Source: Cognaticolwellia beringensis
Lineage (GTDB): Bacteria > Pseudomonadota > Gammaproteobacteria > Enterobacterales > Alteromonadaceae
Direction: 5' to 3'
Length of the DNA stretch: 64,000 bases
Assembly: GCF_002076895.1 (NCBI RefSeq)
Contig: NZ_CP020465.1
Coordinates: 806,001-870,000, forward strand
Notes under the pieces: model-generated
Database searches by the model: none
What the model was told of the DNA's origin: nothing
Seen by the model: only the letters and a program-made list of their open reading frames with translations
Made by a program: the position numbers and the translations under genes
In this document: piece by piece, positions 1 to 64,000 of the stretch
Layout of the letters: every line of letters starts with the position of its first letter
How positions within the stretch are numbered: position 1 is the stretch's first letter

Positions 1-3000
1 AAAGTAAGGAACGTTGCTGTAACCAAACCACCAACAATTACCGTGGCTAATGGTCGTTGTATCTCAGAGCCTACACCGCTTGACATGATAATAGGAATCA
101 AACCAAGGGCGGAAGTAATCGCTGTCATCAGTACAGGGCGAAGCCTTGATACAGCGCCTTCGTAAACGGCTTTGGAAATACTTTCCGTACCTGTTTGAAT
201 GCGTAAATTAATCGCTTCAACCATAACCACACCATTAAGAACAGCAACACCAAATAAGGTAATAAAACCAATCGAGCTAGGTACAGATAGGTATTGACCA
301 GAAATATATAAGGCGACAACCCCACCAATCATAGCTAAAGGTAAATTAACGAGGATGAGCATGGCTTGACCAACACTGGCAAAAGCAAAATATAATAAGA
401 GCGCTATCATGGCAATAGAAAGTGGTACAACGATAGAGAGTCTTTGTTGTGCCCTTTGTTGATTTTCAAATTGCCCACCGATATCAACGGAATACCCGGG
501 AGGTAAATCAACCTTACTCTCAATTGCTTCTCGAATATCTTTTACGACACTACCCATGTCTCGCCCTTGTACATTGGCTTGAATAACGACGCGTCGCTGA
601 ACATCATCTCGACGTACCTGAGGAGGGCCAGATTCAATGGCAATATCGGCAACATCACCTAGCCGTACCCATGCACCTGTTGGGGCTTGTAGTCGTAAAT
701 CAGCAATAGTTTGTTGCTGATTTCTAAACTCTTTGGCTATTCGCAGGTAAATGTCATAACGCTCATTTCCATTAATGACTTGTCCTACTTCGTGGCCACC
801 AATACCATTACGCACTAATCTCATCACATCACCAACCGATAAACCGTATCGAGATAATTGACGACGGTTTGGTCTAACGACTAACTGAGATTCACCTGCT
901 ATTGGCTCCATAGCGACATCCCTTGCACCATCAACACCTTGAATAGCATTAACTATAGCCTGGCCTTGCTGAGCAAGGATATCGAGATCAGCACCAAATA
1001 GTTTTATGGCTAACTGCGCTTTAACACCAGAAAGTAATTCATCTACTCTTGTTGCTATCGGTTGAGAAAAATTCAGTAGTAAACCTGGAAATTGCTCAAG
1101 CTTTACTTCCATCAAACCTTGAAGTTCATGGCGTGTTTTAGCACTGGTCCACTCTACAACTGGTTTGAGACCAATATAGATTTCAATGTTACTGACCGGC
1201 TCTGGATCGCCACCAATTTCTGCTCGGCCAATACGACTGGTAGCATAAATTACTTCAGGAAATTCAAGTAATATTTTTTCCAATTTAGGTGAAACTGAAA
1301 GGGCAGTCGCTAAACTGGTTGAAGGGGCCATGGTTACCCGTAAATTAATAGTGCCTTCTTCAAGCTCTGGCACAAATTCAGTGCCTAAATTTGGCACTAA
1401 AAATAACATACCAACAAGCAAGGCTCCAGACCCGATAAGAACTACTTTTTTGGCGTTCATCGCTTTTGTTAAACTACTGCGGTAAAGCTTTTCTAGCACA
1501 CTAACGAAAGGGCTGGTTCGTGCTTTAAAACCTCGTTGAAACAGGTAACTGGCTAACGCAGGTACAACAATGAGTGATACCGCTAAAGACGCCACCATAG
1601 CAATCATAATACTAATCGCCATGGGTTGAAATAGTTTGCCTTCAACGCCTTCTAAGCTAAACAAAGGCGCAAAAACCACCATAATAATGGTTACTGCAAA
1701 AAATACAGGCTTAGCGACTTCTCTAGCGGCAATTTGTATACGCAAACTTACATCGATATCTTTTTCGACATCAAAAGGGTTCTCACTGTCATGCGTTCCT
1801 TCATGACGACGGTCTGGCTGACTGAGATGTTTGAAAATATTTTCCATCATCACCACCGCACCATCTACCATCATCCCTATAGCGACCGCTAAACCACCCA
1901 GTGACATTAAATTCGCAGACAAGCCATTGTAAGCCATAATCATTAATGCCATACCAACAGAAAGCGGGATAGAAATAAGTACCAGTAAAACTGCGCGGAT
2001 ATTCAGTAAGAAAAGCACCAGCACAATAACAATAAAGACAAAAGCCAAAATCAATGCCTGCGAAACTGTACTGACGGCTTTTTCAATGAGGTCTGCTTGA
2101 TCATAAATAGGTTCAAACGTCACTCCTTTTGGTAGGGCTTGTTGGATGAGCGGTATTCTGTCTTTTATGCCATCAATGGCAACTTTGGTATTTGCGCCCA
2201 TACGTTTCAAAACAATACCCGATACAACTTCACCTAGAAATTTGCTTCCGTTAGCACCGACACGTTTTGTCATCGTGACCGCGCCTTGTCTAATTTCGCT
2301 TCCAAACTCAACAGTTGCCACATCAGCAAGATAAACAACAGTACCTTCAATTGTTTTAACAGGAATTTGTTTTAGTTCTTCAATACCTTTTTCATCACTA
2401 CTTAACCAACCAACGCCTCTAATAATAAGTTGCTCTTGGCCTCTATCCATATACCAGCCACCCGCATTGTCATTATTATCATCCAATGCATTAGCAATAT
2501 CTTCTTGGGTCAATTGGTAAGCCAGTAAACGTGAAGGATTAATATTCACTTGATATTGTTTAACATTTCCACCAAAGGCTAAGACATCCGTTACTCCGTC
2601 TACTGGCATTAATAATAATTTAACCACCCAATCATTTAGACTTCGAAGTGACGTACTGTCATAACCAGAATCTTCATCAGCGAGTAGTAAATATTGATAT
2701 ACCTGCCCCAAACCAGAGGTGTTTGGACCAATTTCAGGTGTTCCAACACCTTCAGGTATTAATTCTTTTGCTGATTGCAATCGCTCAAAAACCAATTGAC
2801 GAGCAAAATAAATATCAGTGCCTTCCTTGAAGACAACCGTAATACCAGACAAACCTGTTTTGGAAATAGAGCGTACTTCTTCAACATCAGGTAAGGCATA
2901 CATTACCGCTTCGATAGGAAAGGTAATGAGTTGTTCTACTTCTTCTGAAGCCAAACCTGGGGCTTCAGTATTTATGGCTACTTGCACGTTGGTCACATCT

Positions 3001-3119
3001 GGAAATGCATCCAAATTCAAACGAGGAATAGTAAAAAAGGCCGAAGCCGTTAACGCAATCAAGGCAAGTATCACCAATAATCGGTTAGCGACAGACCAGT
3101 CAATCAAACGATTTAACAT
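1..3119 (-). CDS. czcA: Heavy-metal efflux RND pump, CzcA/CusA family (3' end outside window)
   Basis: Inner-membrane proton-driven pump that exports metal cations through the CzcB/CzcC partners just upstream. The frame is open from an ATG at 3119 to the left edge, so about 1040 residues are visible and only the last TM segments are missing. The N-terminus has the family signature LDAFPDVTNVQV, and TSGLGQVYQY, FGGNVKQYQV and GTEFVPELEEG follow as in HME-RND pumps. The TM4 proton-relay motif reads AIGMMVDGAVVMMEN (A413, D419, E426). The first acidic residue of the CzcA-type DFG motif is therefore Ala here, unlike the second pump at 14029. The gene follows czcB by 26 bp and is the last visible gene of a small protein-czcC-czcB-czcA operon. 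The metal is not proven; zinc, cadmium, lead or cobalt are likely from the context. Confidence 0.95.
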   Translation of the reverse strand, partial: MLNRLIDWSVANRLLVILALIALTASAFFTIPRLNLDAFPDVTNVQVAINTEAPGLASEEVEQLITFPIEAVMYALPDVEEVRSISKTGLSGITVVFKEGTDIYFARQLVFERLQSAKELIPEGVGTPEIGPNTSGLGQVYQYLLLADEDSGYDSTSLRSLNDWVVKLLLMPVDGVTDVLAFGGNVKQYQVNINPSRLLAYQLTQEDIANALDDNNDNAGGWYMDRGQEQLIIRGVGWLSSDEKGIEELKQIPVKTIEGTVVYLADVATVEFGSEIRQGAVTMTKRVGANGSKFLGEVVSGIVLKRMGANTKVAIDGIKDRIPLIQQALPKGVTFEPIYDQADLIEKAVSTVSQALILAFVFIVIVLVLFLLNIRAVLLVLISIPLSVGMALMIMAYNGLSANLMSLGGLAVAIGMMVDGAVVMMENIFKHLSQPDRRHEGTHDSENPFDVEKDIDVSLRIQIAAREVAKPVFFAVTIIMVVFAPLFSLEGVEGKLFQPMAISIMIAMVASLAVSLIVVPALASYLFQRGFKARTSPFVSVLEKLYRSSLTKAMNAKKVVLIGSGALLVGMLFLVPNLGTEFVPELEEGTINLRVTMAPSTSLATALSVSPKLEKILLEFPEVIYATSRIGRAEIGGDPEPVSNIEIYIGLKPVVEWTSAKTRHELQGLMEVKLEQFPGLLLNFSQPIATRVDELLSGVKAQLAIKLFGADLDILAQQGQAIVNAIQGVDGARDVAMEPIAGESQLVVRPNRRQLSRYGLSVGDVMRLVRNGIGGHEVGQVINGNERYDIYLRIAKEFRNQQQTIADLRLQAPTGAWVRLGDVADIAIESGPPQVRRDDVQRRVVIQANVQGRDMGSVVKDIREAIESKVDLPPGYSVDIGGQFENQQRAQQRLSIVVPLSIAMIALLLYFAFASVGQAMLILVNLPLAMIGGVVALYISGQYLSVPSSIGFITLFGVAVLNGVVMVEAINLRIQTGTESISKAVYEGAVSRLRPVLMTAITSALGLIPIIMSSGVGSEIQRPLATVIVGGLVTATFLT

Positions 3120-3145
3120 GTGTTAGTTCTCCAATTATCAATAAA

Positions 3146-4462
3146 TTAATGGTTATGTGCGTCAAAACTGCCTTTGGCAATTTCCGCGGCAACATAAAAA
3201 GCGCCAGTTGTGACAATTTTAGAGCCTGCTGGTAAACCATGAATTTCACGCAATTTTCCCAGTTGTCGTCCCAATTCAATTTCGACGCCTTTAAATTCAC
3301 CATTTTCTTCAACAAAGACCATCCAATCACCATCACTACCACGCATTAATGCTTCTTCAGGCACAGTCAGAACTTTTTTGTCTGTTTCAAGGGCAAAATA
3401 GATATCAGCAAATAAACCGGGATGAAGCTTATGACCGTCATTTTGAACCTGTAAACGTATAATGCGTGTGCGAGTTACTGGGTCTATGGTATGAGCTTTT
3501 TGAGTGACCGTAGCTATGTATGTATTGTTACCTACATTTACTTGCGCCTTTGAATTTTCAGGTAAGTCCAATTCCATTGATGGAGCTAAACGTGCTTCAA
3601 CCCATAACGTATCCTCATCAGCCAGATCAAATAAAGTACCGCCGGATTCTATGCGTTGTCCTTGACGGAAATTATCAGATAATACCGCGCCAGAAGTCTC
3701 TGCGTTTAGGGTGTATTGTCCAAGTTTTTTAGTGTTGGTAGCCAAAGAGGTAATAGCGTCAGCAGATAAGCCAAACGCATATAATCGTCCTAAGTCAGCC
3801 TCAAAATCGGTCTGAGCTTCTATAAAGCGTTTATCACCTACCGCTTTTCGACCAAGTTTTTGAACCCTTTTCCATTCTGAATCAGCGAGCCTATAGCTGG
3901 CTTGTGCTTCAGCCATTGACTCACTAAATAGGGTGACTAACGGTTGATTGATTTCAACATGATCACCTAAAGCAACATGGCGTTTTAGTATCACCGAATC
4001 TACTCTTGGCGAGACTAAATAACTGGTATAGTCATTCGCTTTTATCTCTCCTTGAGCATAAATACTGTAAGCCATCGCCTGAGGCTCTAGTACGGTTATG
4101 TTAATTTCAGCTAAATTTAATTGTTCCTTTGAAAGTTTAACTCCCGCACCTTCTTCTTCGTGTTCATTTTTACCTTCATGTCCATGCCCATCGTCTTTTT
4201 CTTCTTCGTGCTCATTTTTACCTTCATGTCCATGCCCATCGTCTTTTTCTTCTTCGTGCTCATTTTTACCTTCATGCCCATGCCCGTCGTTTTTTTCTTC
4301 TTTGTGTTCATTTTTAGCTTCATGTCCATGTCCATCATCTTTTTCTTCAACATGCTTTTCGGCTTTTTCAGATGATTGAACATTTGCAAATGTCGCAGTA
4401 GTTATGGTTGTTATCCCACAAAAAAGTGCGGCCAGCGTTATTAATTTAATTTGCTTATTCAT
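3146..4462 (-). CDS. czcB: CzcB-type membrane fusion protein with His-rich repeats
   Basis: Periplasmic adaptor that links the RND pump at 1-3119 to the outer-membrane channel. I chose the ATG at 4462 because GGAA lies 7 bp upstream; an in-frame ATG at 4486 adds 8 residues and has no ribosome site. Residues 1-26 are a signal peptide ending TATFA. Residues 39-102 are four copies of a 16-residue unit of the type EEKDDGHGHEGKNEHE, rich in His, Asp and Glu. After this come the lipoyl half, an alpha-hairpin (about residues 185-260, including ESMAEAQASYRLADSEWKR), the second lipoyl half and the beta-barrel (VTVPEEALMRG). A His-rich N-terminal segment is known in metal adaptors and is thought to buffer metal. 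The length of 438 residues is normal for the family. Confidence 0.93.
   Translation of the reverse strand: MNKQIKLITLAALFCGITTITTATFANVQSSEKAEKHVEEKDDGHGHEAKNEHKEEKNDGHGHEGKNEHEEEKDDGHGHEGKNEHEEEKDDGHGHEGKNEHEEEGAGVKLSKEQLNLAEINITVLEPQAMAYSIYAQGEIKANDYTSYLVSPRVDSVILKRHVALGDHVEINQPLVTLFSESMAEAQASYRLADSEWKRVQKLGRKAVGDKRFIEAQTDFEADLGRLYAFGLSADAITSLATNTKKLGQYTLNAETSGAVLSDNFRQGQRIESGGTLFDLADEDTLWVEARLAPSMELDLPENSKAQVNVGNNTYIATVTQKAHTIDPVTRTRIIRLQVQNDGHKLHPGLFADIYFALETDKKVLTVPEEALMRGSDGDWMVFVEENGEFKGVEIELGRQLGKLREIHGLPAGSKIVTTGAFYVAAEIAKGSFDAHNH
4157..4348 (-). repeat. Four in-frame 48-bp tandem repeats inside czcB
   Basis: Four adjacent copies of 48 bp, each coding 16 residues with two GHGH/NEH metal-ligand clusters. 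The copies differ at only a few positions (AKNEHK, KNDGHGHEG, KDDGHGHEG). The near identity at DNA level suggests recent expansion by slippage or unequal exchange, and copy number may vary between strains. Confidence 0.95.
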
Positions 4463-4522
4463 ATATTTTTTCCAAAATTGGTTCATTGACTATTATTTGA
4501 TTCTTGATAATGCCTTTAATAT

Positions 4523-5767
4523 TCAAAGCTGAGATAATTGCAGAGTCGCGGCCTTAATTTGGCCTACCTGTAATAGCCAGTCTATTTGGCTTAATTGAAA
4601 TTGACTTTGTAATTCAATACCAGCATTAAGACCTTCAGCACGTTGTTGTAATGCAAGTAAATATTCGGTAGTACTTACATCACCGCTTTGCCATTGCTTT
4701 TGCAGTAAATCGCCACTACGTTTTCCTCTTCCATCCATCAATTGTTGCCAACGTTGATAGTTTTTTTGATAAGTGATTAAGGTGTCAGTGCTTGATTGGA
4801 TAGCAAATCTCTGTTTGCGCATAACGGAGCGAAAATTTGCTTCAGCAGCTATTGCTTGTTGATTCGCAGCTCTTGCTTGTGCTGAATAATTGTTACGGAT
4901 ATTCAAAGGCATTGAAAAAGTTACGCCTAACACGTTTTCCCTATCATTTTTTCCTGCGTTAAAACCTATAGTTGGGTCAGCTTTAGTTTCTAACAAAGCT
5001 AGTTGAGCATCACTTCTAGTTATTTGCCACTGTGCTTTTGCCGCTAAGACTAAGGGATGTTGTTCAAGCCATTGAGGTGAAAGTTGATAATTAGTGATAG
5101 TTAAACCTTGCGCAGGTATAACCTCTTTATCTGGCGTCCAATCTCGCAATAGCTCTTTGGTTTGGGCTTCGGCTTGTTTTAATTGAACTTGTACCTTTGC
5201 GGTAACATTCAACATTTGGGATAAACTTAAAAAAGTAAGTTCGGCATCTACTTGCCCTAGATCTCCTGCTTTTTGACGGTCTTTAACGATATCAAGTAAG
5301 GTTTCTAACTGCTTTTCTTGCTCTTGGGCAATAACCGCTTGTTTTTTAGCTGCTTGCCAAGTAATTAACGCTTGTAAAGCTTGCGCTGTCTTTTCTTGAA
5401 CAAGAAAGTCAAAGTGTTTGCTTGCTTGGGTTAAACTAAAGTTAGCTTGTTGCTCTTTCGTTTCTCGCTTATCCCACCAATCAATCGTTTGATTAATACC
5501 AATAGAATAATTATTAGCGTCACCTTCTCGTTCATAACCTGTCTCTAATTCAGGATTATAAAGTGGTTGCTTGTTTCCTTCAGCATTTGAAAAAACAGCA
5601 TTCATTTCTTCTTTGGCGGCAATAATATCGGGATGTTTGTTTATTTGCATCGATAACCAAGATGTCGATGTTGTTTGTGCATTTACGCTTTGTATATTAA
5701 TTAAAATAGCCAAAGACATACTGACGCATAGCACAGCGCCAATATTTTTTTGAAAAAATATTTTCAT
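4523..5767 (-). CDS. czcC: CzcC-type outer-membrane efflux protein (TolC family)
   Basis: Outer-membrane channel of the first CzcCBA pump. The protein has 414 residues, the usual length for CzcC. A signal peptide covers about residues 1-30 (ending SVNAQ), followed by SWLSMQINKHPDIIAAKEE, the first TolC-repeat helix. The second repeat begins near LEQHPLVLAAKAQWQ, and glycine-rich strands (GFNAGKNDRENVLGVTFSMPL) precede the last coiled coil. It lies 61 bp before czcB in the same direction. It is only distantly similar to the second CzcC at 11765, so the two operons do not look like a recent duplication. Confidence 0.92.
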   Translation of the reverse strand: MKIFFQKNIGAVLCVSMSLAILINIQSVNAQTTSTSWLSMQINKHPDIIAAKEEMNAVFSNAEGNKQPLYNPELETGYEREGDANNYSIGINQTIDWWDKRETKEQQANFSLTQASKHFDFLVQEKTAQALQALITWQAAKKQAVIAQEQEKQLETLLDIVKDRQKAGDLGQVDAELTFLSLSQMLNVTAKVQVQLKQAEAQTKELLRDWTPDKEVIPAQGLTITNYQLSPQWLEQHPLVLAAKAQWQITRSDAQLALLETKADPTIGFNAGKNDRENVLGVTFSMPLNIRNNYSAQARAANQQAIAAEANFRSVMRKQRFAIQSSTDTLITYQKNYQRWQQLMDGRGKRSGDLLQKQWQSGDVSTTEYLLALQQRAEGLNAGIELQSQFQLSQIDWLLQVGQIKAATLQLSQL

Positions 5768-5870
5768 AAATTAAACTCATATTTATTTAAATAGTGTTAA
5801 CTAACGACAGTGAAATCGTAGTAGACACGAATATAAAGATGCTCAGCTAAACTGAGCTATTCTAATAGAG

Positions 5871-6218
5871 TTAACTTATAGGGGGGATTATTGGGTTATC
5901 GTGAGGAGGGCTTGAATATTGAAATAAATACCCATACTGATGTCCTATTTGATTTGGACGCTCAGTAAAGGTTTGAGCTTGAACGAGCCACTGAATATGA
6001 GATCCATGGCAATGACCACAATGATGACAATCTTTAGCATTATGTTCATTGTCTGTTGGTAATTCTTTGTCAGCTACAAAGCGATCAGATTCATGTGAAT
6101 GTTCAATTTGGATATGCTGAATATCAATTTCATGAATTTCTTGTGAATTTGCAATAGCTACAAATGATTGTAATACAATCAAAATGACTAAAGTAAAATT
6201 CAAAAGCACATTTTTCAC
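5871..6218 (-). CDS. Small exported Cys/His protein at the head of the czc operon
   Basis: I do not recognise the family. The open frame reaches 6296, but that would begin almost at the -10 box. The better start is GTG at 6218, with AAAGG 8 bp upstream. It gives a clean signal peptide (VKNVLLNFTLVILIVLQSF..AIANS) and a 115-residue product. The mature part is His/Asp/Glu-rich, then carries a metal-ligand cluster CHHCGHCHGSH, and ends in Pro-rich SSPPHDNPIIPPIS. A protein of the same plan lies before the second czcC (11319). The position, export and Cys/His cluster suggest a periplasmic metal-binding or metal-sensing accessory; this is inference. Confidence 0.75.
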   Translation of the reverse strand: MKNVLLNFTLVILIVLQSFVAIANSQEIHEIDIQHIQIEHSHESDRFVADKELPTDNEHNAKDCHHCGHCHGSHIQWLVQAQTFTERPNQIGHQYGYLFQYSSPPHDNPIIPPIS

Positions 6219-6308
6219 AGCAAAGACCTTTAAGGATACATAACACAAATTTATTGAGAAGGTATTTAGAAAATAATTAAATTTAAGAATATTCAAAATA
6301 ACCGCACA

Positions 6309-6339
6309 ACAATAACATCTATAGTAGCTATAGAGTCAA
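6309..6339 (-). promoter_or_regulatory. MerR-type promoter/operator of the first czc operon
   Basis: On the minus strand, -35 TTGACT (6339-6334) and -10 TATTGT (6314-6309) are 19 bp apart, the long spacing that MerR regulators untwist. The spacer holds the dyad CTATAG-3-CTATAG (6319-6333). It matches the form of known CadR/PbrR operators and the three other sites in this window. It drives 5871-6218 and czcCBA. Confidence 0.9.
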
Positions 6340-6388
6340 GAAATATTTTCAGAATTAGCTAGATAACCCTTTTTTCATTTTATAATGA

Positions 6389-7099
6389 TTATTTAATTAG
6401 TTTTCTAATGCTTTCTACATTTTTATTGATTAGATGTCGAATGACATTTTTATATAGCCAATTTTTAATGCCAGACAAATTAGTGCCATATTTCTCATAG
6501 AATTCATCTGGGGTGTTAAAAATACCAAAGTCATCATGTATACCTTCTTTTTGAATAAAGGTATCTTTGCCTGACCATTCCACTTGTGGATCTAATAAAC
6601 ACTTTGTTGCAATACCATATCCGCAAAAATTATTTTTCACATTTTTAAACTTAGATTGAATAGATTTTAGATACGAGTCATCAATAATAAAGCCTTCTAG
6701 ATTGATCCAATTATCTTCAAAAAACACTTCAACCCAGCTATGAATAATGAATTCTGGAGCAAGCCACATAATGTAATTGGGTATAGCACCTTTTTGTAAG
6801 CTTTTCTCAATAGTAAATCCGTGAAATCTACAAGGAATATCCAATGCTCTTAATAAAGCCATTAAAAGAGTTCCTTTAGTATTGCATTGACCATACCCTT
6901 CAGCTAAAACAAAGCTCGCACTTATATCATCACGATTGTTATATCCAAACTTTATTTCATCTTTAACAAAACTGTAAGCAGCCCCTATTTTTTCAAAATC
7001 ATCAAGAGAATTCCAGCCTCTATTTTTGATCAAGTCTGTAATTAGAGGGGTATCGTAATCTAGAATATTCGATTTCTTTAAATATATATTTGATTTCAT
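6389..7099 (-). CDS. Transglutaminase-like cysteine protease-fold protein
   Basis: The 236-residue protein has no signal peptide and so is probably cytoplasmic. The transglutaminase-core signature is visible: GYGQCNTKGTLLMALLRAL (Cys72), then IIHSWVEVFFEDNWINLEG with His120. Where the family usually has the catalytic Asp, Glu135 is found, so the triad is Cys-His-Glu. The substrate cannot be told from sequence. The gene has its own MerR-type promoter about 107 bp upstream (7206-7236). The 3' end of a second copy survives at 7292-7358, so the gene was once tandemly duplicated with its promoter. A role in metal stress is inferred from this regulation only. Confidence 0.8.
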   Translation of the reverse strand: MKSNIYLKKSNILDYDTPLITDLIKNRGWNSLDDFEKIGAAYSFVKDEIKFGYNNRDDISASFVLAEGYGQCNTKGTLLMALLRALDIPCRFHGFTIEKSLQKGAIPNYIMWLAPEFIIHSWVEVFFEDNWINLEGFIIDDSYLKSIQSKFKNVKNNFCGYGIATKCLLDPQVEWSGKDTFIQKEGIHDDFGIFNTPDEFYEKYGTNLSGIKNWLYKNVIRHLINKNVESIRKLIK

Positions 7100-7205
7100 A
7101 GGATTCTGCTTTACTAATTCAGTTGCTGGCTAAAACGAGCAATAGTCATTAATATATGCTCGTTATTTATTTTGTTATTAACAGCTTATAGGTCAACACA
7201 TCAAC

Positions 7206-7236
7206 ACTATAATCTCTATAGTAACTATAGGGTCAA
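7206..7236 (-). promoter_or_regulatory. MerR-type promoter of the transglutaminase-like gene
   Basis: On the minus strand, -35 TTGACC (7236-7231) and -10 TATAGT (7211-7206) flank a 19-bp spacer holding CTATAG-3-CTATAG (7216-7230). It is the same architecture as at 6309, 7365 and 9820. The predicted leader to the ATG at 7099 is about 100 nt. Confidence 0.9.
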
Positions 7237-7291
7237 GGATGAATTGACAGAATTAGCTAGATAAATATTTTCAATGTTCATTTTAAAACCA

Positions 7292-7358
7292 TTAGTCATC
7301 GATTTTTCTAATGCTGTCTACATTTTTGTTGATAACACCCAGTTATAAAAATATTTTT
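7292..7358 (-). pseudogene. Remnant 3' end of a second transglutaminase-like gene
   Basis: On the minus strand this stretch reads INKNVDSIRKIDD then a stop, against INKNVESIRKLIK at the end of the intact gene at 6389. A little upstream KKYFYNWV corresponds to KNWLYKNV, with a frame break between the two parts. The similarity continues past the stop: TTATCTAGCTAATTCTG occurs at 7249-7265 and again near 6351-6367, each time followed by the MerR-type promoter. The coding end, spacer and promoter were thus duplicated and most of the second copy was deleted. Confidence 0.8.
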
Positions 7359-7364
7359 TAATAC

Positions 7365-7395
7365 TTTACTCTATAGCAACTATAGGTATTACAAT
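7365..7395 (+). promoter_or_regulatory. MerR-type promoter of the FTR1 permease gene
   Basis: -35 TTTACT (7365-7370) and -10 TACAAT (7390-7395) are separated by 19 bp. The spacer contains CTATAG-CAA-CTATAG (7371-7385). It points right, towards the FTR1 gene, with a Fur box directly after the -10. Confidence 0.88.
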
Positions 7396-7410
7396 TGATA
7401 ATAATTATCA
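7396..7410 (+). promoter_or_regulatory. Fur box overlapping the start of transcription
   Basis: TGATAAT-A-ATTATCA is a perfect match to the published 7-1-7 Fur consensus TGATAATNATTATCA. It begins one base after the -10 hexamer, where bound Fur would block RNA polymerase. The FTR1 gene is therefore predicted to be repressed by Fur-iron and activated by the MerR-type regulator. Confidence 0.8.
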
Positions 7411-7439
7411 TTTGGGCTGTAATATTTAAGGGCCATAGT

Positions 7440-9380
7440 ATGCAATTTTGTTGGAACGTGCGATTAATAAGTCAAAAAAATATAGGAATACAATCATTAT
7501 TATGTTTAGTGTTGATGGCGATTCTTTTATTTTCGAAGTTGAGTGTAGCTTCAACGGTTGATGAGGTTGCTCAACTACGCCAGATAGCACAGTTGGCAGA
7601 ATATGTGGGGGTCGATTACGCATCAGCGGTTGATAATGGTCAAGTTATTAACGATGATGAATACCAGGAAATGCTTGAATTCTCTCAATTGATAGTTGAT
7701 AAAACGTCAAGTGATAATTATGTTATGCACTCTCTCAATGAGAAAGCATCGGCTTTACAAACCGCCATTTCAACTAAACAAAAAGTAGACACTGTCAGGC
7801 AATTTGCTTCTGAACTACGAATTTCACTATTGGCTATGATGCCTGAGTTACCTCTCCCTAAAAGATTACTGTCTAAAGACGCGACGTTTTCTTTATTTGA
7901 AAATAACTGTGCGAGTTGCCACGGTCTTTCAGGTCAAGGAAATGGTATTTTAGCATCGGGATTAGAGCCTGCTCCTACCGATTTTACCGATAAAAAACGT
8001 GCTGAAAACCGTTCACTTTTAGGCTTGTTTGACGCCATATCTAATGGGCTTGATGATACGGCCATGCCTGCATTCACACAATTAAAAGAACAGCAGAAAT
8101 GGTCCCTTGCATTTTATGTCGGAAGTTTAGCATTTCAATCATCAAGCGAATTCATCAAACCATCACAATCAATTTCATTACAAAACTGGATAAATTATAG
8201 TCCATTAAAATTATCTACAGAAACTGAGGGATTAACGAAAAATGAAATTGAAGGGTTAAGAGCCGATCCAAAATTATTGTTTACCAATCAAAGTGGTCCT
8301 TTAGCTATAACCAAAACTCAATTAGCTGCCGCAAGCATTGCGTATAAAAATGAAGAGTATGAGAAGGCCAAAACACTTGCTGTGAGTGCTTATCTAGATG
8401 GTTTTGAATTAATTGAAAATAGTTTGGATGCACGAGACAAAAATTTACGTAAAAGCATCGAAGGAAACTTGATTAAGCTTCGTCAAGTGTTAAGTAACGC
8501 ACAACAGGTTAATCAACTTGAAAGCCTTATGGAAATTACTGTGAGGCAACTCAATGACGCGGAAAAACTTCTGACAGAAACCACTTTATCAAATGAGGCT
8601 CTTTTTACTGCAAGCTTAGTTATTTTGCTAAGAGAAGGTTTAGAAGCCTTGCTGGTTGTACTGGCTTTGATAACAGTATTAATTCGAACTAAACGTCATG
8701 ATGCCTTAAAATATGTCCATTTTGGTTGGCTCAGTGCGCTACTAGCTGGTTTTGCTACTTGGGCGGTAGCCCAGTCAATGATCAATATCAGTGGTGCAAG
8801 TCGAGAAGTCATGGAAGGTATTGCTGCAATGCTTGCAGCGTTAATGTTGTTCTATGTGGGGATCTGGATGCATAGTAAAACGAATGCTGAACATTGGCAG
8901 GCATACATTCAAAAGCACATTAATACACAATTAGAAGCAGGTACACTTTGGGGATTAGCCGTGCTCTCATTTATCGCTGTTTACCGAGAGGTTTTTGAAA
9001 CGGTTTTATTCTATCAATCACTGTTAACACAAGCCTCAACGACTCAATACTCATTTGTTATCGGTGGATTTTTATTCGGGATAGCTGTGTTATCGATTAT
9101 TGCATGGGGAATGTTTAAATATTCTGTAAAATTGCCAATTGCTCGTTTCTTTTCAACAACAACATATCTCTTATTAGCACTGTCATTTATATTAATGGGA
9201 AAAGCAGTTTCAGCATTACAAGAGGCTGCCGTTATTGGAATTTCTCCATTGCCAATTACTGTAAAGGTTGATTGGATTGGTGTTGGGTCTACTTGGGAAG
9301 GCATAATGGCACAGTTAACTATATTGGTTTTATTTGTCGTCTATATGTATAGATCTAGAAAAAAACAAATAATGATTTAA
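7440..9380 (+). CDS. Cytochrome c-FTR1 family permease (PbrT/EfeU-like)
   Basis: Inner-membrane permease of the FTR1 iron/lead family fused to an N-terminal periplasmic cytochrome c region. I chose the ATG at 7440 (AAGGG 7 bp before); the in-frame ATG at 7395 overlaps the -10 box. The 646 residues show a signal peptide ending SVAS, haem site CASCH at 157-161 with a possible Met ligand in DTAMPAF, and a helical linker. The FTR1 part has about seven TM helices and both REXXE metal motifs: REGLE (398-402) and REVFE (516-520). In Cupriavidus metallidurans PbrT, of the same layout, mediates lead uptake next to pbrR. Here it lies beside a CadR/PbrR regulator. The cytochrome part may oxidise the metal before transport, which is inference. 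Confidence 0.9.
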   Translation: MQFCWNVRLISQKNIGIQSLLCLVLMAILLFSKLSVASTVDEVAQLRQIAQLAEYVGVDYASAVDNGQVINDDEYQEMLEFSQLIVDKTSSDNYVMHSLNEKASALQTAISTKQKVDTVRQFASELRISLLAMMPELPLPKRLLSKDATFSLFENNCASCHGLSGQGNGILASGLEPAPTDFTDKKRAENRSLLGLFDAISNGLDDTAMPAFTQLKEQQKWSLAFYVGSLAFQSSSEFIKPSQSISLQNWINYSPLKLSTETEGLTKNEIEGLRADPKLLFTNQSGPLAITKTQLAAASIAYKNEEYEKAKTLAVSAYLDGFELIENSLDARDKNLRKSIEGNLIKLRQVLSNAQQVNQLESLMEITVRQLNDAEKLLTETTLSNEALFTASLVILLREGLEALLVVLALITVLIRTKRHDALKYVHFGWLSALLAGFATWAVAQSMINISGASREVMEGIAAMLAALMLFYVGIWMHSKTNAEHWQAYIQKHINTQLEAGTLWGLAVLSFIAVYREVFETVLFYQSLLTQASTTQYSFVIGGFLFGIAVLSIIAWGMFKYSVKLPIARFFSTTTYLLLALSFILMGKAVSALQEAAVIGISPLPITVKVDWIGVGSTWEGIMAQLTILVLFVVYMYRSRKKQIMI

Positions 9381-9394
9381 GATCAGCATGGCAT

Positions 9395-9802
9395 CTAAAT
9401 GCTTTTTGCTACGTCACAGGTAAGTTTTTGTAAAATACCACACTGCTCAATTGTTCCACCATTTGAGCAGGTGTTACTTAAGTCATTTAACTGTTCTTTA
9501 AGGCTGTTTAGTTCATTAATACGTTGTTCAACTTGCTGGATATGACTATCGATCATCTTGTTAACTGAGTTGCATTGAATCGAGGGTGAGCTTTGTAACT
9601 CAAGCAGTTGACGAATTTCTGATAAGGTTAAATCGAGCGTTCTACATTGTTTAATAAACATCAATTGCTTAAGTGAGGATTTATTATATAAACGAAAATT
9701 TCCTTCACTTCGCTCTGGGGATTTCAAGAGTTGTTCTTTTTCATAATAACGGATCGTTTGTACTGAACAATCTGTTAATTTTGCTAGTTCGCCAATTTTC
9801 AT
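9395..9802 (-). CDS. cadR: MerR-family Cd(II)/Pb(II)-responsive regulator (CadR/PbrR)
   Basis: MerR activator predicted to bind the four CTATAG-3-CTATAG sites in the window. The start is ATG at 9802 (MKIGELAKLTDCSVQTIRYY); the open frame runs 23 residues further upstream, but that part covers the operator at 9826-9840 and is unlikely to be translated. The 135 residues show the winged HTH (1-70), the dimer coiled coil (about 80-110) and cysteines C77, C112 and C121, the positions that bind metal in CadR/PbrR proteins. Further cysteines are C12, C53 and C129. It is divergent from the CDF operon, and its 3' end meets that of the FTR1 gene with 14 bp between. Confidence 0.92.
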   Translation of the reverse strand: MKIGELAKLTDCSVQTIRYYEKEQLLKSPERSEGNFRLYNKSSLKQLMFIKQCRTLDLTLSEIRQLLELQSSPSIQCNSVNKMIDSHIQQVEQRINELNSLKEQLNDLSNTCSNGGTIEQCGILQKLTCDVAKSI

Positions 9803-9819
9803 AATATTAAATTTCTTTG

Positions 9820-9850
9820 TTGACTCTATAGTTACTATAGGCTTTATACT
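9820..9850 (+). promoter_or_regulatory. MerR-type promoter of the CDF-lspA-czc operon
   Basis: -35 TTGACT (9820-9825) and -10 TATACT (9845-9850) are separated by 19 bp, with CTATAG-TTA-CTATAG (9826-9840) in the spacer. The best hexamers of the four sites are here. It lies between cadR and the CDF gene and probably also governs cadR expression, as in other divergent MerR loci. Confidence 0.92.
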
Positions 9851-9879
9851 TTGTAAAAAGGTGTTTAGCAAGGTTTTTT

Positions 9880-10779
9880 ATGTCAAATAAATGTAGTGGC
9901 CAATGTGAGTCAGTTGTTACTGATTCTAGTATTAAAGAGTTTAAAAATACTGATGCTTTTGATGGGCGTTTCACCACTGATTATAAAGTGACCCAGATGG
10001 ATTGTCCCTCTGAAGAGCGACTGATCAGGTTAGCGCTCGACGGTATTGAACCTTCTGTAGGATTAAAATTTGATATTCCTAATCGGTTAGTTAAAGTTTT
10101 TCATGATGATAATTTGGATGAAATAACTACGAAGCTTCAATCATTGAATTTAGGTGCTACGTTAGAAATAACCAGAGAAAGTTGCCGTGTTGAAGCAACC
10201 CAAGCCAAAGCATCAGCTAAAGAAAATGAAGGGAAAGAAACCATTATTCTTAAGTGGTTACTGATCATTAACGGGTTCATGTTTTTTTGTGAATTCATCG
10301 CGGGTTGGATTGCGCAATCCGCAGGGCTAATTGCTGACTCTTTAGATATGTTTGCAGATGCTGCCGTATATGGATTAGCAATATATGCGGTTGGTAAAAG
10401 TATTAAGATGAAACTCAAAGCAGCCCACATATCGGGATGGTTACAGGTTCTCCTTGCGTTAGGAGCTTTAAGTGAAGTATTAAGGCGATTTATATATGGA
10501 AGTGAACCCGTATCAAATTTAATGATGATTTTTGGTGCACTTGCGTTAATTGCCAATGTTACTTGTTTGTTTTTAATATCCGATAGTAAAGAAAATGGCG
10601 CTCATATGAAGGCTAGTTGGATTTTTTCAGCTAATGATGTTATCGCAAATGTTGGCGTTATATTAGCTGGACTACTGGTAACACTGACAGGATCTCGTTA
10701 TCCAGATCTTGTTATTGGATTAATAATTGCCCTTGTAGTATTAAACGGTGCTCGCCGTATTTTACAGCTTAAATATTGA
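9880..10779 (+). CDS. CDF-type cation efflux transporter with HMA-like N-terminus
   Basis: Predicted inner-membrane metal(II)/proton antiporter of 299 residues. The N-terminus has C5xxxC9, then an HMA-like fold around TDYKVTQMDCPSEE (Cys42; a single Cys, not CxxC). Six TM helices follow from about residue 120. TM2 carries DMFAD, which fits the DxxxD half of the CDF metal site. TM5 reads SANDVIANVG, so the usual HxxxD half has lost its His. The protein ends straight after TM6 and lacks the C-terminal cytoplasmic dimer domain. Its place behind the MerR promoter and before lspA matches the pbr-type operons, where a P-type ATPase often stands instead. Substrate lead, cadmium or zinc is inferred. 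Confidence 0.85.
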   Translation: MSNKCSGQCESVVTDSSIKEFKNTDAFDGRFTTDYKVTQMDCPSEERLIRLALDGIEPSVGLKFDIPNRLVKVFHDDNLDEITTKLQSLNLGATLEITRESCRVEATQAKASAKENEGKETIILKWLLIINGFMFFCEFIAGWIAQSAGLIADSLDMFADAAVYGLAIYAVGKSIKMKLKAAHISGWLQVLLALGALSEVLRRFIYGSEPVSNLMMIFGALALIANVTCLFLISDSKENGAHMKASWIFSANDVIANVGVILAGLLVTLTGSRYPDLVIGLIIALVVLNGARRILQLKY

Positions 10780-10791
10780 TGGGACTTATCG

Positions 10792-11322
10792 ATGATTAAA
10801 TCTGTTGATAGTATAAATATTAAAAAGAACAAGAACACATGGTATATGTTCGCTTTGAGTTTATTGATTTTAGATCAGGTGACGAAATATTTTGTTGTTT
10901 TACTACTCCCATTACATGGTTCTACAGACGTTTCATACTTTTTTAACATTGTACATTTTCGTAATGAAGGCGCAGCGTTTAGTTTGTTTGCTGATGCTGG
11001 AGGGTGGCAGCGTTATTTTTTTGCATGTGTTGCCTCAATTACATCTCTTTGGTTGATTTTTATGATTAACAAAAGCCAGTCAATGAGAGAGTTACTTGGC
11101 TTTTCATTTGTTCTAGGGGGAGCTTTAGGGAATTTAAGCGATAGGTTGCTTAGGGGAAATGTAGTCGATTTTTTAGATTTTTATTGGAAAGGTAGCCATT
11201 GGCCTGCTTTTAATTTTGCTGATGTAACAATTATTTGTGGTATTTGTTTGTTAATTTCATTAATTGCTCTGCCTAATTCTAAAGTGGTTACAATTACAGA
11301 ATATCGTGCTAGAGAGCAATGA
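10792..11322 (+). CDS. lspA: Signal peptidase II (LspA/PbrC-like)
   Basis: Inner-membrane aspartic protease that removes lipoprotein signal peptides. The 176 residues have four TM helices and the family motifs: LLILDQVTKYFV, FRNEGAAFSLF, GALGNLSDRLLRGNVVDF and AFNFADVTI. The two catalytic aspartates are in NLSDR and FNFAD. It starts 12 bp after the CDF gene and overlaps the next gene by four bases. An lspA copy inside lead operons (pbrC or pbrBC) is well known; it is probably additional to a housekeeping lspA elsewhere. Its role may be to mature metal-resistance lipoproteins, though none is evident in this operon. Confidence 0.95.
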   Translation: MIKSVDSINIKKNKNTWYMFALSLLILDQVTKYFVVLLLPLHGSTDVSYFFNIVHFRNEGAAFSLFADAGGWQRYFFACVASITSLWLIFMINKSQSMRELLGFSFVLGGALGNLSDRLLRGNVVDFLDFYWKGSHWPAFNFADVTIICGICLLISLIALPNSKVVTITEYRAREQ

Positions 11323-11678
11323 AGCTATTGCAACCAATCTATTTAAAACCATGCATATCATACATGATAATGATTTTGGTAGCGGTACAATCCGTTCTGT
11401 TTTCTTTCGAAGGGCGTTTAGTTGATAGTTATTCTAAAACATCAATAACTAAGTCTGATTCTCTGTCTAATTTTTCAGAAGTTATTGATATCGATTTGAT
11501 GCATGATTCTGTCGTGGCTGATGATTGCCGTTATTGCTACTCTTGTCACATATTTTTAAATGTAGACTCGCCCTGCAATATTCTACAAACAATAGATTAT
11601 TTCCCCGCTTTTTCGTTTGTTTCTAGTGAACTAAAAACATACATGTCAGTGCCATTTCGACCTCCTAAATACACCTAG
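11319..11678 (+). CDS. Small exported Cys-rich protein before the second czcC
   Basis: Family not recognised. The ATG overlaps the lspA stop (ATGA), which suggests translational coupling. The 119 residues begin with a hydrophobic segment (about residues 12-30, a signal peptide or anchor), then Ser-rich sequence and the cluster CRYCYSCH, and end PFRPPKYT. It matches the plan of the protein at 5871-6218: export signal, Cys-x2-Cys-x2-Cys/His cluster, Pro-Pro tail, position before czcC. A periplasmic metal-binding accessory is a reasonable inference. Confidence 0.75.
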   Translation: MKLLQPIYLKPCISYMIMILVAVQSVLFSFEGRLVDSYSKTSITKSDSLSNFSEVIDIDLMHDSVVADDCRYCYSCHIFLNVDSPCNILQTIDYFPAFSFVSSELKTYMSVPFRPPKYT

Positions 11679-11706
11679 ATTTTCACACCTAGATTTTCAC
11701 ACCTAG
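11672..11706 (+). repeat. 14-bp direct repeat, 2.5 copies
   Basis: The unit CACCTAGATTTTCA occurs twice and then partly again, starting in the last codons of the small gene. The inter-genic stretch after it (to 11764) holds a short GGCC pairing but no strong terminator, so the operon is probably read through. Confidence 0.85.
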
Positions 11707-11764
11707 TCAGAAAGGCCAAACTTTAACGGCCTAAATTACAATATAAATTTACAGGAAAGTATAT

Positions 11765-13057
11765 ATGGTACTCAATACATCAGTGTATCGTAAGATAGCA
11801 ATTAGGAGGTGTGTAACACCTCAGGTTAAATATATTGTTTGTCTTGCTTTATCACTTTTTACAGTCAATGTTTACGCCATTGAAAAGCAACTAAACCTCA
11901 AAGATGCTATTCAATGGACACTTAAAAAAAATCCCGAACTAAAAATATTTGAATTCAAACAAAACATGTTAATTGGACGTGAAAGAACAGCAAATTTAAC
12001 TCCTGCTTATGAACTGGACATTGAAGCTGAAAACTTTGCTGGTTCAGGAAAATTCAATCAGTTTGATAGTGCGGAACTAACTGTCGCTTTGTCTTCAGTT
12101 ATTGAAATGGGAAATAAGCGCTCGGCGAGAATAGCACTTGTTTCAAGTTCTAGAGCGTTACTCATCGCTGAGAAAGAGGTTGCGGCACTTAACTTAATGG
12201 CTCAGGTTACTGAAAAATTTGTTGAGGTGCTTGCAGCTCAACAAAGAGTCTTATTGTCTGAAAATGCACTTGACCTAGCAGAAGAAACGTTAAAAATTGT
12301 ATCTCAACGCAATCGCGCAGGTGCAACACCGGAGGCTGAAGTGAAACGGTCAAAGGCAGTTATTGCTCAGGCTAACCTAACAGTTCAATCTGAACACAAA
12401 CGCTTAGAATATTTAAAACTCTCATTAGCAGCCTATTGGGGAGAGACCTCGGTATCCTTCTCTAGAGTGAATGGCGACCTTTATCAGTTTGGTCATGATA
12501 GTGATTTCAACAGCCTTTTTGCTCAGTTAGAGAACAACCCTGCTATTCAAATCTATGCTAATGAACAGCGATTAAAAGAGGCCGAAATACGGTTAGCTAA
12601 AACTGAGTCTAATGCCAATATTAAATGGTCTGTAGGTGTAAGACGTTCTCAAGAAAGCAATGATACAGCACTAGTAGCAGGTTTTAGCTTGCCCTTATTT
12701 GCAGAAAAGCGAAATTCAGGTGCAATTGCAAGTGCGTTAGCTGAACGTGATCAAGTTGTCGTAGATAAAGAGGTAACTAAGCTGAGGTTTAGAAATTATT
12801 TACTACGAGCATACTCTAATAGAAAACAAGCAATATTAACTGCCAATGCATTAAGGAAGTCGGTTATTCCAATGCTAGAGGAAGCCCTGGAAGATACTCA
12901 ATTGGCCTATCAAAAAGGAAGATATGGCTATCTTGATTATGTATCTGCTAGACAAGAATTGTTAAATGCACGACGTACCCTTATTGATGCTGCTTCTGCC
13001 GCTCTAATTTATGGGGCAGAAATAGAAAAATTAACAAACGAAGCGCTGTCATTATAA
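11765..13057 (+). CDS. czcC: Second CzcC-type outer-membrane efflux protein
   Basis: TolC-family channel of 430 residues for the second CzcCBA pump. AGGAA lies 8 bp before the ATG. Residues 1-37 are a long signal peptide ending VNVYA. The first repeat starts LNLKDAIQWTLKKNPELKIFE, and the second with FNSLFAQLENNPAIQIYANEQRLKEAEIRL. The barrel strand GVRRSQESNDTALVAGFSLPLF follows the family pattern. The C-terminal YQKGRYGYLDYVSARQELL is typical of CzcC. The gene stands 86 bp after the small Cys-rich protein and 70 bp before czcB. Confidence 0.92.
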   Translation: MVLNTSVYRKIAIRRCVTPQVKYIVCLALSLFTVNVYAIEKQLNLKDAIQWTLKKNPELKIFEFKQNMLIGRERTANLTPAYELDIEAENFAGSGKFNQFDSAELTVALSSVIEMGNKRSARIALVSSSRALLIAEKEVAALNLMAQVTEKFVEVLAAQQRVLLSENALDLAEETLKIVSQRNRAGATPEAEVKRSKAVIAQANLTVQSEHKRLEYLKLSLAAYWGETSVSFSRVNGDLYQFGHDSDFNSLFAQLENNPAIQIYANEQRLKEAEIRLAKTESNANIKWSVGVRRSQESNDTALVAGFSLPLFAEKRNSGAIASALAERDQVVVDKEVTKLRFRNYLLRAYSNRKQAILTANALRKSVIPMLEEALEDTQLAYQKGRYGYLDYVSARQELLNARRTLIDAASAALIYGAEIEKLTNEALSL

Positions 13058-13127
13058 AAAAGGCATCACTTTACGATTAACCATATTTTTTAATTCAGTT
13101 ATCAACTGATTTGTTTAGGATTTAAAA

Positions 13128-14018
13128 ATGAAAAACTATTTACTCGCACTATTGATTTTTGTTGGGTATTTGTCACCCATTCAAAGTGTTTTCGCTAGCG
13201 AAGATGAAGGCGAAGAAGGCATAAGTAAAATTAAAGATAGTATGGCAAAAAGGGTTGGTGTTGAAACAGCCAACCTGTCATCAAAAATATTGAACCAGAC
13301 CATTCCTGTATACGGCGCTACGACGATAGGCGCTGAACAGTTATTTCAAGTTGGTGCAAGATATAACGGCGTAATAAAGACGATAAATTTCACCGTTGGT
13401 GATAACGTAAAAAAAGGCAATTTATTAGCCGTTATTGAATCTAACGAAAGCTTGAATACATATAAAATTACGTCTCCTATTTCTGGGGTAGTTTTACAGC
13501 GAAATGGAAACGTTGGCGGTATCACTCAAAACACCAGCTTGTTTGAAATCGTAAATTTTGACACTTTGTGGGCCGAATTTAAGGTTTTTACTAACCAATA
13601 TAATCAAATCAAAGTCGGTCAACATGTTGACATTATGCATGGCGAGCAAACATTCAACTCAACAATCACCAATATAATTCCATCTAAAGATCAACCTTAT
13701 GTATTAGCGCGAGTGCGATTAGACAATACAGCGCTAAATCTAACTTCAGGTCAACTCCTAAAGGGAAGTATTAGGGTAAGTCAATTTGAGGTTGATCTAG
13801 CCGTCGAAAAAATAGCTCTACAAGAGCTGGGGGGCCGAATAGGTGTATTTGTGAAAGAAGGTGAAGAATATGAATTTACACCGCTTGTGTTAGGTCGTTC
13901 AGATAATTACTACATAGAAGTTGTTGATGGTCTTAATAAAAACTCTGAATATGTAAATAAAAACAGTTATCTGATAAAAGCAGATATATTGAAATCTGAA
14001 GTAGAAGACGACGATTAG
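13128..14018 (+). CDS. czcB: Short CzcB-type membrane fusion protein lacking the alpha-hairpin
   Basis: Periplasmic adaptor of the second pump, only 296 residues against about 400 in the family. A signal peptide ends VFASE and an acidic segment follows (EDEGEEG). The lipoyl half-motif VGDNVKKGNLLAVIES runs almost directly into the other half, YKITSPISGVVLQRNGNVGG, with only about seven residues between. The helical hairpin that normally sits there and reaches toward the TolC channel is absent. The beta-barrel and membrane-proximal parts follow and the tail is acidic (EVEDDD). The frame is intact, so this is a real short form, not a frameshift. RND gene 10 bp downstream. Confidence 0.88.
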   Translation: MKNYLLALLIFVGYLSPIQSVFASEDEGEEGISKIKDSMAKRVGVETANLSSKILNQTIPVYGATTIGAEQLFQVGARYNGVIKTINFTVGDNVKKGNLLAVIESNESLNTYKITSPISGVVLQRNGNVGGITQNTSLFEIVNFDTLWAEFKVFTNQYNQIKVGQHVDIMHGEQTFNSTITNIIPSKDQPYVLARVRLDNTALNLTSGQLLKGSIRVSQFEVDLAVEKIALQELGGRIGVFVKEGEEYEFTPLVLGRSDNYYIEVVDGLNKNSEYVNKNSYLIKADILKSEVEDDD

Positions 14019-14028
14019 GAGACGTAAT

Positions 14029-17000
14029 ATGATTGAATCAATTTTGCGTCTAGCAATAAATAGGCGCTATTTAGTATTAAGTTTGTTGTTGGTTATTATC
14101 GGTGTTGGTATGTGGAGTTTTCAAAAGCTTCCTATTGATGCCGTCCCCGATATAACAAACGTTCAAGTACAAATAAACACTTCTGCACCCGGTTATTCAC
14201 CTTTAGAAGCCGAGCAGCGGGTAACATTTCCAATAGAAACAGCTCTAGCAGGTTTGCCAAAGCTATCTCACACTCGCTCCCTTTCAAGATACGGCTTATC
14301 TCAAGTGACCGTTATCTTTGAAGAGGGAACTGATATATATTTTGCCCGAAACCTAATAAATGCAAGGTTAGCTGCGATAAAAGGCGTTATTCCCTCTGGC
14401 TTAGAGCCACAAATGGGTCCTATTTCTACAGGGCTTGGTGAAATATTTATGTATACAGTTCAAGCTTCTCCTGACGCTAAAATGTCTAACGGAGAGCCGT
14501 ATACCGCCATTGCCTTGCGGGAAATTCAAGACTGGATCATAAAACCGCAATTAGCTCAGGTTAAAGGTGTCATTGAGGTAAATAGTATTGGTGGCTATAA
14601 CAAGCAGTATCATATAACTCCCGATCCTGAAAAATTACTATTCCATCGAGTTAGCTTCGAAGATGTTTCAGATGCATTACGTAAAAATAATGATAACCGT
14701 GGCGCTGGCTATATTGAAAAAAGCGGACAGCAAGTGTTGGTTCGATCCATTGGCCAACTTGCAACAATCGATCAGATACTCAATATTGTAATCAAGAAAA
14801 ATAATGAAACCCCTGTAAAAATAGGTGATGTATCTAGTGTTGGAATAGGGAAAGAGCTTAGGACAGGAGCCGCTACTCGCAATGGCATTGAGACTGTTTT
14901 GGGTACTACCATGATGTTAATTGGAGAGAACTCTCGAACCGTAGCATTGGAAGTAAAACAAAAGCTAAGCGAAATACAGCAATCCCTTCCTAAAGGCGTT
15001 ACCGCTGAAGCCGTATACGATAGAACAACTTTGGTAGACAAGGCTGTTGCGACAGTCACTAAAAATCTCGTTGAAGGTGCTGTTTTAGTTATTGTTGTGC
15101 TTTTCTTGTTGCTTGGAAACTTACGCGCAGCATTAATAACGGCTGCTGTAATACCACTATCAATGTTAATGACAATCACTGGTATGGTAAAAACCGGAGT
15201 GTCTGCCAATCTAATGAGTTTAGGCGCATTGGACTTCGGTTTGATAGTTGACGGTGCTGTCATTATTGTTGAAAACTCTGTTCGTCGGTTAGCAGAAGCA
15301 CAACACAACGATTATAGGCAAAATTTGAAAGAACGTTTGAATACTGTTTATGAAGCCACATCAGAAGTCATACGACCAAGCCTTTTTGGTGTTCTAATTA
15401 TCACGGTGGTCTATATACCTATTTTCACGCTAACTGGCGTTGAAGGTAAGATGTTCCACCCAATGGCGGCAACCGTAGTTATGGCTTTAATTTCAGCGAT
15501 GATTTTATCTGTAACACTTGTACCTGCTGCCGTAGCTGTGTTTATGAAAGGTAAAATCAGCGAAAAAGAAAGTGTTGTGATCAGCTCAACCAAATCTGTT
15601 TACAAACCATTGTTAAAAATGGCGTTGAAATTCCGTTGGGGTATCGTTTTATTTTCGACATTTTTAATGGGATATAGTCTTTGGTTAGCAACAACACTGG
15701 GGACTGAATTTGTTCCGCAGCTAAATGAGGGAGATATAACGGTACAAGCATTAAGAATACCTTCAACTGGTCTTGAACAATCTGTTGAAATGCAAGAGGT
15801 ACTTGAGCAACGTATAAAGGCATTTTCTGAAGTTGATAAAGTGTTTTCTCGCATTGGAACCGCAGAAGTGGCTACCGATCCAATGCCACCGAGTATTGCC
15901 GATATTTTTGTGATTTTAAAACCACGTAAGGATTGGTATGACCCAAAAAAACCAAAGAGTGAATTGGTTGAAGAAATGGAAGAAGCACTGAAGCATATTC
16001 CGGGCAACAACTATGAATTTACTCAGCCAATTCAGATGCGTTTTAATGAGTTGATTTCAGGAGTTCGAGCTGACTTGGGGATCAAAGTATTTGGTGACGA
16101 TTTGGATCAGTTACTACTTACGGCAAAAGATATTTTAATTATTGTGAAAACCATCGATGGCGCAGCAGATGTCCGTATGGAGCAAGTTACTGGTGTACCT
16201 TCATTGTCTGTTATTCCCAAACGAGATGCATTGGGCAGATATGGTCTGAGTGTGGTTGAATTGCAAGATTGGGTTGCCGCCGCAATTGGAGGTGAATCTG
16301 CGGGGATAATGTATGAAGGTGACAGGCGTTTTGAGTTAGTTGTTCGTCTCCCTGAGCAAATAAGAACGGATATCGATGGATTGAAGTTTCTGCCAATTCC
16401 GCTTGATGATGGTAGCTACGTACCTCTTGAAGAAGTTGCAGAACTTAAGTCAGAATCTTTACCAGCACAAATTAGCCGTGAGAACGGAAAAAGAAGAGTT
16501 GTGGTTACAGCTAATGTTCGTGGTAGAGATTTAGGAAGTTTTGTAGAGGATGTGAAAACTAAAATTAATCAAGAAGGAGAAATTCCAGCAGGATATTGGC
16601 TTGATTATGGAGGAACTTTTGAGCAGCTAGAGTCAGCAAGTAAACGATTAAGCATGGTAGTACCTATAACATTGATCGTTATATTGGGCATTTTAGTCAT
16701 CGCATTTGGTTCGTTAAAAGATGCGTTGATTATATTTAGTGGTGTTCCTTTGGCGTTGACGGGGGGCGTATTTTCACTTTATTTAAGAGACATGCCCTTA
16801 TCAATTTCAGCAGGTGTCGGTTTTATAGCGCTGTCCGGTGTCGCTGTATTAAATGGCTTGGTTATGTTGGCTTTTATTCGAGATCTCTGGCATGAAAAAG
16901 GTGATCTTTATTTAGCTATCATTGAAGGTGCTATAATTCGCTTAAGACCTATTTTAATGACCGCCTTAGTTGCTAGTTTGGGCTTTATTCCAATGGCGTT

Positions 17001-17157
17001 AAATACAGGAATTGGTGCGGAGGTGCAGCGACCTCTAGCTACCGTTGTAATTGGGGGTATTGTATCTTCCACAATTTTAACTTTGTTTGTATTACCTGTT
17101 TTATACCTATGGGCACATGGCTCTGAGAATAAGAAACAGCAATCTAGTGAAATTTAA
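14029..17157 (+). CDS. czcA: Second heavy-metal efflux RND pump, CzcA family
   Basis: Complete 1042-residue inner-membrane pump with AGGAG 6 bp before the ATG. The N-terminus reads LPIDAVPDITNVQVQINT. TM4 carries DFGLIVDGAVIIVEN with D402, D408 and E415, the same residues and numbers as the proton-relay acids of Cupriavidus CzcA, which exports cobalt, zinc and cadmium. The motif GTEFVPQLNEGDITVQ is also typical. The gene ends the operon that starts at the MerR promoter at 9820 and is followed by a clear terminator. Because TM4 differs from the first pump (AIG in place of DFG), the two may prefer different ions. Confidence 0.96.
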   Translation: MIESILRLAINRRYLVLSLLLVIIGVGMWSFQKLPIDAVPDITNVQVQINTSAPGYSPLEAEQRVTFPIETALAGLPKLSHTRSLSRYGLSQVTVIFEEGTDIYFARNLINARLAAIKGVIPSGLEPQMGPISTGLGEIFMYTVQASPDAKMSNGEPYTAIALREIQDWIIKPQLAQVKGVIEVNSIGGYNKQYHITPDPEKLLFHRVSFEDVSDALRKNNDNRGAGYIEKSGQQVLVRSIGQLATIDQILNIVIKKNNETPVKIGDVSSVGIGKELRTGAATRNGIETVLGTTMMLIGENSRTVALEVKQKLSEIQQSLPKGVTAEAVYDRTTLVDKAVATVTKNLVEGAVLVIVVLFLLLGNLRAALITAAVIPLSMLMTITGMVKTGVSANLMSLGALDFGLIVDGAVIIVENSVRRLAEAQHNDYRQNLKERLNTVYEATSEVIRPSLFGVLIITVVYIPIFTLTGVEGKMFHPMAATVVMALISAMILSVTLVPAAVAVFMKGKISEKESVVISSTKSVYKPLLKMALKFRWGIVLFSTFLMGYSLWLATTLGTEFVPQLNEGDITVQALRIPSTGLEQSVEMQEVLEQRIKAFSEVDKVFSRIGTAEVATDPMPPSIADIFVILKPRKDWYDPKKPKSELVEEMEEALKHIPGNNYEFTQPIQMRFNELISGVRADLGIKVFGDDLDQLLLTAKDILIIVKTIDGAADVRMEQVTGVPSLSVIPKRDALGRYGLSVVELQDWVAAAIGGESAGIMYEGDRRFELVVRLPEQIRTDIDGLKFLPIPLDDGSYVPLEEVAELKSESLPAQISRENGKRRVVVTANVRGRDLGSFVEDVKTKINQEGEIPAGYWLDYGGTFEQLESASKRLSMVVPITLIVILGILVIAFGSLKDALIIFSGVPLALTGGVFSLYLRDMPLSISAGVGFIALSGVAVLNGLVMLAFIRDLWHEKGDLYLAIIEGAIIRLRPILMTALVASLGFIPMALNTGIGAEVQRPLATVVIGGIVSSTILTLFVLPVLYLWAHGSENKKQQSSEI

Positions 17158-17166
17158 ATAGAAGGG

Positions 17167-17204
17167 AGCAGCTTAATTTATAGTTAAGCTGCTTTGAATT
17201 TTTT
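17167..17204 (+). terminator. Rho-independent terminator of the CDF-lspA-czc operon
   Basis: A perfect 10-bp stem AGCAGCTTAA / TTAAGCTGCT with a 7-nt loop starts 9 bp after the czcA stop and is followed by TTGAATTTTTT. Confidence 0.9.
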
Positions 17205-17512
17205 CACTTCCACTATGAACATATGTGGAACGTCACAAATAATGAGAAATGCGTCACACGATGAGGAAATTTAACATTTAAGTTACACCTGAGAAAAATT
17301 TTGTAACTCGTCAACGATCCAATATGGTCAGCAAAGATACGACCGGACGTTAGCATCAATGGATTTTCGAGCTGTTTCTAGTGTTCATTAGACATTGAGC
17401 TACCTTCATCTTGATAGTCAACAAAACCACCTTTGAACTAAACCGCTCTCGCGGTAATGGTGTTCTTTTCAAACTATGTATCATCATCTAACTGAAGAAT
17501 TCTTTTCTACTC

Positions 17513-17656
17513 TTAGTATTGAGGCATTCTGTCCTTGCCAGATACACGAACATAAGTTTCCTGCAAAATATCTTCTACGTCCTCATCACGCACTACAAAG
17601 CGTCGAAGTGACGGCAAGTCGTTTAAATACGTATCTAAAGACGGCCCTTTGGGCAT
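17513..17656 (-). pseudogene. Truncated ECF-type sigma-70 factor
   Basis: A 47-residue frame beginning ATG at 17656 with a good ribosome site (GGGAGAG). It reads MPKGPSLDTYLNDLPSLRRF, then RDEDVEDILQETYVRV, which matches region 2 of ECF sigma factors (LRRF...DVEDILQE), and stops soon after. A full factor has about 170-190 residues; the rest of region 2, and region 4, are missing downstream. The promoter-side end is intact, so the 3' part was lost, probably at the left edge of a rearrangement. Confidence 0.7.
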
Positions 17657-17701
17657 ACCAGTACTCTCCCTCAATGAGCCTTTAAAACTCAGAGATAAAT
17701 T

Positions 17702-17741
17702 AACTATAAAACTATAAAACTATAAAACTATAAAACTATAA
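17702..17741. repeat. 8-bp tandem repeat, about five copies
   Basis: CTATAAAA repeated with exact 8-bp period (C at 17704, 17712, 17720, 17728, 17736). It resembles half of the MerR operator (CTATAG) only superficially; no G follows and no dyad forms. Confidence 0.9.
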
Positions 17742-18243
17742 CAGCTCAGCAGATAAAAACCCGACAATAAAAATTGATCATTTTATGAAAGATGAAAATT
17801 AGAAAGGGATAAGTCTAAATACCGTGATTGTAAAAGACGTTTTTCCGAATATTCAGAAGTTAACTCAAGTGACGAAGCAGAGTATTTAATAAGATACATT
17901 TACATCATAATTTTGACTTCTTTTTGTGATAATTGCTATCTCACTATGTGCCCCTAAGTGCCCCTAAGTGCCATAGAATCATAAATTTAATACCTAAAAT
18001 CATATTAATCTAATGTCCGCTTTGCTATTTTCTAATCAAATTAGAATTTTTGACTTTATAGATTCCTGATGAAATTTAGAACAATTCTATTATCTAAAGC
18101 AGGGCTTATTTTCATCGGTTCAAATGTCGCTAGATAAGCCAAGTCTAAGGTCTATATCAGTATTTATAATCAAACTTGAGTATTGATTTTTCACGTTTCA
18201 AGTTAAAAATTTAGAAGAACTTCATTGTCTAGTTTAGGACCGC

Positions 18244-18462
18244 TTGGTCGGAGCAGAAGTCATAAGCGCATCAAAGATGCTAACGACTGCTTTAAGTCTT
18301 GGAGCTGCCGTTAGTAAAGCAAACGCTACCGTCAACAATACGCACTATCATGACCACTTTTACCACAGACTATCAAAGAATCAAATATGACGCACAACAG
18401 GAGCTGAAAGAATTGCTTTAGATGATATTTTCACAAGAGTAATTTTGATGACTTCATTGTAG
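18244..18462 (+). pseudogene. Possible gene remnant with an internal stop
   Basis: One frame reads VGAEVISASKMLTTALSLG, further residues to RLSKNQI, a TGA at 18388, and then in the same frame RTTGAERIALDDIFTRVILM to a TAG at 18460. Both halves look protein-like and share the frame, which suggests a nonsense-broken gene end. I do not recognise it. The evidence is composition only. Confidence 0.25.
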
Positions 18463-18519
18463 CCAATCTGAACGTTCAGTCCGCTCTAACCGTTCTTTAA
18501 ATGTTTCAATCGTTAACAT
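18454..18519 (-). CDS. 21-residue ORF with strong ribosome site after the helicase gene
   Basis: The helicase stop codon lies within TTGAGGTGATTT followed by ATG at 18519, so a textbook Shine-Dalgarno (GAGGTGA) serves a further start. The frame codes MLTIETFKERLERTERSDWL and stops one residue later. The good signal before such a short frame suggests either a real small protein or the stub of a third operon gene lost by a nonsense change or deletion. Confidence 0.35.
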   Translation of the reverse strand: MLTIETFKERLERTERSDWLQ

Positions 18520-18522
18520 AAA

Positions 18523-19920
18523 TCACCTCAATTCACTCAACCCCAACGCTATAGATTCTTGTTGAAAACGACCAGATATATTGATCACTCGTTCATAAGC
18601 ATTCGTCAAAAAATGTTTTTCAACCACATCATCAAACCCATTTAAAGCAACTTCTAGCTTCGGTGGACTTGCTCTTTTCTTATCGAAAGTCACAGCACTT
18701 AAATCTTTACCTTCAATATCCTCTTGAAGGACAGCTTTCATCTTCTCAAACTTAACAACATCAGCTTCAAAAGGAACGTCTTGTTTAACACGGTATGCGT
18801 ACTCTAAAAGCTTTGGCTCAGCAGGCATGTACATAATAGCCTCTTGATTTTTAGAACCCGTCATTCTCAGTATTCGGCCTAAAATCTGTCTAAAGTGCAT
18901 TTCCGTTTTTATATTGGTGAGATGACAACAAACCTGTAAACGAGGAATGTTTGTTCCTTCGCTGATCATACCTACCGAAATTATCCATTTAGTTTGTGCA
19001 TGCCTAAATTGTTGAATAATACTGGTTGGCTCACTTTCCCTGTAGGTAACAACAACGGTATCTTCGTTAAAGCAGGTTTTCATTAATGTTGATATTTTTC
19101 GTGCATGATCAACAGATGAAGCAACAATTAAGCCTGCCGCGTCTGAGTTTTTTGTTCTTATTGAGCTTAGCTTTTTTTGTGCAGAAGAAATTACGTATTT
19201 AATTACCGCTTCATTTTCAATAATCTCCTGATAAGGAACTACTGACTCCATTAATAAAGATTTAAAGCTACTGAATGTTTTTGTCTCAACGTCATCTACA
19301 ACCGAAATATTATTATTATCAATCGCAATTATCTGCGGCACACGACAAACATCATCTGTAATAGCCTCAGAAAGCCCATAAACATAATCACACGATATTT
19401 TGTTGCTAGGGTGCATATAGTTTGAAAGAACAATAGGAGCCGCGTCTGAGCGCCAAGGCGTTCCCGTTAAGGCTAATGTAAATTTAGCCTTATCTTGAAT
19501 GTTCAGTATTATCTGTTCACCCCATGAATTGGCATTATCAATATTAGATCCCGCACAATGATGAATCTCATCAAAAATCACGAAAACTCGATACCGTTCA
19601 AATAACTGCCAAAAATTAACATCTAAATACTGCAAATTTTGATACGTTAAAGATCTCCCTCTAGCCCCTATCAACCCATCAAATCGTTCCTGAGTTTTTA
19701 ACTGCAAACTTTCACTAAAATCTTGAGAAACAATTGAAGAAGGTGAAAAACAGATGATTAAATCAACCATGTTATTTTTTAACAACTGATTCGCTAATTC
19801 AGATGCCATCAAGGTTTTACCTGATCCTGGTGTTGCTAAGGCTAAAAAATGGCTAGTGCCATTTTGATATTGTGTTAAAGCTAAATTAATACACTCAGCT
19901 TGCCATTGTCTTAGTTTCAT
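18523..19920 (-). CDS. Superfamily 2 DEAD/DEAH-type helicase
   Basis: ATP-dependent helicase or translocase of 465 residues, compact compared with most defence helicases. Visible motifs: Q-like RQWQAECI (4-11), Walker A TPGSGKT (30-36), DEIHH (117-121), TGTPWR (about 154-159), SEGTNIP and the arginine-finger motif QILGRILRMTG (about 345-355). It belongs to the SSL2/UvsW-like group of SF2. No nuclease or other effector domain is seen; the C-terminal 90 residues are of unknown fold. Its ATG overlaps the stop of the upstream winged-helix gene (ATGA), so the two are coupled. It stands beside known defence genes and divergent from an XRE regulator, which suggests a defence role, but I cannot match the pair to a named system. 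Confidence 0.8.
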   Translation of the reverse strand: MKLRQWQAECINLALTQYQNGTSHFLALATPGSGKTLMASELANQLLKNNMVDLIICFSPSSIVSQDFSESLQLKTQERFDGLIGARGRSLTYQNLQYLDVNFWQLFERYRVFVIFDEIHHCAGSNIDNANSWGEQIILNIQDKAKFTLALTGTPWRSDAAPIVLSNYMHPSNKISCDYVYGLSEAITDDVCRVPQIIAIDNNNISVVDDVETKTFSSFKSLLMESVVPYQEIIENEAVIKYVISSAQKKLSSIRTKNSDAAGLIVASSVDHARKISTLMKTCFNEDTVVVTYRESEPTSIIQQFRHAQTKWIISVGMISEGTNIPRLQVCCHLTNIKTEMHFRQILGRILRMTGSKNQEAIMYMPAEPKLLEYAYRVKQDVPFEADVVKFEKMKAVLQEDIEGKDLSAVTFDKKRASPPKLEVALNGFDDVVEKHFLTNAYERVINISGRFQQESIALGLSELR

Positions 19921-20441
19921 ATTTTCTCTAGTGGTTCATCTTGCTTAAGTAAGCCTTCAATAGCCCTGATCTTCCCTAATATTCTGGTGTTGTTATCTCT
20001 AGCCTTATTGTATTGCGGCTGTAATTCATCAACTAACTCAGGAAACTCTGAATAAAGCTCTTTATAAGCTTCAGACTCACCAATATTTAATAGCAGTTCA
20101 GCTTTATAGTGATTCAATTTACCAAATAATTTCACTTGCTTATCATTCTGTTTTTTAGGTGAATTAATTACTTCAAACTTAGCCAGTATTGTTATTACAT
20201 TAATATCAAAATCTTCTGTTTTATTGAATCGGGTGAATCCTTTTTTATTCGATATCCGTTTCTTCAGCCACCCCTTTTTTACCAGCTTTAAAAGTTCGGC
20301 ATATATATTTCGTCTAACTTTTGCAGGATCTAAAGAAGAGTCGCTTTTCAAGGCTAAATAAGCGGACCTGACATCGCTCGTTGTGAAGTGATCAAAATTT
20401 GTTGCGACAATAATTTGAGCTACAAAATGGTCAAATTTCAA
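19917..20441 (-). CDS. Winged-helix-like partner of the helicase
   Basis: A 174-residue protein of unknown family. Residues 1-75 look like a winged-helix module (FTTSDVRSAYLAL ... NIYAELLKLVKKGWLKKRIS), with a basic wing (KKRISNKKGFTRF). The remainder, rich in Lys, Glu and Leu (LFGKLNHYKAELLLNIGESE), should form a helical or coiled-coil segment. It may bind DNA and recruit the helicase; that is inference from the four-base overlap and joint promoter. Its promoter must lie in the 101-bp gap shared with the XRE gene. Confidence 0.7.
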   Translation of the reverse strand: MKFDHFVAQIIVATNFDHFTTSDVRSAYLALKSDSSLDPAKVRRNIYAELLKLVKKGWLKKRISNKKGFTRFNKTEDFDINVITILAKFEVINSPKKQNDKQVKLFGKLNHYKAELLLNIGESEAYKELYSEFPELVDELQPQYNKARDNNTRILGKIRAIEGLLKQDEPLEKI

Positions 20442-20542
20442 AGTAAATCCTAATCAACATATAACAATAATGGGTATTATAGGGCGTGGTGCTTTACTGC
20501 TCAACATGAAAATCTAATCATTTTGCCTGAAGGAAAAATAAG

Positions 20543-20779
20543 GTGAGTGATTTAGTTAAAGAATTCGGTAAAATGCTTCGCTTAAAACGCAAATCTGCTG
20601 GTTACTCTCAAGAGAGTTTTGCCGCGTATGTAGGCATAGAAAGGGGTAATTACGGTAAGATGGAAAGAGGTGCTGTTAATATTAAATTAGAAACATTATA
20701 CAAACTGACTAATGCACTAAATTGTGAGTTTGAAGAGATAATGCCTTCAAGACTAAAGCATAAAATTGATCTAGATTAA
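20543..20779 (+). CDS. XRE-family HTH regulator
   Basis: A 78-residue single-domain repressor-like protein with a GTG start and GAAGGA upstream. The lambda-type HTH is LRLKRKSAGYSQESFAAYVG ... RGNYGKMERGAVNIKLETLYKL. Its size and form resemble restriction-modification controller proteins. It is divergent from the helicase pair and points toward the Avs-like genes, so it may control both sides. No clear operator dyad was found by eye in 20442-20542. Confidence 0.85.
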   Translation: MSDLVKEFGKMLRLKRKSAGYSQESFAAYVGIERGNYGKMERGAVNIKLETLYKLTNALNCEFEEIMPSRLKHKIDLD

Positions 20780-20897
20780 CTTAAAATCAATTTAACCATC
20801 ACTACTCATTTTTATAAAAGTAAATTCATATATTTCAGTTTGTTATGTCATAATGACTCACTAGAACATGAAGCTTAAAGTCAACTTGGAAGATCTA

Positions 20898-22121
20898 ATG
20901 AGCAATATTTCAGTAAAATTAAAAATGTACCCTGCAAGTAATGGAGATGCTTTTTTAATTTCAGCAAACGTGCCTGAGCCCTTAAATATCATGATAGATG
21001 GAGGCTATGCAAGCACATACAATAAATATATTTCCCCCGATTTGAAAGAACTTGCATTAGAAGGCTGTTCTTTAAATTTAGTAGTGGCAACACATATAGA
21101 TGCTGATCATATTCTAGGCCTTATTGAATTTTTTAAGTCTAATGGTTGTTCTACAAAATCTAAGATAATACCAGTGCTTAATGTTATACATAATAGTGTT
21201 CGAAGTTTAAATCCATTGAAAGCTGATCTTATTCGAAATGATGATTTAGAGTTGTTAAAAGAAATAAATCATCAAGGATATCCAATATCTGAAAATAAAA
21301 CAGAGGAAGAAATCAGTGCTCGGCAAGGAAGTTCATTAGCTGCATTATTACTAGCGGGTAAATATAATTGGAATTTTTCTGATGGAAATCAGAGTATTAA
21401 TTGTGATAGTTTCCCGACAATAAAATTAAATAGCAATGCAAGTTTGAAGCTTCTTGGCCCCTCAATTGAACGATTGAATGAATTAAAAAAATGGTGGCTA
21501 AAGGAGTTACAAAGGATAGGTATTATCGGAGGGATTACTGAGGATATTATCTTTGACGATGCATTCGAGTTTTTATGTGCAAAAAATCTTTTCAAAAGAA
21601 ATTATACAAAAAAGGAAAAAGATGTAATTAGTCAGGTTAGCGGTTCCAGCACTCACTCCCTTAAAGATGTTTATTCCCCTGACTCATCTATTACTAACTC
21701 TAGCTCAGTAGCTTTTATTGCTGAAATTGGCTCTGCCATGTTACTTTTTCTTGGTGATGCATGGTCTGAAGATATTGAAATAAAAATTCAGGAGCTTAAA
21801 ACCAATACAAATAAATTACTATTTCAAGCAATTAAAATATCACACCATGGAAGTCTGCATAATACGAGCACATCACTATTGGAATTAATTGATGCCGCAT
21901 CCTATTTTATTTCTTCTGATGGCAATCATCATGATCACCCTGATATTGAAGTATTAAAGGAAATTGTTGATAGACCAAGTAGATTTACGCGACGTCTTTA
22001 TTTTAGTTACCCCACCCCAGCATCTACATTTATGAAAAACTACAAATCACAGAGTGGCGCTTGTTTTACTGTTCATGAAACTGCAAATAATTGGATTGAT
22101 CTGACTTCGGAAATATTATGA
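20898..22121 (+). CDS. Metallo-beta-lactamase-fold hydrolase, Avs1A-like
   Basis: 407 residues from the ATG at 20898, which has TTGGAAG 7 bp upstream; an in-frame ATG at 20868 lacks a ribosome site. The MBL core is clear: MYPASNGDAFLIS, DGG (34-36), the metal motif HIDADH (66-71), FLGDAW and ISHHGS near the C-terminal third, as in ComEC-like MBL proteins. Its stop overlaps the start of the large protease-STAND gene (ATGA). This gene order, MBL then protease-STAND then a small protein, is that of Avs (AVAST) type 1 anti-phage systems. The substrate is unknown; hydrolysis of nucleic acid or a nucleotide is possible. Confidence 0.8.
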   Translation: MSNISVKLKMYPASNGDAFLISANVPEPLNIMIDGGYASTYNKYISPDLKELALEGCSLNLVVATHIDADHILGLIEFFKSNGCSTKSKIIPVLNVIHNSVRSLNPLKADLIRNDDLELLKEINHQGYPISENKTEEEISARQGSSLAALLLAGKYNWNFSDGNQSINCDSFPTIKLNSNASLKLLGPSIERLNELKKWWLKELQRIGIIGGITEDIIFDDAFEFLCAKNLFKRNYTKKEKDVISQVSGSSTHSLKDVYSPDSSITNSSSVAFIAEIGSAMLLFLGDAWSEDIEIKIQELKTNTNKLLFQAIKISHHGSLHNTSTSLLELIDAASYFISSDGNHHDHPDIEVLKEIVDRPSRFTRRLYFSYPTPASTFMKNYKSQSGACFTVHETANNWIDLTSEIL

Positions 22122-25100
22122 TAGAAAATTTTGTTAAAGCTTCAACTTGTAAAGTTGATTGTGGTGATGAGCTAGGAACTGGTTTTTTAGTTTCCGAAAG
22201 TATGGTCCTCACAGCTCGCCATTGCGTAATTGAATCTATTACCGATGATGCTGAAATAGAGTTATCTTTCCCTGAGCATCCAGACAGTTTAGTTGCAAAG
22301 GTTATTTCAGTAAGCGATGAATATGATTTATGCCTTTTATCTATTTCAGAAGATTTAGATATTACTCCTATGGAATTTGGCGACACCATGCCTGTAGAGG
22401 GAGAAGAATGGTACGCATGTGGCTTCCCTATAATCAAAAGAACTATTGGTCACCGAGTATCCGGAAACATATTACAAACTCTTAGTCAGCCAAAATTAAA
22501 AATCGATATTGACTTAGCTATTAAAAAAGATGTTGCCCTAACACAATATGACGGATTTTCTGGCGCAGCCTTAATTTGTGATGATGTATGTAGAGGTCTC
22601 ATCCGTTTAAAAGTTGATAAAACTATTGCTGCTATTAGTGCAGTTAAAATAACTGAGTTTCTTGAACAGCATAATGTTCAGATAAAACAAAATAAATCTA
22701 AGTCCAATGACATTTTGATTCAACGTAAAGAATTTCAACTAGCATTTGAGGAAAAAGTCAAAGATTGTAAGGGTGGATATATATTTCTTAGTGGTTCAAA
22801 TGGTATAGGTAAGTCGAGTTATTGTAATCACTACCGACCTTTTGCCTCTTCACTAGAGATGCTTGGCTGTTATAGCCTATCTTCAGCTAGGGAGGAGCTA
22901 GGAGCGAGCCATAAAGTTCAACCAGCGGTATTGTTTGATTGGTTATCTACTACAATATCAATAAAATTAAGTGGAAAGGCGTCACGTAAGGAAGATTTGT
23001 CTTATCCTGTTTTGATAGAAAAAACATCAAAACTTCTTAGTGAATTTGGTCGTTATTGTTTATCACAAGGTCGACAAGGGCTTATATTTATTGATGGCTT
23101 AAACGAAGCTCTAGAAATTAGTGAAGAACAGTTTTCTCTGTTTATAGGACTACTCCCTACAAAGCTGCCAGAGGGAGTAACTGTTGTACTTACAGCCCCA
23201 AATTTTGAAAATATTTCATCCTACTTAAATGGACGAGTAGATACGGAAAATAAAATAGAACTACCAAGCTTAAAACGTAAAGTTGTTAGACGCTATTGTT
23301 GGAAAGAGCTTAGAGAAGAACGCGCAACTACATCAATTATAAAGATCGTTTGTGATAAAGCTCAAGGGCATCCACTGTACCTTAGGTATTTAATTGAATT
23401 TATAAATAACTGTTCTGATTTAAATGATTTAAACGAATTCCCTAAGTTTTCTGGAGCCGTTGGGGAATATTACGAGAAGTTATGGCTAAAATTACTTCAA
23501 GATCAAGAAGCAGTTAACCTCTTAGCCATACTCTCACGCTTGCGAAGTAGTATTAATATTGAAGAATTACCCAAAATTCTAAGTGCATCAGAACGTACCG
23601 TTTTAATCCCAACATTAAGTAGGGTTCGCCACTTATTAGCTAACTCTGAGACAACAACAATTTATCATTCATCGTTTTCTGAGTTTTTAATAGAAAAGAC
23701 AAAACAACTTAATCAGGATGTTGAGGAAAGGATTGCAAAGTTTTGTATTGATAATAGTGACCTAAAATATTGTGCTTTAAATTCTGTATATCACTTTCTT
23801 CTCTCGGGAAACGAAGGTTGTTTAAAAGCAATTCAAAAGTGTGACCAATCATGGGTTGATCAATGTGTAACAATTGGAGTTAAGCCTGACACATTACTAT
23901 TTGACATTGAAAATGTACTAACGGCAGTTACTGAATGTGGATCTACTGTCGATATTATCAGAATGTTGTTACTCTCTCATCGTGTTAATTTTAGATATAA
24001 TACCCTTTTTGCTCAATCAGCCTCGCTGATTGCAGAAGCATTAGTTGCTTTAGGTAAACCCCAAGAAGCGATTCAACATACCATTAGATTTAATACTTTA
24101 ATTATCAGTCCTGATGAAACTTTTAGAATAGTTGTTTTTTTACTTGATAAAGAATACATAAAGGAAGCTAAAGAGTTACTGACTCTATTAGATGAATCCA
24201 TTGAGGGAGTACTTACTTCACAAGGACATCAACTTAATGATTATATTATTTTATGCCAATACCGAATTCGTAGCGCTCTTTTATTAGATTTTATTGATGA
24301 AAATCCTATAAGTTATCAGGCTATGAATATCCTTTATAGTGCTATGAAGACTATTCACACGAATACCGAGGAGTTATCTCAAGAAGACTTCTTCGAAATT
24401 ACAGCTGAGTTACAGTGTATTGTCCCAAGTTTTAAGCTATGTTTCCCAGACATATATGCTGGTTTAGATGAGTTAAAACAAAGAGGGCTTCAATTACCGC
24501 CAAATATGCTGGAACTATTGATATGTACTTTAGATCATTGTTTAGATTGGTTTAATAACTTTCAAAAAATTAAAAAAAGCAAGTGCTTACCTGAAATACT
24601 ATCGGATATCGAAGAAACACTGTTATCTGGTTTATACATAAATGAACGCTTTCCTACCCAAACTATTGATACATTAATACAAGTTGGGGCACCAGTATCG
24701 CTTATTGAAAACATGAACGAGGATGAGGCTCAGCCAACACAAATTAAAATATTAAATGATGATGGGGTTGAACTTGAACACCAACAGATATTTCAAGGTG
24801 CAAGTGACTGGCGAATTGCTACCTTTTTATCAGATGATGTAGATTGCCCTCAGTTTAACGGTTGGAGTAAAAGTAATTGGCTGAATTCTCTTGAATTGAT
24901 ACTCAGCGCGTTATATTGGTGTGAAGGCACTGCTCTGCGAGGTAAAGCAGAAAACAACGAAAACTTACTCAAAATTGCCATTGAAAACATACAGTCTCAT
25001 GTTCTTTTACCGCTATCTTTTTCACTTAAAGAAAGAGTGTCATGGGAGAACAGCTATTCGATCCCTGAACAATTAGTACCTATCATATATAAAAAGCTTT

Positions 25101-27898
25101 CTGAGCTCTATTTAGATTGTTTTCCTGAAAAGTCACTATCATTTTTAAATTATATAGATGAAAACTTTAATACTCAGTTAGGAATATATTCTGAAGGATT
25201 TCGAGCTGCATTATTTTCAGTGATAAACGAATTTACATCTCTAGAACTAACGAGTGCTGTAAATGATCAAGTATTCGAAATACTGAATAATTGGAAGAAC
25301 TTTATAGTTGATAATCTCGCTAATAGGCACGAGTTAGTTCCTGAATTACTGATGCTTATCCCTTTATTTGTCAAAATTGATGCTAATGAAATAGCAGAAG
25401 ATCTATATCAGAAGATGCTCAATGTTTCCATGGGACCAAACTGGTATAAAGAAGATCAATTTGGATTGATGTTAAGCCTTATAACTAGCACCGAGAGCTT
25501 AGATTATGATCAAAAAATCATACCTAAAATAGCTGGTTTATTAGAGAAAGCATCCGGTGAAATGACTTTTCAGCGATTTGTTAGGTATGAAAAAGCAGAA
25601 CTTATAGGAGAATTGGTACGTCATAAAAAGCACACTCAAGCAATTGGATATTTCAAAAAAGAGACTTGCGGAACTTTACCTGAACTTTTGATTGAGGCTA
25701 CTAAAGGTGAAATTGATAGGGTCGACTATTTAACTGGTATGCGCTATCCAGGAGGTGCGTTAGATGAACAGGATGCAATTTTCAAACTTGTACATAATGC
25801 AATAGATGCAGATTGGCGTTTACGTTGGGCCTTACTTGAAATTTATTTGTTTGGAGATGAAAGGTATACCGACCGGTTTGCTAAGGAGTTTGCTGGATTA
25901 GTTAATTCATTTGGTGACGATTCTGAAGTTATTTTAGAAATGAAAAATAGAATGACGTTGTTAATTTCTTCCGAACTTTCTTATTCACAACAAAACGAAT
26001 TTTTGAGTTCTTTTCAAAATACACTTGATAAAACATTTCACAAAAATTTTTCAGTCTTATTCGGGGGGCTCCCAACGGATAAAGTTAATGAGTCGCATAT
26101 TAGGCATTCCGAATCAAAAGTAGATAAAGAGGTTGAAGAAGTTGATGACGATATGTTCTTTATGCCTGGAACATTTGGCCGAAGATCTGCTACTAAAGAA
26201 GCAAGTCGTCTATTGTCTACTGCTGAATCAAAAATTAAAAGAGGAAATACAACTGAAGCTCGGAACATAGCGGTTAGCGCTTTACAAGTTTTACAGGATG
26301 GAGGTTGGTCTATCTGGGGTAATCTATCAGGCGAAGCTAGTAGGTTGATGGATATTATACAAAGTAACAATTTAGATGCAGATAAAGTAAGTCAACTGTA
26401 TGCCCCCTTATTACTTGATGAACGCTATGAATCAAGATGGCGTCTTGCGGAACACTTGATAGATAGGTGTGGCAGTATTATAAATGGTGAAAATATCACC
26501 TCTCTAGCTCATAGTGTTCTAGAACATATTGGGCTAATGGTCGGAGATGCAAAAGATGAAATAGAAAGTTTTGAATTCCTAGAAAGTAACGATACAAAGG
26601 ATATATCGCTTGAAATATTAGATTTGATTCTTTGGCTTGCAGATCATCCCCAATGGTTACGTAAAGAGAAAGCGGCGAATATGTTGGCTTGGCTTTTAAG
26701 CAAAGACCATTCATATTATAAAACCCTTGCACCTGAAGCCTTTTCAATGCGAGAAGGACATGGGCCTGATGTACTTTGCGGTATATTTGATGGAATGTCT
26801 CTTTCGAAACCATTAGAGGTATGGGAACTAATCGAGCCTAATCTTGATGTTACTAATATTCTAGAATGTAGGCATATTAGTCGCTTAGCTATTTTACACC
26901 GTGTTGTTACTAGAGCTTCCACAATAGGGTCTGAATCAGCTACTAATGTACTAGATAAAATCAATGAACTTCTTAGTTCTAAAGGCCTTCTTAAAGATAG
27001 CTTTAATAATGATAGGCCTCTCCCTGTTTGGGCTAGTTGCATAAAAGAAGTTTGGGATGAATTGTATTCTCTAAATATCGTAAATGATGAATTTATAAAA
27101 TGCTTTGAAGAGGAAATGAATAATGTATGTTCTCCTTTAAACGTTGAAACAGCATGGCAGCTTGAAGAAATGGTATCCCGAGGGTTTAATGTGAGTAAAA
27201 CTCAAAGCTTAAATAGGTGGGAAGGGAATGTTCGCTTTGCATTAAATATCGCCTTATTTCATAGCAATAATAGGAATAACTTTTTAATTTTAGAGCCAAT
27301 TCTTAGAGTGTTTAACCCTTCTAAATTATGGTTAACTTTTGTCTCAGGAAAGAAATCTAGATCTAATAAAATCATCGAGGCTCTTTCTAACAAATGTGAT
27401 CCAAAAAGTGTTATTAATAACACCGGTTCTGTTCTCTTAAATTATCACGAAATGATAAATCGTGAAGATCTTAAAAGCTGTCTTCAAGTTGAAATTACAG
27501 CTGTTATGACCTCGAGTTACTCGGGATATAAAGCTACGCCTCCAACAGATAGTTCTCATTTTTGTTCAAAAATCAGTCCGGATATTAATACCAGTGTTCC
27601 AGGTAATGAAATTTCTCATCGAATTGATCCTGACTATGTATTTCTTGGGATTTATACACCTGCGATTCCAACAAAAGCTTTTGTAAAAATGATTAATGCT
27701 CAAGATTACGATTTCATTAGAAGTAATTGGAAAGAAGGTCGTTCTTCTAACCAACATACACTTGGACAACCAAATATTGAAGGGTGTTCATTAGAAATTA
27801 AACGAGAAAAACTTCGCTTACCTAATGGTTTTAATTTAGCTTGGGTGTTTAAAGTTAATGGTGAGGTTATTGGCATACAACGCGGAATGGGACTCTAA
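22118..27898 (+). CDS. Trypsin-like protease-STAND NTPase, Avs1B-like phage sensor
   Basis: Very large protein (1926 residues). Residues 1-185 are a trypsin-like serine protease with His35 (LTARHC), Asp70 (YDLCLL) and Ser147 (DGFSGAA). Residues about 200-500 are a STAND NTPase: Walker A GSNGIGKS (225-232) and Walker B LIFIDG (321-326), then a winged-helix region. The remaining 1400 or so residues are helical and repeat-like, fitting the ligand-sensing part of Avs proteins. Published Avs1-3 proteins recognise phage large terminase, oligomerise and switch on their N-terminal effector; here that would be the protease. The codon frame is intact throughout. The assignment to type 1 rests on domain order and the neighbouring MBL gene. 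Confidence 0.82.
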   Translation: MIENFVKASTCKVDCGDELGTGFLVSESMVLTARHCVIESITDDAEIELSFPEHPDSLVAKVISVSDEYDLCLLSISEDLDITPMEFGDTMPVEGEEWYACGFPIIKRTIGHRVSGNILQTLSQPKLKIDIDLAIKKDVALTQYDGFSGAALICDDVCRGLIRLKVDKTIAAISAVKITEFLEQHNVQIKQNKSKSNDILIQRKEFQLAFEEKVKDCKGGYIFLSGSNGIGKSSYCNHYRPFASSLEMLGCYSLSSAREELGASHKVQPAVLFDWLSTTISIKLSGKASRKEDLSYPVLIEKTSKLLSEFGRYCLSQGRQGLIFIDGLNEALEISEEQFSLFIGLLPTKLPEGVTVVLTAPNFENISSYLNGRVDTENKIELPSLKRKVVRRYCWKELREERATTSIIKIVCDKAQGHPLYLRYLIEFINNCSDLNDLNEFPKFSGAVGEYYEKLWLKLLQDQEAVNLLAILSRLRSSINIEELPKILSASERTVLIPTLSRVRHLLANSETTTIYHSSFSEFLIEKTKQLNQDVEERIAKFCIDNSDLKYCALNSVYHFLLSGNEGCLKAIQKCDQSWVDQCVTIGVKPDTLLFDIENVLTAVTECGSTVDIIRMLLLSHRVNFRYNTLFAQSASLIAEALVALGKPQEAIQHTIRFNTLIISPDETFRIVVFLLDKEYIKEAKELLTLLDESIEGVLTSQGHQLNDYIILCQYRIRSALLLDFIDENPISYQAMNILYSAMKTIHTNTEELSQEDFFEITAELQCIVPSFKLCFPDIYAGLDELKQRGLQLPPNMLELLICTLDHCLDWFNNFQKIKKSKCLPEILSDIEETLLSGLYINERFPTQTIDTLIQVGAPVSLIENMNEDEAQPTQIKILNDDGVELEHQQIFQGASDWRIATFLSDDVDCPQFNGWSKSNWLNSLELILSALYWCEGTALRGKAENNENLLKIAIENIQSHVLLPLSFSLKERVSWENSYSIPEQLVPIIYKKLSELYLDCFPEKSLSFLNYIDENFNTQLGIYSEGFRAALFSVINEFTSLELTSAVNDQVFEILNNWKNFIVDNLANRHELVPELLMLIPLFVKIDANEIAEDLYQKMLNVSMGPNWYKEDQFGLMLSLITSTESLDYDQKIIPKIAGLLEKASGEMTFQRFVRYEKAELIGELVRHKKHTQAIGYFKKETCGTLPELLIEATKGEIDRVDYLTGMRYPGGALDEQDAIFKLVHNAIDADWRLRWALLEIYLFGDERYTDRFAKEFAGLVNSFGDDSEVILEMKNRMTLLISSELSYSQQNEFLSSFQNTLDKTFHKNFSVLFGGLPTDKVNESHIRHSESKVDKEVEEVDDDMFFMPGTFGRRSATKEASRLLSTAESKIKRGNTTEARNIAVSALQVLQDGGWSIWGNLSGEASRLMDIIQSNNLDADKVSQLYAPLLLDERYESRWRLAEHLIDRCGSIINGENITSLAHSVLEHIGLMVGDAKDEIESFEFLESNDTKDISLEILDLILWLADHPQWLRKEKAANMLAWLLSKDHSYYKTLAPEAFSMREGHGPDVLCGIFDGMSLSKPLEVWELIEPNLDVTNILECRHISRLAILHRVVTRASTIGSESATNVLDKINELLSSKGLLKDSFNNDRPLPVWASCIKEVWDELYSLNIVNDEFIKCFEEEMNNVCSPLNVETAWQLEEMVSRGFNVSKTQSLNRWEGNVRFALNIALFHSNNRNNFLILEPILRVFNPSKLWLTFVSGKKSRSNKIIEALSNKCDPKSVINNTGSVLLNYHEMINREDLKSCLQVEITAVMTSSYSGYKATPPTDSSHFCSKISPDINTSVPGNEISHRIDPDYVFLGIYTPAIPTKAFVKMINAQDYDFIRSNWKEGRSSNQHTLGQPNIEGCSLEIKREKLRLPNGFNLAWVFKVNGEVIGIQRGMGL

Positions 27899-27900
27899 TT

Positions 27901-28170
27901 ATGAATAAGATTGAAACCATGGATACTCCTTCAACACGTGAGGAATTTGAATACCGTTTCCATGTATTAAATGAACAAATCAGAAGAGATAAGTACCATA
28001 ACCCATTCTCAGCTGGACTTGATGAAGTTCGTCTTCTTCCTAACGGTCGTATTGATATATTAAGTATAAACGAACACGCTAGGTTACAAGCTAATACGAT
28101 GTCCCAGTTTAATTCAAAACGGATGCAAGAATTAATTAAAGCGCAAGATATAGAAGATCCAAATGATTAA
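27901..28170 (+). CDS. Small protein in the third position of the Avs1-like set
   Basis: An 89-residue acidic, helical protein (EEFEYRFHVLNEQIRRDK) with no signal peptide and no motif I recognise. It starts 3 bp after the protease-STAND stop, so it belongs to that operon. Avs type 1 loci have a third small gene, and this may be its counterpart, but I cannot confirm homology by eye. Confidence 0.6.
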   Translation: MNKIETMDTPSTREEFEYRFHVLNEQIRRDKYHNPFSAGLDEVRLLPNGRIDILSINEHARLQANTMSQFNSKRMQELIKAQDIEDPND

Positions 28171-28228
28171 TAGTTTGGGGGTTAGTCATAAGTGTACAAA
28201 TATAAAAATTTCGCAGGGATAAACAACT

Positions 28229-30058
28229 ATGTTTTTAGCAAATATTAGAATATGGAATTTTAGGAAATATGGCTCTTCAAATGAAATAGACTTAAACAAT
28301 CCTAATTTAGATTTAAACTTTACAAAAGGTCTAAACATTCTTATTGGCGAGAATGATTCAGGTAAAACTGCGATAGTTGATGCTATTAAATTAGTGTTAA
28401 AAACACATAGTTATGAATGGATTAAATTAGAAGACTATGATTTTTTTGATTCGTCTAACAGGTTTAGAATAGAGCTTCGTTTTGAAGATATGGAAGAAGA
28501 AGCTTTTCACTTTACAGAATGGCTTGGTTTTGAGGGGCAAGGCGATAAAGTTAAGCCGTATTTAAGAATAATTTACGATGTATCGAGAACTTCTCAGCGT
28601 ATATTACCCGCCGATATATGTGCAGGAGTTGACAGCCAAGGTACACCACTAAAAGCTGCTGCTCGTGAATACCTTAAAGCCACTTATTTAAAGCCACTTC
28701 GTGATGCTAATCTCGACTTAACACCTAAGAAAAATTCCAGACTATCAAATATTCTTCAAACTCATGAAGCTTTTGAAAATAAAGAAGAACATCGATTAGT
28801 TACTCTCTTTCAAGAGTTCAATAAAAATGTTGCTGCATATTTTGAGGGCTTAGATGCTGATGGAGAAATTCTAAAAGATGATTTAAAAGGAAAAGAATTA
28901 AAAGATAAAATTGACACCTTCGTAGAATTATTTATTGATGAAAAGTATGCGACTAATTTTGATGTAACTAACGCTAATTTAAAATCAATTTTAGAAAAAT
29001 TAGAACTACAAATACTAGAACAAATCAATCCTGGCCTTGGCACAATGAACAAGCTATTTATGGCGACGGAGTTACTCCATTTAGAAAAAGATAATTGGAC
29101 AGGTTTAAGATTAGGCTTAATAGAAGAGTTAGAGGCACATTTACACCCACAAGCTCAGATGAAGGTAATTGAAGCATTACAAAATAAGCAAGATATACAG
29201 CTAATATTAACTACACATAGTCCAAACTTAGCATCGAAAGTAAAACTAGAAAATATTATTATTTGCCACAATAAAAATGCTTACCCCTTAAATAATAAAT
29301 GTACGCTATTAGCTCCTGATGATTATAAACACTTAGAACGATTTTTAGACACTACCAAAGCAAACTTATTTTTTGCGAAAGGCGTAATAATGGTTGAAGG
29401 TTGGTCTGAAGAAATACTCATACCTGCTCTTGCTAGAAAAATGAAAAAAGACGGTTTAATTACTAAAGATATAACAGAAGCAGGTGTTTCTATTGTAAAC
29501 GTTGCTAGCGCAGAGTTTATAAAATTCGCTAAGATTTTTTTAAGACAAAAAGAACCTTATCTAACTTTACCTGTTGCTATCATCACCGATGTGGATGTAC
29601 CAGCTTATGAAAAAGAGTTGGCTATAGACAGCGGAGGCAAAGCTATTAAAAAAGGTAAAAATAATACATACAACTATCTCAAGTGCTGTGAAATTGAAGT
29701 TACTAAACAATCTTTATTACGAAAAGAAGAAATAGAAAAAAAGTTTAATAATCAATCTACTCACGTCTTTGTAACTGAAAGCTGGACTTTGGAATATAGT
29801 TTACTTATTTCTAGTACTTTAGGGAAACATGTAGAATCTGTTCTATTAGATATGTTTCCAAACATAGACACCTCAAATTATGGAAGCGAATTAGCCAAAA
29901 AACTACTAGGGAAAGACATTAAAAAAACTGAATTTTCTTACCAACTTGCAAATTTAATAGACCCTAATTCAGATGATTATGATGATTCAATAAAACTAGA
30001 TACAACAGATCAGCCAATTGCTTCTCTTATGGAGGCAATTAAAGATGCCTGTAATTAG
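28229..30058 (+). CDS. OLD-family ATPase-TOPRIM nuclease, GajA-like
   Basis: 609 residues with an N-terminal ABC/SMC-type ATPase: FRKYGSSNEIDL, Walker A GENDSGKT (40-47), Walker B region LGLIEELEAHLHPQ and H-loop LTTHSP. The C-terminal TOPRIM has the catalytic Glu in IMVEGWSEEILIP (about 389) and the acidic pair in IITDVDVP (about 451-455). GajA of Gabija has this layout at about 580 residues and nicks DNA when nucleotide pools fall. The next gene is a UvrD-like helicase that overlaps it by 14 bp, the Gabija arrangement. OLD proteins paired with other helicases exist, so confidence in the Gabija name is moderate. Confidence 0.82.
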   Translation: MFLANIRIWNFRKYGSSNEIDLNNPNLDLNFTKGLNILIGENDSGKTAIVDAIKLVLKTHSYEWIKLEDYDFFDSSNRFRIELRFEDMEEEAFHFTEWLGFEGQGDKVKPYLRIIYDVSRTSQRILPADICAGVDSQGTPLKAAAREYLKATYLKPLRDANLDLTPKKNSRLSNILQTHEAFENKEEHRLVTLFQEFNKNVAAYFEGLDADGEILKDDLKGKELKDKIDTFVELFIDEKYATNFDVTNANLKSILEKLELQILEQINPGLGTMNKLFMATELLHLEKDNWTGLRLGLIEELEAHLHPQAQMKVIEALQNKQDIQLILTTHSPNLASKVKLENIIICHNKNAYPLNNKCTLLAPDDYKHLERFLDTTKANLFFAKGVIMVEGWSEEILIPALARKMKKDGLITKDITEAGVSIVNVASAEFIKFAKIFLRQKEPYLTLPVAIITDVDVPAYEKELAIDSGGKAIKKGKNNTYNYLKCCEIEVTKQSLLRKEEIEKKFNNQSTHVFVTESWTLEYSLLISSTLGKHVESVLLDMFPNIDTSNYGSELAKKLLGKDIKKTEFSYQLANLIDPNSDDYDDSIKLDTTDQPIASLMEAIKDACN

Positions 30059-32123
30059 TATTACTGATGAGGATATTAAATACGCTGAATCTATTTTATT
30101 AAAAGCTGGACAAAAATTCGATGATGAACGAATTGAGTTCTTAAAAGACTTAAATACGCTTGATTTACAGGCCGTCCCAGGCAGTGGAAAGACAACGATT
30201 CTCTTAGCAAAACTATTGATTTTTGAACGTTATATGCCTTTCAAAAGCGGCTCTGGTGTATTAGTAATATCTCATACAAATGCGGCAATTAATGAAATAA
30301 AAAACCGTATTGGTCCTTACTGTCCAAAATTATTTTCTTATCCAAATTTTGTTGGAACAATTCAAGGCTTTGTTAATGAGTTTTTAGCTAAGCCTTATTT
30401 TAAGCAGAGCTTTGGAAATGATATTATTAAAATATGTGACCAAGCATATGCGCAGCAAATAAAAAACAAATTAACTTTCGATTTATTTGGTCAAAGAGAG
30501 TCGTTCAAAAAAGTTAAATATATTTTCTCCTGTAACGACTCAAAGATATTTAATTATCGTTTTTCGCAAGAACCCAAGAGTAGAGATTTAGTCAGCACAA
30601 TAAATGGTTCTAATTTAAAAATAAATAAGCCGAAACCAAAGTCCATAAACTATCAAGATTATTCAGATGAAGAAAAGTCAGATATTTTAGATTATTTATT
30701 TAAATTAAAGTGGAAAGTCCTTGCCGAAGGTTATCTACACTTTGATGATGCTTATGCTTTAGCTTATAAATACTTATATGCTCAACCACAGATAATCAAT
30801 ATTATTCAACGGCGTTTTTCTTATGTATTTGTTGATGAAATGCAAGATATGGATGAACACCAATACCAAATTTTAGAAATGTTGTTTTTTGGTAACGAGA
30901 TTTGTAAATCTGTATACCAACGTGTCGGCGATAAAAACCAGGCGATTTTTAATGGTGATATTAAATTAGATGAGATATGGATAGATCGAAAAATAGTAAA
31001 AAAAATCACTGGCAGCCATCGTTTATCACCTCAAATCGCTAGCCTCACAAATCAATTCAGTTTAACGAAATCGAATATAATAGGCTTAAATCCAGATAGT
31101 AATATAAAACCACTGATACTTATTTATACCACTGAAAATAAAGAAAAAGTAATCGAGTTCTACACATCGATAATTAATGAGTTAACTGAGAAAGGCATAC
31201 TCCCCTCTTCCTCTTCAAAGACAATAGCAGCTGTAGCATGGGTTACAGGGAAGAAAGATAAAGAAATACAAATCACGCTACCTAGTTATTATCCAAGCTA
31301 TAGCCGTGAACAAGAAAAACCTAAAAGTGAGTATAACTGTTTAGCGCAATATTTAATCTGTTTTGAACAAATTGATAGCAGTTTAAAACCAATTGCTTTC
31401 AACATTAAAAGTGCAATTATGAAATCGCTTAGAATAGTGAATATTAAGGGTGATGATGGAAAATTCTTTAAAGAATCGACTTTTAGAAAGTTGCTGCTAG
31501 AAAAGTCACTATTAAATGAAAAAGAGGTAACATTTGAAAAGAATATTTACATGTGGTCAATCAACGTAATGAGGGGAAACCACAAGGATGTATTGGGTGA
31601 ACTACAAGTTTATATTATTTCAATTTTCAATGAATTATTCCCAGAATACATTCCAGAACATAATTTTTTATATGATCACTATTTACCGAATATTAACGAG
31701 TCCGCTACGCCTGAATTAACAAATAGTAATATTTTATTCAACACAGTGCATGGTGTAAAAGGGAATACGCATTTAGCAACTTTATATTTAGAATCCTTTT
31801 ATTATGGTGAGTATGAATCTACTTTATTAAGTGAAGTATTTAATGGTGTATGTAGTATGGATTTTATTAATAACATTGAAAAAAAAATTAACCAACTAAA
31901 TTTTGAAATTGTTGAATTGAATAAAAAAGGTAAAAAAGGAGCTATAAAACGGCAAGATGAAATTAGCACGTTAAATACAAAAATGGATAATATAAAAAGA
32001 TACTCTAAAATGTTGTACGTTGGCTTTTCTAGACCAACACATTTATTAGCCTTTGCTGTAGAAGAAACTAGATTTAATGCATTAACTATTAATGAAGATG
32101 TTTGGGATGTAACTTATGTTTAA
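30045..32123 (+). CDS. UvrD/Rep-like SF1 helicase, GajB-like
   Basis: 692 residues from the ATG at 30045, which has GGAGG 9 bp before it inside the previous gene; an in-frame ATG at 30018 adds nine residues without a ribosome site. Motifs: Q-A-V-P-GSGKTT (42-51), DEMQD (264-268), GDKNQAIF, GSHRLSPQIASL, NTVHGVKGNTH and LYVGFSRPTHLL. In Gabija, GajB works with GajA and is activated by DNA ends. This protein is about 200 residues longer than the described GajB. The extra material includes the region around 31140-31640 and a Lys-rich coiled coil near 31870-31990. Confidence 0.8.
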   Translation: MPVISITDEDIKYAESILLKAGQKFDDERIEFLKDLNTLDLQAVPGSGKTTILLAKLLIFERYMPFKSGSGVLVISHTNAAINEIKNRIGPYCPKLFSYPNFVGTIQGFVNEFLAKPYFKQSFGNDIIKICDQAYAQQIKNKLTFDLFGQRESFKKVKYIFSCNDSKIFNYRFSQEPKSRDLVSTINGSNLKINKPKPKSINYQDYSDEEKSDILDYLFKLKWKVLAEGYLHFDDAYALAYKYLYAQPQIINIIQRRFSYVFVDEMQDMDEHQYQILEMLFFGNEICKSVYQRVGDKNQAIFNGDIKLDEIWIDRKIVKKITGSHRLSPQIASLTNQFSLTKSNIIGLNPDSNIKPLILIYTTENKEKVIEFYTSIINELTEKGILPSSSSKTIAAVAWVTGKKDKEIQITLPSYYPSYSREQEKPKSEYNCLAQYLICFEQIDSSLKPIAFNIKSAIMKSLRIVNIKGDDGKFFKESTFRKLLLEKSLLNEKEVTFEKNIYMWSINVMRGNHKDVLGELQVYIISIFNELFPEYIPEHNFLYDHYLPNINESATPELTNSNILFNTVHGVKGNTHLATLYLESFYYGEYESTLLSEVFNGVCSMDFINNIEKKINQLNFEIVELNKKGKKGAIKRQDEISTLNTKMDNIKRYSKMLYVGFSRPTHLLAFAVEETRFNALTINEDVWDVTYV

Positions 32124-32409
32124 CCAGTAGCAGCTTAGATAGCTTATTTACTTTTTTGTCTGTAAAGCTAGTCCACTTCAGTTTTTCGGTTATTAACAAT
32201 ATGGTCGATAATTTAAGACCTTTAAAGTTACTATAATATCTACATTATCAATTAAGGTTTGAGCCTGTTAGCTGTTACTTTCACTAATTATAACAATATC
32301 TACAGTAGATGTTATTTTTACACCTTATTTTTATATTGTGTCCATTAAAACCTTTATTCCATCTTATCTAGCACTCACTCACTCACCAAACATCTACAAA
32401 CACTACTAG
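32124..32409. other. Inter-genic stretch at the right border of the defence island
   Basis: A+T-rich, without a supported gene, RNA or strong terminator. The junction with the truncated dehydrogenase lies at its right end, about 32405-32415. I saw no integrase, tRNA or obvious direct repeat shared with the left border. Confidence 0.5.
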
Positions 32410-32658
32410 CTAAAAGGTTGTAGAATGTCGAAGGCGGCGTTAAATGCAGCAGCCATGTCGTTGAGTCATGATCTTGCTAGTAAGCATGTTGCTGTTGGCG
32501 TATATCACCCCGGTTATGTACAAACCGATATGGTTAATTATGGTGGCGATATCAGCGCCAGTGACTCTGCTAAAAAGTTGGTAGGGTTAGTGAATCAACT
32601 CACCATGGCAGAAAGTGGGGTGTTTAAACATTCCAATGGTAGTGTGCTTCCTTGGTAA
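32410..32658 (+). pseudogene. C-terminal third of a short-chain dehydrogenase
   Basis: The frame opens after a TAG at 32407 and reads LKGCRMSKAALNAAAMSLSH, then VGVYHPGYVQTDM and a complete C-terminus. In intact relatives the active site is Y-x-x-x-K within GYRMSKAALN; here the Tyr codon is TGT (Cys). The Rossmann part (about 150 residues) is absent. The internal ATG at 32425 would not yield an active enzyme. The gene was cut at its 5' side, most simply by the defence-island rearrangement. Confidence 0.85.
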
Positions 32659-32693
32659 ATAAAACCAATATAGCATCTGAACATACCAAGCCA

Positions 32694-33044
32694 ATGAATA
32701 GTAAACATATAAAAATATGGCAAACCGTTCAGGCGATCCCCTTGGGTAAAGTCGCCTGTTATGGTCAAGTCGCTGATTTAGCTGGCTTGCCTGGTCGCGC
32801 TCGGCTAGTAGGGAAAGCATTAGGTGCTGTGCCTAAAAACGGTTGGCGTGGGGCAAAGGTGCCTTGGTATCGAGTGGTTAACTCCCAAGGAAAAATTTCA
32901 TTTGCACCGGGGAGCGAGCATTTCAATCGACAACGGGATTTACTGCAAGATGAACAAGTTGTGGTTATTGGTGCGCGTATAAAATTACCAACCTTTCAGT
33001 GGCAACCTGACTTAGCTGAACTGCTATTTATTTTGGAAGGTTAA
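32694..33044 (+). CDS. Alkyltransferase-like (ATL) DNA-binding protein, MGMT family
   Basis: Small 116-residue protein with the fold of O6-alkylguanine transferase: IWQTVQAIPLGKVACYGQVA, GRARLVGKALGAVP and the active-site region VPWYRVVNSQGKIS. The reactive Cys of PCHRV is Trp here (PWYRV), so it cannot transfer alkyl groups. ATL proteins instead flip damaged bases and flag them to nucleotide excision repair (E. coli YbaZ, yeast Atl1). I chose the ATG at 32694; a TTG at 32652, overlapping the dehydrogenase remnant, would add 14 residues without homologous sequence. Confidence 0.88.
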   Translation: MNSKHIKIWQTVQAIPLGKVACYGQVADLAGLPGRARLVGKALGAVPKNGWRGAKVPWYRVVNSQGKISFAPGSEHFNRQRDLLQDEQVVVIGARIKLPTFQWQPDLAELLFILEG

Positions 33045-33059
33045 GGTTTTTTATTACGG

Positions 33060-33096
33060 CAAAAGCACCGAACCAAGCAAAGGATAGCCCGGTGCT
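33060..33096 (-). terminator. Terminator between the ATL gene and kynA
   Basis: Stem AGCACCG (33064-33070) / CGGTGCT (33090-33096) with a 19-nt inner part, followed on the minus strand by TTTTG. It serves the leftward kyn cluster and may also work for the rightward ATL gene. Confidence 0.6.
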
Positions 33097-33108
33097 CATT
33101 TAATCATT

Positions 33109-34047
33109 TTATAAATGGGTTCTTACTTCAAACAACTCAGGGAAAAAGCTGACATCGAGTGCCTTTTTTAAAAATCCAACGCCTGATGACCCGCCTGTAC
33201 CTTTTTTGTAACCGATAATTCGCTGCACAGTATACATATGCTTGAAACGCCACTGTTGAAAGGCATCTTCAATATCGACCAATTTCTCTGCTAATTCATA
33301 AAGTTCAAAATAGGTTTCTGGCTGTTGATAAACATTCAGCCAAGCTGCTAGTACACTGTCGTTACGTTGATAGGGCTGAGTAATATCGCGTTGACTGATG
33401 GTAGGATCAATATCAAACCCAGCTTTTGCTAACGCGATAATGACTTCATCGTACAGGCTATTGTTATTTAACAGCTTATCTAGTTCTTGATAGGCTGAGC
33501 TACCTGCTGGATGAATTTTCAGCATATCGGCGCTTTTATTGCCCAGTAAAAATTCTAATTTACGATATCCACAAGATTGAATACCTGATGAGCGACCTAA
33601 GTCATCACGAAACTTTAAATAATCGCTTGGCGTTAAGGTCGATAAAATATTCCAAGATTGCGTTAGTTGCATAAATATCTGCTTTACTCGTGCAATAACT
33701 TTAAAGGCAGGGCCAAAGTTTTCAGCTTTTATATAATCAATGGCACTTTGCAGTTCATGACCCGCAAGCTTTAACCATAGTTCACTGGTTTGATGAATGA
33801 TGATAAAAAGCATTTCGTCGTGTTCACCACTTAATGGTTTTTGCGCCGAAAGCACGCTTTCCAATTGTAAGTAATCACGGTATGACATTTCATTATCAAG
33901 GTTTTGATGAATGCCGTCTTCTAGCGGACGAGTATTATCGTTAGCTTGATGATGAAAAGGGCAGCCCGAAGCTTTGCTATCGCTGCTGGTTTTATTCTTC
34001 GTGTCAGTGTGCTTTGTATTAGCTGTATTTGAGCTAGCTTTAGTCAT
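33109..34047 (-). CDS. kynA: Tryptophan 2,3-dioxygenase
   Basis: Haem enzyme that opens tryptophan to N-formylkynurenine, the first step of the pathway. The 312 residues include MSYRDYLQLESVLSAQKPLS, the haem-side region EMLFIIIHQTSELWLKL, and RKLEFLLGNKSADML. The axial His lies in QWRFKHMYTVQRIIGYK, followed by KGTGGSSGVGFLKKAL. The N-terminal 30 or so residues are a polar, Lys/Ser/Thr-rich extension. The ATG overlaps the kmo stop by 8 bp, so translation is coupled. It is the last gene of the leftward kyn cluster. Confidence 0.97.
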   Translation of the reverse strand: MTKASSNTANTKHTDTKNKTSSDSKASGCPFHHQANDNTRPLEDGIHQNLDNEMSYRDYLQLESVLSAQKPLSGEHDEMLFIIIHQTSELWLKLAGHELQSAIDYIKAENFGPAFKVIARVKQIFMQLTQSWNILSTLTPSDYLKFRDDLGRSSGIQSCGYRKLEFLLGNKSADMLKIHPAGSSAYQELDKLLNNNSLYDEVIIALAKAGFDIDPTISQRDITQPYQRNDSVLAAWLNVYQQPETYFELYELAEKLVDIEDAFQQWRFKHMYTVQRIIGYKKGTGGSSGVGFLKKALDVSFFPELFEVRTHL

Positions 34048-35446
34048 TACCTTGCTCTCCCAAGTTTGTCTTAGTTGTTAAATTTTTATCAGTGCTAAAC
34101 GCCGCTTGCGCTAATTGCTGCAATTTTTCATAAACAAAGCTTGTTTGCCAGCAGTGTTCAATATCGGGGATTTGCATGATTTTCTGCATAATTTCTTGCT
34201 GAATATCGCCAATGGCTAAGGCTTTAGAATAAGGCAATAAGGGCGAAAAGGTCACCATAGCATAAAGCGGAGTCCAAAGATTTGGGTGGCGCTGGTGAAA
34301 CTCTGCTTCAATTTTCTTTTGTAATAAAAAAGTGGCTTGGCCCGATAACTCACTCATTTCGACAAAGTTACGCTGGGCTAATTCAGTGATGGCATCAGCA
34401 TTGATCTTTCTCGCGGCTTGATAGGCGGGAAATATCTTTGACCAGTCTTGCTGATGTTCAGTAATTAATTCATCTAAAATACGACAATCTTCAAAGCCGC
34501 AGTTCATGCCTTGACCATAAAAAGGCACCATTGCATGCGCTGCATCACCAATTAAGGCGACTTTTTCGTTAATCACCCAAGGGTCAACTTTAAGCAAAAA
34601 TAACGGGTTGGCAGTTTTATCCAGAAACTCATCTATTGGATTTTCCAGTAAAGGCATGGCATCAGCAAAGTTTGCTTCAAAAAATTGAGTTACGTCAGTT
34701 CGTGTTGTTAATGACGAAAATGAAACCTCACCTTGATAGTCTAAAAATAAAGTACAAGTGAAGGAGCCGTCAGGGTTCGGTAAGGCAATGAGCATAAATG
34801 TTTTACGCGGCCAGATATGTAAAGCATCTTTGGCCATTTTAAATGTACCGTCTTTGTTGGCAGGAATGTGTAATTCAATATAACTTTGCGGCATATATGA
34901 CTGGCTATAACTAAAACGTGGCGTTTCTTGTGCTAATCGTCTCACCTTAGAGTACGCGCCGTCTGCGCCAAATAAAATATCTGCCGATACTTTTTCTACG
35001 TTATGTTCATGGCTAAAGCTGGCGCTGGCATTGCTAAAGTCTACGTCAATTAAGCGATGTTCAAACTTAATATCGATTAAGGTTTCTTGTTCTGCCAATT
35101 CAAGCAGTTGTTCGTTAATACCTGAGCGCGAAACTGACCAAATAGCTTGTCCCTCTTGACCATAAGCTTGTTCGGTTATCGTGCCGTCAATAGCGTGCAT
35201 TACACGCTTTTTCATAGCAATAGCATGCTGTTTGACCTCAGCTTCAATTCCAACCGACTTTAACGCTAGCCAACCCCGATCAGAAAGAGCAATGTTGATC
35301 GACTTTCCTTGATAAATATTATGGCTGCGAGAATCAGGTCGCGACTCAAGCAGTTTAACGGGGTGACCTTGACGAGCTAACATCACAGCAAGCAATGTAC
35401 CAACGGGTCCAGCACCGGCAATGGTTATTTTTTCACTTGTTGACAT
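34040..35446 (-). CDS. kmo: Kynurenine 3-monooxygenase
   Basis: FAD enzyme that hydroxylates kynurenine to 3-hydroxykynurenine with NADPH. The FAD site ITIAGAGPVGTLLAVML is at the N-terminus and the second FAD motif ALIGDAAHAMVPFYGQGMN at about residue 300. I chose the ATG at 35446 (AAGGAG 8 bp before; it overlaps the kynU stop as TAATG). A GTG three codons earlier lies too close to the ribosome site. The 468 residues match the usual length, including the C-terminal hydrophobic part (MVTFSPLLPYSKAL). Confidence 0.96.
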   Translation of the reverse strand: MSTSEKITIAGAGPVGTLLAVMLARQGHPVKLLESRPDSRSHNIYQGKSINIALSDRGWLALKSVGIEAEVKQHAIAMKKRVMHAIDGTITEQAYGQEGQAIWSVSRSGINEQLLELAEQETLIDIKFEHRLIDVDFSNASASFSHEHNVEKVSADILFGADGAYSKVRRLAQETPRFSYSQSYMPQSYIELHIPANKDGTFKMAKDALHIWPRKTFMLIALPNPDGSFTCTLFLDYQGEVSFSSLTTRTDVTQFFEANFADAMPLLENPIDEFLDKTANPLFLLKVDPWVINEKVALIGDAAHAMVPFYGQGMNCGFEDCRILDELITEHQQDWSKIFPAYQAARKINADAITELAQRNFVEMSELSGQATFLLQKKIEAEFHQRHPNLWTPLYAMVTFSPLLPYSKALAIGDIQQEIMQKIMQIPDIEHCWQTSFVYEKLQQLAQAAFSTDKNLTTKTNLGEQGND

Positions 35447-36753
35447 TAAATACACTCCTTTAATATTCTGACAAAGTGATAAACATCCTCAAAGCTATTG
35501 TATAAAGGCGCTGGCGCTACACGAATAACATTAGGCTCACGCCAATCGGTAGTTACACCCTTATTCTCTAAAGCAGTAAACATAGCTTTACCATCAAGAC
35601 CCGGGACATTAATCATGAGCGATAGCTGACAGCCGCGTTCTGCCGGGTCTTGTGGTGTAATAATATGAATTTTTTCTCCCAGCTCTTGGTTTATCAAGGT
35701 GATCATGTAGTGGGTCAATAATAAAGACTTCTTACGCAGGGCAGGCATACCACCGGCAAGCTTAATGGTATCAAAAGAGCCACGCACAGCAGCAAGCGAC
35801 AGTACCGGCGGGTTCGATAATTGCCAACCCTCTGCACTAGGAATAGCTTTAAAAGTATTTTCCATTTTAAAGCGGCTAGTCTTGTCATGTCCCCACCAAC
35901 CGGCAAGACGGTTAAGTTCGGTATTTTCTACGTGCCTTTGATGGACAAAACAACCCGCGACTGAGCCAGCACCGCTGTTAAGGTATTTATAACTACACCA
36001 ACAAGCAAAGTCGACTTGCCACTGGTGTAAAGATAATTCAATGTTACCCGCAGCATGTGCAAGGTCGAAACCGACTTTAATGCCTCTGGCATGGGCGACT
36101 TCAGTTATGCGCTGCATATCTAATACTTGGCCGGTGTAATATTGCACGCCAGGTAGTAAAATTAATGCTATTTCATCGCCGTGTTGCTCGATTAATTGCC
36201 AAAGATCTTGATAATTTAATAACGCTTCATCGGCTCTTGGTGTCCATAAAAGTAAGTTGTCATCGACACTTTTATTATGATGTTTTAGTTGTGATTCCAC
36301 CGCATAATGATCAGATGGAAAGGCATGATCTTCGATTAAGATCTTCGAACGCTGCTCGGTCGGTTGATAAAAGCTCGCCATCATAAAATGTAAATTGGCG
36401 GTAAGTGAGTTCATCATCACCACTTCCTTTGGCAATGCACCAACAATTTCTGCGGCTTGTTCGGTTAAGAACTCATGATAAGGCAGCCAAGGGAAATCCC
36501 CTTCGAAATGGCCTTTAACGCCCCGTGCTTGCCACGAATCAAGTAACTCTATTACAGCCGCACGGGCTAATTTAGGCTGAAGGCCGAGCGAATTTCCGGT
36601 GAAGTAATATTCGTCTGTGCCATCTGCCTGTTTAGGAATAGAGAATTGTTCGCGCATTGCCCTGAGGGGATCGTTACGATCAAAGTTTTGTGCGTAAGCT
36701 AAAGAATTTATATCAGCTTCAGTCGTTGATTTGTTATTACTCTCATTGCTCAT
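35446..36753 (-). CDS. kynU: Kynureninase
   Basis: PLP enzyme that cleaves 3-hydroxykynurenine to 3-hydroxyanthranilate and alanine. The 435 residues show EYYFTGNSLGLQPK, MMNSLTANLHFMM, FDLAHAAGNIELSLH and the PLP lysine in CSYKYLNSGAGS. The GCQLSLMI segment near the C-terminus is also typical. It ends at the kmo start and begins 91 bp after the cyclase gene, where an internal promoter could lie. Confidence 0.97.
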   Translation of the reverse strand: MSNESNNKSTTEADINSLAYAQNFDRNDPLRAMREQFSIPKQADGTDEYYFTGNSLGLQPKLARAAVIELLDSWQARGVKGHFEGDFPWLPYHEFLTEQAAEIVGALPKEVVMMNSLTANLHFMMASFYQPTEQRSKILIEDHAFPSDHYAVESQLKHHNKSVDDNLLLWTPRADEALLNYQDLWQLIEQHGDEIALILLPGVQYYTGQVLDMQRITEVAHARGIKVGFDLAHAAGNIELSLHQWQVDFACWCSYKYLNSGAGSVAGCFVHQRHVENTELNRLAGWWGHDKTSRFKMENTFKAIPSAEGWQLSNPPVLSLAAVRGSFDTIKLAGGMPALRKKSLLLTHYMITLINQELGEKIHIITPQDPAERGCQLSLMINVPGLDGKAMFTALENKGVTTDWREPNVIRVAPAPLYNSFEDVYHFVRILKECI

Positions 36754-36844
36754 GATGTACTCGTTTTTAATTATTATTGAACCGCTCTGTTTATAAGCTT
36801 TGTTGTGCTCATTTGTTTCGCTATTTCAGTGATATCAGTGCTGT

Positions 36845-37690
36845 TTAGCAATCCAAAAGCTCCGCTTGATATAACATCGGGCGACTGGGCGCTGCATCAT
36901 TTATAAAAGCTGGCGTTTGTAAATTCAGAAAATAGAAACCATCGGTTATTGTGTTGTCGATATAAGCCATTTCAGTAATGGTTTTATTGATTAAACTATT
37001 TGGACTCGGCTGGTGTGCACCCTCCATAACTTGCCAAAATAAATGATGGCAAGTCAACAGTCCGTCATCGTTGAGCCGGTCGAGTGATGGCAGATCTAGA
37101 ATAAGGTGTTCAACACCACGCTCTTTGAGATAAAGCACAGCATCTCGGCTGAAAAAGGCCGGTTGGTTAGCCTCATTATAGTTGGCCTGACATTTATCAT
37201 CGCTATTGGGCAGTGTTCTTACTGCTAAACACTGTAGTTGTTGATCATGATAAGGCGTGAGCAACTGTTCGAGTTGCGCGCGCGAAATAACTCGATCATT
37301 TACGTCAAAATTCGGCGTATAGTCGTCGTGAGTATCGCTGGCGTTTATCGGGGTAATTGAAATCAAAGGGCATGGCATTAAGGGCGGTAACTCTAGTGCT
37401 GAAATACTAAGTGCTAAGGCGTTTTCGGCATCGCAAATATGGCGAATGGTTTCGGTATGAGTGCCATTACAATGCGGATTAAAGCTTAATTCGTTAACAT
37501 TGCAACTACCGCCTTGTTCAGTATCACCCATAAAGCCACTAACTTGCATCGGCTTTGCCATTGCGGGCGTTGCGCCAAAATGATTCGGTTGATTATCACT
37601 TTGTTGAAAGTCTAAAGCGATAGCTAAAGAATGGCCAAAATCGGTATTAACGTTATAGTGCTTGTCTCCCAGCGTTATGGCTACTTTCAT
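36845..37690 (-). CDS. Cyclase-family (KynB-type) arylformamidase candidate
   Basis: 281-residue metal-dependent hydrolase of the cyclase family. The metal motif is HCNGTHTE (H-x-x-G-T-H-x-E), with a D-x-x-S/D-like segment near LILDLPSLDRL. KynB proteins of this family hydrolyse N-formylkynurenine to kynurenine, the step not otherwise covered in the cluster, so this role is likely. It is longer than typical KynB (about 210 residues) because of an insert around residues 110-175, so another cyclase activity is possible. Confidence 0.75.
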   Translation of the reverse strand: MKVAITLGDKHYNVNTDFGHSLAIALDFQQSDNQPNHFGATPAMAKPMQVSGFMGDTEQGGSCNVNELSFNPHCNGTHTETIRHICDAENALALSISALELPPLMPCPLISITPINASDTHDDYTPNFDVNDRVISRAQLEQLLTPYHDQQLQCLAVRTLPNSDDKCQANYNEANQPAFFSRDAVLYLKERGVEHLILDLPSLDRLNDDGLLTCHHLFWQVMEGAHQPSPNSLINKTITEMAYIDNTITDGFYFLNLQTPAFINDAAPSRPMLYQAELLDC

Positions 37691-37751
37691 TGTTCACTCC
37701 TAACAATGTTTAAGGTGCTTGGCAAATGTGCGATTTGTGTATTCAGCAGCA

Positions 37752-38762
37752 TCATAAAAATTGCTCCTTAGTTAAACCTAGCCAATTAAGCGCACTGCCA
37801 TGTAATAATTTAGCTTTAATGTCATCGGTAAAGTGACTCTCTTCAATCAACTTACCAGGGCTAAGTTCTCCTAAAGGAAAGGGGTAGTCTGTGCCTAGGG
37901 CAATATTGTCTGGGCCCATTAAATCAACCAGGTATTTTAAGGCTAATGGGTCATGCACTAATGAATCTAAATAAATTTGTTTTAGAAAATCACGCGGATT
38001 TACCGGGCAATCAACCGCACAAAGATCGGGTCGAACATTAAAACCGTGTTCAATACGGCCAATAGTCGCGGGAAACGAACCACCACCATGAGCAAAGGCA
38101 ATTTTAAGTTTCGGTAAACGTTGCAGTACACCACCAAAAATCATCGAACAAATGGCTAAGCTAGATTCTGCAGGCATACCCACTAACCAAGGCAACCAGT
38201 ATTTTGGCATTTTTTCTTTTGCCATCATGTCCCAAGGATGAACAAATACCGCGGCCCCTAAATCTTGTGCGGCTTCAAAAATAGGGAATAGCTGTTCATG
38301 ATCTAAGTTCCAATCATTAATATGCGAGCCTATTTGAACGCCAGCTAAGCCGATGTCATTTACACAACGTTCTAACTCTTTTATCGCTAAGTCAGGGGCT
38401 TGCATCGGTAAAGTGCCCAGACCAATAAAACGTTTGGGATGATCGTTAACAATACCGGCGATATGATCATTTAAATATTTCGATAAATCTAAAGTGTCAC
38501 GAGGCTTTGCCCAGTAATTAAACATTACCGGGACCGTAGACAGCACTTGTACATCAACCTTGTGCTGCTCGCAGTCTTTTAAGCGAACTTTAGGATCCCA
38601 ACAGTTATGATCTATTTCGCGAAAAAATTTTTCGTCCACCATCATACGAGCACAACCACATTTATGATGATCTAAGCTGACAAAACCACCATAGCCATAC
38701 TTTTCGCGTAGGTTAGGCCAGGTTTTTGGCAGAATATGAGTATGAATATCTATTTTTAACAT
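37752..38762 (-). CDS. 2-Amino-3-carboxymuconate-6-semialdehyde decarboxylase
   Basis: Zinc enzyme of the amidohydrolase superfamily (ACMSD, NbaD). The N-terminal metal motif is KIDIHTHILP; other ligands lie in VFVHPWDM (about residue 175), FAHGGGSFP and LGTDYPFPLG. The 336 residues are the family length. AAGGAGG precedes the ATG by 5 bp. The enzyme steers the 3-hydroxyanthranilate product away from quinolinate and NAD synthesis towards complete breakdown. Confidence 0.95.
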   Translation of the reverse strand: MLKIDIHTHILPKTWPNLREKYGYGGFVSLDHHKCGCARMMVDEKFFREIDHNCWDPKVRLKDCEQHKVDVQVLSTVPVMFNYWAKPRDTLDLSKYLNDHIAGIVNDHPKRFIGLGTLPMQAPDLAIKELERCVNDIGLAGVQIGSHINDWNLDHEQLFPIFEAAQDLGAAVFVHPWDMMAKEKMPKYWLPWLVGMPAESSLAICSMIFGGVLQRLPKLKIAFAHGGGSFPATIGRIEHGFNVRPDLCAVDCPVNPRDFLKQIYLDSLVHDPLALKYLVDLMGPDNIALGTDYPFPLGELSPGKLIEESHFTDDIKAKLLHGSALNWLGLTKEQFL

Positions 38763-38771
38763 CTCGCCTCC

Positions 38772-39359
38772 TTATGACTTTTTAGCGGTATGACCACACT
38801 TTTTACATTGGCAGTTTTGGCTATTATCATAAAAATTACTGAACACTTTGGGTAAATCAGTTTCTATATTGTCTAAGGTAAACTGTTCATTGTATAAAGG
38901 CGTTTTACAACCTTCGCAAAACCAAAACAATGCGTCTTGCTGGCCTTGTGCTCTTTTTTGCTCAACCACTAGTCCCACGCTGTGTTCAAAACGTTGCGGT
39001 GAATGTAATACCTTAGGCGGCAGCAAAAATATCTCCCCTGCTTTAATGGCGATATCAGTAAATTCAAAGGCCTTGCTTGGCGATTTTTCAATTTCTTCAC
39101 TGAGCTGTATGTAGCTCTTTTGAATGTCATCAGCAGCATCTTCATTGACAACACGCAGTACCATTTCGCCTTCAAGTTGGTAAAAAAGCTCAGGAGTTTC
39201 GTTATAATGAAAATCGCTGCGATTATTCGGCCCGCCAACCACCATGACAATATAATCGTCTTGCTCAAATATTTGCTTGTTACATACTGGCGGTTTGAGC
39301 TGTTCTCGATGCTCATCAATCCATTGTTGCAAGTTAAAAGGCAGAGAAAATTTAGCCAT
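38772..39359 (-). CDS. 3-Hydroxyanthranilate 3,4-dioxygenase
   Basis: Fe(II) cupin dioxygenase (NbaC/HAAO), 195 residues, that opens 3-hydroxyanthranilate to 2-amino-3-carboxymuconate semialdehyde. Substrate and metal ligands are visible in NNRSDFHYNETPELFYQLEG (His, Glu) and PPKVLHSPQRF. The C-terminus carries two Cys pairs (CEGC and CQCKKCG), the rubredoxin-like second iron site of bacterial forms. AAGGAG precedes the ATG, and it is followed 9 bp later by the decarboxylase gene. Confidence 0.96.
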   Translation of the reverse strand: MAKFSLPFNLQQWIDEHREQLKPPVCNKQIFEQDDYIVMVVGGPNNRSDFHYNETPELFYQLEGEMVLRVVNEDAADDIQKSYIQLSEEIEKSPSKAFEFTDIAIKAGEIFLLPPKVLHSPQRFEHSVGLVVEQKRAQGQQDALFWFCEGCKTPLYNEQFTLDNIETDLPKVFSNFYDNSQNCQCKKCGHTAKKS

Positions 39360-39371
39360 AATTTATACTCC

Positions 39372-39803
39372 TTATTTATTCGAAGTAACGGGTAGTGCCG
39401 CAATGCACTTTAATTCGATGGCAATCGGCGTGGGTAATTTGTTGATTTCGACCGTAGTACGACAGGGGAGGTTTTCTGAAAAATAGTCGGCGTAAATACG
39501 ATTGTAGGTAGCAAAATCATCCTTCATATTGGTGAGAAAAACCGTAACATCCACTAAGTCCATCCAGTCAGCACCCGCAGAGGCTAATATTGTACTGACA
39601 TTTTGGAAAACACTATGGCATTGGGCTTCAATATCGTAACTGATAATTTCACCTTGCTGATCGAGTACTACTCCTGGGATGTCTGAGCTGCCAGCTTGGC
39701 GAGGCCCAACACCCGATAAAAATAGTAAATTGCCCACTTGGCGAGCATGCGGGTATAAACCTACTGGGTTTGGTGCTTGTGCGGAATTAAATATTGTTGA
39801 CAT
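39372..39803 (-). CDS. RidA-family 2-aminomuconate deaminase
   Basis: 143-residue RidA/YjgF-fold protein from the ATG at 39803 (an in-frame ATG at 39815 is possible). It shows NPVGLYPHARQVGNLLFLSG, VFQNVSTILASAGADWMDLV and the conserved ligand-binding Arg and Glu in CRTTVEINKLP ... IELKCIAAL. RidA proteins in this position (NbaF/AmnD) release ammonia from 2-aminomuconate to give 4-oxalocrotonate. The context between the aldehyde dehydrogenase and dioxygenase supports this role. Confidence 0.88.
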   Translation of the reverse strand: MSTIFNSAQAPNPVGLYPHARQVGNLLFLSGVGPRQAGSSDIPGVVLDQQGEIISYDIEAQCHSVFQNVSTILASAGADWMDLVDVTVFLTNMKDDFATYNRIYADYFSENLPCRTTVEINKLPTPIAIELKCIAALPVTSNK

Positions 39804-40037
39804 AGTTGTATCCATTTACGTGTTTTATGCGTTACTTGTAACTGTACTGGCAATTTTTCCGCGCTATGCCGAAAACTAACCACCAGAAGAATTATTGCAG
39901 ATATTTACCCGACTCTTGTAATGGTAGCCGAGTTTAAAAATAGGGCAGGGTTGGATCAAATCAAGGTCCATTTGCAGCCTAAAACGCTCGCAAATATCGC
40001 TCCTGATGATTTAAATTTACAACATGTTTGACTCATA

Positions 40038-41480
40038 TTAATACTTCACGCAAACATTTTTGCTTTCGGTAAAAAAACGCATGGCTTCATCGCCACCTTC
40101 TCGGCCAAGGCCAGAATGATTCATGCCTCCAAATGGTGTGCGTAAATCTCTTAGTAGCCAGCAGTTTATCCAAACAATGCCGGTATTTATATTTTCGGCT
40201 AGAAAATGCGCTCGGCCTAAATTATTAGTCCAAATAGTCGCGGCTAAACCGTAGTCACTATCGTTTGCCAGTGCTAAGGCTTCTTGGTCAGTGTCAAAAG
40301 GTTGAATGGTGATCAAAGGGCCAAAAATTTCTTCCTGATTACAACGAGCATTATTTGCTAAACCTTCAATAATCGTCGCTTGTAAAAAATAGCCCTCTTG
40401 GCAACGTCCGCTAAGCTTAACTTGCTCACCACCGATTAAAATTTTACCGCCTTGAGCTTTAGCATCTTCAACATAGCTCAGTACTTTTTGTAAATGTGTA
40501 CTTGAGACAATAGCGCCCATTTCACTAGTATCTAGCAGCGGGTCATTAGGCTGTAACGCTTGCGCTTTAGCGATTAAGGCTTGTTTAAATTTTTCGTAAA
40601 TAGGACGTTCAATATAGAGCCGTGATGCGCATAAACAAATTTGCCCTTGATTGGCAAAGCTGGCGCGAAAGACCTGATCGACAGTACTATCAAAATCACA
40701 GTCAGCAAAAATTAATGCTGGATTTTTACCACCCAGTTCGAGAGACAATTTTTTAAACTTGGGGGCTAAAAGTTGTGCGATATCAGCGCCAGTAGTCGTG
40801 CCACCAGTAAATGAAATAGCCTTTACTTCTTCATGTTGACAAATGGCCTGCCCGACATTTGCACCCGTGCCATGCAAAATATTTAACACACCGCGAGGTA
40901 AACCAACTTTTTGGCAAATTTCGCCGAGCATAGCGGCGGTTTTTGGGGTTATTTCTGAAGGTTTGGCAATTACGCAATTACCCGCAGCTAATGCAGGCGC
41001 TATTTTCCAAGTAAATAAATAGAGCGGTAAATTCCACGGTGAAATACAACCAACCACGCCAACCGGTTGTCGTAAGGTATAGTTAATTGCGTTGCCAGCC
41101 ATAGCGTGAGATTCACTTGCAAACTGTGAACAAGCATGAGCAAAAAATTTAAAATTACTTGCGGCGCGAGGTATATCAACGCTACGCGCAAGGCTAACCG
41201 GTTTACCGTTGTCAATTGCTTCAGCCAGAGCAAGCTCTTCAATGCGTCGCTCAATTTCCTGTGCTATGGCAGTTAAATAATCGGCACGTGTTTCTAGAGG
41301 TAAGGCTCGCCATGCAGGTAAAGCTTTTTTCGCAGCGGTGACAGCTAATTCAACATCTTCATCGCCACTATCAGGAATTTGTCCATAAACCTTACCGGTT
41401 GCGGGCTCTATATTATCTAGATATTGCTGTTGGTGTGGCGCTTGGTATTGGCCATCAATAAAGTTTGCAATAATATCCAT
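40038..41480 (-). CDS. 2-Aminomuconate 6-semialdehyde dehydrogenase
   Basis: NAD-dependent aldehyde dehydrogenase of 480 residues (NbaE/AmnC). Catalytic motifs: SPWNLPLYLFTWKIAPALAAG, FTGGTTTGADIA, LELGGKNPALIF (Glu) and NQGQICLCASRLYIE (Cys). EEIFGPLITIQPF follows. GGGAG stands before the ATG and the SDR stop lies 11 bp upstream. The 220-bp gap downstream (39816-40037) holds no gene and may contain a promoter for the rest of the cluster. Confidence 0.92.
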   Translation of the reverse strand: MDIIANFIDGQYQAPHQQQYLDNIEPATGKVYGQIPDSGDEDVELAVTAAKKALPAWRALPLETRADYLTAIAQEIERRIEELALAEAIDNGKPVSLARSVDIPRAASNFKFFAHACSQFASESHAMAGNAINYTLRQPVGVVGCISPWNLPLYLFTWKIAPALAAGNCVIAKPSEITPKTAAMLGEICQKVGLPRGVLNILHGTGANVGQAICQHEEVKAISFTGGTTTGADIAQLLAPKFKKLSLELGGKNPALIFADCDFDSTVDQVFRASFANQGQICLCASRLYIERPIYEKFKQALIAKAQALQPNDPLLDTSEMGAIVSSTHLQKVLSYVEDAKAQGGKILIGGEQVKLSGRCQEGYFLQATIIEGLANNARCNQEEIFGPLITIQPFDTDQEALALANDSDYGLAATIWTNNLGRAHFLAENINTGIVWINCWLLRDLRTPFGGMNHSGLGREGGDEAMRFFTESKNVCVKY

Positions 41481-41490
41481 TAATTACTCC

Positions 41491-42279
41491 CTAAAGACAG
41501 CTAGTTCGACCGCCATCAACAGGTAAGTTAATGCCAGTAATATAGCCAGCAGCAGGCGAAGCTAAAAATGCTGCTGCCGCGGCAAACTCTTCAGGCGCTG
41601 CGAAACGACGCATAGGTATTTGTGCTTTTTCGTTAGTAGTGGCCTGTTCAACAGAGATATTCTGCTTTTGTGCCTTACCGGCAATAATGGCGTCTAAGCG
41701 GGCTGTTGCAGTCGCACCGGGTAAAACATTGTTAACGGTAATACCAAAAGGACCGAGTTCATTGGCTAATGTTTTAGACCAACTAGCAACCGCGCCTCGA
41801 ATAGTGTTTGAAACACCCAATCCTGGAATAGGCTGTTTTACCGAGGTAGAAATAACATTGATGATACGGCCATATTGTTTTTCTTTCATCGCGGGAATTA
41901 GCGCTTGGACTAAGTGATGATTAGTGACGAGGTGAAGGTTGAAGGCGTCGATAAAGGCGCTAACCTCGGTGGTACTGGCTGGGCCTGGCGCCGGACCACC
42001 GGTATTATTAATCAGAATATCAAAACCGCCGTTGGCAGCCACATCAGCGAGAATAACTTTATTTACTTCTTCGGGCTGGGAAAAGTCGGCAATAAGCACC
42101 TGGTGCTTTTGCCCTTGTGAGCAACTAAGCTCATTTTTAACCGCTTCAAGCCTTTCTGGATTTCGTGAAAATAGGGTAATGCTAGCGCCTAAGTTGGCAA
42201 GTTCAATTGCACAAGCTCGCCCAATACCTTGGCTACTGCCACAAACTAAAGCTTTTTTTGATGCTAAGTTAATATCCAT
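41491..42279 (-). CDS. SDR-family protein with an altered active site
   Basis: 262-residue short-chain dehydrogenase fold. The cofactor site is VCGSSQGIGRACAIELA, the NAG-like motif NNTGGPAPGP and the C-terminal AAAFLASPAAGYITGINLPVDGG. Ser is present in NVISTSV, but where classical SDRs have YxxxK the sequence is SNTIR, so both Tyr and Lys are missing. Such divergent SDRs occur widely. As the first gene of the cluster it may act on 4-oxalocrotonate or a related intermediate; the function is not established. Confidence 0.85.
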   Translation of the reverse strand: MDINLASKKALVCGSSQGIGRACAIELANLGASITLFSRNPERLEAVKNELSCSQGQKHQVLIADFSQPEEVNKVILADVAANGGFDILINNTGGPAPGPASTTEVSAFIDAFNLHLVTNHHLVQALIPAMKEKQYGRIINVISTSVKQPIPGLGVSNTIRGAVASWSKTLANELGPFGITVNNVLPGATATARLDAIIAGKAQKQNISVEQATTNEKAQIPMRRFAAPEEFAAAAAFLASPAAGYITGINLPVDGGRTSCL

Positions 42280-42823
42280 TATTGACCTTTATGTTGTATT
42301 TTTTATTATCAAATGTATCGAGAAAACGTTAAAAGTATAACGTGGAAATTTCAACTACCATTCTTTTATAAGCACTTTTTTAGCATAATAAAAAATTTAA
42401 TGTCAGTAAAACTTCGACAAAAATTGTGCAAACTATTTGCTCTTGTGTCAGGTTAAATTTCCGCAGGTTAAATAAGCGGAATTTGTTGTTAAAAAAATCT
42501 TATCCCCGAGATTCATAAATCAAGAAGTAATCAAATGAGTTACGAAGTGGTATATTCATTAATCGAAATGGGCGTTGAGTAAACGATATGGCTTAGCTTT
42601 GTACTGTTAACAACCGCTTTATTTACAAGCAATTATAAGGTCAATATCAGGACGAAATTACGGTGCTTGTCGCTGAATTTCTGCAGATTAACGAAAACAT
42701 CAAGACTTTGCTAATCAGGCTAGGTAAAGTAAATCAATAGACTAACCGTTAGCTGTACTGACAAAATTCAAAGCAAGTTGTTATAAAAACACAACGAATA
42801 CTGAACTACACAGGGAGCCAAAA
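42280..42823. other. Divergent inter-genic region before the M20 hydrolase
   Basis: This 544-bp gap must carry the promoters for the leftward kyn cluster and the rightward hydrolase. Two short plus-strand frames read like protein: MSYEVVYSLIEMGVE (42535-42582) and EITVLVAEFLQINENIKTLL (about 42651-42738). Neither has a clear ribosome site, and they may be traces of a lost gene. No operator dyad is convincing. Confidence 0.45.
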
Positions 42824-44161
42824 ATGAACCGTAAAGTACTATCTATCTTAGTTGCATCAGCACTAACTGCCTCGTCTTTTACTGCGAGTAATGTTTTAGC
42901 ATTTGAGCAAAATACTGCTGATTACATTGCTAAAGATTATAAACAACACTTAGCACCGCTATGGGATCATTTTCACCGTAATCCTGAATTGTCATTAATG
43001 GAAACTAAAACAGCAAAGCGTTTAGCGCAAGAGTTGAGTTCAGCTGGCTATGAGGTGACGCAAGGTGTTGGCGGAACCGGTATTGTCGCTATGATGAAAA
43101 ATGGTGAAGGTCCGATGGTTATGGTTCGAGCTGACATGGACGGATTACCTGTAGTGGAAGAATCAGGTTTGGCCAACGCATCAACGATAAAAATGAAAGA
43201 TTGGAACGGTGAATTAGTTGGCGTTATGCATGCTTGTGGACACGATGTTCATATAACTAGTTTAGTGGGAACTGCCCGCTATATGGCTGCAAATAAAGAT
43301 AAATGGTCAGGTACTTTAATGCTGATAGGCCAACCAGCAGAAGAAAAAGGTCCTGGTGCCTCAGCAATGATGGCAGATAATTTATGGCAGCGTTTTGGGC
43401 AGCCCGATTATGCCTTTGCTTTTCATGTTGATGCTGATACTGAAGCCGGTAAGATTACTGTTGATGAAGGTTCGCCATATGCAGGAGCCGATACTGTAGA
43501 TATTACAGTACATGGCATTGGTGCCCATGGTGCGTACCCACATCAGGGCAAAGATCCTATTATGATCGGTGCTCAAATAGTCAATAACTTGCAAACCATT
43601 ATTAGCCGTGAGCTAGCGCCACGCTATGCTGGTGTAATTACTGTTGGGTCGTTTCATGCAGGCACCAAGCACAATATTATTTCGGACCAGGCCAAGTTAC
43701 AGTTAACCGTACGCAGCCTAACACCAGAAGTACGAGAGCAACTACTAACAGCAATTAAGCGTATCGCTATTGGTACAGCACGTACCGCAGGTATACCAGA
43801 AGACAAGTTGCCTGAGGTTGTGGTTAATGAGTTCTCTTTTCCTCCAACCTTTAACGATCAAAAACTTGCACAGCGCTTAAAAGGTGTATTAAGAGATAAA
43901 ATGGGTAAGGATGCTTTGTTAGCGCCAGCAGAAACTGGAATGGGCGCAGAAGATTTTGGTTTTTTTACTACAGAGCCTTATATTCCGAGCGTTTACTTTA
44001 ATGTTGGAGGCACCCCTAAAGCTGACTTTGAACGCGCAGCTGCCGGTGGAGCAGCCGTACCAAGCCATCATAGCCCACAATTTAAAATAACGCCTGAGCC
44101 AGCCATTAAAGCAGGTGTTGAGGCAACAGTACACGCACTACTAGATGTCATGGCTAAGTAA
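42824..44161 (+). CDS. Exported M20D-family amidohydrolase
   Basis: 445-residue di-metal peptidase/amidohydrolase. The signal peptide (residues 1-27) ends SNVLA. Metal ligands lie in VRADMDGLPV, HACGHDVHITSL, QPAEEKGPGA and FHVDADTEAG; the dimerisation domain has ITVHGIGAHGAYPHQGKDPI. Relatives hydrolyse N-acyl or indole-acetyl amino acids. A strong GGGAG precedes the ATG. It is divergent from the kyn cluster, so it may release tryptophan or another aromatic amino acid from conjugates, which is speculation. Confidence 0.92.
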   Translation: MNRKVLSILVASALTASSFTASNVLAFEQNTADYIAKDYKQHLAPLWDHFHRNPELSLMETKTAKRLAQELSSAGYEVTQGVGGTGIVAMMKNGEGPMVMVRADMDGLPVVEESGLANASTIKMKDWNGELVGVMHACGHDVHITSLVGTARYMAANKDKWSGTLMLIGQPAEEKGPGASAMMADNLWQRFGQPDYAFAFHVDADTEAGKITVDEGSPYAGADTVDITVHGIGAHGAYPHQGKDPIMIGAQIVNNLQTIISRELAPRYAGVITVGSFHAGTKHNIISDQAKLQLTVRSLTPEVREQLLTAIKRIAIGTARTAGIPEDKLPEVVVNEFSFPPTFNDQKLAQRLKGVLRDKMGKDALLAPAETGMGAEDFGFFTTEPYIPSVYFNVGGTPKADFERAAAGGAAVPSHHSPQFKITPEPAIKAGVEATVHALLDVMAK

Positions 44162-44178
44162 TATTAGCCAAGAGTATT

Positions 44179-44211
44179 GAACAAGCATTGCTAGAAGAGC
44201 TCTGCTTGTTC
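44179..44211 (+). terminator. Hairpin after the M20 hydrolase
   Basis: Stem GAACAAGCA / TGCTTGTTC with a 15-nt loop, 18 bp after the stop codon, followed by a weak T run (TTATGTTTG). Confidence 0.6.
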
Positions 44212-44290
44212 TTATGTTTGAATAGGAGAGTTTGAGTTATATTACGGCTAAATAATACTTGCAGCAGGCAATAAGTTATTAGCTTATTAA

Positions 44291-45067
44291 TTAGATTATA
44301 TTACCCATCTTGTGAAGCCACTTCCTTTTTATTTTAGTAAAAACACCTTTTCTCTCTAATTTATCCATGGCCTTACTAAGCGATTGAATAATTGATTTCT
44401 CTGTTTTCAAACTACAGGCAAAGTAAAACTCAAATTTGAAATTCTCAAAGGTATGAACATTTTTATATTTAGATGATTCAATAGCATTATTTACTCGGTT
44501 AGTGAGCAAATCGTCATTTATTACGATTAAATCAATTTGACGATTAGGGACTTCCAGTAACTTGAGTAATGCTTCATTATTATCCATAACATAGATATTT
44601 TTGTTTTCAATAAAGCCTTTTGAAAGCAGGTAATGATGCGCAACATCATCCTTTATGACCGCAACTTTATAATCTTTTGCCTGTTCTAATGAACTGATTT
44701 TAATAGGACTATTTTTTAAAGAGTAGAATGAAGTTGAACTGGTTGCGATATGTCCTACCCATTGAAATAGTGCGTCTCGCTGTGGAATTCGCACTATTGA
44801 GTATATACAGGTGTTTTCTTCTTTTAACGCACGGTTATAAGATAGTGACCAAGGATGAGCATCTATATGGTAAGTAATGTTTGCTTCTTTTAATGTCGCT
44901 TCGATAATCTCAGTAAACAACCCACTGATAGTGTTATCTTTAACAATTTGAAATGGTGCCAGATGTTCGGTAACAATATTGATACTCGCTGAAATAGCGC
45001 TGCGAGAAAATAAAACTACCAATAACAGTAATCCTAGTTTTAGCTTATTTTTAACTGTGATGTCCAA
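44291..45067 (-). CDS. Periplasmic solute-binding protein, family 3
   Basis: 258-residue amino-acid-type periplasmic binding protein, without transporter genes nearby. I chose the TTG at 45067, which has AAAGGA 7 bp upstream; no ATG fits. The signal peptide ends AISA. The mature protein starts SINIVTEHLAPFQIV and keeps typical strands (YRALKEENTCIYSIVRIPQRD, YKVAVIKDDVAHHYL). Orphans of this type are frequent in Alteromonadales and may serve sensing as well as transport. Confidence 0.8.
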   Translation of the reverse strand: MDITVKNKLKLGLLLLVVLFSRSAISASINIVTEHLAPFQIVKDNTISGLFTEIIEATLKEANITYHIDAHPWSLSYNRALKEENTCIYSIVRIPQRDALFQWVGHIATSSTSFYSLKNSPIKISSLEQAKDYKVAVIKDDVAHHYLLSKGFIENKNIYVMDNNEALLKLLEVPNRQIDLIVINDDLLTNRVNNAIESSKYKNVHTFENFKFEFYFACSLKTEKSIIQSLSKAMDKLERKGVFTKIKRKWLHKMGNII

Positions 45068-45193
45068 GTACAAATCCTTTTGTGTTATCGCTTTAATGAT
45101 TGTATACCAAATTATATGATTATGGTTTATCTCCTAGTGAAATAGTCTGAGGGGTTAGTATTAATTTATTTTTCAGCGCTTTAATTTACGCAT

Positions 45194-45218
45194 AAAAAAG
45201 CCCAGTCATAGACTGGGC
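45194..45218 (-). terminator. Terminator of the hsp20 gene
   Basis: Perfect 8-bp stem GCCCAGTC / GACTGGGC with a 3-nt loop; on the minus strand it is followed by TTTTTTATG. It lies 35 bp after the hsp20 stop. Confidence 0.92.
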
Positions 45219-45252
45219 AAAACAAAAGGGGGAGAGTAATCAATGTAGAGGG

Positions 45253-45720
45253 TTAACTTTTCTCTATCACATCACGTTGTTGTAATAAGCTTTTACCATT
45301 AATAGCAATTTTTCTTGGCTTCAACGCTTCAGGGATTTCTCGCTCTAAATCTATAGACAGTAAACCATGCTCTATGAACGCACCGATAACTTTAACATGT
45401 TCGCCTAATTGAAACTTACGTTCAAAGTTGCGATCTGCGATGCCTTGGTGCAAAAATCTACGTTCTTTATGACTATCGTTACCGGTTTTTGTCCCTGTAA
45501 CAATTAACGTATCTTGCTTTGATTCAATGTCTAGTTCTTGTTCTGCAAACCCGGCAATAGCCATGGTAATACGATATTGATCTTCCCCAATTAACTCTAC
45601 GTTATACGGAGGGTAAGATGATTGTTTATCTGCTCTTGATGCTTTGTCGATTAATCCGGCTAAGTGGTCGAATCCGATAAATGAGCGGTAAAGTGGGCTG
45701 AAATCTGTAGTTGTACGCAT
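45253..45720 (-). CDS. ibpA: Small heat-shock protein, Hsp20/IbpA family
   Basis: 155-residue cytoplasmic holdase chaperone. N-terminus DFSPLYRSFIGFDHLAGLID and the alpha-crystallin core (YRITMAIAGFAEQELDIESK, GIADRNFERKFQLGEHVKV) match IbpA. It is a single-gene unit with a heat-shock-type promoter about 180 bp upstream and its own terminator. The long leader could hold an RNA thermometer, as known for ibpA in other gammaproteobacteria. Confidence 0.95.
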   Translation of the reverse strand: MRTTTDFSPLYRSFIGFDHLAGLIDKASRADKQSSYPPYNVELIGEDQYRITMAIAGFAEQELDIESKQDTLIVTGTKTGNDSHKERRFLHQGIADRNFERKFQLGEHVKVIGAFIEHGLLSIDLEREIPEALKPRKIAINGKSLLQQRDVIEKS

Positions 45721-45897
45721 AATTCATATCCTATCTAAGTTTAGCAATATGTTGTCTCTGTAAATATCTTTCTGATGCTAAAACCAGCTAATGCTGCGAA
45801 TTATTACATCTGAAATTTAATCTTTTCAGAGTTTAATTGTGCCTTTCATTATTGAACAGGCGGTTTATGTAGACCCTATCGGCGACTACACTATTAG

Positions 45898-45925
45898 AGA
45901 TGGGATTAATGAATTTAATTTCAAG
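45898..45925 (-). promoter_or_regulatory. Sigma-32-like promoter of the hsp20 gene
   Basis: On the minus strand CTTGAA (45925-45920), 15 bp, then CCCATCT (45904-45898), close to the sigma-32 consensus CTTGAA-N13-17-CCCCATNT. Transcription would begin near 45890 and give a leader of about 170 nt. The leader includes a small hairpin CAGC-ATTA-GCTG near 45786-45797. Confidence 0.7.
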
Positions 45926-46073
45926 AGGAATGTTGAATTATTTTAAATTAATTGCAGTGTTTTACTTTATTGTGTTGATATTAAAGGTTTTATTTTTAAC
46001 TTGTTATTCTCGGGAAATGGCAAGAGCTCACTGGTTTCAATTTACTCTTACCCCTTAATAATTTTTATAACGG

Positions 46074-46718
46074 TTATTCTGATTGCTCATTTGTTGTCGT
46101 TTCAGTTGGCTTAACTGTTTGACTCATTGATTTTAATTTTGTTAACGCCGTTTCATAATCTGGGTGTTGAGAAATATTAGCCACTAATTCCTTATAAGCT
46201 ATTTTTCCGTCAGCATCGATGATAATAATAGCGCGTGTTAACAAGCCCATATCTTTAATAAGTAAACCATAATTATGGCCAAAATCACGCCAAACTGCGT
46301 CAGATAAAACTCTGATATTGTCTACTTTTTCAGTTTTACAAAAGCGTTTCTGAGCAAAAGGTAAATCATTGCTTATCGTTAACATTACAACGTCGTCGGG
46401 TAGGTTTTCGACCTCGTCATTAAAGCGTTTTGTTTGAATAGAGCAAACGCCAGTATCTAAACTCGGCACCACTGAAATTAATACCGATTTATGCTTAAAT
46501 TCAGACAGCGTGACGGGTGAAAATGACTCAGTGACTACTTTAAAGTCAGGAGCCTCATCACCTAAGTTAACTTGATTGCCAAGTAGAGTGACGTATTTAT
46601 TGCCCGCCTTAACTAAATTGGTGGTTTCTGTTAGTTCAGACACAGAAATATCAGCAGAAGCTGAAAACACAAATACTGAGCTAAGAAGTACAACTGCCGG
46701 TAATTTTAAAATATTCAT
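46074..46718 (-). CDS. tpx: Exported thiol peroxidase (Tpx family)
   Basis: Peroxiredoxin of the atypical 2-Cys Tpx type. The 214 residues begin with a signal peptide (LKLPAVVLLSSVFVFSASA), unlike cytoplasmic E. coli Tpx. The Tpx hallmarks follow: VTLLGNQVNLGDEAPDF, the peroxidatic Cys in PSLDTGVCSIQTKRFN and the resolving Cys in PFAQKRFCKTE. A polar tail of about 20 residues (KPTETTTNEQSE) is extra. A periplasmic site would need a periplasmic thiol donor, which is not seen here. Confidence 0.92.
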   Translation of the reverse strand: MNILKLPAVVLLSSVFVFSASADISVSELTETTNLVKAGNKYVTLLGNQVNLGDEAPDFKVVTESFSPVTLSEFKHKSVLISVVPSLDTGVCSIQTKRFNDEVENLPDDVVMLTISNDLPFAQKRFCKTEKVDNIRVLSDAVWRDFGHNYGLLIKDMGLLTRAIIIIDADGKIAYKELVANISQHPDYETALTKLKSMSQTVKPTETTTNEQSE

Positions 46719-46950
46719 AATTTGGATATTTACTAAGAATTAAATAGGCTTCAAGCTTACCTTTGTGTTGGAAAAAATGCGAATTAATCGTGTTTTATTT
46801 TCAAAATCAAACTATGTTTACTATAGTGGCTCAAGTTTATATTGGGTGTTTAGTCACGACAATAGTAGCGTAGACTTTTATTGCCTGAGTATACCTTACG
46901 AGGCTTTTTATTAAGCTATCTCTACTATAGCAACATAGGATTTTCCCGTT

Positions 46951-48066
46951 ATGCCAACTGCTTTACTGATATGCGATGACTCTAGTATGGCGCGAAAACA
47001 AGTGGCTCGATCACTGCCAAGTGGTTGGGATGTTGATATAACCTTTGCGAGCAATGGTGTTGAAGCTATAGCGGCTATTAAAGCGGGCAAAGGGGATATA
47101 TTATTACTTGATTTAAATATGCCAGAAATGGATGGTTATCAAGTGCTTGAAATTATTGTTAAACAAGACTTACCGACATTAGCAATAGTTATTTCTGGTG
47201 ATATTCAACCTGAAGCGCTGCAAAGAGTAAGGGCTTTAGGGGCATTAGACTTTATTAAAAAGCCCATAGATAAAAACAAACTTAGTGAAGTGTTACATGC
47301 TTACGGCGTTTTTAGTCAAGATGGGGTTAGCGTTAATGAAACTGAGATATTAACCTCACAAGGGGTAAATAAAGCCGTTTCTTCGATAACGGACATCGAG
47401 GCTACTGACATTCAAAACGCAGCAGTTAAATCATCACTGCAATCCCAGAAGACAGACTCAAAAGAGCTGAAAGTTAATAGTGAGATGCTTGATTGTTATC
47501 AAGAAATTGCGAATGTGGCGATGGGGCAAGCGGGAGGTTTATTAGCCCGATTATTAGATGTTTTTGTTGTGCTGCCTATTCCCAACGTTAATTTTATTGA
47601 AGTGAGCGAACTCACCATGGCACTTACTGACGTTGAAAGTAAAGATACTACTTCGGGTATTTGTCAGGGCTTTATCGGTGCTGGCATTTCAGGAGAAGCA
47701 CTATTAATTCTCAATGACTCTAGCTTCAAAGATATCGCCTCACTCATGAAATATGAACATACCTTTGATGAGAATATCGAATTAGAATTATTAATGGACA
47801 TGGCTAATATACTCATCGGTGCTTGTTTAAATGGTATTTCGTCGCAACTTGATATGTCATTTAGTCAAGGTCATCCGGTCGTCTTAGGTCAGCATAGAAA
47901 AATTTCAGAATTAATCGCGACAAATACCAAAAAATGGAAGAAAACTCTCGCTGTTGAGATAAGTTACAGTATAGAAAATTACGCCATTAAGTGCGACTTA
48001 CTTTTGCTCTTTACCGAAGCGTCAGTAGCTACCCTGAATAACAAAATTGCTTACTTGTTGGATTAA
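46951..48066 (+). CDS. Response regulator with CheC-type phosphatase domain
   Basis: 371 residues. Residues 1-120 are a receiver domain with acidic pocket (ICDDS), phospho-acceptor Asp54 (LLDLNMPEMDG), Ser/Thr in VISGD and Lys in IKKPIDK. A linker of about 60 residues follows. The C-terminal half is CheC-like, with both phosphatase signatures: EIANVAMGQAG (E185, N188) and DMANILIGACL (D283, N286). It could dephosphorylate CheY-like proteins, or itself. It starts a two-gene operon with the diguanylate cyclase 2 bp downstream. Confidence 0.9.
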   Translation: MPTALLICDDSSMARKQVARSLPSGWDVDITFASNGVEAIAAIKAGKGDILLLDLNMPEMDGYQVLEIIVKQDLPTLAIVISGDIQPEALQRVRALGALDFIKKPIDKNKLSEVLHAYGVFSQDGVSVNETEILTSQGVNKAVSSITDIEATDIQNAAVKSSLQSQKTDSKELKVNSEMLDCYQEIANVAMGQAGGLLARLLDVFVVLPIPNVNFIEVSELTMALTDVESKDTTSGICQGFIGAGISGEALLILNDSSFKDIASLMKYEHTFDENIELELLMDMANILIGACLNGISSQLDMSFSQGHPVVLGQHRKISELIATNTKKWKKTLAVEISYSIENYAIKCDLLLLFTEASVATLNNKIAYLLD

Positions 48067-48068
48067 CC

Positions 48069-49028
48069 ATGTCATTACAAACACAACAGTTAAATGAATT
48101 ACATTGGATGATGGAGATGCTCCATACCATTGATGTCGGGCTTGTAGTTCTTAACCGTGATTATACTATTCAAATTTGGAATGGTTTTATGGAAAACCAT
48201 AGTGGCCTGTTACCAGGAGATGTTAAAGGTAAGTCACTATTTGAGCTTTTTGATGAAATACCAGAAGACTGGTTTCGTCGCAAAGCTGAATCGGTGGTTT
48301 TATTGAAAAATAAAGCGTTTACCATATGGGAGCAGCGACCATATGTATTCAAATTTAACAATTATCGCCCCATTACTGGCACTGCTGATTTTATGTATCA
48401 AAACACCACCTTTATTCCTTTGATGTCGACAACGGGGGACGTTTCTCATTTATGTTTGTTGGTATACGATGTCACTGATAATGCAACTCATAAAAAGGAG
48501 CTGGAAAAGGCTAATATCAACCTAGCTGTTTTAAGCCAAACCGACGGCTTAACGCAATTATTTAATCGTAATCATTGGCAAAAATGTTTAGAGCAAGAAT
48601 TTAAACGTTATATTCGAAATCATCATACAAGTACCTTGGTTATGTTAGATATTGATAAATTCAAAGTGGTCAATGATAATTATGGCCATAAAGTTGGCGA
48701 TGATGTGATTAAACATTTAGCTAAAGTTATCCATGAACAAGTACGCGAAACGGACATTACTGGACGCTATGGTGGTGAAGAGTTTGTAATTTTATTAGCG
48801 GATACTAATACCAATGACGCGATGATATTTACTGAGCGTTTGCGTAAAACCGTTGAGGAGTCAGTGTTTATTTATAATGATATTGAAATTAAATACACAA
48901 TTAGCATCGGGATTGCAGAAGTTCTACCAACTTATAAATCAGCATCTCAGTGGCTTGAAAATGTTGACAATGCATTATATGAATCGAAAAATAATGGCCG
49001 AAATAGAGTCAGCGTTTATAAAGCGTGA
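48069..49028 (+). CDS. PAS-GGDEF diguanylate cyclase
   Basis: 319-residue soluble cyclase that makes cyclic di-GMP from GTP. Residues 1-145 form a PAS sensor (IDVGLVVLNRDYTIQIWNGFMENHSG). The GGDEF domain starts near 155 (QTDGLTQLFNRNHW) and has the active site GGEEF (235-239). RETD five residues earlier forms the inhibitory I-site (RxxD), so product feedback is expected. The gene follows the REC-CheC protein by 2 bp, so the two probably form one signalling unit. Confidence 0.95.
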   Translation: MSLQTQQLNELHWMMEMLHTIDVGLVVLNRDYTIQIWNGFMENHSGLLPGDVKGKSLFELFDEIPEDWFRRKAESVVLLKNKAFTIWEQRPYVFKFNNYRPITGTADFMYQNTTFIPLMSTTGDVSHLCLLVYDVTDNATHKKELEKANINLAVLSQTDGLTQLFNRNHWQKCLEQEFKRYIRNHHTSTLVMLDIDKFKVVNDNYGHKVGDDVIKHLAKVIHEQVRETDITGRYGGEEFVILLADTNTNDAMIFTERLRKTVEESVFIYNDIEIKYTISIGIAEVLPTYKSASQWLENVDNALYESKNNGRNRVSVYKA

Positions 49029-49123
49029 TTTAGCGTCTAGCTTCACATATTTAGCTAGTTTCATTACTTTGTTATCGAAAATATAGTAGCACTTTAGCGG
49101 CTAAAGCAATTAACTTACACTAT

Positions 49124-49159
49124 GCTATAGCGCTAAAATGAGGCTATAGCGCTAAAATG
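49124..49159. repeat. 17-bp direct repeat
   Basis: GCTATAGCGCTAAAATG occurs at 49124-49140 and 49143-49159, 19 bp apart. Just before it, CTTTAGCGGCTAAAG can fold as a short hairpin, perhaps a weak terminator of the cyclase gene. Confidence 0.9.
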
Positions 49160-49174
49160 CTGACAATTGACTGA

Positions 49175-49543
49175 TTAATCCATGTTACGTGATGATATTA
49201 ACCAGTGTAAGCCTTGGCTAATCATTATCGCTATTAGCACACCACCGGCGTTAGCCGCCATGTCTAACCATTCACCATAGCGGTTCACATATGGCTGAAT
49301 CAATTCAATTAAACCACTCCATACAATGAAGAATAAGGCATAGGCTAGCCAATATTTAGGTCTCCTTAATGCCGTCGGTAACATTAACGCACAATAGGCA
49401 ATAAAATGGTGCGTTTTGTCGCTACCGGGTGCTGCGGGCAAATGTTCTACAGGAAACAATGACCCCAGTGTTATCATCGCTAATATTACCAAAGTAATAG
49501 TTTGCCAAAACTGCTTAATAAAGCTTGTTATTGCGGTAACCAT
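49175..49543 (-). CDS. VanZ-like small membrane protein
   Basis: 122 residues with four predicted TM helices. It has the VanZ-like pattern SLFPVEHLPAAPGSDKTHHFIAYCALMLP and LIELIQPYVNRYGEWLDMAANAGG. Function of the Gram-negative members is unknown. Its start lies 2 bp after the amidohydrolase stop, so the two are probably co-transcribed. Confidence 0.85.
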   Translation of the reverse strand: MVTAITSFIKQFWQTITLVILAMITLGSLFPVEHLPAAPGSDKTHHFIAYCALMLPTALRRPKYWLAYALFFIVWSGLIELIQPYVNRYGEWLDMAANAGGVLIAIMISQGLHWLISSRNMD

Positions 49544-49545
49544 AA

Positions 49546-51207
49546 TTATTTTTTATACACCAACTTGCCATTAACCCACGTTTTTTCAACGGATATTTGC
49601 CAAATGTTTTGCTCAGGTATGGTGAATAAATTATTGTCGAGTAAAACAAAATCAGCTTTTTTCCCTTTGGCTAAGCTGCCAATAATATTTTCCTGGTGAC
49701 CAGAATAGGCGGCATCTAGGGTAAAACTTCTAAACGCTTCTAATGGTGTCATTTTCTGATCAGCAAACCAACCACCTTGTGGGCTGTTTTTATGATCTTG
49801 GCGAGTAATTGAAGCATGAAGACCAAAGAAAGGATTTGGCGATTCTACTGGAAAGTCTGAGCCCGCAGCTATGATTGCATTAGCATCTAGTAGCTTTCTC
49901 CAAGCATATGCGCCTAAGATTCTCGTTGGCCCAAGTCTGTCTTGTGCCATATTTTTATCGCTAGTCGCGTGGGTTGCTTGCATGGCAGCAATAATATCTA
50001 GCTCTGCAAACCTTGGTATATCTTCAATGCGCAAGACTTGAGCATGCTCAACACGGTGGCGTAAATCTTGGGTTTTAGTCGCTTTAATATATTTTTCGTA
50101 AGTATCTAGTACAAGTTTATTAGCATTATCACCAATAGCGTGGCTATTCACTTGAAAGCCTTTGCGCATTGACGTATTGACTAAATTTTCAAACTCTTTT
50201 GGCGTATTTAGCAGTAAACCTTTGTGACCAGAGTGGTCAGAATAATCTTCAATTAACGCTGCACCGCGACTACCTAAAGCGCCGTCAGCTTGAATTTTTA
50301 CACTATTAAAAGTGAACATATCATCTTTACTGCGATATTTGCCGCCTGCCAAAGTTTGTTGCCATTTAGCTGAAGGTAAATACAACATAGCATTGACGCG
50401 AATGCTCATGGCATTCTCTTGGCTTAATTCTTTAAAAGCATTTAAGTTATCAGTATCAATACCGGCGTCATGTACGCTCGTAAGGCCATAACTGGCAAGT
50501 GAGTCCATAGCTTTCACTAATACTTGTTTTTGCTCTTTAATGGTTAAAGGCGCAATGCTGTTATCGATTAACGCCATGGCATTATCAATAAAAACACCAG
50601 TAGGTATCCCGTTTTTATCTTTAATGATCTCCCCGCCTTCAGGCGAAACTGTTTCTTTGGTGATCCCTGCCATTGCCATCGCTTTTGAATTTGCCCAACC
50701 CGCGTGGCCATCAATACGTTTAAGCCAGACGGGTTGTTCTGGAAATTGCTTATCTAAACTTTCTGCACTAGGGAAGGCATTACTTGGCCATTGCGTTTGA
50801 TTCCAGCCGCGGCCTTGTATCCAGGTTAATTCCGTATTGTTTTTAGCGTATGCCAAGGTTTTATAAATAGCATCTTGCTCTGAGGTACTATTCACTAAGT
50901 CTGCGCGTAATAGGCTTAATCCGTAGTTTAAAATATGCCCATGAGAGTCAATTAAACCAGGGATTAAGGTTTTTCCTTCACCATCAATAACCGTTAAGTT
51001 TTTTGCTGTAGGCAGTTTGTCTGTTGCTGAGTATATTTTATCAATTTTGTCATCGGTAAATGCAATAGCGGCGAAACTCTCAAGGTTATTGTCCGTTATG
51101 GTGTAGCCTTTTATATTAGTAATTAATGTCGTTTTTGCAAAAACTAACATAGGGCTCATTGTTGCTATGATTAAAGCTGTTTTGACCTTGTTTGATAGAC
51201 TGTTCAT
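49546..51207 (-). CDS. Exported amidohydrolase, YtcJ-like
   Basis: 553-residue metal-dependent hydrolase of the amidohydrolase superfamily 3. A signal peptide ends LVFA. Motifs: GLIDSHGHILNYG, WIQGRGWNQTQWP, YGLTSVHDAGID, HAIGDNANKLVLD, RHRVEHAQVL and GSDFPVESPNPF, then FTLDAAYSGH and GKKADFVLLD. The natural substrate is unknown for this family, and the neighbours give no hint. Confidence 0.9.
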   Translation of the reverse strand: MNSLSNKVKTALIIATMSPMLVFAKTTLITNIKGYTITDNNLESFAAIAFTDDKIDKIYSATDKLPTAKNLTVIDGEGKTLIPGLIDSHGHILNYGLSLLRADLVNSTSEQDAIYKTLAYAKNNTELTWIQGRGWNQTQWPSNAFPSAESLDKQFPEQPVWLKRIDGHAGWANSKAMAMAGITKETVSPEGGEIIKDKNGIPTGVFIDNAMALIDNSIAPLTIKEQKQVLVKAMDSLASYGLTSVHDAGIDTDNLNAFKELSQENAMSIRVNAMLYLPSAKWQQTLAGGKYRSKDDMFTFNSVKIQADGALGSRGAALIEDYSDHSGHKGLLLNTPKEFENLVNTSMRKGFQVNSHAIGDNANKLVLDTYEKYIKATKTQDLRHRVEHAQVLRIEDIPRFAELDIIAAMQATHATSDKNMAQDRLGPTRILGAYAWRKLLDANAIIAAGSDFPVESPNPFFGLHASITRQDHKNSPQGGWFADQKMTPLEAFRSFTLDAAYSGHQENIIGSLAKGKKADFVLLDNNLFTIPEQNIWQISVEKTWVNGKLVYKK

Positions 51208-51311
51208 TAAACTTCCTTGGTTTACTTTTTTTATCGCTAAATACTAGCATGAAAATATTGAAAAAATTATCTTATTTAATAATCGAAATATACTCTGCTA
51301 CCAATAAATAT

Positions 51312-51330
51312 AAAGGGCCCGAAGGCCCTT
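51312..51330 (-). terminator. Terminator of the MacAB-like operon
   Basis: Stem AAGGGCC / GGCCCTT with a 4-nt loop; on the minus strand T-rich sequence follows (TTTATATTTATT). It lies about 100 bp after the last permease gene. Confidence 0.8.
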
Positions 51331-51433
51331 GATTATCAGATAATATTTATCAGTCGCTCTCTGTTAATAGCAAATAGGAACGGTAACTTTTATGACTAGG
51401 TTAATGTTGCTTAGTTTTAAAGCGCATTTTTGC

Positions 51434-52648
51434 CTAAACGGTTCTAGTCGCTATTGCTGGCGCTATCATAGAGGCTTTTCTTGCAGGGTAAAGTACCGCC
51501 AATTGTCCGACAATAAATAGCGCCAAAACACCAAAAGCAACTAACTCAAATCCAATGGGGGATAAATTAAACGCGCTGACCAACCACATATTAAGCGCAA
51601 CGGCACCGATACATCCGATGATATTACCGAATGTGGAAATAATAAAATTTTCCATCATAAAGTAACGCATTATTTGTCCTTTTGTTGCACCTAGTGCACG
51701 GCGAGTACCAATTTGTTTAGTGCGGCGATTAATACTAAAAATAGCTAAACCAACAATACCAAACCCAGTGATCAAGGTCAGTGTTATGACTACCGTTGTC
51801 AGAATTTTATTCGTGGCATTATGCTGTTGGTAACTTCGTTTCCTTGTTTCCTCAATAGTTGTTACGCGACGAATTATTCTTTCTTTATCACTCTCAGCTA
51901 GTGCTTTTTCAATAATAGGCATTAACTCATCACGACGTCCTGCTTCCGTGCGAATAAAATAATAACTGCCTTTGGCTTCGCGTTTAAATGGTACCAGCAT
52001 ACTACGTTCAACGCCGTTCCAGCCATTCCAAGGAGCTTGCAACGCCTCTACCACGCCGATAATTTGCATCGGTTGTGTTTGTGAAATATAAACTGTTTTT
52101 CCAATGGCTGATTGCCAATCGTCAGGATATAAGTTTTCAGCGAAAGCTTTGGTAATGATGGTTTTTGCTGGCCAGGTTGACTGGCCTTCTTTACGTAATT
52201 CTATATCGGCTGGTTTGAAGTTAGCGCCCGCTATCAACTCTAAGCCCATACTGTTAATCGCATGGTCATCCACCATGTATATTGCTGAGCCGACCGCATC
52301 TTTATCTTCGCCGGACTCATGTTGCAAAGCCATTGACCAGCCGCTGCCACTTAATGGCACTGCATTTATTTGAATGGCATCGACAACACCCGGGGTGTTG
52401 CGGATCATGTGTAAATCAGTTTGTAAATGGGCCTGAATATTATAGTCTTGCCCAAAGACAGTATTGGTTAAATAAAAGGTATTGGCTTCATCTAGGCCGC
52501 TTTCACGCTGCATTTGCTGTTGACGATCTTGGATCATAAAAATAGCGTTGACCATAATCGTCATGGTCAGGGCAATTTGAAACGCGATGAGCAGTGCGCC
52601 AATTTTATTGCGAGCCAACGCGCGCAGTATCAGTCCGGTTTCTAACAT
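51434..52648 (-). CDS. FtsX-like ABC permease, second of two
   Basis: 404-residue MacB/FtsX-type permease: one N-terminal TM helix (LLIAFQIALTMTIMVNAIFM), a periplasmic domain of about 230 residues (MacB-PCD type) and three C-terminal TM helices with RRALGATKGQIMRYFMMENFI. It ends the four-gene operon adaptor-ATPase-permease-permease. With the gene upstream it probably forms a heterodimeric exporter for a peptide or a lipid-like compound; the substrate is unknown. Confidence 0.9.
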   Translation of the reverse strand: MLETGLILRALARNKIGALLIAFQIALTMTIMVNAIFMIQDRQQQMQRESGLDEANTFYLTNTVFGQDYNIQAHLQTDLHMIRNTPGVVDAIQINAVPLSGSGWSMALQHESGEDKDAVGSAIYMVDDHAINSMGLELIAGANFKPADIELRKEGQSTWPAKTIITKAFAENLYPDDWQSAIGKTVYISQTQPMQIIGVVEALQAPWNGWNGVERSMLVPFKREAKGSYYFIRTEAGRRDELMPIIEKALAESDKERIIRRVTTIEETRKRSYQQHNATNKILTTVVITLTLITGFGIVGLAIFSINRRTKQIGTRRALGATKGQIMRYFMMENFIISTFGNIIGCIGAVALNMWLVSAFNLSPIGFELVAFGVLALFIVGQLAVLYPARKASMIAPAIATRTV

Positions 52649-52677
52649 AATAATTCCTTACTTTATTTGCACTAAGC

Positions 52678-53988
52678 TTATTGGCTTTTTAGTTGCTGGG
52701 CTGGCTGGATGTTACAAGCACGCCAGGTAGGATATAAACCGGCGAGAATAGTTGATACAAGGGCGAGTACGACCGCTAATATCGCCATATTGGTATCCAA
52801 GCTCGCTAAGCCTTTCATATAATCACCATATAAGCCTTCTACACCTTTTAAGCCGAGGTAAGCGAGTATTAAGCCTAATATGCCACCCAATATACCAATA
52901 CAGGCTGATTCAATAATATATTGGCTAAACAAGGTGCTTTTGCTTGCGCCTAGTGCCTGTCGCAAACCAATTTCAGGTGCTTTACCTAAAAATTTTGCTA
53001 GTAATAAACCGACCGTGTTTAGCAAACAAACAATCAAAAACATAAATGACATTGCCATCATCATTTGGGCATCATCAGCCACCACCTCTTGGGTTTCTAA
53101 CCATTGCATAACGTTACTTAAACGGTTATCTATTGGACGTTGAAAGCGTCCGAATTGTTTTTGCTCTTCGACATAAGCGTTGAGAAACTGTAGGTAATCT
53201 TCTTTATCTTGCTGAGTTTTTAATTCCACCCAAAACTGTGTCCAAATACATTCAGAAGCAAGAAAAGCTTTAAAACCATCACCGGTAGGTTTCCAGCAGT
53301 TGGTATTGCCCGAACGGGAAATTTTTTCATCAGCAATTAAATGAAAGGGGACAAATATATCTTCAGAGTCGTTAAATGCGCCGGTGGTGATATCATAAAA
53401 TCTTGGTTTTGGTTGCCAAGTATCAATAACGCCGACGATACGGAACATATTACCTTCAAGTTTTATTGATTCACCGACGGAGTCCTTGCCACCAAAAAGT
53501 TTGTCATTGGTTTCTTTACTGAGCACGACCACAAACTCTTTGCTTTCATCACTTTGGTTCGACCAACCGCTGCCGTAAATAAAAGGCACATTGAACATTG
53601 AGAAAAAGTCGGCAGTGTTCGCTCTGCCATTGACAATTAAAGGCAACATTTCAGGATCAGCCGGTTCAATCACGCCAAAGGCTTGTGCTTGAACATTTTG
53701 GCGAAAGGCTTGTTTAGCACGCATTAAATTGCTTGAATCAGTATAAGTTAATTGATCGGGCGGATTTAAACCGTCGTCAAATGGGTCGTTAATATCCCAA
53801 CTGTCGAGTTGCACATAATATAATTGTTGGCTTTTTTCAGGAATTGGATTGGCCGACATTAGATAGTTCACGGTCACTGTGGTCATGGCGGTGCCAATGC
53901 CTAAGCCAATGGCACACACCATTAACAGGCTTAAGCCCCAGTGCCGAAGAATACTTATCCAAGCGAGTCGTAAATAATAACTAAACAT
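52678..53988 (-). CDS. FtsX-like ABC permease, first of two
   Basis: 436-residue permease of the MacB type. TM1 (SLLMVCAIGLGIGTAMTTV), a large periplasmic domain with LYYVQLDSWDIN and VVVLSKETNDKLFGG, then three TM helices with LRQALGASKSTLFSQYIIES. It is diverged from the second permease, so the two are not a recent duplication. It lies 35 bp after the ATPase gene. Confidence 0.9.
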   Translation of the reverse strand: MFSYYLRLAWISILRHWGLSLLMVCAIGLGIGTAMTTVTVNYLMSANPIPEKSQQLYYVQLDSWDINDPFDDGLNPPDQLTYTDSSNLMRAKQAFRQNVQAQAFGVIEPADPEMLPLIVNGRANTADFFSMFNVPFIYGSGWSNQSDESKEFVVVLSKETNDKLFGGKDSVGESIKLEGNMFRIVGVIDTWQPKPRFYDITTGAFNDSEDIFVPFHLIADEKISRSGNTNCWKPTGDGFKAFLASECIWTQFWVELKTQQDKEDYLQFLNAYVEEQKQFGRFQRPIDNRLSNVMQWLETQEVVADDAQMMMAMSFMFLIVCLLNTVGLLLAKFLGKAPEIGLRQALGASKSTLFSQYIIESACIGILGGILGLILAYLGLKGVEGLYGDYMKGLASLDTNMAILAVVLALVSTILAGLYPTWRACNIQPAQQLKSQ

Positions 53989-54023
53989 AATATTGTCCTT
54001 GTTTTTTTGTGCTCTGTAATTAG

Positions 54024-54725
54024 TTAAGCAATAGCTTGGCTAATATGTGGAGTTATTATTTCTAGCTCACTGACTCTGCCATCTTTAACTTGTATGGTGC
54101 GTTTCGCGCGTTGAGCTAACTGTGCATCATGCGTCACCATAATAATGGTGGTACCTTGCTGATTGATTTCTTCAAGCAAGTTTAAAACACCTTGAGCCAT
54201 TTCAGAGTCGAGATTACCTGTGGGCTCATCAGCTAAAAGAAAACGTGGGCTAGTTGCCAGTGCTCTTGCAATGGCGACACGTTGTTGTTGGCCACCAGAT
54301 AATTGACTAGGTAAATGTTTCATACGCGAGGCGAGGCCGACACGCTCAAGGTTTTCTTCAATTCGGCGTTTACGTTCTTTGGCATTAAAACCACGATAGC
54401 GCAGTGGCACGTCTACGTTGTCATAGAGGTTTAAGTCAGGTATTAAATTAAAACCTTGGAAGATAAAACCTATTTTTTGATTACGCATACGAGAGCGTCC
54501 GTTGTCGTTGAGCTTGCCAACATCTTCACCATCCAGTAAAAACTCACCATTGCTGTAAGTTTCAAGCAAGCCTGCAATATTTAAAAAAGTGGTTTTACCT
54601 GAGCCAGAAGGGCCGGTAACACTAATAAAGTCGCCTTCATTAACTTGTAAACAAAAATCACGTAAGGCATGAGTTTGAATATCTGCGGTTTGGAATGTTT
54701 TATTTATATTTTTCATTACTAGCAT
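54024..54725 (-). CDS. ABC transporter ATPase, MacB/LolD type
   Basis: 233-residue ATPase. Walker [10 protein letters not shown]-loop ([12 protein letters not shown]), signature LSGGQQQR, Walker [13 protein letters not shown] and His switch ([11 protein letters not shown]) are all present. It energises the two permeases downstream by a mechanotransmission mechanism as known for MacB. Confidence 0.94.
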
Positions 54726-54845
54726 GTTGAATTCCCTTATATTTTGTAAGCCGTGCTGTACTACTGTTATGTGTTTATTGTTGAAATTTATTTACGTTAA
54801 TCGCGACCAGTGCATTTACGCTTAAATGAGCTTTTTAGTGGCTGA

Positions 54846-56123
54846 TTAATCACTAAGTAATACTTGTTCGGCGGCATTGAAAGTATCGGTGCCCGAGATA
54901 ATGATTTGATCGCCAAGCGTTAACCCCTGTAAAATTTCGACATGGCTTAAGCTTCGAGCGCCCGTGGTAATTGCGGTTTTTTCGGCTAAGCCGTTGTTAA
55001 CTCGAAAGGCAAAGCGACCGCCACTACTTTCTAGGAATTGCCCCCGCTGTACTTGTAAGATATTTTCTTTGTACTCAAGAATTATTTGGGTGTTTAAACG
55101 TTGATTTTGGCGTAGTTTTTTCGGAATTTCGTTGATAAAACGTACTCGCCCAGTAACCTGATTATTCAGTATTTCGGGGGAAATCGTTACGAGACGAGCA
55201 CGAAAGGGGTGTTGTTCAAATTGAATGTTAACGTCCATACCTATGGCTAAGTCATCGGCGTAACTTTCGGGTATTTCAATTTCAACTTCAAACTGTGATA
55301 AGTCCACTATGGTTAAAATGGCTTGGTTTTTACTTAAAAAGGTTTTGTTATTCGTGCTTAGATTGCCGACAATGCCATTAACGGGTGAGGCGATATTCAA
55401 GCCATCGACTTGGCGCTGTAACTCTTTCACTAATAATTTTTGACGTCTAATATCTAAATCCAACGATTGACTGTCAAAGTCTAAGCTTTCGATATTCAGG
55501 GCCGCATCTTGGACTGCGTGTTTATGTTGCAGGTTGGCTTGCTCTAATTCGTCTTGTGCCTTTTCATAGTCAATTTGGCTAATTGCACTTTTTTCATAGC
55601 CTAAATCAGCACGACGCTTTTCTCTGTTTGCGGTAACAAGTTTTACATTGGCTAAGTCGACTGCTTTTTGGTCTATGAGCCGTTGTTTTTTCGCTTGAAT
55701 TTTTTGACGAGCGAAACTTGATTGTAAACTTTCTAAGGTTGTTTGCTGTTGAAATAAACGGCTATTCAGCTCTGGACTTTCAAGCATTGCCAGAATTTGT
55801 CCTTGTTTAACTTCATTACCTGCTTCTATCATTAAAGTGATGGTGCCATCAGCAGGGCTATAAACCGTCGGGCTTACCGCCGCTACAACGCGTCCTAATA
55901 CAGAAATGTCACGAATAAAATCACCTTGCGTAATCGTTGCAAGTCGTACACGGTCTAGCGAAATAGTTTGCTCTGCTTTACTCCAACGAGAGGCAGAAGG
56001 TGCCACTTGCCAGATAACACAGGCGATAATAATGGTCGTTAAGATGATGGTTATCCAACGTTTTTTTGGTGATGTTGTTTTTTTTATTTGAATATCTTGT
56101 TCACTGGTGTCTTTAATAGACAT
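54846..56123 (-). CDS. Periplasmic adaptor (HlyD/MacA-like) of the ABC exporter
   Basis: 425-residue adaptor anchored by one N-terminal TM helix (WITIILTTIIIACVIWQVA). Lipoyl halves (VYSPADGTITLMIEAGNEVKQG and IASPVNGIVGNLS) flank a long coiled coil of about 130 residues (residues 115-250), followed by beta-barrel domains. It is the first gene of the operon. The 259-bp upstream gap (56124-56382) should hold the promoter and also a heptamer repeat. Confidence 0.92.
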   Translation of the reverse strand: MSIKDTSEQDIQIKKTTSPKKRWITIILTTIIIACVIWQVAPSASRWSKAEQTISLDRVRLATITQGDFIRDISVLGRVVAAVSPTVYSPADGTITLMIEAGNEVKQGQILAMLESPELNSRLFQQQTTLESLQSSFARQKIQAKKQRLIDQKAVDLANVKLVTANREKRRADLGYEKSAISQIDYEKAQDELEQANLQHKHAVQDAALNIESLDFDSQSLDLDIRRQKLLVKELQRQVDGLNIASPVNGIVGNLSTNNKTFLSKNQAILTIVDLSQFEVEIEIPESYADDLAIGMDVNIQFEQHPFRARLVTISPEILNNQVTGRVRFINEIPKKLRQNQRLNTQIILEYKENILQVQRGQFLESSGGRFAFRVNNGLAEKTAITTGARSLSHVEILQGLTLGDQIIISGTDTFNAAEQVLLSD

Positions 56124-56353
56124 GACTTATTCCCCCGAATGTCAAATCAGTGCTAAATCTAAAGCAAAGCCTTTTGCTAAAGTGCACTGATATTTACTAA
56201 GTAGCAGCGAGTATGAAAAAGGTTTAAATGTAAGGGGAATTATTTTTTATGGGCTAGTTTAATAAAAATTGAAACAGGTAGGACATAGCTTGTTAATACT
56301 GCGCTATAGGCAAATTATTTTGCTAATATAATATTGAGAAAAGTACGATTTTT

Positions 56354-56381
56354 AAAAGCTAAAAGCTAAAAGCTAAAAGCT
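56354..56381. repeat. Four tandem copies of AAAAGCT
   Basis: Exact 7-bp tandem repeat directly behind the lnt stop codon. It could vary in copy number by slippage. No terminator hairpin for lnt is seen around it. Confidence 0.95.
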
Positions 56382-56382
56382 C

Positions 56383-57951
56383 CTATGTAACGTTTTGACT
56401 TTCTTTGTGCTGAAATCGGCGAATAAATGCCAACAATAAGAGTAATAAAGGAATGGCAAAGTCGATAATACGTGTATAACGCGCGTAAGGTGTTAACCCT
56501 GTTACTAAAGGCACTTGAGTGCTAAGTACCGCTTGTTCGAACTGTGGGATTTGTTTGAGAATATCGCCTTGATGATCAATAACAGCCGTGATGCCATTGT
56601 TAGTTGCTCGCAAGAATGGTCGGCCAAACTCTAACGCGCGCATTCTTACAATTTCTAAATGTTGGTGCGGACCATGTGAGTCACCAAACCATGCATCGTT
56701 ACTTACGGTGAGTAACAAGTCAGTTTGATTAGAAAAGTTGGCGCTAAGTTGCTCTGCAAAAGCCACTTCAAAACAGATGAGTGGCAGCAAATGGTAGCCA
56801 TTGGCTATTAAGTTGTTTTGGACGTATTCACCGCGACTAAACGATGACATAGGTAAATTAAAAAACGGCGCTAGTGGTCTTAACCAATCCGCAAAAGGGA
56901 CAAATTCACCAATGGGCAATAAGTGATGCTTAGCGTAACGATTTTCATTGTTATATTGATAACTACCTTGCTCGTCATCAGGAGACTCTTTGCCGAGGAC
57001 AATTAAATTGTTGTAATAGTCTTTGCTATTGAAGTTGTAATCAATAATACCGGAAATAATCGTGCTGTTATTGAGTAAGGCAGAGCTTTGTGCAATTTCT
57101 AGAAACTCTTGCGCTTGCGTACTCGGCTCTATCGCGGTAATAGCCGACTCTGGCCAAATAATAATATCGGCAGGGTAATGTTGCCGGGTGAGGTCTACAT
57201 ACTTCAACATGGTAGGCCAAGTTAATTCTGGCGCCCATTTCATTGCTTGCTTGATATTTCCTTGTACCATAACGGTTTTAACAGACTTACCCGTTGGAGA
57301 TACCCAAACTGTCTGTTGTAACGACAAACTAGCTACGCATATCGCGGCAAGAAAAGCCAAATGTAGATAGCGCTTGCGCTGTTTGATGATATAAACGATA
57401 GCGATGCTAATGGCAATAATGAGCGCACTGATGCCCTTTTCGCCAATGACAGGGGCAAAAGCAGCTAAAGGACCATCGATTTGGCTATAACCTAAAGTTA
57501 ACCACGGAAAACCGGTTAATAATACGCCACGTAAAAACTCAGCGAGAAGCCAAAAGGGTAATAAAAGCCAGAGGTTAAGTTTGTTTTGATAGGAAAAACG
57601 GGCGGCTAAAAAACAGGCCAGGGCGAGAAATAACGCTAAATATAAACACAGAGCGACCATCAGTAATATCGAAACAGCTAGCGGTAATCCGCCAAACTGG
57701 TCAATACTGACATGTACCCAGCTGATACCGGCAGAAAACCAACCAAAAGCAAAAATAAACCCTTGTTTAGCGGCCGCTTTAGCTGACTTTCCTTGCAGTG
57801 AATATAACCACGCCGGCAAGAGTATTACCATCAGCCAATAATAAGAAAATGGCGCATAGCACAACACTAACGCCAATCCTAAAAAGAAGCTGAGGGCATT
57901 CTCTTTATCGGTTATATTTCTGTGGATTCGTTGTAACATTTTTTTTAGCAT
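56383..57951 (-). CDS. lnt: Apolipoprotein N-acyltransferase
   Basis: Inner-membrane enzyme that adds the third acyl chain to lipoproteins. 522 residues: about seven TM helices at the N-terminus, then a periplasmic nitrilase-like domain with the catalytic triad visible as Glu in IIWPESAI, Lys in YAKHHLLPIGEFVPF and Cys in LLPLICFEVAF. A final TM helix precedes the polar tail. It lies 6 bp after corC, the usual gammaproteobacterial arrangement. Confidence 0.97.
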   Translation of the reverse strand: MLKKMLQRIHRNITDKENALSFFLGLALVLCYAPFSYYWLMVILLPAWLYSLQGKSAKAAAKQGFIFAFGWFSAGISWVHVSIDQFGGLPLAVSILLMVALCLYLALFLALACFLAARFSYQNKLNLWLLLPFWLLAEFLRGVLLTGFPWLTLGYSQIDGPLAAFAPVIGEKGISALIIAISIAIVYIIKQRKRYLHLAFLAAICVASLSLQQTVWVSPTGKSVKTVMVQGNIKQAMKWAPELTWPTMLKYVDLTRQHYPADIIIWPESAITAIEPSTQAQEFLEIAQSSALLNNSTIISGIIDYNFNSKDYYNNLIVLGKESPDDEQGSYQYNNENRYAKHHLLPIGEFVPFADWLRPLAPFFNLPMSSFSRGEYVQNNLIANGYHLLPLICFEVAFAEQLSANFSNQTDLLLTVSNDAWFGDSHGPHQHLEIVRMRALEFGRPFLRATNNGITAVIDHQGDILKQIPQFEQAVLSTQVPLVTGLTPYARYTRIIDFAIPLLLLLLAFIRRFQHKESQNVT

Positions 57952-57957
57952 AAAGTG

Positions 57958-58836
57958 TTAATCAGCGACTTTTCCTGCTACAACATGTTCTTTTGGTACG
58001 GTAATTTGCAAAGTTTGAATACGACGACTATCGGCTGCAGTCACTTTAAATATGACTTTATTAATGGTGATTTTTTCACCTTTTTTAGGCATATGACCAA
58101 AGTGTTGTATAACAATACCCCCAATGGTGTCTGCGTCACTTTCATTAAATTGGAATTTAAAGTAGTTATTAAAGTCGGTAAGATCCGTAAGGGCTTTTAC
58201 TTGATAAACTTGGCCCGCAAGATATTTAATATCCTCTTCCATGGCATCATCGGTTTCATCTTCAATTTCACCCACGATTAACTCTAAGATATCTTCAATG
58301 GTTACGACACCGGATACCCCACCGTATTCATCAACAACAATGGCCATATGATAGCGTTGTTGGCGAAACTCTTTTAAAAGCGGATCAACTTTTTTACTTT
58401 CAGGTACAATAATTGCTGGGCGAATCACCTGTGCGATGGTGAATGCTTCTTCAACCTGATGAAAGCCGTAAGCTAATAAATCCTTCGCTAACAATATTCC
58501 TTCAACATCGTCAATATCTTCATTGATGACAGGAAATCTTGAATGCCCAGAATCGACTATAATAGCTAGTGATTTCTCTAAAGGATCATTAATATCTAAG
58601 GTGATCATCTGCGATCGCGGGATCATAATATCACGTACTTTCATATCAGATACTTCAAGTACGCCTTCGATCATTTGCTTGATTTCAGGGTTAATAAATT
58701 CACGGTCTTCAGCATCGTTTAATGCATTGACGAGCTGGTCTTTACTTCTCGGTTCTCCGGTAAATACTTGCATAATTTTATCCAAGATTGACTTATTTGA
58801 AGAACCGTTACTAGAGTGGGGTTGGTCGTCGCTCAT
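57958..58836 (-). CDS. corC: CorC/HlyC-family CBS protein (YbeX)
   Basis: 292-residue cytoplasmic protein with two CBS domains (DIMIPRSQMITLD ... RFPVINEDIDDVEGILLAKDLL and YHMAIVVDEYGGVSGVVTIEDILELI) and a C-terminal CorC/HlyC domain (FNESDADTIGGIVIQHFGHMPKKG). It is linked to magnesium/cobalt efflux and to ribosome-related phenotypes in E. coli YbeX. It starts about 205 bp after ybeY; this gap holds no gene. Confidence 0.96.
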   Translation of the reverse strand: MSDDQPHSSNGSSNKSILDKIMQVFTGEPRSKDQLVNALNDAEDREFINPEIKQMIEGVLEVSDMKVRDIMIPRSQMITLDINDPLEKSLAIIVDSGHSRFPVINEDIDDVEGILLAKDLLAYGFHQVEEAFTIAQVIRPAIIVPESKKVDPLLKEFRQQRYHMAIVVDEYGGVSGVVTIEDILELIVGEIEDETDDAMEEDIKYLAGQVYQVKALTDLTDFNNYFKFQFNESDADTIGGIVIQHFGHMPKKGEKITINKVIFKVTAADSRRIQTLQITVPKEHVVAGKVAD

Positions 58837-59041
58837 AGAGCCTTTTTAATTCCTTGTTGGTTTATTACCAAGTGAAATAAATAATTGTTCACTTACTTAA
58901 TTCAATTGCTATATTTTACAATGTAAAACTATTAGGTCAGTTTGTAACCGATTGTTGTTAAATTCAAGTAATAAATTGTAGTTTACTTTCTTAAGTCTTC
59001 ATTTTACTGAAGTAGATCAAATAATCGTTTGTTATTTTCTG

Positions 59042-59512
59042 CTAATTTATTTCATACGGAGCAGCAAAACCCAAACCGGTAATGATTTTCGTTTCGAGTG
59101 CTTCCATTTCATCTGCTTCATCATCTTCAATATGATCAAAACCGAGTAAATGCAGGCAACCATGTACCGTCATATGTGCCCAGTGCGCGTTTGCGCTTTT
59201 GTGTTGAGCAATGGCTTCTTGCTCGACAACATCAACGCAAATGACAAGATCACCCAACAAATCAAGCTCAATACCTTCAGGTACTTCAAAAGGGAATGAT
59301 AAAACATTGGTCGCCTTGTCTTTACCGCGATACTGATAGTTAAGCTGACGGCTTTCATCACTGCTCACTAACCTAATGGTTAGCTCAAAGGGCTTTTTAT
59401 AGGGGGTGAGTGCGGCCTCGACCCAACCTTGAAAATCATGTATTTCAGGGACAGGTTTATCACCACAAGCTACTTGTAAATCAACAATAATATTAGCAGT
59501 GTTATTCGCCAT
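59042..59512 (-). CDS. ybeY: Endoribonuclease YbeY
   Basis: 156-residue metal-dependent RNase for 16S rRNA 3' maturation and ribosome quality control. The zinc motif is [11 protein letters not shown], and [15 protein letters not shown] is the other hallmark. The start overlaps the ybeZ stop by 11 bp. Confidence 0.97.
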
Positions 59513-60581
59513 TTTTGCTTTCGCTTGCTCGTGCTAACGCTTCTGTTTTTTGTTGCTGTTCACGAACTTGCTGTTTCTCTGCTTTTAAGCGATTCTCTTT
59601 TTGTTCGTAAGCTTCATAAGCTTCGACTATATGCGCAACAACAGGGTGACGCACGACATCTTTTGATTGAAAAAAGTTAAAACTAACGCCTGGAATATCT
59701 ACTAATACTTCAATGGCATGACGCAAGCCTGATTTTTGTCCACGTGGTAAATCGACCTGAGTTATGTCACCTGTGATCACCGCGCGCGAATTAAAGCCTA
59801 TTCGCGTTAAGAACATTTTCATTTGTTCTACAGTCGTATTTTGGCTTTCATCTAGGATAATAAAGGCATCGTTTAACGTTCTACCGCGCATATACGCTAA
59901 TGGTGCTACCTCGATAACATTGCGTTCGATAAGTTTTTCAACTTTTTCAAAACCCAGCATTTCAAATAGAGCATCGTAAAGCGGACGTAGGTAAGGGTCG
60001 ACTTTCTGTGATAAATCGCCCGGTAAAAAGCCCAGTTTTTCACCGGCTTCTACCGCGGGGCGAGTCAGTAAAATTCGTCTAATTTCTTGACGCTCTAGCG
60101 CATCGACAGCACAAGCTACAGCGAGATAAGTTTTACCGGTACCCGCAACACCCACACCAAAGCTAATGTCATTAGTAATAACGTTTTGCACATAACTTTG
60201 CTGATTTTCGTTGCGTGGCTTGATAATCCCGCGTTTGGTTTTAATAGTTACCATGTCGTCGTATTTAGCATCAACTTTACTGGGTTCTGCTTCTAGTGGA
60301 CCTGCGTCTACGATGGCTAAGTGGAGCATTTTAGCGGTAATAGTGGTGGATTTACCTTTAACTATTTCTGTTTCAAGGTATAGGTCGATTAAAAGCTTTT
60401 TAACAGCGGCAGTATTTAAACTTTTACCCGTAACTTTAAACTCATGGCTTCTATAGCTTACTTCAACACCCATACGACGTTCAATTGTCTTAAGATTGTC
60501 ATCCATTGGGCCACATAAATTTGCCAGGCGATTATTGTCGGCGGGAGATAATTCAAAGTTAATACTGGTATTTTTACTCAA
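59502..60581 (-). CDS. ybeZ: PhoH-like ATPase YbeZ
   Basis: 359-residue PhoH-family NTPase, partner of YbeY. An N-terminal KH-like or PhoH-specific part precedes [17 protein letters not shown] (Walker A), [11 protein letters not shown] (Walker B) and [13 protein letters not shown]. The C-terminal 40 residues are a charged coiled coil ([19 protein letters not shown]). Confidence 0.97.
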
Positions 60582-60609
60582 TTGATATTCCTGAATACTT
60601 GAAAAATTA

Positions 60610-60642
60610 AGCTAAAATGGCAAATACACGGTATTTGCCATT
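60610..60642 (-). terminator. Hairpin between miaB and ybeZ
   Basis: Stem AATGGCAAATAC / GTATTTGCCATT (12 bp, perfect) with a 3-nt loop in the 113-bp gap; on the minus strand TTTAGC follows. It may end part of the miaB transcripts or protect the ybeZ message. Confidence 0.7.
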
Positions 60643-60694
60643 AATACGGGTTAATGTGCAATGACTTTTAGACGTAAACTATAATAATGAAAGT

Positions 60695-62137
60695 CTAAGG
60701 TGTAAAAGTAGCCACGCCGAGTTCATCAACCGAATTTTTCTCTGCTTGGTGATGACTGTTCGCTAAAATATCAGCAGGTGAATGCGCTATACGTAAGCCC
60801 ATTTCACTTTCTTGGCGTACTAATTCACCACGAAGTGAATTGGCATAAACATCAGTAATTTTGACATCAACAAATTGGCCTATTACCGTATGAGGTGCAA
60901 CAAAGTTCACTATGCGGTTGTTTTCAGTGCGACCACGTAACTCCATTGGATTCTTCTTTGAAGGACCTTCAACTAGGATACGTTGTTCGGTATTTAACAT
61001 CTGACGTGCTATATGAAGCGCTTGTTGACTGATACGGTCTTGCAATATCTGTAAGCGTTGCTTTTTAATGTCATCACTAATGTCATCAACCATATCGGCC
61101 GCCGGTGTTCCTGGGCGGGCACTGTAGATAAAGCTGAAACTTAAATCAAAGTCTACGGCTTTAATTAGGTTCATTGTCGCTTCAAAATCGGCATCGGTTT
61201 CACCTGGAAAGCCAATAATAAAGTCAGATGACATGCAAATGTCAGGTCGCACTTTTTTCAATTTACGAATTTGAGACTTGTATTCTATAGCAGTATGGCC
61301 GCGTTTCATTTGCGTTAAAATACGATCTGAACCACTTTGAACAGGTAAGTGCAAGTGGCTAACAAGCTCAGGCACATCAGCGTATACATCTATTATGTCA
61401 TCAGTAAATTCGATAGGATGCGATGTGGTATAACGAATACGATCAATACCGTCAATGGTGGCTACTAAGCGTAATAGTTCAGAAAAACGACAAATACTGC
61501 CGTCATGTGAATCGCCACGATAACCATTAACGTTTTGGCCTAGTAAATTTACTTCGCGCACACCTTGCTCGGAAAGTTGCGCTATTTCATATAAAACATC
61601 GTCTAGAGGACGGCTAACTTCTTCACCACGAGTATAAGGTACAACACAGAAGGTACAATATTTACTACAGCCTTCCATGATAGAGACAAAAGCTGTTGCA
61701 CCATCGGCTTTTGGTTCAGGTAAACGGTCAAATTTCTCAATTTCAGGAAAGCTCACATCAACAACATGACCTTTATTTCCGGTAACTTGTTGGATCATTT
61801 CAGGTAAACGGTGCAAGGTTTGTGGACCAAAAACCATATCTACATAAGGAGCACGTTGACGAATGGCATCGCCTTCTTGTGAAGCAACACAACCACCAAC
61901 ACCAATCACAAGGTCAGGATTTTTTACTTTCAGATTTTTCCAACGACCTAACTGATGAAAGACTTTTTCTTGTGCTTTTTCGCGAATAGAGCAGGTGTTA
62001 AGTAAAATAACATCAGCATCTTCAGCTTCTTCGGCTAGAACAAAGCCATGGGTAGAGTCTAAAAGTTCTGCCATTTTCTGCGAGTCATACTCGTTCATTT
62101 GACAGCCCCAAGTTTTGATGTATAGCTTTTTACTCAT
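60695..62137 (-). CDS. miaB: tRNA-2-methylthio-N6-isopentenyladenosine synthase MiaB
   Basis: 480-residue radical SAM methylthiotransferase. N-terminal cluster cysteines lie in [22 protein letters not shown] and [11 protein letters not shown]; the radical SAM motif is [15 protein letters not shown]; a TRAM domain ends the protein near [21 protein letters not shown] tail of about 30 residues after TRAM is extra to the core. Confidence 0.98.
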
Positions 62138-62274
62138 TATTCGCGCCTAATCTTTTCTATGAAATTGATTCTAGTTTTTGCTAGAGAATTTATGGAGGCA
62201 CATTTTACTCTTTCTTGGCCTATGATGCTAGCTTAGAAATATACTAGCGTTAAATTGTATCGTGCTTTTTCGCA

Positions 62275-64000
62275 TTATGAAATTTTCCTTAAAGGAATTG
62301 ACAGAATTATTTCACTACCGTGCTTTTGATTATCATAAGTATGGAATGTCGCGTTAAATTTATTGGCAACTTGACGAATATAGTACATAGCCATTTCAAA
62401 GTTAATTTTACTGTTAAATTGGGTAAAGCTTTGTTCATTAGAGGTGATTTTCAACCAAATCTTCCCATTACTTACGTTAACGCGAACTTCAAAGACACCA
62501 CCATTATCACAGTTAATAGCGGCTAATATAGCTTCATAAACAATCCGATAAATAGCACTTTGCAGCGCATACCTTACATCTTGGTCTTCTACATCAAGGT
62601 GTAATGTTACTAATACATGAAATTGCCGATGAAAATAATCAGCAAGGTAGGGCAAAGCGACAGTTAATGAGCTCCCAGATAAGCTACTTGGTGCTGCATG
62701 ACTATTTTGTGTTGAAAGTTCATCTAAACACTCTCGTATCAGAGACTGTACATAAGGAATCTCTTTTTCATTAGAAATTGATTCAGCAGTTGATAGACTT
62801 TCGGAGTCTGGAGCAATGAGTGTTTGTATTTTAATTAATTTACGACGAATTACTGATGCTGCTTGGCTTTGGCTGCTGAGTTCATCATTTAATGTTTTGT
62901 GTATATTTCTAATGGAGCGAGAACGTAAATACAAAAGCCATAACGTTAATATTATTAAGCTGATACTGATGATGGCATAAAAAATTTGGCTATTCGGATG
63001 CCAGTACCATGGGTAGGAAACATTAATATCAGCATAGGCTTTATAATCATTCCATTGACCTAAGCTATTAGTGCCCATAATCTCAATGTGATATGCACCA
63101 GATGATAACCCCGTCAATGTTAATTGTGAGCCGTTAATATCATTCCAGTAACCACCATTTATTTGGTATTTAAACTGTTTACCTTGGCCGGGCCTAAAGT
63201 CTAAACTGGCAAGTTCAAAGGTCACAATATCATTAGGTGAATCTATATCAATAACATCGCATAATAATTTAGCTTTACCAGAAACAATCGTCTTACTGAT
63301 AAAGGTTTTAGTGTGCATTTTATCTTCAATACTCAATGGAACTTCTATAACACCGCCATAATGGCTTGCATAAATTTTGTTATCCATTAACACTGGTTTT
63401 TTAGCGAAAGTAAATTGCTCAGTATTAGCGACTAAGTTCAGTTGGTAGGTGTCTGGATTAAGTCGATATAGACCTGGCCGGCCTGAAATCCATATTTCAT
63501 CATTAATCAAACTCATATAACCAAAGGTAATGTTTTTGGCGAAATGTGAGAGTAATTCACCTTGTAAGTTGAATATAAAAAAACCATCGCCTTTAGTTGA
63601 GACAAAAACTTTGCCTTTGTATTCAAGCAATGCAATGACCTTATTTTCCCCAAAGCTATTGATTTTAGTTACTGACTTGTCGTTGGTATCAACAATGTTA
63701 ATGCCTGTTGAGGTAGCAACCCAAAGTTTATTATCTGCCAACGCCAAAGAGTCTATTACTTCTGGCGAACTTAAGGTTTCACCTTGAATGTGATATTCAA
63801 CACGCTGACTTGCAATATCAAACTTGATCACGCCATTAGCATTCGTTGCTAAATATAACGCACCATCTTTATGTTTCATGGAAAGTAACAACAGATTGTT
63901 GCTTGGAAAGTTCACCCGTTCAAGTGTTTGACTAGCACTATTAAACTGCCATAAGCCGTCAAATGTTGCGATGTAAAGGCTGTCGCCGTCAGAATATAGG
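62275..64000 (-). CDS. Beta-propeller/Y_Y_Y sensor with a degenerate kinase-like domain (5' end outside window)
   Basis: The frame is open to the right edge (LYSDGDSLYIATFDGLWQF at 64000), so the GTG at 63915 is not the start. Propeller repeats of the two-component regulator type (LWVATSTGINIVDT, KVFVSTKGDGFFIFN, IWISGRPGLYRLN) precede a Y_Y_Y domain (FKYQINGGYWNDINGSQ), one TM helix (IFYAIISISLIILTLWLLYL) and about 210 cytoplasmic residues. These end in an ATPase-like fold (IYRIVYEAILAAINCDNGG, KIWLKITSNEQ, GSEIILSIPL). No His phospho-acceptor or full N/G boxes are obvious, so it may not be an active kinase. Confidence 0.8.
   Translation of the reverse strand, partial: LYSDGDSLYIATFDGLWQFNSASQTLERVNFPSNNLLLLSMKHKDGALYLATNANGVIKFDIASQRVEYHIQGETLSSPEVIDSLALADNKLWVATSTGINIVDTNDKSVTKINSFGENKVIALLEYKGKVFVSTKGDGFFIFNLQGELLSHFAKNITFGYMSLINDEIWISGRPGLYRLNPDTYQLNLVANTEQFTFAKKPVLMDNKIYASHYGGVIEVPLSIEDKMHTKTFISKTIVSGKAKLLCDVIDIDSPNDIVTFELASLDFRPGQGKQFKYQINGGYWNDINGSQLTLTGLSSGAYHIEIMGTNSLGQWNDYKAYADINVSYPWYWHPNSQIFYAIISISLIILTLWLLYLRSRSIRNIHKTLNDELSSQSQAASVIRRKLIKIQTLIAPDSESLSTAESISNEKEIPYVQSLIRECLDELSTQNSHAAPSSLSGSSLTVALPYLADYFHRQFHVLVTLHLDVEDQDVRYALQSAIYRIVYEAILAAINCDNGGVFEVRVNVSNGKIWLKITSNEQSFTQFNSKINFEMAMYYIRQVANKFNATFHTYDNQKHGSEIILSIPLRKIS

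Follow-up and report, generated by a model that had tools for sequence, protein, structure and literature searches.

The efeUOB operon of Escherichia coli, which encodes the FTR1-type protein EfeU, is under the control of both Fur and the stress regulator CpxAR. Another described system is the pbr operon of Cupriavidus metallidurans (plasmid pMOL30, NC_007971), in which the gene of PbrT, a protein that joins a cytochrome c domain to the FTR1 permease, lies beside that of a CadR/PbrR regulator, in a cluster that includes an lspA-like gene. The literature describes PbrT as a protein for Pb(II) uptake (accessible parts of PMC1526738 and PMC3431237), and the lead-resistance model, as set out in the available part of PMC3431237, has no role for it. 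According to the accessible sections of a proteome study (PMC11647595), C. metallidurans contains 206 copies of PbrT per cell in the control, 223 after metal shock and 847 with EDTA (in its Table 2, increases of 4.1-fold with EDTA and 1.1-fold with metal shock); the mix used for the shock held cadmium, zinc and six other metals, without lead. This response is what a promoter governed by Fur only should give, with the reservation that EDTA withholds all metals and the mix had no lead, so that lead may still induce PbrT. The start of pbrT transcription has been mapped 39 bp upstream of the gene, which may also be transcribed from the pbrR promoter within the transcript pbrRTUa (available text of PMC9045368). 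Finally, there are the CadR/ZntR-type promoters of CDF, P-type ATPase and other genes, whose signal is described in the accessible part of PMC1526738.

In the window (the whole 64-kb stretch of DNA that was analysed), a gene for a cytochrome c-FTR1 permease is preceded by a promoter that brings such a CadR-type signal together with a Fur box (Table 1). The initial annotation had proposed a MerR-type promoter followed by a perfect Fur box before the FTR1 permease, and direct reading of the sequence confirms both. It had also described the two elements as overlapping, of which only the adjacency stands: the first base of the palindrome TGATAATAATTATCA is the one directly 3' of the -10 hexamer (gap 0), so that they abut. 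As in CadR/ZntR-type promoters, the dyad lies in a spacer of 19 bp, within the 19-20 bp that characterize promoters activated by CadR and other MerR-type proteins. The -35 hexamer TTTACT is weak and corresponds to TTGACT or TTGACC in many relatives. The 7-1-7 consensus of the Fur box is TGATAATNATTATCA, against which TGATAATAATTATCA scores 14/14, and it is predicted to span about -6 to +9 of transcription, taking the start from the position of the promoter. A coding role of the palindrome, as would follow from the start chosen by the ORF program (TTG at 7395), has been ruled out by the ATG at 7440, which is the start common to the relatives. No description of a composite CadR-Fur promoter was found among the matches listed in the open-access literature, nor any paper on this promoter in the same literature searched for PbrT with Fur or Fur box; in the accessible part of PMC2448597 there is no mention of these terms, and in that of PMC12301328 'fur box' is present in the reference list only.

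Table 1. Features of the composite promoter and of the surrounding metal-efflux island (positions in the window).
Feature	Position	Strand	Basis
-35 hexamer TTTACT of CadR-type promoter	7365-7370	+	Direct sequence reading; aligned with relatives
CadR-type dyad CTATAGCAACTATAG within 19-bp spacer	7371-7385	+	Direct reading and motif scan
-10 hexamer TACAAT	7390-7395	+	Direct reading; aligned with relatives
Perfect 7-1-7 Fur palindrome TGATAATAATTATCA (predicted Fur box)	7396-7410	+	Direct reading
Cytochrome c-FTR1 permease (PbrT-like), 646 residues	7440-9380	+	PF03239 and PF00034 above cut-offs
CadR/PbrR-type MerR regulator, 135 aa, Cys 12, 53, 77, 112, 121, 129	9395-9802	-	TIGR02047 174.3 bits, cut-off 151.45
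CadR-type promoter of CDF gene (dyad match at 9826), no Fur box, 7/14	9820-9850	+	Motif scan
CDF cation-efflux protein with N-terminal extension	9880-10779	+	PF01545 58.9 bits, cut-off 26.6
Signal peptidase II-like protein (compare PbrC)	10792-11322	+	TIGR00077 129 bits, cut-off 73.95
CadR-type promoter (TTGACC, dyad 7216-7230, TATAGT), no Fur box, 6/14; faces transglutaminase-like gene	7206-7236	-	
Transglutaminase-like protein	6389-7099	-	PF01841
CadR-type promoter (dyad 6319-6333), no Fur box, 8/14; faces small His-rich protein gene	6309-6339	-	
Small His-rich protein	5871-6224	-	No family above its cut-off

The encoded protein has one CXXCH and three REXXE motifs (at 398, 455 and 516), and these motifs are kept in all three proteins compared (the window copy, its paralog in the same genome and PbrT). 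With EfeU it has the FTR1 domain and the REXXE motifs in common, and differs from it by the fused cytochrome c domain; its scores stay below the EfeU cut-offs (NF041756, 106 versus 255 bits; TIGR00145, 130 versus 303.8 bits). The second regulator differs as well, being here a metal-activated MerR-type protein predicted to act inside the spacer. Matches in the search of solved structures were confined to the cytochrome domain. The nearest named relatives of the gene belong to Colwellia and allied genera, among them Pseudocolwellia sp. AS88 (98% protein identity) and one Colwellia maritima copy (99%). Like pbrT, the gene lies beside a CadR/PbrR-type regulator gene, which directly adjoins it and is the candidate cognate regulator, and the cluster likewise has an lspA-like gene; the window protein and PbrT are 34% identical. 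The pbrT promoter has a Fur-like box too (TTACAATCATTCGCA, 10/14, p 0.04), but, unlike the window gene, no CadR dyad in the 250 bases upstream (best 13/22). The pbr operon also has a P-type ATPase where the window has the CDF protein, so this is not the pbr operon proper; a Pfam scan of 12 neighbouring proteins revealed no P-type ATPase of the pbrA type.

The island further encodes outer-membrane factors, membrane-fusion proteins and an RND pump. One of the membrane-fusion proteins (3146-4486, minus strand) contains a 48-base tandem repeat in 4.1 copies (4151-4348) that encodes a His/Asp/Glu-rich stretch near the N terminus. Exact agreement with CTATAGNNACTATAG, on one strand or both, is found for four dyads of the window (6319, 7216, 7371 and 9826), and there are weaker matches besides. 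Only the one at 7371 is followed by a Fur box; behind the others the score is 8, 6 and 7 of 14. Judged by its promoter, the transglutaminase-like gene would be under CadR control; this promoter is perfect, and further cases exist in two other loci (L152, L183).

How unusual is the palindrome? Within the window, TGATAATNATTATCA is matched exactly at 7396-7410 alone, and the whole genome (a single contig of 4,661,274 bases, of which the window covers 806001-870000) has two exact palindromes, versus 0.13 expected from the base composition of the window. For the 340-bp gap that holds the promoter, the expectation from the composition of the gap itself is about 3e-5. When up to two mismatches are allowed the genome gives 119 matches and the control reading 87; an isolated weak match is therefore of little value, and we have relied on exact and conserved sites. 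With one mismatch or none, ten distinct places in the genome fit the palindrome, and that at 3991466 lies directly before the FTR1 paralog. The other exact palindrome (G000:C1:710377-710391; L001, L124) precedes an apparent ABC-transporter ATPase gene.

The initial annotation had suggested a comparison among related genomes and named loss of the dyad as one outcome that would speak against the arrangement. No loss was seen. Of 24 orthologous loci found, nine with short matches only were set aside, and the 15 in which the start is covered (L020-L034, L034 covering the first 170 residues only) all have the CadR operator and the Fur-like box in the same place. The CadR dyad is kept with few substitutions, while the box scores 14/14 in six loci, 13 in six, 12 in L030 and L031 and 11 in L029. 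The composite promoter persists down to 59-62% protein identity. The gene order (FTR1, cadR on the opposite strand, CDF) is also the same in four loci with 59-68% identity (L029, L030, L031 and L181); in the group at 85% identity (L023, L026, L183) the FTR1 and CDF genes are together and no cadR was found between them.

A way to weigh this conservation is to compare the box with the silent sites of the gene behind it. Between the island copy and the paralog 14 of the 15 bases of the box are the same, against 48 of 153 four-fold sites (p about 1e-6), and against L031 the figures are 13/15 and 48/158 (p 1e-5). The Fur box has been preserved over distances at which silent sites are already saturated. 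With the relatives at 85% identity (14/15 versus 170 of 231 silent sites, p 0.06), the comparison alone is no proof of selection on the box. In L030 a second Fur box (17/19) precedes the composite promoter, about 170 bases before the FTR1 gene. The island copy is present twice in Colwellia maritima (L032 and L033), each time with the composite promoter; both reading frames break near codon 400 (near 6176-6254), at much the same position but with different small length changes, which could be sequence error or real decay.

The survey was extended to 394 genomes at the order level (23 with a match at E<=1e-50), 369 at the class level (46 at 1e-80) and 398 at the phylum level (29 at 1e-90), this genome counted in each, with at most three candidates scored per genome, and eight plasmid records were added (pMOL30 and seven of the 60 listed out of 92 with a long match). 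The sample is uneven, and one genome place in G583 and the second place in G1049 were left out. The resulting 136 rows gave 101 distinct promoters after removal of 35 rows (23 promoter duplicates, one with a short upstream region and 11 with the permease half only). Their CadR scores are bimodal: 18 rows reach 18-22 of 22 positions and 83 rows 16 or less. Among these 83 promoters without the operator 56 pass and 27 fail the Fur-like test, in which one or both of two consensus motifs had to reach p<=0.05, each judged by 200 shuffles; as the better motif was taken, up to about 10% of rows may pass by chance. In the cytochrome c-FTR1 family as sampled, most promoters therefore have a Fur-like box. 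Of those with the CadR operator, 13/18 have a box of at least 10 directly behind the -10, the Fur-like dyad being weak in L029 (11/14) and L181 (10/14). The remaining five (L054, L066, L109, L131 and L134) do not, so CadR control can exist without Fur.

Whether the Fur box belongs to CadR promoters in general has been assessed with the 70 distinct CadR-type promoters (at most two mismatches) in all the DNA collected. Behind the -10 of the 15 that precede FTR1 genes the Fur scores are 14 (six times), 13 (three), 12 (two), 11, 10, 9 and 6. The other 55 precede genes for CDF proteins (35), unclassified products (10), small His-rich proteins (6) and transglutaminase-like proteins (4), the last two counts each including the promoter of the window; their maximum is 10 and their mean 7.2 (rank test p 6e-8, the rows being related and hence not independent). 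Scores of at least 11/14 are thus found in 12/15 FTR1 promoters and, in contrast to the promoter of the window gene, in 0/55 of the others, so that we have rejected the idea that CadR promoters in general include a Fur box. The Fur box goes with the permease gene and the CadR operator with the island. Taken together, these comparisons support the composite promoter as a genuine and conserved feature that is peculiar to the FTR1 gene. Eight of the loci collected (L154-L159, L162 and L163) have a variant operator (CTATAC with GTATAG or ATATAG), which is possibly read by another MerR-type protein; of its six distinct instances, five precede CDF genes.

The paralog (3991581-3993458) is 61% identical to the island copy, and its Fur box also lies directly behind the -10 (TAGAAT, 17 bp from CTTACA). 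There is no CadR dyad in its promoter and no cadR-CDF unit alongside, the MerR-type match about 3 kb away being 25% identical. In the register of the island copy, this promoter nevertheless agrees with 14 of 22 CadR positions, versus 11 or less in 40 other Fur-only promoters, and looks like one with a decayed CadR operator. In the tree of the 101 proteins the 13 CadR-plus-Fur rows all belong to a single starred clade of 21 rows; the outermost of these (L194, L196, L195 and L048) are Fur-only, and two from Pseudoalteromonas do not pass the Fur test. Three further changes elsewhere are needed for the five rows that have CadR without Fur, and the minimum number of changes in CadR state is five. 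A careful tree of 27 rows kept the clade (100/100) and mildly rejected the 13 CadR rows held together against the rest (p-AU 0.037). That value fits a loss of the operator in the paralog, perhaps also in Pseudoalteromonas; the inner order is unsure, as this tree gives a long-branch warning. Rooting by the outgroup suggests that Fur control is older and that the CadR operator was added later.

As to which protein would read the box, the boxes of the Fur family resemble one another, and a reader of the Zur or PerR type could for that reason be imagined. A single FUR-family gene was found in the genome (eight candidates scored), and it is a Fur by NF006999 (263.2 bits, cut-off 146) and far below the cut-off of the Zur profile (29.5 bits versus 167). 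We have discarded these readers, and consider that any other member of the family using the palindrome is extremely improbable. PF02421 gave 11 matches in the same genome, none of them a clear FeoB. The best matches (63 and 59 bits) come from frames of 503 and 308 residues; the only long frame (895 residues, 26.3 bits) reads, by eye, as the translation factor IF-2. With matches this weak, inorganic iron may enter this bacterium mainly through the FTR1 proteins, FeoB being the only family searched in this respect.

The sequence logic of the composite promoter is well supported; binding by Fur and CadR, AND logic and iron as the substrate are inferred. In one marine gammaproteobacterial branch the FTR1 promoter has, in addition, a CadR operator within a spacer of 19 bp, in most cases beside a cadR-CDF unit, and has kept the Fur box immediately after the -10. 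As long as there is no toxic divalent metal, the promoter would be held closed by apo-CadR and by its over-long spacer; on binding Cd, Pb or Zn, CadR would untwist it, and iron-loaded Fur on 7396-7410 would block RNA polymerase at the start. The FTR1 gene would then be on only when a toxic metal is present and iron is low. In Bacillus cereus, eight metals mixed, not singly, lead to a Fur-type iron starvation response (accessible part of PMC9938188). Metal stress would starve the cells of usable iron, and the permease would restore iron import beside the efflux proteins, while the iron-only paralog would serve ordinary iron starvation. An iron-permease promoter provided with a CadR operator is, in our opinion, probably such an AND gate for toxic metal and low iron, and its product an iron-rescue arm, not a lead importer.

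The initial annotation had asked whether the protein carries iron, lead or both, and iron is the metal that we favour, from the Fur-like boxes of the family, the REXXE motifs, the lack of a clear FeoB and the response of PbrT to EDTA. The older model of PbrT (uptake, re-export and precipitation) would make the permease an importer of lead or cadmium, with CadR as its real control and a Fur box that limits mistaken uptake of iron. The neighbourhood does resemble pbr-type islands (cadR, the signal peptidase II-like gene), PbrT has been named accordingly (parts of PMC1526738 and PMC3431237) and the metal mix of the proteome study was without lead (PMC11647595, in part). Nonetheless, Fur-like boxes in 56 of the 83 sampled FTR1 promoters that have no CadR operator, and copies of PbrT that increase under EDTA and not under a mix that holds cadmium (same part of PMC11647595), make an importer unlikely. 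The conserved pair of promoter elements suggests a permease that supplies iron under metal poisoning.

The logic itself could be different. If release of Fur alone gave useful transcription, with CadR adding to it or outcompeting Fur, control would be OR-like or competitive (the initial annotation had mentioned competing signals), and the paralog indeed has the same box on a CadR-free promoter. The island copy, on the contrary, keeps the 19-bp spacer and the weak -35, and a sigma-70 scan with 16-18 bp spacing found no promoter ending at the -10 at 7390-7395, so that this logic appears decidedly unlikely to us. The Fur box could also be an inherited remnant devoid of function, with the gene under CadR alone, as might be thought from the five CadR-type FTR1 promoters in which CadR alone seems to suffice and from the probable antiquity of the box in the FTR1 family. 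It is hard to reconcile with a box of 13 or 14 of 14 in all nine close rows (12/14 in L030 and L031), and with 13-14 of its 15 bases being the same between genes whose silent sites are saturated, and we give this explanation little credit.

The AND gate, if true, would turn a puzzling importer within an efflux island into a sensible partner, an iron permease brought into metal islands to make up for the iron shortage that metal stress causes. More tentatively, and with some doubt on our side, the FTR1 proteins of heavy-metal islands, PbrT included, might in general be permeases for iron rescue, which compensate when toxic metals starve the cell of iron; the Colwellia branch would have made of this a conserved AND gate, with the MerR-type activator placed within the spacer and Fur immediately after the -10, Fur would have been replaced by CadR altogether in other branches, and the paralog of this genome would have dropped the CadR operator again. 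The two-signal promoter makes the question of lead or iron, posed for PbrT, directly testable, and a natural logic gate for two metals would be useful for studies of MerR-type activation and Fur repression, as well as for sensors.
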